Source: a virus
Direction: 5' to 3' (one strand)
Virus record (IMG/VR): IMGVR_UViG_3300045135_002313
Coordinates: 1-36,188 of that record
DNA length: 36,188 nt
Below are positions 1-36,188 of this stretch, piece by piece. Position 1 is the first letter of the stretch, and each line of letters begins with the position of its first letter. Position numbers and translations under genes: made by a program. The notes below the pieces were generated by a model. It did no database searches. It saw only the letters and a program-made list of their open reading frames with translations, and was not told the origin of the DNA.

Positions 1-180
1 CGAGCCGAACAAGATCCTTTTTTTGGAATTTGGCAACAAACTACATTACAAAACTACGAACAACTAAGAAATTTTAAAACCTCTGGATTAGGTGATCCAA
101 GACAATGGGCAAGACTAACTAAGATTAAGAAAAACGAGCTTCAGCATATTTGTAAAATAGAAGCAGAGAGAACATACTAA
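1..180 (+). CDS. C-terminal end of an unrecognised protein (5' truncated by window)
   Basis: An open frame runs from the first base to a TAA at 178-180, giving the last 59 residues of a protein that starts outside the window. The fragment is basic and polar, with the phrase DPRQWARL near its middle and no recognisable domain. Its stop overlaps the start of the glycosyltransferase downstream by one base (TAATG), so the two are probably translated together. I do not recognise the family. Confidence 0.6.
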   Translation, partial: RAEQDPFFGIWQQTTLQNYEQLRNFKTSGLGDPRQWARLTKIKKNELQHICKIEAERTY

Positions 181-1340
181 TGATTAATGTAGAAATTATA
201 GGAAAATTTTATGACAATCATTCATTAGCTATTATTAATAGAAAATTAGCTATTGGATTAGAGAAAGCAGATGATATTAATATATTTATCACTCCTTTAG
301 ATGCTTATAGCCCAGAGCACAAGACTAATAAAAATGAAATCAAAATACTAAAAAAGCTAGAAAGAAAGACAGAAACGGAGCCTGACATTCAGATTAGGCA
401 TACATATCCTCCAATTTGGAGATGGCCTTCTTCTAGTAAAACAAAAGTCATATTTATTCAACCTTGGGAATATTCAAAAATTCCACTTGAGTGGCAATAT
501 AAATGGGAAAATTTTGCAGACGGAGTTATCACGCCTAGTATGTGGACAGGCGATAAGTTCCTAGAGGCAGGATTAAACCCTGGAAGACTATTTGTTATAC
601 CTAACGGTTATGACGAAAAGATTTATAATAAAACTCCAGAGGAGTCTAAATTCTTTGATTCTAAAAAGTTCACTTTTCTTTTTGTAGGAAACCATCAAAG
701 AAGAAAAGGACTTGATATTTTATTAGATGTGTGGAAAGATGTTTTTGTTAGAGCAGATAATGTACAGTTGTTTATTAAAGATACTCCACAAATATACGGG
801 CAAAATAACTTATTATCCCAAATTCTAAGATTGCAATATCATGTAGATTGTGGTAAAGTATTGTATAATTCTGATTTACTATCTGACAAAGAAATGGCTA
901 ACATTTATAAAAATGTCAAAGTAGTAGTTCACCCTTATAGGGGAGAAGGATATGGAATGCATGTTCAAGAATCTGTGGCTTGTGGCGCATACCCAATAAT
1001 TACAGATCAAGGACCTACAGAAGAATTTATACCAAGAGAAATAGGTGCTAGAATACAAACACAAAGAAATCATGTAGATATTACCTCACCAGAATTGTTT
1101 GCTTTAAAACCGGGAGACAGTGTTACTGGAATGGGAGGACACTCTTGGATACTAGAGCCAGAAGCAGAAAATCTTAAGTTTCAAATGCGATTAATTTATC
1201 AACACCATGAACGTAAAGCTATAATTGATAAAGTTAAATCCTATGATAACCCTAATAAATGGGGTACAGTAATAAATAGTTACAAAAATGCTATTATAAA
1301 GGTGTTCAATGATGGAGAAAAACCAAGAAGAGAAGCCTAG
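180..1340 (+). CDS. GT-B glycosyltransferase, GT4/group 1 type
   Basis: This 386-residue protein is very likely a retaining GT-B glycosyltransferase that moves a sugar from a nucleotide-sugar donor to an unknown acceptor. The C-terminal Rossmann half is recognisable. It begins around residue 164 with FTFLFVGNHQRRKGLD, the usual start of a group 1 transferase domain. It continues with HPYRGEGYGMHVQESVACGA and a following TDQGPTEEF, which form the donor-binding E-x7-E region near residues 264-280. The N-terminal half is less conserved, as is normal for acceptor-binding domains. The start overlaps the previous stop, and its end overlaps the Fe-S carrier by 32 bases. The acceptor could be phage DNA, a virion protein or host surface glycan; nothing in the sequence decides this. 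The glycosyltransferase fold is fairly sure and the role unknown. Confidence 0.85.
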   Translation: MINVEIIGKFYDNHSLAIINRKLAIGLEKADDINIFITPLDAYSPEHKTNKNEIKILKKLERKTETEPDIQIRHTYPPIWRWPSSSKTKVIFIQPWEYSKIPLEWQYKWENFADGVITPSMWTGDKFLEAGLNPGRLFVIPNGYDEKIYNKTPEESKFFDSKKFTFLFVGNHQRRKGLDILLDVWKDVFVRADNVQLFIKDTPQIYGQNNLLSQILRLQYHVDCGKVLYNSDLLSDKEMANIYKNVKVVVHPYRGEGYGMHVQESVACGAYPIITDQGPTEEFIPREIGARIQTQRNHVDITSPELFALKPGDSVTGMGGHSWILEPEAENLKFQMRLIYQHHERKAIIDKVKSYDNPNKWGTVINSYKNAIIKVFNDGEKPRREA

Positions 1341-1764
1341 TCTATGGGATTTTATGGAAGAGGCTCAGAAAAATTTAACTCTTGAAGAGAAAATTGTTAG
1401 AGATTTTCACGGAAACAAACCTATAATTGATGATAATCAAATTGAAAATCCTTCTGTAGACGAAGAGTGTAAAAAGTATTTTACCTCTATCACAAGTGAG
1501 GGAGACTTCATTAGAATATCAATTGAAGGAGGAGGTTGTTCGGGGTTCCAATATGCTTTTTATATTAACGAACCTGAACTAGAAGACTCAGATATAATTA
1601 TTAACGAAAATCCCAAAGTAGTTATAGATTGTGAAAGCATTAATTACATGAAAGGGGCTGTAATAAGATATGAAACAGCCCCTTTTAATCAACGGGTATA
1701 TGTAGATAACCCAGGAGCTAAATCTAGCTGTGGTTGCGGTGAATCCTTTGCCTATGACTTTTGA
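1309..1764 (+). CDS. A-type iron-sulfur cluster carrier (IscA/ErpA/HesB family)
   Basis: The C-terminal 100 residues match the HesB/IscA fold. They contain GGGCSGFQY (C77) and a distal SSCGCGESF with C141 and C143, the three cysteines that hold the cluster or iron in A-type carriers. The family is normally about 105-115 residues. This protein has an extra acidic N-terminal segment of about 50 residues, including SLWDFMEEAQ, which may be a docking tail. The start is the first of two adjacent ATGs, with AAAGGTG just upstream, and it lies inside the end of the glycosyltransferase gene. The next gene is an Fe(II)-dependent oxygenase-like protein, so a role in supplying Fe or Fe-S to phage or host enzymes is plausible but inferred. 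Phage-borne A-type carriers are known from marine phages. Confidence 0.88.
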   Translation: MMEKNQEEKPSLWDFMEEAQKNLTLEEKIVRDFHGNKPIIDDNQIENPSVDEECKKYFTSITSEGDFIRISIEGGGCSGFQYAFYINEPELEDSDIIINENPKVVIDCESINYMKGAVIRYETAPFNQRVYVDNPGAKSSCGCGESFAYDF

Positions 1765-2374
1765 TTGGATAAAAAAAGAAAGCGGTCTTCCTTGGATTCC
1801 TTTAAAAATAGGTCTTCCATACGAAGAAATGCTAGAAGAAGCTAAATCTATAAAAGAAAGATTTGTTTCACATAGATCAGGAGATAGTAGAGGAGGATAC
1901 ACTCATAGAGGGTGGAAAAGTTTATGTATTCATGGAATAGATGAGTATAAAACTAATCATTATACTTCTTATGGTTTTGATTCAAACGAAGATGCTCCTT
2001 ACCAATTGACAAAAGCAGCAGAGCTTTGTCCTATCACTACAAACTGGTTAATAAATACTTTTCCTATGAAAAAGTATTTCAGAGTAAGATTTATGTTGTT
2101 AGAGCCTAATGGCTTCATAGCCCCTCATAAAGATACAGATGTAAATGTGCTATCTCCTATTAATGTTGCATTAAATCACCCAACTGGTTGTATATTTAAA
2201 ATGAAAGATCACGGAGTAGTTCCTATGAAACCAGGTACAGTAATGTTATTAGATGTGGGAAACATTCATGCTTACATAAATAAATCTGACGAGGACAGGT
2301 ATCATATTATTATTCACGGCACGGAAAATGACGAATACAAAGATTTAGTAAAGAAGAGTTATAGAAGTGTCTAA
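1754..2374 (+). CDS. 2-oxoglutarate/Fe(II) oxygenase-like protein (Asp/Asn beta-hydroxylase-like)
   Basis: This 206-residue protein has the double-stranded beta-helix signature of 2OG-Fe(II) oxygenases. HKD near residues 125-127 (in APHKDTD) is the first half of the iron triad. A second histidine follows in GNIHAYINKS, and an arginine lies just after it in DEDRYHIIIHG, where these enzymes bind 2-oxoglutarate. The spacing resembles the aspartyl/asparaginyl beta-hydroxylase-like group rather than TET/JBP. A longer reading from a GTG at 1730 exists. I chose ATG 1754 because it leaves only an 11-base overlap with the Fe-S carrier. The substrate (protein side chain, sugar, lipid or base) cannot be told. 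A second oxygenase of the same general type lies two genes downstream, separated by an unknown protein. Confidence 0.72.
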   Translation: MTFDWIKKESGLPWIPLKIGLPYEEMLEEAKSIKERFVSHRSGDSRGGYTHRGWKSLCIHGIDEYKTNHYTSYGFDSNEDAPYQLTKAAELCPITTNWLINTFPMKKYFRVRFMLLEPNGFIAPHKDTDVNVLSPINVALNHPTGCIFKMKDHGVVPMKPGTVMLLDVGNIHAYINKSDEDRYHIIIHGTENDEYKDLVKKSYRSV

Positions 2375-3725
2375 TTATATTATTGGTATATATGATGATA
2401 GGTCACAAATATTTAAAAAAGATTTAGCTGAAAGATATAAAGAACTAACTGAATTTTTTATTAGACATATGAGTTCTCCTACACCTAGAGAAATAATTTA
2501 TGGTAAGTCAATTAATGAAGTGCTAAATAAGGCTTTATCTACTAATAAATCTCACTGTTTAGTAATGTCTATAGGCCACTTTATACAAAGTCCAAAATTT
2601 TTTAAATATATGGATAACTGGACAGATAAAGTAGATTTTTTTATAACAGGACATATAATTGATAGAGATTCTGGTAACTCTCAAGAAAACAGTGATAATC
2701 ATTACTATGGGCTTCATAAACAGTGTTTATTGGTTAATTTAAAGTATTATAAAGAATTTGAAAAACCTGAATGGGGTATAAATGTTAAAGATTCTGCTAT
2801 GCCAGAAAAAGTAGCAGTAGCTCAAAGAGCATTGGAGGATATACACGATGATTATACTCCTTTATTTTTAAACCCTACTCAAGATACAAAAGTGTGTACC
2901 CCTTATGTAGATGGATGGAATTTTATAAACACCTCTTTAAAAAATAATTTAAAAGTATATAACTTTCACCCAAAAATAAGAGTTACTAAAAGATATGCAT
3001 ACCCTAATAAAGATTTAGATACTCTAAAAGAGCAACTTGATTGGATAGTAAACATATTAAATGGCGCTACAGACTGTGTATTTTTCTGGAACACAGAAGC
3101 TATGTTTGATGTTAAAAAATATGCTAAAACTACTATTCATCCTATAAAAAAATTATATTCGGTAGCGGCTGGATTTAAACCTAACTATATGCTACACTCT
3201 ATAGGGTTCGAAGAAGATACCGAAGTAATATACTTTGACTATAGTAAACAAGCACTTAGTTTTAAAAAAGCTTTAATAGAGCTTTGGGATGGAAGAAATT
3301 ATCCTAATTTTTTAAGGGAACTAAAGAAAAAATTCAAAGTAAATGAAACTTTTGGATCACAAACAGAAGGTAGAACATACGAAGAACTTTGGCAAAAAGA
3401 GCTAACTTATTGGGAACTAGAAGAAATTTTTTATGAACACTGGCAAAGATATAAAAAACTAAAACACACTTTTATACATTGTAATTTATTAGAAAACCCA
3501 GAAAAAATACTTTCTAAAATAGATAATACTGATAATTCTTATATTTGGTGGAGTAATTGTTTTCATACAGTAACAGCACATTACACTATGCCACTAAATG
3601 AATTAGAAAATTCATATAATAATTATTTAAAAAATATATACAAAAAGAATAATAATATGGTAGTATTTGGAGCAGATCATTTAGACAAAAAAATAGAAGG
3701 AGTTAGTGTTAATGAACTACTTTAA
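2367..3725 (+). CDS. Large protein of unknown function between two oxygenase-like genes
   Basis: This 452-residue protein starts at a GTG that overlaps the previous stop, with AAGAAGAG upstream as ribosome-binding site. I do not recognise the family. The N-terminal part (about residues 1-150) has alternating hydrophobic strands and the phrase FFITGHIIDR followed by HYYGLHKQCLLVNL, which looks like a conserved globular enzyme domain. A middle segment near IHDDYTPLFLNP is also distinctive. There are no membrane segments or signal peptide. A distant relationship to glycosyltransferase-type proteins, such as the TET-associated glycosyltransferase-like families of phages, crossed my mind from the GH-I-DR and LH-x-QC pattern, but I cannot support it. 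Its position between two oxygenase-like genes suggests a shared modification pathway. Confidence 0.75.
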   Translation: MSNYIIGIYDDRSQIFKKDLAERYKELTEFFIRHMSSPTPREIIYGKSINEVLNKALSTNKSHCLVMSIGHFIQSPKFFKYMDNWTDKVDFFITGHIIDRDSGNSQENSDNHYYGLHKQCLLVNLKYYKEFEKPEWGINVKDSAMPEKVAVAQRALEDIHDDYTPLFLNPTQDTKVCTPYVDGWNFINTSLKNNLKVYNFHPKIRVTKRYAYPNKDLDTLKEQLDWIVNILNGATDCVFFWNTEAMFDVKKYAKTTIHPIKKLYSVAAGFKPNYMLHSIGFEEDTEVIYFDYSKQALSFKKALIELWDGRNYPNFLRELKKKFKVNETFGSQTEGRTYEELWQKELTYWELEEIFYEHWQRYKKLKHTFIHCNLLENPEKILSKIDNTDNSYIWWSNCFHTVTAHYTMPLNELENSYNNYLKNIYKKNNNMVVFGADHLDKKIEGVSVNELL

Positions 3726-4269
3726 ACCTAATGTTACTATTATAGGAAAGTGGGAAAAAGAAATAGAAAAGCTTCCTTATATTATTTGCGATGATTATGA
3801 TTTAAGAAATGCAATTACTGCGTGTGCTATAAAAAGTGCTACAGGAGAGATACAAGACTTATATAAATCAGAACAAGAAGATATTCCATCAAATTATAAA
3901 TATACTAGGTTGATGGAGATTCCTATTATCAATAGAGTAGTCGATTATTTTAAATTTGATACAACTAGAGTAAGAGTCTTTAAGCAAGAGCCAAAACATT
4001 CTACTCCTATGCATATAGATAAAGACGATCCTTCAATTATAAGAATGTGGATGGCATTAAACGAAGATGAAAACTTTAAGTTCTTTTTTGGGGAAGAAAA
4101 AGAAGAAATAATTTTGAAAACTGGTGAAATAGTATTTTTTAATCCTAATTATTTACATGGAGCAGCTAATTTAAGTAATAAAAATAGATATACCTTAAAT
4201 ATATGTGGCAACCCTAACAAGTGGATAAAAGAATTATTAGAAGTCAGAGATAAGGTAATATTTTTATGA
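3712..4269 (+). CDS. Second 2-oxoglutarate/Fe(II) oxygenase-like protein
   Basis: This 185-residue protein carries an Fe(II)/2OG triad: H101-I-D103 in PMHIDKDD, a distal H149 in YLHGAAN, and an arginine in NKNRYTLNICG for the 2OG carboxylate. The core region from TRVRVFKQE to LNICGNP reads as a double-stranded beta-helix of the aspartyl/asparaginyl hydroxylase-like superfamily. An in-frame GTG at 3706 is possible. ATG 3712 is preferred because AGAAGGAG at 3694-3701 lies about ten bases upstream. The gene overlaps the unknown protein by 14 bases and the PC4-like gene by four. It is not a close copy of the first oxygenase, so the two may act on different positions or substrates. Confidence 0.7.
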   Translation: MNYFKPNVTIIGKWEKEIEKLPYIICDDYDLRNAITACAIKSATGEIQDLYKSEQEDIPSNYKYTRLMEIPIINRVVDYFKFDTTRVRVFKQEPKHSTPMHIDKDDPSIIRMWMALNEDENFKFFFGEEKEEIILKTGEIVFFNPNYLHGAANLSNKNRYTLNICGNPNKWIKELLEVRDKVIFL

Positions 4270-4544
4270 TTGATATAGATGTTTTTAAAAAACCAAACGA
4301 AAATGTAGTAAAAGTTACTATGAGTGAGTTTAGAGGACAAGTTTATGTACATATTCGAGATTATCAGATGGATGGTGATACTGGATACTGGTTTCCAACC
4401 AAAAACGGGTATGCCTTTATTGCAGAAGAAACAGACTCCATCATACAAGCGTTAGAAGAAGCCAGTGAGTCTTACGCTAAGTATTCTAGAAACCTAGATA
4501 CTTCAGAACAACTGGAATTTAACTTTAAGGAAGAAAATGACTAA
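4266..4544 (+). CDS. PC4/p15-like single-stranded DNA-binding protein
   Basis: This is a 92-residue protein whose first 70 residues follow the transcriptional coactivator p15 (PC4) fold. It has strand KVTMSEFRGQVYVHIRDY, a short DGDTGYWFPTKNGYAF segment, then a helix EETDSIIQALEEA. PC4-fold proteins bind ssDNA as dimers through the curved beta sheet, and bacterial and phage members act in transcription or replication. The C-terminal tail is acidic and phenylalanine-bearing (QLEFNFKEEND), reminiscent of SSB interaction tails. The start overlaps the oxygenase stop (ATGA) and the end overlaps the HTH gene (TAATG). The fold call rests on pattern alone. Confidence 0.75.
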   Translation: MIDIDVFKKPNENVVKVTMSEFRGQVYVHIRDYQMDGDTGYWFPTKNGYAFIAEETDSIIQALEEASESYAKYSRNLDTSEQLEFNFKEEND

Positions 4545-4852
4545 TGAGTATAAAAGCATGGTCAGATGAGCAAGAAACCAAACTTATTGAACTATATACA
4601 CAGGAAGAAGTAACAGATGTTCACGAGTTATCTAAAATTTTTGGAAAAGGGTATAGATCTGTAATCAGTAAATTAGTACAGCTTAAGATATACCAAAAAC
4701 CAAAAGAAAAAGAAGAAAACAAAACTAAAACAGTAAAAACTATGTTAAGAGAGATTGAAGAACTTTTAGATATTCAAATAGAAGGAATCAATCTTAACAA
4801 AAAAGAGAACTTAATAAAGCTAGTTGAAGCGTTAAATAACAAGTTAGCATGA
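4544..4852 (+). CDS. Small HTH/Myb-like DNA-binding protein (single repeat)
   Basis: This is a 102-residue protein. Residues 5-50 form a SANT/Myb-like or HTH repeat: WSDEQETKLIELY, a helix VHELSKIF, then the recognition-type segment YRSVISKLVQLKIY. The pattern closely matches the repeats of the 227-residue protein at 7255-7938, so the two are probably related, one with a single repeat and one with four. The second half is a lysine-rich linker followed by a helix (REIEELLDIQIEGINL) that could mediate dimerisation. The start sits in a TAATG overlap with the PC4-like gene. DNA binding is a reasonable inference; targets are unknown. Confidence 0.65.
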   Translation: MSIKAWSDEQETKLIELYTQEEVTDVHELSKIFGKGYRSVISKLVQLKIYQKPKEKEENKTKTVKTMLREIEELLDIQIEGINLNKKENLIKLVEALNNKLA

Positions 4853-5295
4853 TTGACTGGAAAATTTTAAACTATTTAAATAAGCAAAAATACAAAAGAT
4901 CGTTGCTTATAGTAAAAGATATTAAGCAAGTAGAAAAATTTGTAATTAGCCCACAGATTACGGTAATTGAAGAAAAAAATTTTCTTGAACATTTCCCAGA
5001 AAACGCGTATCATATAATTTCAACTTGGGAAATATTGTCTGAGGGGGCTTCGGTATCTATATATACCTATTTATCAAAAATGAATCATCTTTTACGAGAT
5101 GATGGACAGCTCTATGTAAGAGTTCTTCATAATCAAAGTCACTTAGTTGAGTTTGATATCCCTCCTTTTTGCTGGAGTTTAGAAAGAATAGACTCCTTCG
5201 CAAAAGCAAAATCTTTTAATCTTTATAAAGAAGTAGAAAAAATAAAGACAAAGACCTCTTCTTTTTTAAGATTTAAGTACATTCCCTCCTTTTAA
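4849..5295 (+). CDS. Methyltransferase-like protein lacking the SAM-binding glycine motif
   Basis: This is a 148-residue protein. Residues 50-95 (AYHIISTWEILSE, then YLSKMNHLLRDDGQLYVRV) resemble the second half of a class I SAM-dependent methyltransferase, where strand 4 is followed by the LLxxGG-type turn and strand 5. The N-terminal glycine-rich SAM loop (motif I) is not visible. Residues 17-40 (SLLIVKDIKQVEKF) are too degenerate. It may be a pseudo-enzyme, a partner subunit, or a divergent fold. The start overlaps the HTH gene by four bases, and it is the last gene before a promoter region. Confidence in a real gene is good; confidence in the methyltransferase link is low. Confidence 0.55.
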   Translation: MIDWKILNYLNKQKYKRSLLIVKDIKQVEKFVISPQITVIEEKNFLEHFPENAYHIISTWEILSEGASVSIYTYLSKMNHLLRDDGQLYVRVLHNQSHLVEFDIPPFCWSLERIDSFAKAKSFNLYKEVEKIKTKTSSFLRFKYIPSF

Positions 5296-5309
5296 AGTTT
5301 AATTAACAA

Positions 5310-5339
5310 TTGCCTATCGGTAAAAAGTTGTTGTATAAT
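5310..5339 (+). promoter_or_regulatory. Sigma70-type promoter for the ligase gene
   Basis: TTGCCT (5310-5315) is followed after 18 bases by a perfect TATAAT (5334-5339). It lies in one of the few intergenic gaps, 30 bases upstream of the ligase start codon. Confidence 0.65.
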
Positions 5340-5349
5340 TTTTATACAA
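5331..5349. repeat. Perfect inverted repeat over the -10 box
   Basis: TTGTATAA (5331-5338), TTT, TTATACAA (5342-5349) forms an 8-bp perfect inverted repeat with a 3-base centre. It fully covers the -10 element of the ligase promoter. It has no T-run, so it is more likely an operator-type symmetry than a terminator. Confidence 0.5.
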
Positions 5350-5368
5350 TAAAACGGATAACTATTTT

Positions 5369-7105
5369 ATGACATACGAAGAATTAAAAGAACTAGTTGC
5401 TCATCACTGTCACTTATACTACGATGTAAATCGTCCTGAGTTAAGTGATACAGAATTTGATCAACTATATGATAAACTGGTAAAAGTAGAAACAGATCAA
5501 GGGTGGCATGATGCAGACTCTCCTACCGTTCGTGTAGGGGGTACAGCTGGTAAAGTACGTCACCCACATAAACTATATTCTCTTCGTAAAGTATATGATG
5601 AAGAAGAGATTGAAGACAAATTTATAGTTGAGACTCCTAAAATGGACGGAGCCAACTTAACAATTATCTATAAAAACGGAAAACCTTCTATGGCTCTAAC
5701 TCGCGGAAATGGTGAGTTTGGAGAAGATGTATCACATCTACTTCCAGGCATATTAGGTATTCCAGAATATCTTGCAGGAGATGTCGCTGTAAACGGTGAG
5801 TGTGTTACTGACAATGATGTAGATAATTTTAGAAATTACGTTAGCGGAGCGCTTGGGCTACTTGACCTTGAAGAGTTTCGTTCTCGTAATATTAGATTTA
5901 TTGCACACGAACTTCTAGGTGTAACTATGAACTACACCAATAAAATGAAGATTCTATCTGGATCATTATTTCATACAGTTTTTGATGAGGAGCTATGTTC
6001 AAAGTATCCTCAAGATGGACTAGTATACAGAATTGATGATTGGAAAGAGTGTGAAAGGTTAGGATACACCTCTAAATATCCACGGTTCGCCGTGGCTCTT
6101 AAAGAAAAAGAGAGTCTTACAGCCACAACAACATTACAAGATGTGATTTGGGTTGTTGGAAGAACTGGAACTGTTAATCCCACGGGCATAGTAGACCCGG
6201 TAGAACTTGATGGTGCGACTGTAAGTCGCGTAACTCTTCACAATATAGAATTCATCGAAAGCCATGACTTGGGCCTTGGCGACCTGATACAGATCGAAAG
6301 AGCAGGTGGGGTGATTCCGAAGTTTAATAGAGTACTCCAGCACTCACAACATAATCTAAAAATTAAACAAAGACACGCCGAAGAGAGCATTGGACACGCT
6401 CTTCGTAAAGTCGGCCCAAAGTTATTTGTTACTGATGCTTCGCAACACAGTACAAGTAAGCTGCTAGAACATTTTATCAAGACTCTTGAGATCAAGGGAC
6501 TTGGCCCTGCGTCCGTGTCTAAAATGGGACTACTTCATCCGATTGATCTTTTTGATAACCAAGACTGGAGTATTCTTGGGGCAAATGGCGAAAAAGTTGT
6601 AGCAGAAATTGAACGCAGCAAGACAAAGCCTTATGAGCTAGTTCTTGCATCTCTAGGTATCCCTGGTGTTGGAAAGAGAGCTTCAAAGCTGATTGTAAAA
6701 CACATACCTTCGTTTGATCGGTTGCGAGAGATCGAAACGGTACAGATACATGGAATCGGGCCTAAAACCGTAGAAAATCTACTAGTTTGGCTTGATACGA
6801 ATGAGGAGTGGGTCTATGGGCTTCCTCTTCAACTAGAGCAGAATCAAAGCATAGACTTCGAGAATGATTCCAGCGAAGTAAGAAAAATCTGTATAACAGG
6901 GAAAATAGATATGACCCGAAATGAACTTGCTGAAATGTTAGAAGGCAAAGGATTTAAGGTTACTAACACAGTCACAAAAGACTGCTATGCTTTGATAACT
7001 GCCGGAGATACTAGTAGCAGTAAATATAAGAAAGCCGATGCTAATGGCACTAAGATTATAGACTACTGGGAAAATAGAACTGAAGTGTTAAAAGGTGCTT
7101 TTTAA
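5369..7105 (+). CDS. ligA: NAD-dependent DNA ligase, zinc finger lost
   Basis: This 578-residue enzyme seals nicks in duplex DNA using NAD+. The N-terminal Ia domain is present (HLYYDVNRPELSDTEFD, residues 15-31; SPTVRVGG, 51-58) and defines NAD rather than ATP use. The adenylation motif KMDGA gives catalytic K91, followed by TRGNGEFGEDV. The OB fold (VGRTGTVNPTGIVDPVEL), two helix-hairpin-helix stretches (IKGLGPASV, LGIPGVGKRAS, IHGIGPKTV) and a C-terminal BRCT domain (KICITGKIDMTRNELAEML) follow in the usual order. Typical LigA is about 650-670 residues. Here the Cys4 zinc finger between OB fold and HhH has no cysteines and is replaced by a His/Ser-rich stretch, which accounts for part of the shortening. 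The gene has its own promoter. T4-like phages normally carry an ATP-dependent ligase. Confidence 0.95.
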   Translation: MTYEELKELVAHHCHLYYDVNRPELSDTEFDQLYDKLVKVETDQGWHDADSPTVRVGGTAGKVRHPHKLYSLRKVYDEEEIEDKFIVETPKMDGANLTIIYKNGKPSMALTRGNGEFGEDVSHLLPGILGIPEYLAGDVAVNGECVTDNDVDNFRNYVSGALGLLDLEEFRSRNIRFIAHELLGVTMNYTNKMKILSGSLFHTVFDEELCSKYPQDGLVYRIDDWKECERLGYTSKYPRFAVALKEKESLTATTTLQDVIWVVGRTGTVNPTGIVDPVELDGATVSRVTLHNIEFIESHDLGLGDLIQIERAGGVIPKFNRVLQHSQHNLKIKQRHAEESIGHALRKVGPKLFVTDASQHSTSKLLEHFIKTLEIKGLGPASVSKMGLLHPIDLFDNQDWSILGANGEKVVAEIERSKTKPYELVLASLGIPGVGKRASKLIVKHIPSFDRLREIETVQIHGIGPKTVENLLVWLDTNEEWVYGLPLQLEQNQSIDFENDSSEVRKICITGKIDMTRNELAEMLEGKGFKVTNTVTKDCYALITAGDTSSSKYKKADANGTKIIDYWENRTEVLKGAF

Positions 7106-7150
7106 TGATTTTCATAAAAGACCAAAAGACTACATACAGTCACATTAATC

Positions 7151-7179
7151 TTGCTCTATTATCTTTTAACTGCTATAAT
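7151..7179 (+). promoter_or_regulatory. Sigma70-type promoter for the four-repeat HTH gene
   Basis: TTGCTC (7151-7156) and a perfect TATAAT (7174-7179) are separated by exactly 17 bases. The expected start near 7186 gives a leader of about 70 bases that includes the hairpin at 7187-7213 and an AAAGGAG ribosome-binding site just before ATG 7255. Confidence 0.65.
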
Positions 7180-7186
7180 CCTTTTA

Positions 7187-7213
7187 TGACGTTGAGAGAA
7201 AAACTCTCAGTCA
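7187..7213. repeat. Leader hairpin upstream of the four-repeat HTH gene
   Basis: TGAGAG (7193-7198), loop AAAAA, CTCTCA (7204-7209) is a 6-bp stem. It is extended by TGAC (7187-7190) against GTCA (7210-7213) with a two-base bulge. It would sit at the very 5' end of the transcript from the 7151-7179 promoter, a position where hairpins often protect phage mRNA from decay. No T-run follows, so it is not an intrinsic terminator. Confidence 0.5.
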
Positions 7214-7254
7214 GAAAAAACCAAAATAACTACTGACAAAACAAAGGAGAAAAC

Positions 7255-7938
7255 ATGTCTAAGTTTGAATACACAGATGAAATGGTCACCCGCATGAATG
7301 ATGTCTGCGGCAGTGGCGTAACTGAGGATATTATTGAGTCGCTTTGCGACGAGTTTGAATTTCCTCGCCGTTCGGTAACCGCAAAGCTACGGAAGCTTGG
7401 TTACGACGTTCCTAAGAAGCCAGGTGCAGCACCTGTCTTTTCCGCAGATGAGACTGATGCTCTCGCTGCTTATCTTGAAGCCAGCTCTGGTAACCAGACG
7501 GCTGAAGAGATTGCTGCTGGATTTGCAGACGGTAAGTTTACCGCTCGTCAGATCAATGGTAAGGCTCTCTCACTTGAGATGACCGCACACATTAAGCCCG
7601 CTGAGAAGAAGGTCACTCCAAAGACCTATTCTGCTGAAGAAGAAGAGAAGATCGCTTCTATGGTTGAAGATGGCGCGTTCCTAGAGGACATTGCTGAAGC
7701 AGTTGGTAAGACCGCTAACTCAGTTCGTGGTAAGCTTCTAAGCATGGGTCTTAAGGCCGAGCAGAAGAACAAGAAGGGTACTAAGGCCGATCCTTACGAG
7801 GGTATCGAAGATATGCTCGAAATGACAGTCGAAGAAATTGCAGAGCATTTCGATAAGACAGTCCGAGGCGTTAAGACTGTTCTTACTCGTCGGGGCCTAT
7901 CCGCTTCTGATTACACACCAAAGACAGTCGAAGACTAA
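7255..7938 (+). CDS. Four-repeat HTH/Myb-like DNA-binding protein, probably abundant
   Basis: This 227-residue protein is built of four related helical repeats at about residues 6-50, 62-109, 125-166 and 181-215. Each has the pattern aromatic-S/T-x-E, then (E)DIAE, then SVxxKLxxxG(L/Y); repeats 1 and 3 are clearest (RRSVTAKLRKLGY, ANSVRGKLLSMGL). This resembles SANT/Myb or HTH modules arranged to wrap or bridge DNA. Linkers are lysine-rich. The gene has a good sigma70 promoter, a leader hairpin and a near-ideal AAAGGAG ribosome-binding site. Its base composition is visibly more GC-rich than its neighbours, with many AAG, GGT, CGT and GAG codons, as expected for high expression. Function is unknown; a nucleoid-like or transcription factor role is inferred. 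The 102-residue protein at 4544 looks like a one-repeat relative. Confidence 0.75.
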   Translation: MSKFEYTDEMVTRMNDVCGSGVTEDIIESLCDEFEFPRRSVTAKLRKLGYDVPKKPGAAPVFSADETDALAAYLEASSGNQTAEEIAAGFADGKFTARQINGKALSLEMTAHIKPAEKKVTPKTYSAEEEEKIASMVEDGAFLEDIAEAVGKTANSVRGKLLSMGLKAEQKNKKGTKADPYEGIEDMLEMTVEEIAEHFDKTVRGVKTVLTRRGLSASDYTPKTVED

Positions 7939-7960
7939 TCTTCGCCACTCTTTGTTAAAA

Positions 7961-7993
7961 TATAGAGTAGAGTGCTTTGCACTCTACTCTATA
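7961..7993. terminator. Long perfect hairpin after the four-repeat HTH gene (terminator or processing site)
   Basis: TATAGAGTAGAGTGC (7961-7975), TTT, GCACTCTACTCTATA (7979-7993) is a perfect 15-bp stem with a triloop, starting 23 bases after the stop codon. It is far stronger than chance. It lacks the usual U-run (GGTGTATC follows), so it may be a 3' stabiliser or RNase site rather than a classical terminator. A TAAAAT at 7956-7961 touches its left arm, but no convincing -35 box was found. Confidence 0.55.
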
Positions 7994-8007
7994 GGTGTAT
8001 CTAAAAT

Positions 8008-8316
8008 ATGACACGAGAACTAACTTTAAATGAAATTGATGAAAGTCAGATAGATTCCGTTTTATCCTTAAACGAAGAGGGTAAAACTGTCTTTTTTGAC
8101 TCTTTAATTACACAATATTTTCCAAACATAAAAAGAGAATCAGCTGAGTACCATAATTTACAAGTTCATTACCGAGCTTGTTGGTTGTTAGAAAAAATAT
8201 ATAGAAATAACGGGTTTATGAAAGAATGCTTTAGCGTAGTATATACAAAAACTGGTTTAATAAGAAATATTTGGAACGATTTATATTACACTGATGACGA
8301 CTTAATAATACACTAG
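8008..8316 (+). CDS. Small protein of unknown function
   Basis: This 102-residue soluble protein is slightly acidic and helical in the middle (HNLQVHYRACWLLEKIYRNNGF), with no motif I recognise. It is preceded by the 15-bp hairpin, has only a weak ribosome-binding site, and ends eight bases before the nucleotidyltransferase-cupin gene, with which it is probably co-transcribed. AT-rich codon use matches the surrounding genes and contrasts with the GC-richer gene upstream. Confidence 0.6.
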   Translation: MTRELTLNEIDESQIDSVLSLNEEGKTVFFDSLITQYFPNIKRESAEYHNLQVHYRACWLLEKIYRNNGFMKECFSVVYTKTGLIRNIWNDLYYTDDDLIIH

Positions 8317-8324
8317 GAGAATTA

Positions 8325-9086
8325 ATGAAATACGTATTAGTAACTGGAGGATTTGATCCTGTTCATTCTGGACACATTGAGTATTTTAAAGCAGCTAAGA
8401 AATTAGGTGATAAATTAATTGTAGGACTAAACTCAGACGAATGGCTTACTCGTAAAAAGGGTAAGCCATTTATGCCTTTAAAAGAGCGTATTAGTGTAAT
8501 AGAAAACTTAAAAATGGTTGACGAAGTTATAACCTGGGATGACTCTGATGGGTCAGCTAGTGCAGCTATTTTTAAACTTCGTTGTACTACTGGAAATGAT
8601 GATTCGATAATTTTTGCTAACGGAGGAGATAGAACAGATACTAATACTCCTGAGCAAAAGCTATGGAAAGATACAATAGGTGTTGAGTTTGCTTTTGGAG
8701 TGGGAGGGGGAAAACAAAATTCTTCAAGTGTTATTTTAAATAACTGGGATAAAGAGTTTGCTAACAGGGACTGGGGAACTTGGAGTGTTTTAAAAGAGTA
8801 CCCTAGTGTAAAAGTAAAAGAGCTAGTAGTAAAACCTGGACAGTCTCTAAGTATGCAACGACATCAGCATAGAGAAGAACTATGGTTTGTGTCAGAAGGA
8901 ACTGCTACTGTAGGAACCTTAAATGTTTCTTCAGATTATGATTATTATACGGTAGAAAAGCTTCGCACTACAAAAATTAAAAAGAGACAATGGCACCAAC
9001 TACAAAATAAACAAGATGAAATATTAAGAGTAGTTGAGATTCAATATGGCGATCTTTGTGAAGAAGACGATATTGAAAGAAAATAA
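8325..9086 (+). CDS. Nucleotidyltransferase fused to a phosphomannose isomerase-type cupin
   Basis: This 253-residue two-domain protein starts with a cytidylyltransferase-like domain (residues 1-145). It has the HxGH motif at 14-17 (HSGH) and the GLNSDEWL and RISVIENLKMVDEV segments typical of RfaE-C/TagD-like enzymes, which join a nucleotide to a sugar- or alcohol-phosphate. The second domain (about 150-250) is a cupin resembling the C-terminus of type II mannose-6-phosphate isomerases. Metal-ligand-like residues lie in QRHQHREELWFV and a downstream QWHQLQNK. The fusion suggests making an activated sugar for a glycosyltransferase, of which the window has at least two. A clear AGGAG lies before the ATG. 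The exact substrate is unknown. Confidence 0.82.
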   Translation: MKYVLVTGGFDPVHSGHIEYFKAAKKLGDKLIVGLNSDEWLTRKKGKPFMPLKERISVIENLKMVDEVITWDDSDGSASAAIFKLRCTTGNDDSIIFANGGDRTDTNTPEQKLWKDTIGVEFAFGVGGGKQNSSSVILNNWDKEFANRDWGTWSVLKEYPSVKVKELVVKPGQSLSMQRHQHREELWFVSEGTATVGTLNVSSDYDYYTVEKLRTTKIKKRQWHQLQNKQDEILRVVEIQYGDLCEEDDIERK

Positions 9087-9089
9087 GAT

Positions 9090-9118
9090 TTGACTGTTAC
9101 TTTAACTTATTGTAAAAT
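9090..9118 (+). promoter_or_regulatory. Sigma70-type promoter for uvdE
   Basis: TTGACT (9090-9095) and TAAAAT (9113-9118) are 17 bases apart, just after the cupin stop codon. An inverted repeat, ACTTATT (9105-9111) and AATAAGT (9126-9132), brackets the -10 box with a 14-base centre. AGGAG precedes the ATG at 9143. Confidence 0.65.
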
Positions 9119-9142
9119 AGTAAAAAATAAGTAGGAGATAAC

Positions 9143-10240
9143 ATGTATTTTAACCAATCACAAACTGATTGGCGCATTTCTCAATGCTGCCAATTTCACG
9201 ACAAATCACTAGCTAAACGATATAATTTCGGGACAACGACAAAAACCTACGCTCTTAAAGACGGAGGTAAAGAACGTGTTCAATCTAAAGCTATTGAAAA
9301 CTGCAACAAACTAGTAGATATTCTTTCTACGTATTTCACAAAACAACCTAAGAATTTACGCTGTTTCAGAATTTCTTCTGAGCTGTTCCCTTGCTATACT
9401 CTAGAGTTTACAGAGCCTTGGTATGAAGAAATCATGCCAGAGATTTCTAAACTTCTAAAACAAGCGGGAGATATTGCTAAAGAATATGAAATTAGACTAT
9501 CAGTTCACCCTGGTCAGTATACAGTTCTTGCATCTAACAATCCACAGGTTGTTGAAAATTCAATCAAAGACCTTGAATACCATGCACTCTATGGAATCTT
9601 AATGGATATTCCTGCACCAGACTTTGCAATGAACATCCATCTTCAAGGTCTGTATGGAGGAAAGCACATTGACGGTATTAAACGTTTCGCTACTCACTTT
9701 GAATATCTATCCGACTACTCAAAACAATGTCTCACTGTCGAAAACGAAGACAAACCAAACGGATATGACATTGAACATACCCTTGAACTTGCCCAACGAG
9801 TACCCATTAGGACCTGTTTGGATATACACCACTACGCCTGTCACAGAATGCGGTCGTCAGAAAAAGCGATCAACTCATCGGGTAAAGAAGTTAACAGAAA
9901 AATCAGGGATGAAGTTAGACATATTAGTGTAAATGATGACTTCTTCAAAGAAGCTGTAAAAACCTGGGGAAATGTACGTCCTCTGTTTCACAAGTCTCAA
10001 TCGTTTCCGATAGACAACGAAGATTATTGGATGAAACCAAACGCTCACTCTGATATGTATCACGATGAAGACCTAATGTCACAAGCTATTCCTATGCTAG
10101 AATATGCAGACTTTGAAGTAGAAGCTAAAAACAAAGAAGTGGCTGTACAACATTTTTACAAATTTATACAAGACGAAGAATCTATGGCAGGAGAAAACTT
10201 GACATGCAAAAGCTATGGGGATATTGGTGCAAATCAATAG
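9143..10240 (+). CDS. uvdE: UV damage endonuclease, UvdE/UVDE family
   Basis: This 365-residue protein matches the UvdE TIM-barrel endonuclease family, which nicks DNA 5' to pyrimidine dimers and other distortions. Diagnostic segments in order are FRISSELFP (residues 75-83), IRLSVHPGQYTVLAS (117-131), NIHLQGLYGGKH, LTVENEDK and CLDIHHYACH, which hold the metal-binding His, Glu and Asp residues of the family. Length is in the normal range. The gene has its own promoter and an AGGAG ribosome-binding site. It probably repairs virion DNA damaged by sunlight, which suits a surface-water phage. Its last 37 bases overlap a separate 52-residue gene in another frame. Confidence 0.92.
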   Translation: MYFNQSQTDWRISQCCQFHDKSLAKRYNFGTTTKTYALKDGGKERVQSKAIENCNKLVDILSTYFTKQPKNLRCFRISSELFPCYTLEFTEPWYEEIMPEISKLLKQAGDIAKEYEIRLSVHPGQYTVLASNNPQVVENSIKDLEYHALYGILMDIPAPDFAMNIHLQGLYGGKHIDGIKRFATHFEYLSDYSKQCLTVENEDKPNGYDIEHTLELAQRVPIRTCLDIHHYACHRMRSSEKAINSSGKEVNRKIRDEVRHISVNDDFFKEAVKTWGNVRPLFHKSQSFPIDNEDYWMKPNAHSDMYHDEDLMSQAIPMLEYADFEVEAKNKEVAVQHFYKFIQDEESMAGENLTCKSYGDIGANQ

Positions 10241-10362
10241 GGAGCAAAGCTTATGAAGATAATAAAAAAGCTGATAGAGTAGCTATTATACGCACTATAT
10301 GGATTTTACTACATATTGTAACGTGTTTTGCAATCATCGCAAATGCGGTAAGACACTGGTAA
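10204..10362 (+). CDS. 52-residue single-pass membrane peptide overlapping uvdE
   Basis: An ATG at 10204, in a different frame from uvdE, opens a 52-codon gene ending at TAA 10360-10362. AGGAG lies ten bases upstream inside uvdE. The product has a polar, charged N-terminal half (SKAYEDNKKADRVA) and one hydrophobic helix around residues 28-49 (TIWILLHIVTCFAIIANAV) ending in RHW. The charge pattern predicts a single-pass inner-membrane peptide. I recall similar small K-A-D-R-x-A / IRxxWIxxHIxTC peptides from other marine phages, but cannot check this. Function is unknown; the size and form would suit a host-modifying or superinfection peptide. It explains most of the gap between uvdE and the next promoter. 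Confidence 0.7.
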   Translation: MQKLWGYWCKSIGSKAYEDNKKADRVAIIRTIWILLHIVTCFAIIANAVRHW

Positions 10363-10374
10363 GTTACATTTTAA

Positions 10375-10403
10375 TTGACACATATTCTTCTTTATGTTAA
10401 AAT
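10375..10403 (+). promoter_or_regulatory. Sigma70-type promoter for the replication operon
   Basis: A perfect TTGACA (10375-10380) and TAAAAT (10398-10403) are spaced by 17 bases. An 8-bp perfect inverted repeat, TTCTTTAT (10388-10395) and ATAAAGAA (10402-10409), overlaps the -10 box. AGGAG follows before ATG 10426. A longer reading of the next gene from TTG 10375 would start inside this -35 box and is rejected. Confidence 0.72.
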
Positions 10404-10425
10404 AAAGAAAAATAGGAGATTGACT

Positions 10426-11202
10426 ATGGCTAGGAAGCCAACAACAAACGAAATTTCAGAAACAAAAATTAGACAAGCTATCTGGATGGTAAAAGCAAAT
10501 AAGACTAAAAAGTCTATTTGTGAACATCTTGGTATTGCCTATAACACAAAACGTCTCGACAATATTATTCAAGAGTTTCAAGATAAAGAAAACAGACTAA
10601 AAGAGCTAAAAAAGAAACGCTCTAAAACTCCTTTCTCAGAGGCAGAAAAGAAAGGTATTGTAGACGATTATAATAATGGAGAAAGTCAATCTGCAATAGC
10701 TAAAAGATTGTATGCCTCTCCACAACGTATTAAGAATGTTCTTATCGAAATGAACATTCCTATTCGCGCTCGTTCTAAATCTGGTGAAGCAAAAGTAGAT
10801 CACGTTGTTCAAGACTTAGACGTTATCTTTAAAAAAGAAGATAGAGTATTTATTCCAAAAATTAACGCTTTTGGAAAAGTAAAAGAAGTATTTGATGAAG
10901 ACTGGATTGACTATCATAGACAACCGAATCGTCGTCGGTACGTAGAACTTCACGGATTACAAGAAGCTAAGAAAAAGTACGGAGAAACTTTTGAAGGACG
11001 TGAAGATGTACACTGGAATATTTACTGGCAATATGATAACGGGACTGAATGGAAAGAGTCTGCTATAAAGTATAGAATCGGCCAAGTAGAAAGTATGATA
11101 GAAGAAACTGGTAGAGAATACTATTCAATATTCGTAGATGGAGACTATGGACATTTTAGGAACGAAAAAAGAGAAAACCTTTTCCCTGTAAAGAGTAATT
11201 AA
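10426..11202 (+). CDS. HTH DNA-binding protein heading the replication genes
   Basis: This is a 258-residue protein. Residues 1-100 contain two helix-turn-helix-like segments, KTKKSICEHLGIAYNT and ESQSAIAKRLYASPQRIKNVL, the second typical of resolvase-like or sigma-like HTH modules. The C-terminal 110 residues (from DRVFIPKINAFGKVKEVF) look like a beta-rich barrel that I cannot assign. ATG 10426 is chosen because AGGAG lies directly upstream and earlier in-frame starts fall inside the promoter. It is the first gene after a strong promoter and is joined by TAATG to the helicase gene. That suggests an origin-binding, loader or regulatory role in replication; this is inference from position. Confidence 0.7.
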   Translation: MARKPTTNEISETKIRQAIWMVKANKTKKSICEHLGIAYNTKRLDNIIQEFQDKENRLKELKKKRSKTPFSEAEKKGIVDDYNNGESQSAIAKRLYASPQRIKNVLIEMNIPIRARSKSGEAKVDHVVQDLDVIFKKEDRVFIPKINAFGKVKEVFDEDWIDYHRQPNRRRYVELHGLQEAKKKYGETFEGREDVHWNIYWQYDNGTEWKESAIKYRIGQVESMIEETGREYYSIFVDGDYGHFRNEKRENLFPVKSN

Positions 11203-12602
11203 TGGCACTAGACTTACAAAAACTTGCTATCCGAAGATTGTTGGATGGCAAAGACCCTGATTTTTATTCTAAATTATCCCCTGTGTACTTCACAGGGGCT
11301 AATTCTGCTTTGTTCAATAGAGTTCAAACATTTTACAAAGCTAATATTAGAATTCCTACTTTAGATGAGTTTCAGGTATTAAAGAAAGAATCCTCTCTTC
11401 AAGAGTATTTTGATACTCAAATTCTTGATGAAGATAATAAATATGATGAAGTTGCAGATGAATTTTTGGTCGGTCAGCTACAGGATTACTATATCCGAGA
11501 AGAAACTATTGGGTTCTTAGACAAATTTATTAATGATTTATCAGAACTAGAAAAAGTAGAAATAGTAGATCAACTACAGACTCATTTACTAAATCTAAAT
11601 AAAGCTCTTCCAATGACAGATGAGCTTTATGATGTTGCAGATCTAGATTTCTTTCCAAATCCTGATGATTTTATCTTACACCCTTCTGGATTAAGTGCTG
11701 AATATGACTCTGCAAATGGAGGTCTTGCCTTACAAGAACTGGTATTACTTGGAGGCCGTCGTGGATCAGGTAAATCTATTATAAGTTTGAATCTAGCTAT
11801 AAATAGGTTTTTACAAGGTAATACTATTGCATTCTTTACTATAGAAATGAGATATAAAGAAGTTTATGATCGTCTGCTAAGTATTCTTAGTGGTGTTCCT
11901 TTTCTATCTATATTTAAAAATGAACTAACCAATGATCAGAAACTATCTCTCGTAAAATCAAAGATTGATAATTTTTATGCCCAGGATTCGGTAATTGATG
12001 ATTGGTACAAAGAATTATATTCTACGAAAGATTTTAAAAAGTTTGAAAAACGAGTAAAGTCCGAAAAACCACCACTAAAAGATAATAGATTTTTTATTAT
12101 TGATGATGAAGGATTAACTCTAAATCGTATTGATCATTATTGTAATATGTTTTCTAATCAATACGATAAATTTAACATGGCAGTTGTAGACTATATTAAC
12201 ATTATCAAACATGACGATTCTAAAGACTGGAAAACACAAATTGTGTTAGCAGAAGCTCTAAAAGGTATGAGCCGTAAATTCAATCTTACTATGTTGTCTC
12301 CTTATCAGATTGACGCAACTGGTGAAGCACGATTTGCTAAAGGTATTCTTGACAGTGCAGATAGAAGTTTTGCGTTCTTTCCTGCAAAGGAAGGAGAAGA
12401 TAGAGCACAAGATAATAAACTACAAATACACACTACAAAGATTCGTAATGGTAAACATATGAGTTTTGATGTATTTATGGATTGGGCTTGTGTAAAAGTT
12501 GATCCTTCTCAAAGTCAGTCTATAAACGCCGCCCCGCACCGTGGAGCAATGTACGGAGATGATGAGAACGGAAAATCATCAGAAGTGAGTCGTGACATAT
12601 GA
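11202..12602 (+). CDS. DnaB/gp41-like replicative helicase
   Basis: This is a 466-residue RecA-fold helicase. The N-terminal 140 residues are helical and divergent. The motor domain starts with Walker A GGRRGSGKS (184-192), followed by AFFTIEMRYKEVYDRLLSI (the DnaB H1a-type segment). Walker B is FNMAVVDYINII near residue 330, and SPYQIDATGEAR near 370 carries the H3-type glutamine. This arrangement is that of DnaB-family hexameric 5'-3' helicases that unwind the fork ahead of the polymerase. The gene lies directly upstream of the primase with an ATGA overlap, so helicase and primase are separate proteins as in T4, not fused as in T7 gp4. Confidence 0.88.
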   Translation: MALDLQKLAIRRLLDGKDPDFYSKLSPVYFTGANSALFNRVQTFYKANIRIPTLDEFQVLKKESSLQEYFDTQILDEDNKYDEVADEFLVGQLQDYYIREETIGFLDKFINDLSELEKVEIVDQLQTHLLNLNKALPMTDELYDVADLDFFPNPDDFILHPSGLSAEYDSANGGLALQELVLLGGRRGSGKSIISLNLAINRFLQGNTIAFFTIEMRYKEVYDRLLSILSGVPFLSIFKNELTNDQKLSLVKSKIDNFYAQDSVIDDWYKELYSTKDFKKFEKRVKSEKPPLKDNRFFIIDDEGLTLNRIDHYCNMFSNQYDKFNMAVVDYINIIKHDDSKDWKTQIVLAEALKGMSRKFNLTMLSPYQIDATGEARFAKGILDSADRSFAFFPAKEGEDRAQDNKLQIHTTKIRNGKHMSFDVFMDWACVKVDPSQSQSINAAPHRGAMYGDDENGKSSEVSRDI

Positions 12603-13480
12603 ACATGATTGATGTTTTAGAACAGCATGGATTAAACTATGAAAAAACTAATAATCCAATAGAAATTGTTTTACAATGTACTTCTGGTAATCATGCAGAT
12701 AATAGACCAAGTATGATGTATAACTTAGATAAAGACATATTTCATTGTTGGTCCTGTGGTTTCAAAGGAACAAAACGTCGTTTTCTGCAAAGTATTGGTA
12801 TAAATACTGACATACCTTTTGATAGTAAACAGCCTTTTAAAATTCAAAAATTACGTGATAAATTAAATGAAGTAATGTTTGAAGATAATATGACGGTCCC
12901 AGAAGATGCTCGGTCTGTTAATGGAACTGTGCGCAATATCAGTGCTACCACCTTAAAAGATTTTGAAGCTTTCTTTACTGAGAAGCTTGGATTAGAAGAT
13001 TATGTTTGCTTTCCCGTATCACAATTTGGTAAAATAAGATTTATAGAAGGTAGAAACAGATTTGCAAAGTCTGAGAAACCAAAATATTATCGTCGTCCTG
13101 CTAAAGCTAGATCATCAGATATGCTTTTTCCGTTAGACAAGATTAAAGATAAATCACAACTTATCTTAGTAGAAGGTCTATTTGATATGCTAAATATGTG
13201 GGACAAAGGTTATACCAATACCGTATGTGTATTTGGTGCAACTAACTTCAGTACTCTTAAACTGGAAGTTCTTGATAAAATTGGAACAACTTTTGTTGAG
13301 ATACTATTTGACGGAGATGCTGCAGGATTATCTGGTGCAAACAAGATAGCAAACCTTTTAGAAAGACGATTTATACAATCAAAAATTATTAAACTACCGT
13401 CTGGTAAAGATCCAGGCGACTTAACACAAGATGAATTAAACATGATATTACCAAAGGATAGATATAAAAATGTCAAATAA
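12599..13480 (+). CDS. DNA primase with CHC2 zinc finger and TOPRIM domain
   Basis: This 293-residue primase makes RNA primers for lagging-strand synthesis. The N-terminal zinc ribbon has C27, H32, C50 and C53 (CTSGNH and HCWSCGFKG). The TOPRIM domain has E192 in LILVEGLFD and the DxD pair at 238 and 240 in LFDGDAAG, which bind catalytic magnesium. It is much shorter than bacterial DnaG (about 580 residues), lacking the C-terminal helicase-binding domain. This fits phage primases that partner a separate helicase. ATG 12599 overlaps the helicase stop. The polymerase start overlaps the end by 11 bases. Confidence 0.9.
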   Translation: MNMIDVLEQHGLNYEKTNNPIEIVLQCTSGNHADNRPSMMYNLDKDIFHCWSCGFKGTKRRFLQSIGINTDIPFDSKQPFKIQKLRDKLNEVMFEDNMTVPEDARSVNGTVRNISATTLKDFEAFFTEKLGLEDYVCFPVSQFGKIRFIEGRNRFAKSEKPKYYRRPAKARSSDMLFPLDKIKDKSQLILVEGLFDMLNMWDKGYTNTVCVFGATNFSTLKLEVLDKIGTTFVEILFDGDAAGLSGANKIANLLERRFIQSKIIKLPSGKDPGDLTQDELNMILPKDRYKNVK

Positions 13481-15698
13481 TGTAGCTTTTGTTTTTGCAT
13501 CAACCTCTGAAAAAGACCCTCAAATTATGAGTAAGTATTTTGAAGAAGAGTTTGATGTACATTTCCTATGTTCAAAACCTAAAGATAAAATTCTAAAGAA
13601 AGATATTGATTTAGACTTGTCAGTTCTTGACGAGTATAAAGTAGTGTGTCCTGTTGGAGCAGAACCTCTAAAATACGTAGCCGGCTTAACTGGTATTACA
13701 AAGTATAACGGTATGTTCATTGAGAAGAAATGGTTGCCGTTTCTTCATCCTAACATGACAGTTTTCAAACCTCAGTATGAGGATGAGATTCTAAAAGCTA
13801 CCATTCAACTTAAGAAAGTTCTATCTGGAGAAATCGACTCTAATATCCAAGAAAAAAACTATGTGTACATAGACTCACAAGCAGACCTAGATACTGTAAT
13901 GGATAAATTTATGTCTGCTGATCCTCTCATTGTTGATATTGAGACTTCTAGTCTATCACCAAGAACAGGCAATGTTATTGGTGTAGCACTATCGACACAA
14001 GCACATGAAGGATACTATATTCACTCTGATTTAATTACCAATAATAAAGAATGGTTTCACGAATTATTTAAGAACCGAAAATGTGTTCTCCATAATGCAA
14101 AATTTGATATGAACTTTCTTCAATATGAGTTTGGGTTTGAGTTTCCAGACTTTGAAGACACAATGCTTATGCACTATTGTTTAGAAGAAGCTGTAGGCAC
14201 ACACGGTCTTAAACCCCTAGCTCTAAGATTTACTGATCTTGGAGACTATGAACGTGATCTTGATGAGTATAAGAAAACTTTTGCTCGTAAAAACAAGATC
14301 AAACTAGCAGACTTTAACTATGGTATGATTCCAACAGACATCCTTGCTCCATATGCTGAGAAAGATGCAGATGCTACATATCAACTGTGGAACAAGTTTA
14401 ATCCACTAATTAGTAAAAGCAAAGAGTTTTCTTATCTTTATAACGAAATTCTAAAACCTGCCACACTTGCTCTTATGAGACTAGAGCATAATGGTGGTCC
14501 TATTGATATGGATAAGCTATCTTCTATTGAAGAAGAATACAAAATTGATATTGAAGAATGTTTAGCTGAGATTGAAATGCACGAGGATGTCAAAACTTTT
14601 GAGCGTCTTCACAGTAAAACTTTCAATCCAAATAGTACACAACAATTACAAGAACTTTTCTTTAAAATTATCAAACTTAAACCCACTAAGAAAACTGCAA
14701 CAGGTGCTTGGTCTGTTGACAAAGAAGTTCTTGCTGAACTAAACCATCCTCTATCTCAAGCCATTCTTGACCTTCGTGAAAAGACTAAGCTTCTAAATAC
14801 TTATATTTCTAGTATTAGAGATGGTGTTGACCAAGATTTACGACTTCGTAGTGGTTTTAACATTCATGGAACAACCTCTGGTCGTCTTTCTAGTTCTGGA
14901 GTTCTAAACTATCAAAACATTCCGAGAGATAACAAAGATGTTAAAAAGCTTTTCAAAGCAAGGCCCGGATACAAAATTATTCAAGGTGATCTTGGAACAG
15001 CAGAAGTTTATATTGCTGCAGCACTAAGTAACGATCAGTTCCTACAACGAGCGTTCAAAGAAAAGCTAGACTTTCACTCTTATGTTGCAAAACAGATTTT
15101 TAACTTACCTTGTGAGGTAAACGAAGTTAAAAATCAGTTCCCAGATAAGAGACAACACGCAAAAGCAATCACCTTCGGTATTATGTATCAAGCTGGTCCC
15201 GCAAAAATTGCAGAAACCGCTGATGTAACTACACCAGAAGCTAAATCTTTTATTGCAAAATATTTTAGAGAAGCCTATGCCCTAAAATCTTATATTGATG
15301 ACAGCAACTCTCAAATTGAGAATAATGCTTTCATTTACAGCTATTTTGGGCGTAAACGCAGACTTCCAGAATCGCGCTCTCCAAATCGTGGAGTAGCACA
15401 ACACGCAATTCGCTCTGGAGTGAACTTTTTAGTTCAAAGTGTTGCCTCAGATATTAATATATTTGGTCTTATTGACCTTATCAATTGGATTGATGAAAAT
15501 GGTTACCAAGATGATATCTTACCATTTACAGTAGTCCATGACTCAATTGTTGCAGAAGTTAGAGAAGATCTTGTAGAGATGTACGTTTCTAAAACAAAAG
15601 AGTTTATTCAAAAAGACCGTGGGTGTTCTATAGAAGACTGTCCTATTGGTATGGATTTCGAAATTGGTCCCAGTTGGGGCGAACTCAGAGATTACTAA
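13470..15698 (+). CDS. Family A DNA polymerase with 3'-5' exonuclease
   Basis: This is a 742-residue replicative polymerase. The exonuclease motifs are VDIETS (D156, E158), HNAKFDMNF and the Y-x3-D motif in YAEKDADATYQ. Polymerase motif A is GDLGTAEVYIAAALSND, motif B is KAITFGIMYQAG with Phe at the position of E. coli F762, and motif C reads VVHDSIVAEV. The usual motif C is HDE; here the Glu is Ser. Residues 1-115 (VVCPVGAEPLKYVAGLTG, FLHPNMTVFKPQYE) resemble the uracil-glycosylase-like N-terminal domain of SPO1-type family A polymerases, without a clear catalytic residue. No 5'-3' exonuclease domain is present. The ribosome-binding site AAAGGATA lies in the primase end. T4-like phages use a family B polymerase, so this module has another origin. 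Confidence 0.94.
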   Translation: MSNNVAFVFASTSEKDPQIMSKYFEEEFDVHFLCSKPKDKILKKDIDLDLSVLDEYKVVCPVGAEPLKYVAGLTGITKYNGMFIEKKWLPFLHPNMTVFKPQYEDEILKATIQLKKVLSGEIDSNIQEKNYVYIDSQADLDTVMDKFMSADPLIVDIETSSLSPRTGNVIGVALSTQAHEGYYIHSDLITNNKEWFHELFKNRKCVLHNAKFDMNFLQYEFGFEFPDFEDTMLMHYCLEEAVGTHGLKPLALRFTDLGDYERDLDEYKKTFARKNKIKLADFNYGMIPTDILAPYAEKDADATYQLWNKFNPLISKSKEFSYLYNEILKPATLALMRLEHNGGPIDMDKLSSIEEEYKIDIEECLAEIEMHEDVKTFERLHSKTFNPNSTQQLQELFFKIIKLKPTKKTATGAWSVDKEVLAELNHPLSQAILDLREKTKLLNTYISSIRDGVDQDLRLRSGFNIHGTTSGRLSSSGVLNYQNIPRDNKDVKKLFKARPGYKIIQGDLGTAEVYIAAALSNDQFLQRAFKEKLDFHSYVAKQIFNLPCEVNEVKNQFPDKRQHAKAITFGIMYQAGPAKIAETADVTTPEAKSFIAKYFREAYALKSYIDDSNSQIENNAFIYSYFGRKRRLPESRSPNRGVAQHAIRSGVNFLVQSVASDINIFGLIDLINWIDENGYQDDILPFTVVHDSIVAEVREDLVEMYVSKTKEFIQKDRGCSIEDCPIGMDFEIGPSWGELRDY

Positions 15699-15711
15699 AG
15701 GATAGTAGAGA

Positions 15712-16155
15712 ATGAAACTTGTAGATACAACAGATGAAAGATTATATCAAAAGTGTAATCACGTAGAAAAACCACAATCTTTGAGTATAAAAATGCTTAG
15801 AGATAAAATGGTGAAGCTAATGAAAAGAGAAGGCGGTATAGGATTAGCGTCTACTCAAGTAGGAAAGTCAGAAGCCCTGTTTATCATGTATAAAGGCGGA
15901 AGAATTATTACTTGTATTAATCCATCTATATCTTGGCAATCAGATGATGTAGTAGAAATGAAAGAAGGATGCGTTAGTTTTCCTAATATGTTTATAAAAC
16001 TATGGCGTCCTTCTAAAATTATTGCAGAGTATACTGATATTAGAGGAAAAAGAATAACAGAAAAAATGGAAGGCATGGAAGCAAGGTGTTATCAACATGA
16101 GCTTGATCATTTAAGTGGTATCACTTTTATCCACAGACAAGATGAGCAAAAATAA
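15712..16155 (+). CDS. def: Peptide deformylase
   Basis: This 147-residue enzyme removes the N-formyl group from new proteins. All three family motifs are present: GIGLASTQVG (42-51), EGCVSFP (85-91) with metal ligand C87, and QHELDHLSG (128-136) with H129, H133 and catalytic E130. It lacks a C-terminal extension, like other phage deformylases. Known phage versions in marine cyanophages are active and similarly short. It starts 13 bases after the polymerase stop with AAGGA upstream. Speeding deformylation of phage or host membrane proteins during infection is the usual proposal; here it is inference. Confidence 0.93.
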   Translation: MKLVDTTDERLYQKCNHVEKPQSLSIKMLRDKMVKLMKREGGIGLASTQVGKSEALFIMYKGGRIITCINPSISWQSDDVVEMKEGCVSFPNMFIKLWRPSKIIAEYTDIRGKRITEKMEGMEARCYQHELDHLSGITFIHRQDEQK

Positions 16156-16492
16156 ATTAGTATTACAAATTATGACAATGCCTAGTGATTGTAACCCACA
16201 AGGTAAAATATTTGGTGGGTTTATTATGAGTAAAATGGACCAAGCAGCAGGAACTATCTGTAAGACTTATGATTATGTTACGAAAGCTGCAACCGATATT
16301 ATTTTTCACGCCCCTGTTGAAGTTGGGGACATTGTTCAGTGTTACGCAGAAATAATAAAATCGGGTAAAACTTCTCATACAATAAAAGTAGATGTTCATG
16401 TAGATGATGAATTTCATACAAAAGTATGTGAGGGAGTCTATACAATGGTTCGCACCGATTCTCGAGGTCGACCTGTGCCTCATTATGTCTAA
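16142..16492 (+). CDS. Hotdog-fold acyl-CoA thioesterase (YciA-like)
   Basis: This 116-residue protein has the hotdog thioesterase signature DCNPQGKIFGGFIMSKMDQA (residues about 14-33), with the NPxGxIFGG-x-MxxMD pattern of YciA-type acyl-CoA hydrolases. DIIFHAPVEVGDIV and IIKSGKTSHTIKVDV strands follow. These enzymes cleave acyl-CoA to free acid and CoA. ATG 16142 is chosen over an upstream GTG at 16115 because it gives a family-like N-terminus and only a 14-base overlap with the deformylase. A lipid or fatty-acid remodelling role in infection is plausible but unproven. Confidence 0.85.
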   Translation: MSKNKLVLQIMTMPSDCNPQGKIFGGFIMSKMDQAAGTICKTYDYVTKAATDIIFHAPVEVGDIVQCYAEIIKSGKTSHTIKVDVHVDDEFHTKVCEGVYTMVRTDSRGRPVPHYV

Positions 16493-16994
16493 GTTTTCTA
16501 AGTTAAATTTCCCTATTTTCGGATTAAAAACTGTTGTTGAGTTTAATTTTACCCTTAATGAGATATTTACTATAATAAATGGACAAAAATACATAGTAGA
16601 CGATAAATCTATAAATAATCCTTCTTATTTGAGTAGATTGGTAGAGTTAGACTCAAGAAAAAAGTATCAAAGACTAAAATTTGACTATACTATTAGAAAT
16701 ATGGAAGAATTATTAAAATCAGACTGTAAAGTAGGTATTGATGAACTAGGTAATATTAGATATTTTGATGTAAAAGAACAATTTAGATATTCTGAGCGAA
16801 AGATAATCAAAAATAGAAATAAACACTTTTGGTTTGATAAAATCAGCTATCCTTTTACACTAGATTTAGAAAATATAGAAAAAATAGCAGAAGATTATAA
16901 GTACTATTATGGAAAACTAACATATATTAACAGAAATTGGTATTTTTTAGGTTTTTCTGATGAAAAGAGTAATAAAGATAAGATATGGATATAA
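16485..16994 (+). CDS. Protein of unknown function upstream of aspartate carbamoyltransferase
   Basis: This is a 169-residue lysine- and tyrosine-rich soluble protein. No motif is recognised. The C-terminal half has several aromatic clusters (KHFWFDKISYPF, NRNWYFLGF). ATG 16485 overlaps the thioesterase stop by eight bases and is preferred over an earlier ATG at 16404, which would overlap by 89. It overlaps the next gene by ten bases, so it is in the same translational unit as the carbamoyltransferase and could be its partner. That is only suggested by position. Confidence 0.6.
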   Translation: MSKFSKLNFPIFGLKTVVEFNFTLNEIFTIINGQKYIVDDKSINNPSYLSRLVELDSRKKYQRLKFDYTIRNMEELLKSDCKVGIDELGNIRYFDVKEQFRYSERKIIKNRNKHFWFDKISYPFTLDLENIEKIAEDYKYYYGKLTYINRNWYFLGFSDEKSNKDKIWI

Positions 16995-17782
16995 ATCATT
17001 TAGTAACTTTAGATAATTGGAATATAGAATCATTAAATAGGTTTTTTAAAACAGTAGATGCATTTAAAAAAGGTAGATTTACGCCTTATGTGAATAAAAT
17101 AATTACAAATCTATTTTATGAACCTTCCACTAGAACTAGTTCTAGTTTTTTTGCAGCCGCCAAGATGGTAGGCGCAGATGTTATCTCTATTAACAATGTT
17201 AGCTATTCAAGTGTTTCAAAAGGAGAGACTCTTGAGGATACCATTAGAACTTTAGCTTGTTATAGTCAAATTATTGTACTCAGACACTCAGAAATTGGTG
17301 CAGCGAAAAGGGCAGCTAGTATTTCTCCCGTTCCAATTATAAATGCTGGTGACGGGGCAGGAGAACATCCAACACAAACACTATTAGATCTATATACTAT
17401 ATATAAAAACTTTGGAAAAATAGAAGATTTAAAAGTCGCTTTCGTCGGAGATAATAAAAATAGTAGAACAGTACATTCTTTAGGTAAAGTTTTAGAAAAA
17501 TGTGCTGAAGTTTATTATTGCGATGATTATTCTGTTGATAATATACCAGAATCAGATATATATTACTTAACAAGAGTGCAAAAAGAGCGAGGAAGCTCTG
17601 GTAGTTATGAATTAACAAAAGAACATATTGATAAATTACCAGAAAAGTGTATAGTTATGCATCCATTTCCTAGAAATGAAGAAATTCCTCAATGGTTTGA
17701 TAGCGATCCAAGAGCAAAATACTTTGAGCAAATGTCAAATGGCCTTTATGTCAGGATGGCAATACTCTATGAAAGGCTATAA
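16985..17782 (+). CDS. pyrB: Aspartate carbamoyltransferase catalytic chain, compact form
   Basis: This 265-residue enzyme condenses carbamoyl phosphate with aspartate, the committed step of pyrimidine synthesis. Binding residues are all visible: FYEPSTRTS (S48-T49-R50-T51), SKGET (K79), VLRHSE (R100), GEHPTQ (H128, Q131), NSRTVHS, LTRVQKER, and a final HPFPR where most enzymes have HPLPR. The SKGE and RVQKER motifs favour aspartate over ornithine carbamoyltransferase. It is about 40 residues shorter than E. coli PyrB. The loss lies between the NSRT strand and YYLTRVQ, in the aspartate domain. No PyrI regulatory chain is nearby, so it is probably free of CTP feedback. With dCMP deaminase and NrdAB it supports dNTP supply. 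Confidence 0.9.
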   Translation: MDINHLVTLDNWNIESLNRFFKTVDAFKKGRFTPYVNKIITNLFYEPSTRTSSSFFAAAKMVGADVISINNVSYSSVSKGETLEDTIRTLACYSQIIVLRHSEIGAAKRAASISPVPIINAGDGAGEHPTQTLLDLYTIYKNFGKIEDLKVAFVGDNKNSRTVHSLGKVLEKCAEVYYCDDYSVDNIPESDIYYLTRVQKERGSSGSYELTKEHIDKLPEKCIVMHPFPRNEEIPQWFDSDPRAKYFEQMSNGLYVRMAILYERL

Positions 17783-17784
17783 AA

Positions 17785-18879
17785 GTGGAGTCTGTAAATT
17801 TAGTAACATGGAATAATAGTCTAATAAATTTTATTAAAAATGAAATTTATGTTAAACCTCAATACTCTTTTTTGTTACCTTTTTGGGAAGAAAAAGTAAA
17901 AAGAGAAAATGAGTTAATTAAGAAATCTGGTTATGATTTAAACCATCATCATTGTTCACGAAATGTTATTGATAGAGTAGGGGAAGAAAAATTTACGCTA
18001 AATACTAAAAATATTATCGGGTGGGTCCCTTTTCAAGAGTATCCACAAATATCATTTAAAGACGCTATGATTGAATCTGCTCAAAATATAGCTAGTAAGG
18101 GAAAGACTATAGATTTTCTTTGGTCTGGTGGGTTAGATAGTGTTGCAGGGCTTTTAGCTTTTATAGAAGCAGGGTTAGATAAGCAACTTCACATTATTAC
18201 AGGAGGTGCTCCTGAATCACCGGAGGTATTCAATAAATTAATAAAAGATAGAATAGATTATACACTACTACCTGCTAATGATAAAGATAAGCTAACTAGT
18301 ACTGCTAGACCAGACGTAAGAGTACTAACTACTATGTCAGAAATGGACCCTATGTTTGGTAATAAAAGTACTATGGCAGGGCAAGGAGTTGTTGTAGATA
18401 ATTGGCCCGATATGTGGAAAATTAAAAGACAACATTTTCTAAGTCATCAGTCTTGGAGGTGGTGCTCAAATTTTCAAGGTGATAAAGTTGATATAGATAA
18501 TTATATGCCCTTTGCTTTACAAGAACCTCTAGAAAAGTGGTTGTGTAACCATGTTATTAACGAAGAAATGGTTTACTACGATGTAAGTGATAAAAACTGG
18601 GAATTTGGAAATATAAACTGTCCATTAGAAAAACACTATAAAAAATGTAAAAAACCAATGAGAGACTTTATAGATGAAATTTTAAAAGGAAAAATTCCTT
18701 ACCTTCAAGAAAAAATACCAAGTGGGTCGCTCATAAAAAAATTAAACAAATCAACACTCGATAGAGTCATAGGAGTTACCGACAAAGGAGACGTGATTAC
18801 TCCAAAAAGTTTTTATAACTACAATTTTTTAAAGTTTATTAACGTAGATCTTTTAAAAGAAGCGTATAGTGGAAGATAA
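17785..18879 (+). CDS. PP-loop ATPase (asparagine synthetase-like) of unknown substrate
   Basis: This 364-residue protein has the PP-loop SGGLDS at residues 114-119 (in FLWSGGLDSVAGLLAF). The motif marks enzymes that adenylate a substrate before amidation or thiolation (AsnB, NAD synthase, QueC, ThiI, TilS). An LHIITGGAPES segment follows. The N-terminal 110 residues do not look like a glutaminase, because no N-terminal Cys or NGxIYN pattern is present, so ammonia or another nucleophile may be used. It starts at GTG 17785, two bases after the pyrB stop, with GAAAGG upstream. Its cysteines and a HHHC cluster near residue 54 could bind metal. A second PP-loop protein occurs at 29653. The product may be a modified nucleotide or metabolite. 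Confidence 0.72.
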   Translation: MESVNLVTWNNSLINFIKNEIYVKPQYSFLLPFWEEKVKRENELIKKSGYDLNHHHCSRNVIDRVGEEKFTLNTKNIIGWVPFQEYPQISFKDAMIESAQNIASKGKTIDFLWSGGLDSVAGLLAFIEAGLDKQLHIITGGAPESPEVFNKLIKDRIDYTLLPANDKDKLTSTARPDVRVLTTMSEMDPMFGNKSTMAGQGVVVDNWPDMWKIKRQHFLSHQSWRWCSNFQGDKVDIDNYMPFALQEPLEKWLCNHVINEEMVYYDVSDKNWEFGNINCPLEKHYKKCKKPMRDFIDEILKGKIPYLQEKIPSGSLIKKLNKSTLDRVIGVTDKGDVITPKSFYNYNFLKFINVDLLKEAYSGR

Positions 18880-18888
18880 GATAAAACA

Positions 18889-20181
18889 ATGAATAAAATT
18901 AACATAAAATCAGCAACAATTACTGATAAAATATACATAAAAGAAGAAGATATTGAAGATGTATCAGCTTTTGAACAGGCATATACCTATCAAATTGTTG
19001 ATGATTTTCATTATACTTATGAATATGACGAAGATACAGGGATATATACTGTTCCTAGTAACTCTTACTCTAAATTAGACATAAAAACTGTTGAGGATTT
19101 ACGAAACTTCGAAGATTCTGAACAAAATTTCCAATTTAAAGGAGAATTACGAGAAGAACAACAAGATATGGTAGATGCTTTCTTTCAAATTAATGATAGA
19201 GTACGTAGTGGACTATTCCAAGCACCTTGTGGTTGGGGTAAAACCTATGTAGGATGCAATCTTTTAGCTCGTGCTAATAAACCTACTCTGATTTTAGTGC
19301 ATACAAAGCTTCTTTTTAGGCAATGGATCGAAGAACTAGAAAGTCAAATACCTGGAATTAAGATAGGAAAGATTGGAGACGGTCTTTTAGATATTCAAGA
19401 CATTACAGTGGGTATTTATAAGAGTGTTTTAAACAATATTCCGCAATTACATGACAGGTTTGGGCTTCTAATGGTTGATGAAGCACATTTATGTCCTGCT
19501 GATATGTTTTCGCAAGCAGTAAATGCAGTAAATTGTCGCGCAAAGATAGCTATTACCGCTACTCCTCGTAGAAAAGACGGAAAACATATAGTTTTAGACG
19601 ACTATTTTACAACATTTAAGTCATACGCGTATGATCCCAGAGTTCTAGCAACCCCAAAAGTTGAAATATATCAAACAGATATTAGATTCAATGTTCTTGA
19701 TCCAAAACGAGATTGGAGTAGACAGACCAATAAACTTGCATCTAACTCGCAGTTGCGCCGGAGAGTATCTGAAATTGCCATATCAAAAGTGAGTGGAGGT
19801 CGATGCATACTCATTTTAGGAGAACGTCTAGATTGGCTTCGTGAGTTAAATAAGATTATACCTGATTCAGTACTTTTGATTGGAGAAACTGGAGAGGAAC
19901 AGCGCAAAGAAATATTAGATAACGTAGGTCCAAAATATAAAGTAGTGCTGACTACAAAACTTTTTGATGAAGGAATTAGTTGTCACAGACTTGACACTCT
20001 GTTTTTAGTATTTCCATCAAATAATCCTATAAAACTAGAACAAAGAATTGGAAGAATTATTAGAGAGCATCCAGATAAAAAACGTCCTCTTATTTGTGAC
20101 TTTTGGCTAACAGGCCCAATAGTTTCTAAACAACAAAACAATAGAAGAAACTGGTATTTACAAAGAGGATATTCTCTATGA
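18889..20181 (+). CDS. SF2 DNA helicase, UvsW/RAD25-like
   Basis: This is a 430-residue superfamily 2 helicase. Motif I is APCGWGKT (K118), motif II is VDEAH (196-200), motif III is AITATPRR and motif VI is EQRIGRIIRE, with the order and spacing of UvsW/RAD25-type DNA translocases. An N-terminal domain of about 85 residues precedes the motor, as in T4 UvsW. UvsW unwinds branched intermediates and R-loops and helps switch from origin- to recombination-dependent replication. The gene is followed by an ATGA-coupled small unknown gene and then the SSB-like gene. Assignment to helicase is firm; UvsW orthology is likely but not proven. Confidence 0.86.
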   Translation: MNKINIKSATITDKIYIKEEDIEDVSAFEQAYTYQIVDDFHYTYEYDEDTGIYTVPSNSYSKLDIKTVEDLRNFEDSEQNFQFKGELREEQQDMVDAFFQINDRVRSGLFQAPCGWGKTYVGCNLLARANKPTLILVHTKLLFRQWIEELESQIPGIKIGKIGDGLLDIQDITVGIYKSVLNNIPQLHDRFGLLMVDEAHLCPADMFSQAVNAVNCRAKIAITATPRRKDGKHIVLDDYFTTFKSYAYDPRVLATPKVEIYQTDIRFNVLDPKRDWSRQTNKLASNSQLRRRVSEIAISKVSGGRCILILGERLDWLRELNKIIPDSVLLIGETGEEQRKEILDNVGPKYKVVLTTKLFDEGISCHRLDTLFLVFPSNNPIKLEQRIGRIIREHPDKKRPLICDFWLTGPIVSKQQNNRRNWYLQRGYSL

Positions 20182-20642
20182 GTTTTTACTTTAACTGGTA
20201 TGAACTTCTTAAAAAATCCAAAAAGGATTACGATTCAATTATCGTGTTGACTTATGCTTCTACTTTTGGATATAATAAGAAAATCGCAAATAGCTCTTTA
20301 GACTTAGTAAAAAAACTTAATATAAGTAGAATACCAAACTGGTTAAACTCAAGTCTGATAATGAATAAGAGAAGCTTTGAAATATTCAATAATTATAGAG
20401 TTGAAGAACCACAAAGCTATTTTAGAAATCCATCATTTCTCAAAACTGTTACACCAGTAACACATAAAATACAATACTTATGGTTGCTTTCGCACAGAAG
20501 AAATGATGATAAAAACCCATTTATTAATAGAGACTTTTTTAAGTTAAAAGAAATAGATGGTATAAAAAGTAACCCATTTATAAGTATTGATAAAGACAAA
20601 ATAACATTCGTCTTAGAAAATACCTACACACAAAGAACATAG
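20178..20642 (+). CDS. Protein of unknown function coupled to the SF2 helicase
   Basis: This is a 154-residue basic protein, rich in Asn, Lys, Phe and Tyr, with no recognised domain. It begins in the helicase stop codon (ATGA), so its synthesis is coupled to the helicase and it may be an accessory factor. LVKKLNISRIPNWLN could form a small helical DNA-binding segment, but this is weak. A good promoter sequence lies inside the gene at 20247-20276 and probably serves the SSB-like gene downstream. Confidence 0.6.
   Translation: MSFYFNWYELLKKSKKDYDSIIVLTYASTFGYNKKIANSSLDLVKKLNISRIPNWLNSSLIMNKRSFEIFNNYRVEEPQSYFRNPSFLKTVTPVTHKIQYLWLLSHRRNDDKNPFINRDFFKLKEIDGIKSNPFISIDKDKITFVLENTYTQRT
20247..20276 (+). 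promoter_or_regulatory. Candidate internal promoter upstream of the SSB-like gene
   Basis: TTGACT (20247-20252) and a perfect TATAAT (20271-20276) are separated by 18 bases inside the unknown gene. It could give extra transcription of the SSB-like gene 390 bases downstream, a protein needed in large amounts. No inverted repeat was seen here. Confidence 0.4.
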
Positions 20643-20666
20643 TTCAACAAGAAAGGAAACACTAAT

Positions 20667-21326
20667 ATGGTATCATGGGATAAAGCAAAAGGAAACGCCG
20701 GAGGTGGCGGAGGCGGACAACGCCGAGAGATTGAGAGACTAACTCTCCCAGTTGGAGACACAAAGATTCGACTAATTGGAGAAGTTATGCCTCGTTATGT
20801 ATATTGGGTAGTGACTACAGAAGGCAAAAAGATGCCTGTAGAATGTCTACGATTTGATCGTCAAAAGGAAACTTTCAATGACTCAAACAAAGACCCAATG
20901 GCAGAAATTGATGATGAGGTATATTCAGATAAACCTCAGTTTGCATATGTTTGCAATGTAATTGATCGTGCAGATAATAAGATTAAGATTTTTGATCTTC
21001 GTTCTACGATTTACAAGCAGATTGTAGATTATGCTACAAATCCAGATTATGGAAATCCAGCAGATGACGATGCAGGATATGACATCACGATTAAGAAGGA
21101 GAAAACAGGTCCTCTACCACAGAATGTTAAGTATTCTGTAATTCCTGCAAGAAACAACTCCTCACTTACAGAGTCAGAGAAATCACTAGAACTATTTGAA
21201 CTTGATAAGATTTACAAGCGTCAATCTTATGAAGAACAGAAACAGTGGCTGCTACAAAATACAGCCTATTTCGCAGAGGAAGCTTCGGATGAATTTAAGC
21301 CAGAAGCAGTTGAGGATCTTGACTAA
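20667..21326 (+). CDS. Single-stranded DNA-binding protein, gp32-like
   Basis: This is a 219-residue protein with a glycine-rich basic start (GNAGGGGGGQRRE) and a beta-rich central region (LPVGDTKIRLIGEVMPRYVYWV, FAYVCNVIDRADNKIKIFDL) compatible with an OB fold. A strongly acidic C-terminal tail ends in EAVEDLD. The tail is the hallmark of phage and bacterial SSBs, which recruit partners through it. The zinc-binding His/Cys set of T4 gp32 is not seen. Codons are somewhat GC-richer than in the neighbours, and AAGGA precedes the start, suggesting high expression. It sits beside the recombination helicase, as expected for a replication SSB. The call rests on layout and tail rather than a definitive motif. 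Confidence 0.7.
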   Translation: MVSWDKAKGNAGGGGGGQRREIERLTLPVGDTKIRLIGEVMPRYVYWVVTTEGKKMPVECLRFDRQKETFNDSNKDPMAEIDDEVYSDKPQFAYVCNVIDRADNKIKIFDLRSTIYKQIVDYATNPDYGNPADDDAGYDITIKKEKTGPLPQNVKYSVIPARNNSSLTESEKSLELFELDKIYKRQSYEEQKQWLLQNTAYFAEEASDEFKPEAVEDLD

Positions 21327-22154
21327 ATGGCAAAAAGGTCCCTAAGCGACTTCGAAACAATAGAAACAGAAGATTCTTCTCCTACCAGTGCATTACGAGT
21401 AGGAGAAGACGGGCAAGCGCAAGTAGATTTGCAAAAGCTAAGAGAAACCTGTTCTGTATTCTTTGCTACTCCTTGTTATGGAGGTATGCTTACAGATCAA
21501 TATTTTCTTAGCATTTTCAAAGCATCTCAAGAGTTAGTTCGTCATAATATTACTTTCAGATTAACTACTCTAAGAAACGAAAGTCTGGTAACTAGAGCTA
21601 GAAATATTCTCACTGCAATGTTTTTAGACTCTGGTGCTACTCACCTATTTTTTATTGATGCTGATATTGAATTTGATCAAGAGTCTGTTCTTAGAATGCT
21701 TGCAATGGATAAACCAATTATCGCAGCGGCATACCCTAAAAAGGCCCTTCCAATTCAATATGCTATGAATTTTAAATATACCGATCCTGTTAAAAAACAG
21801 ATTAGAGTAGAAAACGGGGCTGTTGAGGTATGGGACGCTTCTACAGGATTCTTCTGTATTAAGCGTGAAGTTTTTGAGAAGATGATGGTAGAGTATCCAG
21901 ATCTTCACTATAAGAATGATAGTAATATTGATCCTAAACTTCAGAAATACTGCTATGCATTTTTTGACACAATGATTGACCAAGATGAAAACGGGGACAA
22001 CCGTTATTTATCAGAAGATTATACCTTCTGTAGATTATGGCAAAAAATGGGAGGAGAAATATGGATGGACCCAAACACAAGACTAAACCATGTAGGGTCT
22101 TATACTTTTGAAGGGGATCTTAGTAAGATCATAAACACAAACGTTCGAGGATGA
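21327..22154 (+). CDS. GT-A fold glycosyltransferase
   Basis: This 275-residue protein has the layout of GT-A/GT2-like transferases. SVFFATPCYGGMLTDQYF starts the nucleotide-binding fold, LFFIDADIEF carries the DxD metal/nucleotide motif near residues 111-113, and a Gly-rich WDASTGFFCIKREVF segment and SEDYTFC follow, a likely catalytic acid region. About 35 N-terminal residues are low-complexity and acidic. It begins directly after the SSB stop and overlaps the cytidylyltransferase by four bases, so the two may form a donor-plus-transfer pair. The acceptor is unknown. It is not related in sequence to the GT-B enzyme at 180-1340. Confidence 0.83.
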   Translation: MAKRSLSDFETIETEDSSPTSALRVGEDGQAQVDLQKLRETCSVFFATPCYGGMLTDQYFLSIFKASQELVRHNITFRLTTLRNESLVTRARNILTAMFLDSGATHLFFIDADIEFDQESVLRMLAMDKPIIAAAYPKKALPIQYAMNFKYTDPVKKQIRVENGAVEVWDASTGFFCIKREVFEKMMVEYPDLHYKNDSNIDPKLQKYCYAFFDTMIDQDENGDNRYLSEDYTFCRLWQKMGGEIWMDPNTRLNHVGSYTFEGDLSKIINTNVRG

Positions 22155-22576
22155 GAGTAGGGTTTACTTGTTCAACATTTGATTTACTACATGCAGGACA
22201 TATTCAAATGTTAAGAGAAGCAAAAGATCAATGTGATTATTTAATTTGTGGACTTCAAGTAGACCCTAGCCTTGATAGACCAGAGAAAAACTCACCAGTA
22301 CAATCTATCGTAGAAAGATATACACAGCTTAACGCAGTAAAATATGTTGATGAAATAATTCCTTATTGTACAGAAAGAGATTTAGAAGATATCTTAGAAA
22401 TGTATGATATAGATGTAAGAATTATAGGATCAGAATATAGAGAGGGTAAATTTACTGGAAGAGCTATCTGTGCTAAAAGAGATATAGATTTATATTTCAA
22501 TAGCAGGGATCATAGATTTAGTTCAAGTGATCTTAGAAAAAGAGTCTGTGATAAAGACGCAAGTGTGACGTCTTAG
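22151..22576 (+). CDS. Cytidylyltransferase, TagD-like
   Basis: This 141-residue protein is a full-length single-domain cytidylyltransferase. It shows TFDLLHAGHIQML with HxGH at 14-17, a GLQVDPS segment, VERYTQLNAVKYVDEIIPY, IIGSEYREG and RFSSSDLRKRV, the last matching the RxSSTxLR signature that binds the nucleotide. TagD makes CDP-glycerol from CTP and glycerol 3-phosphate. ATGA coupling to the GT-A transferase suggests it makes an activated donor or lipid head group for it. It is the last gene before the structured noncoding gap. Confidence 0.87.
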   Translation: MRVGFTCSTFDLLHAGHIQMLREAKDQCDYLICGLQVDPSLDRPEKNSPVQSIVERYTQLNAVKYVDEIIPYCTERDLEDILEMYDIDVRIIGSEYREGKFTGRAICAKRDIDLYFNSRDHRFSSSDLRKRVCDKDASVTS

Positions 22577-22583
22577 GAAAATA

Positions 22584-22683
22584 GCGAACTCCGTTCGCCC
22601 AGCTGTGTCTCTCCGAGACAACGTAAATAAACATCGTGGGTCAGCGCTCTTTAACAGCTGTTCACCTGCGGTGTTCGTTTTTC
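22584..22683 (+). ncRNA. Structured noncoding RNA leader (candidate antitermination element)
   Basis: This is the GC-richer part of a 232-base gap (22577-22808) in an otherwise gapless region. It contains GCGAAC-TCC-GTTCGC (22584-22598) and TGTCTC-TCC-GAGACA (22606-22620), two 15-base hairpins with the same CTCCG apex. A long-range pairing CAGCTGT (22600-22606) with ACAGCTG (22654-22660) follows, then an exact boxA (22645-22656) and a short CACC-TGC-GGTG hairpin (22663-22673) followed by TTCGTTTTTC. The right part of the gap (22684-22808) is AT-rich and holds a bulged hairpin at 22707-22731 around GCC-TTTC-GGC. No convincing protein is encoded. It is read as a cis-acting RNA of the nut/put type, or less likely a trans-acting small RNA; the strand is inferred from boxA. 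Confidence 0.6.
22645..22656 (+). promoter_or_regulatory. boxA-type Nus antitermination site
   Basis: CGCTCTTTAACA matches the bacterial/lambdoid boxA consensus (C/T)GCTCTTTAACA at all 12 positions. In RNA this element binds NusB-S10 and nucleates antitermination complexes in rRNA operons and at lambda nut sites. It lies between hairpins, upstream of dCMP deaminase and the transporter genes. A second partial core, TGCTCTTTC, lies at 22752-22760. Confidence 0.65.
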
Positions 22684-22781
22684 ACTAATTATGCACATAG
22701 AATAGCATACTTTTTGCCTTTCGGCAAGTATATAAAATAAAATTTTTTCTTTGCTCTTTCTGGTGCTACACTGTAACAAAA

Positions 22782-22810
22782 TTGTAACATAAATGTGATA
22801 TATTTATAAT
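22782..22810 (+). promoter_or_regulatory. Candidate promoter abutting the dCMP deaminase start
   Basis: TTGTAA (22782-22787) and TATAAT (22805-22810) are 17 bases apart. The -10 box overlaps the ATG at 22809. If active, transcription would start near 22817 and the first usable start would be ATG 22836. Confidence 0.4.
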
Positions 22811-23255
22811 GAAAATAAAACATATACATGCTCATATGAAATCTGCTTTTAACTATGCAGAGTGTTCCACAGCCGTCCGTCTTCAGGTCGGCTGTGTTAT
22901 TGTGAAAGATGATCGTATTATTAGTATCGGATACAATGGTATGCCTAGTGGTTGGGATAATGAATGTGAAACTTCGGTGCTTTGGGATAAAGGCGTACAA
23001 CTACCTAGTCCTATTCTCAAAACTAAACCAGAAGTACTACATGCAGAATCGAATGCTATAGCTAAACTGGCACGATCACCTGAGAGCGGAGAAGGCGCTA
23101 CAGCTTTTATTACTCACGCTCCTTGTCTAGATTGTGCAAAACTTTTGTATCAAGCTGGTATTTGTGAAGTAAACTACTGTCATAGCTATAGACTTACAGA
23201 TGGAATAGATTTTTTAAAGAAGTGTAATATTAAGGTTTATCAGATATCTCTATGA
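22809..23255 (+). CDS. dCMP deaminase (zinc-dependent cytidine deaminase superfamily)
   Basis: This 148-residue enzyme converts dCMP to dUMP for thymidylate synthesis. It has VGCVIVKDDRIISIGYNGMPSG, then HAE (residues 78-80) and PCLDC (105-109), the zinc ligands and proton shuttle of the family. The longest reading starts at ATG 22809 and its N-terminus (KHIHAHMKSAFNYAECS) fits relatives. The ATG also lies in a possible -10 box and has no Shine-Dalgarno sequence. ATG 22836 (codon 10) is the alternative. It works with NrdAB, dNMP kinase and the carbamoyltransferase in pyrimidine dNTP supply. It is the first gene after the boxA-bearing gap. Confidence 0.9.
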   Translation: MKIKHIHAHMKSAFNYAECSTAVRLQVGCVIVKDDRIISIGYNGMPSGWDNECETSVLWDKGVQLPSPILKTKPEVLHAESNAIAKLARSPESGEGATAFITHAPCLDCAKLLYQAGICEVNYCHSYRLTDGIDFLKKCNIKVYQISL

Positions 23256-23488
23256 AAAGGGTGATGTTTTCTGTTAATACACATGATGAAGAGGCAGAAA
23301 GACTTACAGATGTTATCTTAGAGATGCTACAAGATGAACCTGAGATAGAGATTAAGGATCTATCTCGTAGATTAAACATAGAGATGATTAGTCTTCCTTG
23401 GGGAGTTGATTCTCCCTTTGCCTATATATTTAAAGAAGATCAAAAAACCTGGTGTTGTCTCAACCCTCAATATAGAAAGAGAACTTAA
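23252..23488 (+). CDS. Small protein of unknown function
   Basis: This is a 78-residue soluble acidic protein coupled to dCMP deaminase by an ATGA overlap. The first half is helical (EEAERLTDVILEMLQDEP, then IEIKDLSRRLNIEM, which could be a small winged or HTH element). The second half contains SPFAYIFKEDQKTWCCLNP with paired cysteines. No family is recognised. It precedes the transporter gene by only two bases. Confidence 0.6.
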   Translation: MKRVMFSVNTHDEEAERLTDVILEMLQDEPEIEIKDLSRRLNIEMISLPWGVDSPFAYIFKEDQKTWCCLNPQYRKRT

Positions 23489-23490
23489 CA

Positions 23491-24450
23491 ATGGATGTAG
23501 TTACAATTTGGATGGCACTAGGATTCCTCTTAGCCGCCTATTCTGTTATAGCAAACGATAGCGTTCAAACTCTTGGAACTTGGATTGCGTCGAACAATGA
23601 ACGATTCCACTGGACGATTTTATGGACCGCCGCTTCGGCGGTTTTGCTTTGGGCACTATGGTTCGGTTGGTATATCAACGGAGGTGACATTTCATATGGT
23701 CGCCTAACTAAAATACCTTTCCAAGAAATACAGTGGTATCATGCAGCTGCTCCCGCAGTGCTACTACTACTCACTAGAATTGGTGTTCCTGTTTCAACAT
23801 CGTTTCTTGTGCTTTCAGCCTTCGCATCAACCTTTGTGCTAGAAAAGATGTTGATGAAATCTATCATGGGATATGCTGTAGCAGCTGTCGCTGCCTACGC
23901 ACTCTGGCATATCATTTCAAGAATCTTAGACGAAAAGAAACCAATTGGAGATCACTGGTCACGTCCATACTGGCGCGTAGCACAGTGGGGTACAACTGGT
24001 CTGCTTTGGTGGACTTGGTTATCACATGATATGGCTAACATTGCAGTATTCCTTCCTAGACAAGTTCCGTGGGACTTAATGATTGTAATTTCTGTAGTCT
24101 TCGTAGCAGGTCTTGGATGGATGTTTAGTGAGCGAGGAGGTAAAATTCAAAATATTGTATTAGAAAAATCTACAACACGATATATTCGTTCTGCGTGTTT
24201 AATTGATTTTGCATATTTTGTTATTCTATATTTCTTCAAAGAACTTAACTCAATACCAATGTCTACAACTTGGGTTTTCGTGGGTCTACTTACAGGACGA
24301 GAACTAGCGATTGCCGCCGTTCGTAATACCAAAATGAAACAAGTATTTCCTCTTGTCACTCGTGATTTTATGAAGATGATGATTGGATTAGGAGCTTCGG
24401 TCGGTATTGTTCTGTTAATTCATTATGTAATAGTACCGAACGGGTACTAA
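23491..24450 (+). CDS. PiT-like inorganic phosphate transporter (divergent)
   Basis: This is a 319-residue integral membrane protein with roughly 8-10 hydrophobic helices. Its two halves echo each other as in the PiT family. The first half has SVIANDSVQTLGTWIASN (N22-D23) and GVPVSTSF (100-104). The second has LSHDMANIAVFLPR (H179-D180...N183) and SIPMSTTWVF (255-262). The repeated (N/H)D...N/G and P-(V/M)-ST motifs are the signatures of PiT sodium- or proton-coupled phosphate carriers. The family is usually 400-500 residues, so this is a compact form lacking the long central loop. It may raise host phosphate uptake, a common limit for phage DNA synthesis at sea. Family assignment is from motif symmetry only; function is inferred. 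Confidence 0.65.
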   Translation: MDVVTIWMALGFLLAAYSVIANDSVQTLGTWIASNNERFHWTILWTAASAVLLWALWFGWYINGGDISYGRLTKIPFQEIQWYHAAAPAVLLLLTRIGVPVSTSFLVLSAFASTFVLEKMLMKSIMGYAVAAVAAYALWHIISRILDEKKPIGDHWSRPYWRVAQWGTTGLLWWTWLSHDMANIAVFLPRQVPWDLMIVISVVFVAGLGWMFSERGGKIQNIVLEKSTTRYIRSACLIDFAYFVILYFFKELNSIPMSTTWVFVGLLTGRELAIAAVRNTKMKQVFPLVTRDFMKMMIGLGASVGIVLLIHYVIVPNGY

Positions 24451-24462
24451 GTAATTTTAAAA

Positions 24463-24491
24463 TTGACAGGTTGAAAATAGCATGATATACT
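24463..24491 (+). promoter_or_regulatory. Sigma70-type promoter for the TctA/TctC gene group
   Basis: A perfect TTGACA (24463-24468) and TATACT (24486-24491) are 17 bases apart in the gap after the PiT-like gene. It is the best promoter sequence in the second half of the window. Confidence 0.7.
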
Positions 24492-24506
24492 CTATCATGC
24501 TATTTT
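24474..24506. terminator. 14-bp hairpin with T-run overlapping the promoter -10 box
   Basis: AAAATAGCATGATA (24474-24487), TACTC, TATCATGCTATTTT (24493-24506) is a perfect 14-bp inverted repeat. With the run TATTTTTATT on its right side it looks like an intrinsic terminator for transcripts arriving from the left. The same bases contain the -10 box of the next promoter. Confidence 0.6.
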
Positions 24507-24525
24507 TATTTATAAAGGTTAAAAA

Positions 24526-25368
24526 ATGAATTTAGAACAAGTCAAACGCATGAGGAAATATATGCTAGAGAACTTTACGTTTGTTTCTTGGCCTCCTTTT
24601 GCAATGGGAAATTGTGTTATGAGAATTATTCAAGCACATACAGAAGATTACTATTGGACGCCAAAATATAATGTATGGGAACATGATCCTTATATTACCT
24701 CTCCTCTTGATTATCCAGAAACTCAAGACTTTCAAGAAACACTAAACGGAAGATTTTGGACAACAGTACATACTAGTACACTTTTTCCCGCAGGTATTAA
24801 AATTTGGGAACATGAAGCGTTACTAGACATATTTAATGAAACAGTAGCTTGGGAGAAAGATAAAACACTACCAACTCCTGATCATGTTGTAGATTTAGAA
24901 GCACTACACGCAACTTACATAAAAAAAGATAAGAAATCTGTAGAAGCTGCAGCACATAACCCTCCTCATATTTGGTTACAAGATTATCCTGATACAAAAA
25001 AACTAGTTAACCTATACTATGAAAAAGATAATCACAATATAACTGATTTACCTACAAGACCTCTAACTGATCGGATTACTACTCAATGGAGTGAAAACTT
25101 AGTAGAAGACGAAAGGGTTTTAAACATATCTCTTAATATGTTTTTTAGCCCTGATTGGTATGAATACGAGTCTGAGTTTGATAGGCTCTCTAAATTTTTA
25201 AATTTTACTTATCCTAGAAAAAAAGCAGTAAGAGCCTATATGCATTACTATAAAGAAAGAATAAAACTATACAATGACAGAGACACAGAAGAAAAACGTC
25301 AAAATAGGGGGTCAAGTTTCGGAAACCTTGGAAAGCGACTACTTCAAAACAACGTGGAAAACAACTGA
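24526..25368 (+). CDS. Protein of unknown function, possibly sulfotransferase-like
   Basis: This is a 280-residue soluble, aromatic-rich protein. The start is GFVSWPP-like: FTFVSWPPFAMGNCVMRII at residues 17-35, loosely resembling the strand-loop-helix that binds PAPS in sulfotransferases, though the loop lacks the usual Lys/Arg-Ser/Thr. A segment LNISLNMFFSPDWYEYESEF near residue 200 resembles regions seen in phage sulfotransferase-like proteins, including the one at 28140. I cannot confirm the family. It is the first gene after the strong 24463 promoter. Its last 95 bases overlap the methyltransferase gene in another frame, and its C-terminus there is rich in Arg, Asn and Glu. Confidence 0.5.
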   Translation: MNLEQVKRMRKYMLENFTFVSWPPFAMGNCVMRIIQAHTEDYYWTPKYNVWEHDPYITSPLDYPETQDFQETLNGRFWTTVHTSTLFPAGIKIWEHEALLDIFNETVAWEKDKTLPTPDHVVDLEALHATYIKKDKKSVEAAAHNPPHIWLQDYPDTKKLVNLYYEKDNHNITDLPTRPLTDRITTQWSENLVEDERVLNISLNMFFSPDWYEYESEFDRLSKFLNFTYPRKKAVRAYMHYYKERIKLYNDRDTEEKRQNRGSSFGNLGKRLLQNNVENN

Positions 25369-25819
25369 AGAAGACCCTCAAGTTATAGAAGCTGTAAGAT
25401 CATCTAAAAATACATTAGATGTAGGCTGTGGACATAATCAATACAAAAAGTATTCTAAAACTTCTTTTTGGGGTATTGATTTATCTTGTGAAGAAGCAGA
25501 TCAAATTATTGATATTATCGACTTTAAAACAAAGTCAAGATTTGATTTAATTATTTGTTATGGTTCTATCAATTTTTATTCTATACAATGGATTGAAGAT
25601 AGATTGAGACATATAGTCTCATTACTTGATACTACTGGAAAAATAATGATGAAAGTAAATCCAGGGTATCCTCATGTAGATGGTACAGTATTAGACTGGT
25701 ATGATAAATGGACTATCTCACTGGCAAAACACTACGGAAAAGTTTTTAACCTAGAAATAACTAATATCAGGGAAGCAGCAAACGGAAGGTTTAAATTCGA
25801 CTACATAAAACATGATTGA
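25274..25819 (+). CDS. Class I SAM-dependent methyltransferase
   Basis: This 181-residue protein has the methyltransferase core. TLDVGCGHN (near residues 47-55) is the SAM-binding motif I, SFWGIDLS is motif II, RFDLIICYGSINF is motif IV, and LLDTTGKIMMKVNPG is the following turn and strand. The substrate is unknown; it lacks the NPPY/DPPY motif of most DNA amino-methyltransferases, favouring a small molecule or protein. The ATG at 25274 gives a 95-base overlap with the upstream gene. A later non-ATG start is possible because the first 20 residues are not conserved-looking. It overlaps the TctA start by eight bases, so it belongs to the transporter unit. Confidence 0.8.
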   Translation: MTETQKKNVKIGGQVSETLESDYFKTTWKTTEEDPQVIEAVRSSKNTLDVGCGHNQYKKYSKTSFWGIDLSCEEADQIIDIIDFKTKSRFDLIICYGSINFYSIQWIEDRLRHIVSLLDTTGKIMMKVNPGYPHVDGTVLDWYDKWTISLAKHYGKVFNLEITNIREAANGRFKFDYIKHD

Positions 25820-27137
25820 ACTCATAGCAGGGGTTTTATACGGGCTAGTAGTAGGACTCATACCTACTGCTGGTGCTACAACAGGACTAATAATTCTATT
25901 TAGTTTTCTATCTATATTTCCAGACCCGTACTCAGCACTAATATTTATTATGGCAGTTGTAGCAGCATCTACAACTGCTGATACGTTTTCTAGTGTTCTA
26001 CTAGGAATACCAGGAGCTAACTCATCAGCAGCTACTATTCAAGATGGTTATCCTTTAGCACAGAGAGGAAAAGCTAGTCTAGCTCTTTCTTCTGCTATAA
26101 CTTCTTCAACTTTAAACGGGCTAATATGGGGAGCACTGGTTTTCTGTTTTATCAAACAGTTAGATTTTGTTTATCTATATGTAGGCACTCTAGAGCTTTG
26201 GATTATTAATCTAGTGGCTTTTTTATGTGTAATTTTTGTACTTGGCAAAAAATGGTATCTAGGGGTTATAGGGTTGGCATTAGGAATAGTTTTTGCGCTC
26301 GTAGGCACTAACCCTGTAACTAATGCAGCGAGGCTAACTTTTAGCTGGGAATATTTAAAAGATGGACTACAATTGATGCCTGTAATAGCAGGAATATTTG
26401 CTATACCAGAAATCTATGAAGCTTTGATAGGAAACAAAAAACCATATAAAAAAACTAGTAAGTCTTACACAAAACTGGGAATCTATTCTGTTTTTAAGCA
26501 CTGGTGGATATCTATTAAAGGAGGAATATTCGGTGCAATTATAGGATTTCTACCAGGACTAGGAGGAGCAGTCGCAGATTGGATAGCATATGGACAAACA
26601 GTAGCTACAGTTAAAAAACCAATAATACCTTTCGGTAAGGGGAACATCAGAGGAGTGATCGGATGTGAAGGAGCTAATAACTCTCAAAAAGCAACGTCAA
26701 TGATTACCACAGTATTATTTGGAATTCCAGGTGCTCCCTTTGCAGCTATTGTTTTAGCTCTTTTAATGTATTTAAATATAGAGTTAGGGGACCCTTCTAT
26801 TTTTGAAGACCAGCAACTTTTTGACTCTATGCTTTTAGGATTTATAGGAGGCACACTACTTGTAGCTATTATTTTGTTGCTATTTCTTAGTAAAATATGT
26901 TATATTACTAGAGTACCATATCATTACTATTTTCCAATATTACTAATATTAATAGTATGGAGTTGTGTCCAATATACAGGAGGATGGGAAGACTATATAG
27001 TATTCTTAATCTTTTCTGTAATTGGAATTATTATTCATAAACTAAACATATCAAAACCAGCAATCATAATTGGTTTTATTTTATTTGAAAGGTTTGAACT
27101 GCTATCGGTTCAATTGTTAACGAGGTATATAATATGA
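25812..27137 (+). CDS. TctA-like large subunit of a tripartite tricarboxylate (TTT) transporter
   Basis: This is a 441-residue membrane protein with about eleven or twelve helices and the two TctA signature repeats. The first is GLVVGLIPTAGATTGL, then LLGIPGANSSAATIQDGYPLA. The second is GAIIGFLPGLGGAVADWIAYG, then EGANNSQKATSMI and LFGIPGAPFAAIVLALL. TctA forms the pathway for citrate-type acids driven by ion gradients. It is a little shorter than bacterial TctA (about 500 residues), missing part of the N-terminus. The small subunit TctB, normally required, is not encoded nearby. It overlaps the binding-protein gene by four bases, so the pair is co-translated and probably works together, perhaps with a host TctB. 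Confidence 0.9.
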   Translation: MIELIAGVLYGLVVGLIPTAGATTGLIILFSFLSIFPDPYSALIFIMAVVAASTTADTFSSVLLGIPGANSSAATIQDGYPLAQRGKASLALSSAITSSTLNGLIWGALVFCFIKQLDFVYLYVGTLELWIINLVAFLCVIFVLGKKWYLGVIGLALGIVFALVGTNPVTNAARLTFSWEYLKDGLQLMPVIAGIFAIPEIYEALIGNKKPYKKTSKSYTKLGIYSVFKHWWISIKGGIFGAIIGFLPGLGGAVADWIAYGQTVATVKKPIIPFGKGNIRGVIGCEGANNSQKATSMITTVLFGIPGAPFAAIVLALLMYLNIELGDPSIFEDQQLFDSMLLGFIGGTLLVAIILLLFLSKICYITRVPYHYYFPILLILIVWSCVQYTGGWEDYIVFLIFSVIGIIIHKLNISKPAIIIGFILFERFELLSVQLLTRYII

Positions 27138-28159
27138 AAAAACTACTACTACTGGCTGGAGTAATTCTAGCATTTTCTTCAACAGCAGCTTTAGCTGACT
27201 ACACGATGATTATTCCACAAAAACCTGGAGCAGGTACGTCTCAATGGGCTTATATCATTTCTAAACACTTAGAGAAGCATCTTGGAGAAAAAATTAAACT
27301 AAAACATATCCCCGGGGCTAGAGACATACCGGGATTCAATAAGTTTCACAATGATTTACGATTTGATGAAAAAACAATCATGGTTTCTCACGGTGGGAAC
27401 GGTGTATCTTATTTAACAGAAAAAGTAGATTATAATTATTTAGATTATGACCCCATTGGAGGTATGAATCTAACTATTGTGATGGGAAGTAATAATCTAA
27501 AAGATAAAGCAATTTTTGCAGGAGGTAGTGGAAGTGTACCTGATGTCATGGCACTTACTTTATATATGTGCGGTAACCTAACATCTCTATCTGCGTATAA
27601 AGCATGTTTTAATGAAAAGATTACTTTTGTAAAAGGGATGTCAGGAAGTGAAAGAAGAATGGCATACAAAAGAAGAGAACTAAATGTTACAAGAGAAAAT
27701 CCTGCAGCATATAAAAAACATTCCCAAAAAGCGGGAAAAGTTTTATTTACACATGGCATAACTGACCCTAGTACCTTTAGAATTGTTGACGATCCTAATC
27801 ATTCAAACTTATCTTTTAGTAAAGTATTTAAAAATAAATGGGGAGAAGAACCAAGAGGAAAGCTTTATTATTCTTATGTACTAGTAAAGTCCTATAGAGA
27901 TACTCTGCAGAAAGCTTTGTGGATGAATAAGAATAACCCTAACACTCCTAAAGTAAGAAAAGCTTTAGAATCAATGCTACAAGATCCAGAAGCGATTAAA
28001 GATATTGAGAAAAAAGTTGGTAAGTATAGTTGGTGGAAAGGCGAAGAATTAGTAGATGTAGTAAAAAAACTAGATAAAGCGACAATTAGATCAACTTTAC
28101 AAACACTGATTTATTGGCAAAAAGAAGTGCTAGGATATAATGCTGTTCTTAAAAGATAA
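27134..28159 (+). CDS. TctC-like periplasmic binding protein
   Basis: This is a 341-residue secreted protein. A signal peptide MKKLLLLAGVILAFSSTAALA is followed by a likely cleavage after A21 (A-L-A). The mature start DYTMIIPQKPGAGTSQWAYI resembles the TctC/Bug-family pattern PxxPGGxxD with KxxPGAxxxxG following (LKHIPGARDIPGFNKF). The binding loops differ from typical Bug proteins, so the ligand may not be citrate. It sits in an ATGA overlap after TctA. A phage-borne binding protein would load the host periplasm to raise uptake of a specific compound, as proposed for PstS in cyanophages. Ligand and partner are inferred. Confidence 0.82.
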   Translation: MKKLLLLAGVILAFSSTAALADYTMIIPQKPGAGTSQWAYIISKHLEKHLGEKIKLKHIPGARDIPGFNKFHNDLRFDEKTIMVSHGGNGVSYLTEKVDYNYLDYDPIGGMNLTIVMGSNNLKDKAIFAGGSGSVPDVMALTLYMCGNLTSLSAYKACFNEKITFVKGMSGSERRMAYKRRELNVTRENPAAYKKHSQKAGKVLFTHGITDPSTFRIVDDPNHSNLSFSKVFKNKWGEEPRGKLYYSYVLVKSYRDTLQKALWMNKNNPNTPKVRKALESMLQDPEAIKDIEKKVGKYSWWKGEELVDVVKKLDKATIRSTLQTLIYWQKEVLGYNAVLKR

Positions 28160-28691
28160 TTTACCAGAGAGAATATTTTTTACAGGAGTTCCAGGAAGTA
28201 GATGGAGTGGTATTGCTCAAGAGATAGAAAAAGATCAAAGAATTGATATTTCCGATAGAACTCCAGAGAGAACCTACAATCACCATAATTATAGTGGACA
28301 TGAAGGAGTATACTTTGGAACAGGTATGGAGTTTGAGGCTTCTCTAAACAAAGAACACTTAGATACCCCTTATTCTGGGACAGGATGTAAATTACACAAA
28401 AGCCATGAGTGGGCTTATCTATTAGATGAAATTACCTCTCGTTTCCCTAACGATTGGATTATTTTAGTTTATAGAAATAACCAAGACAGTTTTAATTGGT
28501 GGAAAGAGGCAGGAGGATGGAATATAAAATATCCTAACTATGACTACTACGAAAATGACGATACAATGCAGTATCATATTAAAAGTATGAATGATCACAT
28601 TTTAGAGTTTAGCCAAAAGCATAAATTAAACTGGGAACAACACAAACTATATAAAGACATATTCATCACTAAATACAAGCAAAAGGTATAA
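28140..28691 (+). CDS. P-loop protein, possibly sulfotransferase-like
   Basis: This is a 183-residue soluble protein. The N-terminus RIFFTGVPGSRWSGIAQEI (residues 11-29) is a hydrophobic strand, a glycine/serine loop and a helix, close to the PAPS-binding loop of sulfotransferases. A later strand DWIILVYRNNQDSFNWWKEAGG could be the second PAPS contact (arginine and serine). The ATG overlaps the TctC stop by 20 bases, with AGGA upstream, so it belongs to the transporter unit. Sulfotransferase-like genes are common in marine phages. Catalytic activity cannot be judged. Confidence 0.55.
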   Translation: MLFLKDNLPERIFFTGVPGSRWSGIAQEIEKDQRIDISDRTPERTYNHHNYSGHEGVYFGTGMEFEASLNKEHLDTPYSGTGCKLHKSHEWAYLLDEITSRFPNDWIILVYRNNQDSFNWWKEAGGWNIKYPNYDYYENDDTMQYHIKSMNDHILEFSQKHKLNWEQHKLYKDIFITKYKQKV

Positions 28692-28697
28692 AATAAA

Positions 28698-29666
28698 ATG
28701 AAAATTCTACATAGTGCCGACTGGCACATTAATTTACATAAGAAGAAAGTTCCTGCAGAATGGAGTGCTAATCGTTTTAGACTATTCTTTGAAGAACTTC
28801 ACAAATTAGAAAAAGATCATGATGTTCATTTCTTGTCTGGGGACATCTTTGATAGAAAACCAGAACCAGACGAAATTTGTTTATTTTTAAGGTATATAAA
28901 TGCAGCTAAAATCCCAACATATATTATCCCAGGAAACCACGAAGCGACTAGAAAGGGCGAGACATTCCTTGAGCATTTTCACGAACAGCACGCTATTACG
29001 AATTCAAATGTGGTTCTTATTACAAAAAATCAAAAGAAAGAAGTTAATGGGCAGACTGTCTATTTCTTCCCGTATGGTGAAATGCAAAAAGACAATCTTA
29101 TGGCACATACGGGGAATGAAATTCTGGTGGCCCATGTTAGAGGAGAAGTACCGCCGCACATCACCGCTGAGTACGATTTTGAAAAGTTTCGTCCCTGGAA
29201 ACTCATACTTCTCGGTGACATACACTTTGCTCATCGTTACATGGATTACCCTTGCTGGTATAGTGGTTCTCCAATGAATGTGAGTTTTGATAGGGATGAC
29301 TCTAGAGACTACGGGGTTAACTCTATTGACTTTAGATCTATTGATGACTATGAAGTATCTTTTCTACCCTTAAAACTTCCAAAACTAATAAGAAAAACTT
29401 TACAAGTAGGAGAAGATATGGTTCCCGATGATTTTAATCATGTAATCTATGAAGTAACTGGATCAGTAGATCAACTTGCAAAAGTACAAAACTCAGAGCT
29501 TTTAGATAAAAAGATAGCTCTTAAGCCAACAGAAAATTCAAAACTAGACTTAAAAAATATGAACCTAATTGAAGAACTTAGAGCCTATTTAGAATATACA
29601 AAGATATCTAACATAGATGAGATAGTAAAAGACTTTCAAGATTTAAATGTAGATGCTGGAAATTAA
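28698..29666 (+). CDS. SbcD/Mre11-like nuclease subunit (T4 gp47-like)
   Basis: This is a 322-residue calcineurin-type phosphoesterase. Motifs in order are SADWHIN (residues 6-12), LSGDIFDRK, PGNHEATRKGE, VAHVRGE and LLGDIHFAHR, supplying the two-manganese site of Mre11-type nucleases. With SbcC it trims and bridges DNA ends during recombination-dependent replication and host DNA degradation. It is a typical phage length. The partner SbcC gene is not adjacent: a PP-loop gene lies between, overlapping this gene by 14 bases. Confidence 0.92.
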   Translation: MKILHSADWHINLHKKKVPAEWSANRFRLFFEELHKLEKDHDVHFLSGDIFDRKPEPDEICLFLRYINAAKIPTYIIPGNHEATRKGETFLEHFHEQHAITNSNVVLITKNQKKEVNGQTVYFFPYGEMQKDNLMAHTGNEILVAHVRGEVPPHITAEYDFEKFRPWKLILLGDIHFAHRYMDYPCWYSGSPMNVSFDRDDSRDYGVNSIDFRSIDDYEVSFLPLKLPKLIRKTLQVGEDMVPDDFNHVIYEVTGSVDQLAKVQNSELLDKKIALKPTENSKLDLKNMNLIEELRAYLEYTKISNIDEIVKDFQDLNVDAGN

Positions 29667-30471
29667 TAGAGTCTACTGGGAATATGACAACGGAGACTGG
29701 TGGAGGCCGAGTCCTTACTCTACTGCCCGTGTAAACTGTCCAAAATACAAAAGATATGGACCTACAATAAGACACGATCTATTTACTCTTGTAGAAAAAT
29801 TTGTAGAAAAGTATCCTAAATATAATTACTATATTGCTATGAGTGGAGGTATAGACTCTGAAATTACTGCTGAAACTTTTTTTCAACTAGGCGTACCTTT
29901 TGAGGCGGTTAGTTTGTCGTTATTTGAAGCGCAAAATGCACATGATTTAATATATGTAAAAGCTTTCTGTGAAAAGAGAGGAATAAATTATAACTTTATA
30001 GACCTAGATATCGTAGACTTTGTTAATGTAGTAATTCCAAAAGCAGTACAGTTTGGACAGTTTACAAATTCTTTAAGTCAAGTAGCTTTAACATATCTTT
30101 TTGAATTTATGACAGAAAAAGATATACTTATATTCTCTGGGCATAATCCCGATTTTTCTAAGCTTGGCATAGGTTGGTGGGAAGACTCACCTAATTTAGT
30201 AAAGTATGCTATTAATACAGATAATAACTTTTTTACGTTCACAAGTTTAGAACCCATTTTTATGCATTATCTTTGTAACTATGACCCAAATCAGCCGGGG
30301 GATAAAGATAATACTTTTATATATAACTGCTATCCCAATCTAAAAAAGAGAACAAAACGAACTGGTTGGGAAGTATTAGGACACATTCAATTCAAATATA
30401 AAGAACTTTTAGATACACCATTATTACCGGATGGATCAAAAGGCGGACAGGTATTTTTAACATGGAAATAA
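29653..30471 (+). CDS. PP-loop ATPase inserted between SbcD and SbcC genes
   Basis: This is a 272-residue protein with PP-loop SGGIDS at residues 64-69 (YYIAMSGGIDSEITAE). It is a single-domain adenylating enzyme of the QueC/NAD synthase/asparagine synthetase-like superfamily. It has no glutaminase domain and only a few cysteines. It is not a near copy of the PP-loop protein at 17785. The first 40 residues (WEYDNGDWWRPSPYST) are aromatic. Both ends overlap recombination genes (14 and 10 bases), showing that it is translated with the SbcCD pair. Possible roles are synthesis of a modified base precursor or a nucleotide second messenger-like product; neither can be shown from sequence. Confidence 0.72.
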   Translation: MLEINRVYWEYDNGDWWRPSPYSTARVNCPKYKRYGPTIRHDLFTLVEKFVEKYPKYNYYIAMSGGIDSEITAETFFQLGVPFEAVSLSLFEAQNAHDLIYVKAFCEKRGINYNFIDLDIVDFVNVVIPKAVQFGQFTNSLSQVALTYLFEFMTEKDILIFSGHNPDFSKLGIGWWEDSPNLVKYAINTDNNFFTFTSLEPIFMHYLCNYDPNQPGDKDNTFIYNCYPNLKKRTKRTGWEVLGHIQFKYKELLDTPLLPDGSKGGQVFLTWK

Positions 30472-32288
30472 CATTAGAAACACTAAAATTTAACAATATG
30501 TTTAGTTATGGAAGCAATAATGAACTAAGCATAAATAGTAATAAAATTACTCAACTTACTGCTCCTAATGGAAGTGGTAAATCTACTATTGCATTAATTA
30601 TACAAGAACTTCTTTTTTCAAAGAATATTAAAAACATTAAAAAAGGTGATATAGTTAACAGATATGGTAACTCTAAAGAATGGAACGGAAGCTTAGAATT
30701 TAAAGTCTCTTCCAATAACTATAGAATAGAAGTTAAAAGAGTAGGAAACTCATCAAAAGTATCTCTTTTTGAAAATGGAACTGACATATCAGATCATAAA
30801 GTTCCAGACACTTATAAAAAATTATCTAATATTTTAGGTATGGATTTTGAAGTATTCTCTCAACTAACATATCAAAGTTCTACAGATTTGTTAGATTTCA
30901 TAAAAGCAACAGATACTAATAGGAAAAAGTTCTTAATTAATCTATTCGGGTTAGAAAAGTATATCGGAATTGGAGATGCACTAAAAGTATCTTTATCATC
31001 TTTAGAAAAAGAACTGGCTACTAAAAATGGGGAGATAAAAACTGTTAATGCTTTTTTGGACGAAACCACTATAGGAGAAACAAAAGAGTTAATATCTGTA
31101 CCAGAAGTAGACGATACATTAAGGCAAAAAATTGCAAGGCGTAAGAATGAGCTAGAAGACTACGAAGATCAATGTAAAAAAATTGATAGAAATAATTCTC
31201 TAATTGAAGATAGAAATTCTATAAAATTTGATATGTCATTAAAATCTCCCGAAATAAATGAGACGTTTTTTGACGAGTTAGAAACTGCTAAAAATAACGT
31301 ATTAAAGAGAAAAAATCATATCTCTAACGTAAATAAACAACTTAATGATGTAGACACTACAGATAAATGTTATGTATGCGGGCAGCAAATCGACAACACT
31401 CATTCAGTGCTTATGAAGAGTAGACTTGAAGAGGATTTATTTTCTTCCAAAAAAGAACTAGAAAAAGAAGAAGCGTTATACGAAGAACTAGATACTACCG
31501 CTAAAACTTATTTTGAGCAAAAAGCAAAGTATGAAAAAAACCAAAAAGAAATTGAAAAGTTTGAAAACTTAACACAAATTATTGATGATACTATTCCAAC
31601 TGATTATCCTGACTATACTCAGATACAAAATGAAGTAAAAGAGTTGTCAAAAAATCTTTTTGAGCAAGAAAAAGAAAGAGACTTCGCTCTAGAACACAAT
31701 GAACAAGTTAAGATTCATAATACAAAACTAGATGCCCTACAGGAACAAAAACGACAATTTTTAGTTAGACAACAGCTGTTAAATAATGATATAATTTCTT
31801 TAAACTCGAAAATCAAAAATATAACAATTTTAAGAAAAGCATTTAGTACAACAGGTATTGTAGCGTTTAAACTTGAAAATCTAACAAAAGAACTTGAAGA
31901 CACTATAAATAGATATTTATCTGAATTATCAGATGGTAAATTTCAAGTTGTTTTTAGGTTAGAAGGTGAAAAACTAAATATCGTTGTAGTCAATGATAGT
32001 AAAGAAACTCCTATTGAAACTGTCTCAGGAGGAGAGTTTAGTAGGATACAAACAGCTATTCTTCTTTCTATAAGAAGCCTATTATCTAAAATAGGTGGAA
32101 ACTATATTAATCTGCTATTCTTAGATGAAATAACTGGTGTTCTTGATGATGCCGGTAAGGAAAAACTTATTGATATTTTACAAGAAGAAAACAACTTAAA
32201 TGTGTTTTTAATATCACATGATTTTACACACCCATTAATTGAAAAAGTTTCAATACAAAAAGAAAATAATATAAGCCACATAGAATAG
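30462..32288 (+). CDS. SbcC/Rad50-like ATPase subunit (T4 gp46-like)
   Basis: This is a 608-residue SMC-like ATPase. It has Walker A TAPNGSGKST (residues 33-42) and long charged coiled coils on both sides of a zinc hook CYVCG (C302, C305). The ABC signature SGGEFSRIQ is near 521-529 and Walker B LLFLDEITGVLDD near 550. Two such subunits with two SbcD make the end-processing complex of T4-like phages. The coils are short compared with bacterial SbcC (over 1,000 residues) but similar to T4 gp46. It starts inside the end of the PP-loop gene and ends 12 bases before nrdA. Confidence 0.94.
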   Translation: MEITLETLKFNNMFSYGSNNELSINSNKITQLTAPNGSGKSTIALIIQELLFSKNIKNIKKGDIVNRYGNSKEWNGSLEFKVSSNNYRIEVKRVGNSSKVSLFENGTDISDHKVPDTYKKLSNILGMDFEVFSQLTYQSSTDLLDFIKATDTNRKKFLINLFGLEKYIGIGDALKVSLSSLEKELATKNGEIKTVNAFLDETTIGETKELISVPEVDDTLRQKIARRKNELEDYEDQCKKIDRNNSLIEDRNSIKFDMSLKSPEINETFFDELETAKNNVLKRKNHISNVNKQLNDVDTTDKCYVCGQQIDNTHSVLMKSRLEEDLFSSKKELEKEEALYEELDTTAKTYFEQKAKYEKNQKEIEKFENLTQIIDDTIPTDYPDYTQIQNEVKELSKNLFEQEKERDFALEHNEQVKIHNTKLDALQEQKRQFLVRQQLLNNDIISLNSKIKNITILRKAFSTTGIVAFKLENLTKELEDTINRYLSELSDGKFQVVFRLEGEKLNIVVVNDSKETPIETVSGGEFSRIQTAILLSIRSLLSKIGGNYINLLFLDEITGVLDDAGKEKLIDILQEENNLNVFLISHDFTHPLIEKVSIQKENNISHIE

Positions 32289-32300
32289 GAGAAAAATATA

Positions 32301-34601
32301 GTGTCAAACATAGAAGTCGTAAAAAGGAACGGATCAAAAGAATCCTTAAATTTAGAAAAGCTACATAAGATGACTTTTGAAGCGTGTGAAGGTCTAAGCG
32401 GTGTTTCTGCATCACAAATAGAAATGAATTCTGGTATTCAGTTTTATGATGGAGTATCAACAAAAGATATTCAAGATATATTAGTTAAAAGTGCTGCAGA
32501 CCTAATATCTTTAGATACTCCAAATTATCAATTTGCTGCAGCTAGATTACTACTGTTTGCTCTTCGTAAGGAAGTTATGGGACACTTTGACTATATTTCT
32601 TTACCAGAAATGATTAATAGAAATATTAAGCATGGAGTATATGATGAAAATATTTTAGAGTGGTATACAGCAAAAGAGATAGAAAAAATAGACTCTTATA
32701 TTAAACATCAAAGAGATCTTGAATTTACATATGCGGGACTTAGACAAGTAGTGGATAAATACTTAGTACAAGATCGTTCTAGTGGACAAATTTATGAAAC
32801 TCCTCAGTTTATGTACATAATGATTGCTGCAACTATGTTTGCACAATATCCTAAAGAAACGAGACTAAACTATGTTAAAAAATACTACGATGCTATTTCG
32901 ACATTTAAAATTAATATCCCAACTCCTGTTATGGCTGGCGTTCGCACTCCTATCCGCCAGTTTGCTTCTTGTGTGCTTGTTGATGCTGACGATACTCTTC
33001 AGTCCATTTTTAGTTCTGATACGGCTATCGGATATTATACTGCACAAAGAGCCGGAATTGGAATCAATGCTGGAAGAATTAGAGCAATCAATTCTAAAAT
33101 TAGAGGAGGAGAAGTCCAGCACACAGGAGTCATCCCATTTCTTAAAAAGTTTGAAAGTACGGTTCGTTGCTGCACTCAAAATGGTGTACGGGGCGGGTCT
33201 GCGACTGTCCATTTTCCTATTTGGCACAAAGAAATTGAAGACATCCTAGTTCTTAAAAACAATAAAGGTACAGAAGATAATCGTGTTCGTAAACTAGATT
33301 ATTCAATTCAAATTTCAAAAATATTCTATGAAAGATTAATTGAAGACAAACAAATTTCTTTATTTTCACCACATGACGTTCCAGGACTATACGAGGCATA
33401 TGGTACAGATAAGTTTGATGAATTATACGAAAAATATGAACGAGCCTATTCTGTACCAAAGAAAAAAGTAAAAGCACAAGATATATTTATGTCTCTTTTA
33501 AAAGAACGAGCAGAAACTGGTCGTCTGTACATTATGAACTTAGATCATTGTAATTCACACTCATCTTTTAAAGATAAAATATATATGTCTAATCTATGCC
33601 AAGAAATTACTCTTCCAACAAAACCAGTCCAACATATTGATGACAAAAACGGAGAGATTGCTCTTTGTATTTTAAGTGCTTTAAATCTAGGTAAAATTAG
33701 TAAGTTAGATGAAATGGAAGAACTCGCAGATATTGCAGTTCGTGCATTAGATGAACTAATTGACTTCCAAGGGTACCCAGTCGATGCCGCAGAAAAGTCT
33801 ACAAAAGCTAGACGTTCATTAGGGGTAGGATATATTGGAGTAGCACATTATTTAGCTAAAAACAAAGTAAAGTATGACTCTCCTGAAGCATGGCAGCTTA
33901 TGCATGATACTACAGAGGCATTTCAATATTACCTAATCAAAGCTTCTGTAAATCTTGCAAAAGAAAAAGGTGCTTGTGAGTATTTTAATCGTACAAAATA
34001 CTATGATGGTATTCTACCGATTGATACATATAAAAAAGAAGTAGATGAAATTATTCGTGATTCTTCTTTAAAGTATGATTGGGAGCGATTAAGAGAAGAA
34101 ATTTGTAGTCATGGTATGAGGCACTCCACTCTTACAGCACAAATGCCGTCAGAATCTTCTTCTGTAGTATCAAATGCTACAAATGGTATTGAACCTCCTC
34201 GTGGGTACTTATCAGTTAAAAAATCTAAAAAAGGTCCACTAAAGCAAATTGTTCCTGGGTATTATCACTATAGAAATTACTATAGCTTACTATGGGACTT
34301 ACCTTCTAATGAAGGGTATATCAATATCGTAGCTGTAATGCAAAAATTCTTTGATCAAGCTATTAGTGGTAACTGGAGTTATAATCCAGAACACTTTGAT
34401 GACAATGAAGTTCCTCTTTCTGTGATGGCTAAAGACTTACTTAGTACTTATAAGCTAGGGTGGAAAACTTCTTACTATCAAAATACTTATGATGCTAAAA
34501 AGGATGAAGATGAAGAGCCACAACACAATATTGGGTGGCATGACGAAACAGAAGTGAAAACCCAAGAAGACGAAGAAGAATGTGAAAGTTGTACAATATG
34601 A
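32301..34601 (+). CDS. nrdA: Class Ia ribonucleotide reductase alpha subunit
   Basis: This is a 766-residue alpha subunit. It starts at GTG 32301 with AGGAG ten bases upstream. An ATP-cone (about residues 3-90) gives allosteric activity control. The active-site elements are FASCVLVDADDT (substrate cysteine), MSNLCQEI (N-x-C-x-E near residue 430, thiyl radical cysteine) and the paired redox cysteines CESC at the C-terminus that accept electrons from thioredoxin or glutaredoxin. Length and motif spacing match E. coli NrdA closely. It converts NDPs to dNDPs with NrdB, which follows after one small kinase gene. Confidence 0.97.
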   Translation: MSNIEVVKRNGSKESLNLEKLHKMTFEACEGLSGVSASQIEMNSGIQFYDGVSTKDIQDILVKSAADLISLDTPNYQFAAARLLLFALRKEVMGHFDYISLPEMINRNIKHGVYDENILEWYTAKEIEKIDSYIKHQRDLEFTYAGLRQVVDKYLVQDRSSGQIYETPQFMYIMIAATMFAQYPKETRLNYVKKYYDAISTFKINIPTPVMAGVRTPIRQFASCVLVDADDTLQSIFSSDTAIGYYTAQRAGIGINAGRIRAINSKIRGGEVQHTGVIPFLKKFESTVRCCTQNGVRGGSATVHFPIWHKEIEDILVLKNNKGTEDNRVRKLDYSIQISKIFYERLIEDKQISLFSPHDVPGLYEAYGTDKFDELYEKYERAYSVPKKKVKAQDIFMSLLKERAETGRLYIMNLDHCNSHSSFKDKIYMSNLCQEITLPTKPVQHIDDKNGEIALCILSALNLGKISKLDEMEELADIAVRALDELIDFQGYPVDAAEKSTKARRSLGVGYIGVAHYLAKNKVKYDSPEAWQLMHDTTEAFQYYLIKASVNLAKEKGACEYFNRTKYYDGILPIDTYKKEVDEIIRDSSLKYDWERLREEICSHGMRHSTLTAQMPSESSSVVSNATNGIEPPRGYLSVKKSKKGPLKQIVPGYYHYRNYYSLLWDLPSNEGYINIVAVMQKFFDQAISGNWSYNPEHFDDNEVPLSVMAKDLLSTYKLGWKTSYYQNTYDAKKDEDEEPQHNIGWHDETEVKTQEDEEECESCTI

Positions 34602-35173
34602 TTAAAAAAGTAGTATTCTTTAACGGGCCTCCCAGATCAGGGAAAGATTTAGCAGTAACAAGTCTTATGGATTGTTATGATAACGTAGAGCATATTAAGT
34701 TTTCTGCACCACTAAAAACAGCACTACCAGTATTTTTTGGTTTGTCTCCTTCACAGGCCGTAAGACTAGAGCAAACTAAAGATACTAGAACAGATGACTT
34801 GCTAGGAATGAGTTTTAGGGAAGCACAAATTTCTCTTTCAGAAAATTGGGCGAAACCTACTTTTGGAGAAGGAGTATTTGGGGAAATAGCTTTAAACAAT
34901 ATTAAACGATCTTCTAACTCTTTATTTTTTATTAGTGATAGTGGATTTTATGAAGAAGCTAAATGTTTAGTAGAAGCACTTGGAGAAGATAACTGTCTTT
35001 TAATTAGACTTAGTAGAAAAGGATATAATTTCAATAATGATTCTAGAAGTTATTGGGATCACGAATATAATATGAAAGAAGTAGAGATAAAAAATGATTC
35101 TAATGAACAGAATTTAATTTATAGCTGTATTTCTGAAATTGATGGATGGAGAAAAAATGACAACAGTATTTAA
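34598..35173 (+). CDS. P-loop deoxynucleoside monophosphate kinase-like protein
   Basis: This is a 191-residue kinase. The P-loop GPPRSGKD lies at residues 8-15, at the end of strand VVFFN, as in T4 gp1-type dNMP kinases. A later FSAPLKTALPVFFGLSP segment fits the nucleotide-binding region of that family. ATG 34598 overlaps the nrdA stop as ATGA. A longer TTG reading from 34589 is unlikely. The gene sits between nrdA and nrdB, so it is co-expressed with dNTP synthesis. Substrate range is not visible. Confidence 0.75.
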   Translation: MIKKVVFFNGPPRSGKDLAVTSLMDCYDNVEHIKFSAPLKTALPVFFGLSPSQAVRLEQTKDTRTDDLLGMSFREAQISLSENWAKPTFGEGVFGEIALNNIKRSSNSLFFISDSGFYEEAKCLVEALGEDNCLLIRLSRKGYNFNNDSRSYWDHEYNMKEVEIKNDSNEQNLIYSCISEIDGWRKNDNSI

Positions 35174-36188
35174 TAAAACTAAAACTGATTTTACAAAACA
35201 GCCTATGTTTTTTGGAGAAGAGTTAAACTCGCAGAGGTACGATGTATTTAAGTATCCTATCTTTGACAAGTTAACTCAATCTCAGCTTGGCTATTTTTGG
35301 CGACCAGAGGAGGTATCTTTACAAAAAGATAGAGGTGATTACAACGAACTTAGAGAAGAGCAAAAGTTTATATTTACTTCTAATCTTAAATATCAAACTC
35401 TACTAGATTCTGTTCAAGGAAGAGGCCCTGCTCTTGCTTTTGTGCCTTTTTGTACTTTACCAGAGTTAGAATCTTGTATGATCACTTGGGACTTCTTTGA
35501 AACAATTCACAGTCGTTCATATACACACATTATAAAAAACGTATATGCAAATCCAAACGAAATATTTGATACTATTCTAGATGATCCTATGATTATTGAA
35601 AGAGCAGAAAGCGTAACTAAAACCTACGATGATTTTATTGAGTATGGAAACCGTTTTAAGCTTGGATTAGTGAACGATACTAGAGAACTTAAAAAGAGAC
35701 TCTGGTTAGCTTTAATTAATGTTAATATATTAGAAGGTATTAGATTTTATGTATCTTTTGCCTGTACTTTTGCATTTGGTGAATTAAAACTAATGGAAGG
35801 TAGTGCTAAAATTATTTCTTTAATTGCAAGAGATGAATCACAACATCTCGCTATTTCTCAACATATTATTAAAAATTATCGTGCTGCAGAAGGTGATAAA
35901 GAAATGAGAGAAGTTATCAAAGAATGTGAGCCTTTAGTGTATCAAATGTATAAAGACGCTGTAGCTGAAGAAAAACGTTGGGCAGAGTATTTATTTGAAA
36001 AAGGTTCTATGGTAGGTCTTAACGCTAGACTTTTATCTGACTATGTAGAGTGGGTTGCAAATAAACGTATGAAAGCAATAGGACTTGATCCTGTTTTTGA
36101 TCAAAAAGCTAACTCTAACCCTCTACCTTGGACTCAGCACTGGTTAAACTCAAGAGAACTTCAAAACGCTCCTCAAGAAACAGAAATT
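35157..36188 (+). CDS. nrdB: Class Ia ribonucleotide reductase beta subunit (3' truncated by window)
   Basis: The first 344 residues are present and the frame is open at the window end. Only about 30-40 residues, including the C-terminal alpha-binding tail, should be missing. The di-iron and radical residues are intact: the Asp in LQKDRGDY, E and H in FFETIHSRSY with its final Tyr as the radical tyrosine, and E and H in ARDESQH, with the Glu of NILEGIRFY. This makes it a normal tyrosyl-radical class Ia enzyme. ATG 35157 overlaps the kinase gene by 17 bases. NALPWTQHW-type C-terminal signatures (NPLPWTQHWL) are also present. Confidence 0.95.
   Translation, partial: MTTVFNKTKTDFTKQPMFFGEELNSQRYDVFKYPIFDKLTQSQLGYFWRPEEVSLQKDRGDYNELREEQKFIFTSNLKYQTLLDSVQGRGPALAFVPFCTLPELESCMITWDFFETIHSRSYTHIIKNVYANPNEIFDTILDDPMIIERAESVTKTYDDFIEYGNRFKLGLVNDTRELKKRLWLALINVNILEGIRFYVSFACTFAFGELKLMEGSAKIISLIARDESQHLAISQHIIKNYRAAEGDKEMREVIKECEPLVYQMYKDAVAEEKRWAEYLFEKGSMVGLNARLLSDYVEWVANKRMKAIGLDPVFDQKANSNPLPWTQHWLNSRELQNAPQETEI

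Follow-up and report, generated by a model that had tools for sequence, protein, structure and literature searches.

The DNA analysed here, 36,188 bp in length and from now on called the window, is a virus record from IMG/VR, possibly a fragment, and is dense in phage replication genes, coding for a family A DNA polymerase (PolA), a DnaB-type helicase, a primase, a gp32-like SSB, a ribonucleotide reductase (RNR) and SbcC/SbcD. On its plus strand lies a gene for a TctA-family membrane protein of 441 aa (25,812 to 27,137), identified by PF01970 and an alignment. It is followed on the same strand by a gene for a putatively secreted solute-binding protein (SBP) of 341 aa (27,134 to 28,159), assigned to the TctC/Bug fold from an AlphaFold2 model and structure comparison. 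The TctA stop and the SBP start are joined in a 4 nt ATGA overlap (27,134 to 27,137, plus strand). Upstream, a gene for a small class I SAM-methyltransferase-like protein (25,274 to 25,819, plus strand; sub-threshold Methyltransf_23 and TehB matches) overlaps TctA by 8 nt, and its true start is possibly further downstream. On the other side the SBP gene is overlapped by 20 nt by a gene for a conserved 183-aa protein with the motif G-V-P-G-S-R-W-S-G (28,140 to 28,691, plus strand), which looks P-loop or sulfotransferase-like by eye only (hereafter "ST-like") and had no match in Pfam, PHROG or NCBIfam. The neighbour at 23,491 to 24,450, which the original prediction had called PiT-like, got no backing for that label from Pfam, NCBIfam or a PDB sequence search.

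As in the known TctCBA systems (TC 2.A.80; PF01970, PF07331 and PF03401), the homology of the permease extends over nearly the full TctA model (PF01970, E 1.8e-88, 297.4 bits against a curated cut-off of 28.9, model positions 4-422 of 423). The family carries the motif G-Hy3-G-Hy3-G-Hy2-P-G-Hy-G in TM1 and TM7 (PMC5812351), and the core of it, G-x3-G-x3-G-x2-P, is present twice in the window TctA. The tip of repeat 2 (TM7) is canonical, P-G-L-G-G, whereas repeat 1 (TM1) reads P-T-A-G-A instead of the P-G-[hydrophobic]-G of TctCBA. This is a trait of the viral proteins in general, since all 32 viral rows of the tree have P-x-A-G at the repeat-1 tip and all 32 have PG[LIV]GG in repeat 2. Most viral relatives, whose median length is 479 aa, have a last C-terminal helix that the window TctA, a short form, lacks (helices taken from a simple hydropathy count and not from a topology predictor); 6 of 67 near-full-length viral TctA ORFs are below 450 aa. 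A single-sequence search of the PDB gave nothing usable for TctA. Its predicted structure was weak (pLDDT 69) and with this model Foldseek found no match under 1e-3; in VIA a Yellow-stripe transporter scored Z 9.5 and 9.0, and the membrane parts of INDY/DASS and TRAP systems scored about Z 5-7.

The N-terminus of the SBP reads, from sequence, as a signal peptide, MKKLLLLAGVILAFSSTAALA/DYT. Sequence models miss the protein: Pfam TctC (PF03401) had no match to it at E<=1, and neither NCBIfam nor PHROGs gave a meaningful one. Across 25 virus records PF03401 appeared below threshold in two, and one of these matches (12.7 bits) falls within a member of the present SBP family. A single-sequence PDB search was of no use here either, and a profile of the SBP against the PDB brought up three Bug proteins among six rows, all below significance. 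An alignment of 22 sequences was, however, enough for an AlphaFold2 model with a mean pLDDT of 89.4, and VIA-align of this model placed 11 Bug/TctC entries on top (Z 19.2-21.2, rmsd 3.1-4.0, 261-272 residues aligned), followed by PtxB at Z 13.1. The model has the type II periplasmic binding fold seen in BugD, Bug27 and MatC. The SBP is thus, by its predicted structure, a TctC/Bug-fold protein outside the TctC sequence family, and the name "TctC-like" holds by structure and not by sequence family because it is the AlphaFold2 model that has the Bug/TctC fold. The original prediction had suggested structure prediction of the TctC pocket and an HMM search as the check on both family names; the model of the SBP gave the expected fold, and of the HMM search the TctA half stood, whereas the binding protein is not in Pfam TctC.

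That the binding protein would depart from the usual binding-loop motifs was a further claim of the prediction, and it agrees with what we found. The pincer of Bug/TctC proteins has the form P-F-x-A-G-G-x-x-D (PMC5812351). In the window SBP residues 28-38 read P-Q-K-P-G-A-G-T-S-Q-W, and 80 of 81 viral copies (among the best 80 of 381 contigs) have P-Q-x-[P/A]-G-x-G-T-[S/T]-x-W, so that the canonical TctCBA pincer is here in essence replaced by P-Q-x-P-G-x-G-T-[ST]-x-W. The glycines are kept, but the F and D are absent from these 80 copies, with Q following the P and S or T standing at the position of Bug's D (Q29 and S36 in the window SBP). From this altered pincer we infer that the ligand may be more polar than those of the canonical proteins, or may be held through side-chain hydroxyls.

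Both genes are under purifying selection. The dN/dS of the window against its relatives L002 and L003 was 0.061 and 0.119 for TctA and 0.106 and 0.155 for the SBP, calculated with NG86 only and at a dS of 1.2-1.8 for both genes, which is near saturation.

The pair is widespread in viral sequences. The single-sequence scan of IMG/VR gave 38 loci, and the profile scan gave 381 contigs with the SBP and 380 with TctA, the best 80 being kept in each case. The search of viral genomes for TctA-TctC pairs that the prediction had called for thereby led to about 380 contigs, well beyond what it could see. The SBP counts below refer to 82 distinct loci, namely the window, L045 (a locus in a MAG) and 80 further viral contigs, the best 80 among the 381. 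Removed before counting were L001, which is the window again, and loci whose SBPs were identical; a second MAG locus, L046, stands outside this count because an antisense ORF masks its SBP, and is included in the trees. TctA was present in 78 of the 82, and the four exceptions end at a contig edge. Seen from TctA, 75 of 80 loci (best 80 of 380 contigs) have the SBP; four of the other five end right after TctA, and the last of them, L280, continues for about 500 nt with no SBP in them. The order is TctA-SBP in all except two of the 82 loci, and in five more than 80 nt, sometimes whole genes, lie between the two. Among the 78 loci that have TctA, the two genes overlap by 8 nt in 36 and by 4 nt in 13. 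With tblastn against 50,697 phage records the SBP had no match, and TctA had only distant ones, in seven records and below 32% identity.

Could these be ordinary host genes on a contig that was mislabelled or misassembled? Both TctA and TctC belong to families that are common in bacteria, but the window is dense in replication genes of phage type, the pairs of its relatives adjoin genes for the baseplate hub, the terminase and virion proteins, on viral contigs of up to about 328 kb, and cellular genomes contain almost nothing of this lineage, which makes such an error hardly credible. With the replication genes of the window and the structural genes of the relatives, the pair is a case of host-type metabolic genes in genuine viral genomes, that is, of auxiliary metabolic genes. 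To our knowledge, viral transporter genes are mostly host-like copies. Here we seem to meet a branch of a transporter family that lives mainly in viruses, in about 380 contigs: a putative two-gene nutrient importer, distantly related to the citrate-type transporters of bacteria and with no third subunit, occurring in hundreds of viral contigs and almost absent from bacterial genomes, looks like a virus-dwelling lineage. The contrast between 381 or 380 viral contigs and two cellular loci was obtained with degenerate patterns that were similar and not identical, in collections of very different make-up, and the word marine can be used for the clade only from the name of L045 and general context.

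The genes on both sides of the pair are part of this neighbourhood as well. The methyltransferase family of the window gene is present in 61 of the 82 loci and the ST-like family in 45 (viral loci from the best 80 of 381), counted with profiles that were built from matches in the same loci. Of the 66 genes that occupy the slot just before TctA (position -2), 30 belong to the methyltransferase family, against only 1 among 416 genes at a distance of over six genes. In the loci collected with TctA (64 distinct ones, from the best 80 of 380) this family immediately precedes TctA in 35 and the ST-like one does so in 10. L045 has both beside its pair, the ST-like gene by profile and the methyltransferase by alignment, and the pair in L046 is flanked on either side by other methyltransferases. 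This linkage is a hint, though no proof, that the methyltransferase, the ST-like protein and the pair may share a pathway. The methyltransferase profile resembles ToxA and TehB, weakly, and the search with the ST-like profile gave nothing similar, and because of this no substrate can be read from the linked genes; a link to trans-aconitate methylation is an idea only.

Glycosyltransferase, ST-like, carbamoyltransferase and methyltransferase genes occur in the window and in the neighbourhoods of its relatives. Genes of these kinds would also fit a role for the pair at the cell surface and not in feeding, be it altered phage adsorption, a block of superinfection or a place in an island for envelope modification. 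The near-obligate pairing of permease and SBP, the conserved glycines of the pincer and the purifying selection on both genes are however the traits of a transporter, and we regard a surface role as improbable.

The cellular relatives are few and mostly remote. In a profile scan of 84,980 bacterial and archaeal species two MAG loci were found, L045 in marine bacterium B5-7 (Gammaproteobacteria in NCBI) and L046 in the Omnitrophota MAG Bin_214. Both belong to the viral clade, have the viral motifs and no TctB adjoining, and differ from the viral loci in that they lie on bacterial-binned contigs with cellular genes beside them. An SBP search of 285 genomes of the phylum of L046 matched only its own genome at E<=1e-3, 369 genomes of the class of L045 gave 7 matches, and 398 genomes of its phylum gave 13 at E<=1e-6. 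Apart from L045 (529 bits) the cellular SBPs reach at most 70 bits in the searches, and up to 90 bits when whole ORFs are scored. These remote relatives are real, and they count against there being no cellular relatives, not against a separate lineage. For TctA the best cellular matches after L045 have 312-355 bits, and the next ones no more than 265. The best-scoring TctAs have the best cellular SBP matches as immediate neighbours in at least seven genomes, and this joint likeness of neighbours speaks for an importer.

The best of these cellular TctAs are mostly proteins of about 630-680 aa, one exception being G984, with 502 aa and then a separate five-helix ORF. Their extra C-terminal part, with 4-6 helices predicted from hydropathy, resembles TctB: against 15 TctB proteins hhalign gave a probability of 97 and E 1e-10 over 139 columns, in a single comparison with a shallow alignment, for which 14 of 15 rows served, several only as short pieces after an automatic cut of the boundary. 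In L131 Pfam finds nothing but TctA, and PF07331 thus misses the TctB-like end of the fusions. The operons concerned (phylum of G025; L131 and L180-L191) are the nearest remote cellular relatives and have SBP and TctA adjacent as in the viruses, with the order PrpF-family gene, SBP, TctA in L131, L180, L181, L184 and L188; in L131, the one locus tested, NCBIfam names the PrpF-family gene a 4-oxalomesaconate tautomerase (489 bits, cut-off 440). They are unlike the viral loci in the TctB-like C-terminal part of their TctA of about 650-680 aa, in the adjoining PrpF-family enzyme, in the canonical pincer (PFGVGGGTD) where it was read, and in the long branch that separates them from the viral clade. 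Of the eight SBPs of fused TctAs in the tree, five have PFG[V/E]GGGTD; in one the pattern matched at another place, and in two it found no match.

In phylogenies from which near-copies at 90% identity had been removed, the viral and the two MAG sequences form one clade, both for TctA (100/100, stem 1.91) and for the SBP (100/100, stem 2.8), and in the SBP tree this clade groups with the SBPs of the fused TctAs at 100/99. The group of the window (L002, L003, L048, L049 and L051) is recovered in both trees, and TctA and SBP have therefore travelled together. The two MAG sequences stand apart in the TctA tree, where midpoint rooting puts L046 with 14 viral ones (97/96). This fits a transfer of the pair from viruses to bacteria without proving it, as the rooting is arbitrary and the MAGs are not resolved in the SBP tree.

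A phage-encoded pair of TctA and a TctC-like protein without TctB, as had been predicted, is thus what PF01970 and the predicted fold point to, probably as an importer that has its own ligand, and the search for TctB agrees. In the window PF07331 gave no TctB at E<=10, and no other small multi-helix ORF like TctB was seen on either strand. At the same threshold 0 of 33 distinct virus records had a match; some exceed 300 kb and most are fragments, so that a diverged member of this poorly conserved family might be encoded elsewhere. The bin of L046 had no PF07331 match and that of L045 had three, none of them on the contig of the pair. Because the closest cellular relatives have either a TctB-like domain fused to TctA or, in the MAGs, no TctB beside the pair, the absence of a TctB part is a trait of the whole lineage and not of this phage.

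According to a review, TctB is poorly conserved and archaeal TctA occurs without TctB or TctC, whereas in the TpiBA system of Comamonas both membrane subunits are essential for uptake (PMC5812351). From the latter it follows that a system with no TctB might not work alone, and the pair could depend on a TctB of the host, one of the two options raised in the original prediction, or on another small membrane protein. Besides that one deletion-tested system, it speaks for such a dependence that some bacterial genomes are rich in TctB (15 matches in G675, for example) and that a small hydrophobic protein (clusters 7 and 22) lies within six genes of the SBP in 23 of the 82 loci (viral ones from the best 80 of 381, as in the next counts). 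In 16 loci this is a DUF6552 membrane protein of about 73 aa (PF20189, E 5.5e-10) and in 7 a 118-aa two-helix protein, which could be stand-ins for TctB. Neither of them is within six genes in 59 of the 82, the window included, the Omnitrophota bin is free of PF07331 matches, and the fusion of the TctB part to TctA in the nearest cellular cousins would make the borrowing of a separate host TctB less natural. We therefore hold it unlikely that the pair works only with such a partner; a two-component system of TctA and SBP is plausible.

Our preferred reading, which we think is probable, is that tailed viruses use the pair during infection as a secondary importer of two components that depends on its binding protein. 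It is on homology, predicted fold, pairing, selection, distribution and phylogeny that the two proteins are read as an importer, and we infer the uptake direction, the ion coupling, the work without TctB, the ligand class and the link to the methyltransferase. In the periplasm the exported SBP would bind a carboxylate that is small and probably polar, and pass it to the TctA permease, which would bring it in with an ion gradient; the system would do without a TctB-type subunit of its own. From the cellular systems with fused TctA and TctB the lineage may have split long ago, with changes in the repeat-1 tip of TctA and in the carboxylate pincer of the SBP, and the often co-encoded SAM methyltransferase may act on the imported compound. 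A bolder version, possible but doubtful, is that the importer is owned by the viruses: a TctB-free two-protein system of the tripartite tricarboxylate transporter (TTT) type that diversified in tailed viruses, entered bacteria on at least two occasions, acquired a new ligand pincer and, with a dedicated methyltransferase, became a module for uptake and methylation of a polar carboxylate which the infected cell either requires or has to render harmless. In either version the viral pair is a natural test of TctA function without TctB, a matter not yet settled for TTT systems, and its SBP could show which carboxylate is worth the import to a virus.

That tctA occurs on viral contigs is already in print. 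It was reported on SUP05 viral contigs as a "protein domain hit only" (PMC4164917) and mentioned again in PMC6359870, and tricarboxylate-transport genes were reported on a myovirus contig from an oxygen-depleted zone (PMC8115048). In the accessible parts of the open-access PMC literature these three were the only sources found with TTT genes on viral contigs. PMC4164917 and PMC8115048 are thus earlier reports of TTT-type genes on viral contigs, in their case marine ones; unlike here, no SBP, pairing, lineage or missing TctB is described in the parts available, and we found no description of the SBP pairing, the lineage or the missing TctB in the accessible literature as a whole. TctCBA itself shares with the viral loci a secreted Bug/TctC-fold SBP that is encoded with TctA, and differs in that the viral pair is without TctB and has an SBP outside Pfam TctC. 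Phage proteins with the Bug fold are also present in BFVD, where entries from uncultured Caudovirales phages (e.g. A0A6J5T247) carry the names "PBP2_Bug_TTT" or "Bordetella uptake protein", and these have 11-15% identity to the window SBP.

Two uncharacterised protein families recur beside the transporter, the methyltransferase-like one of window 25274-25819 and the ST-like one of window 28140-28691, and in the viral contig L087 a single ORF of 369 aa is matched by both profiles, which means that the two can be fused. L087 also encodes, close downstream of the binding protein, a membrane protein of the DUF6552 family (PF20189) that is about 73 aa long (L087:2313-2528). DUF6552 occupies a similar place, a short way downstream of the binding protein, in 15 other loci as well, and it is possible that it is a small partner for a TctA that lacks TctB. 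Among the best 80 of the 380 viral contigs with TctA, the only TctA without a binding protein for which a contig end gives no immediate explanation is in L280 (L280:2992-4955); this TctA belongs to the same clade as that of the window, and the stretch of about 500 nt after it encodes no binding protein.

The TctA-binding protein pair also occurs in bacterial MAGs. In the gammaproteobacterial marine bacterium B5-7 (L045:4536-8376) it stands together with ST-like and methyltransferase genes and adjoins, as judged by eye, cellular genes of Fe-S oxidoreductase type, and this looks like either a virus-type island or a binning error. In the Omnitrophota MAG Bin_214 (L046:465-7944) several distinct methyltransferases flank the pair, and a radical-SAM/B12-type protein, again judged by eye, lies around it.

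Other Bug-fold proteins are present in uncultured Caudovirales phages (BFVD A0A6J5T247, A0A6J5L7K0, A0A6J5M1T7, A0A6J5T9X7 and A0A6J5LDG7), with 11-15% identity to the binding protein of the window, and viruses may have acquired Bug proteins more than once.

The five-helix protein on the plus strand at window 23491-24450 was labelled PiT-like in the original prediction, which was not borne out, as sequence searches of Pfam, NCBIfam and PDB gave no match. In the viral contig L002, a homologue is encoded upstream of the TctA-binding protein pair. Further downstream in the window, a plus-strand protein with weak NAD-synthase/QueC-like signals (29653-30471) has SbcD and SbcC on either side.
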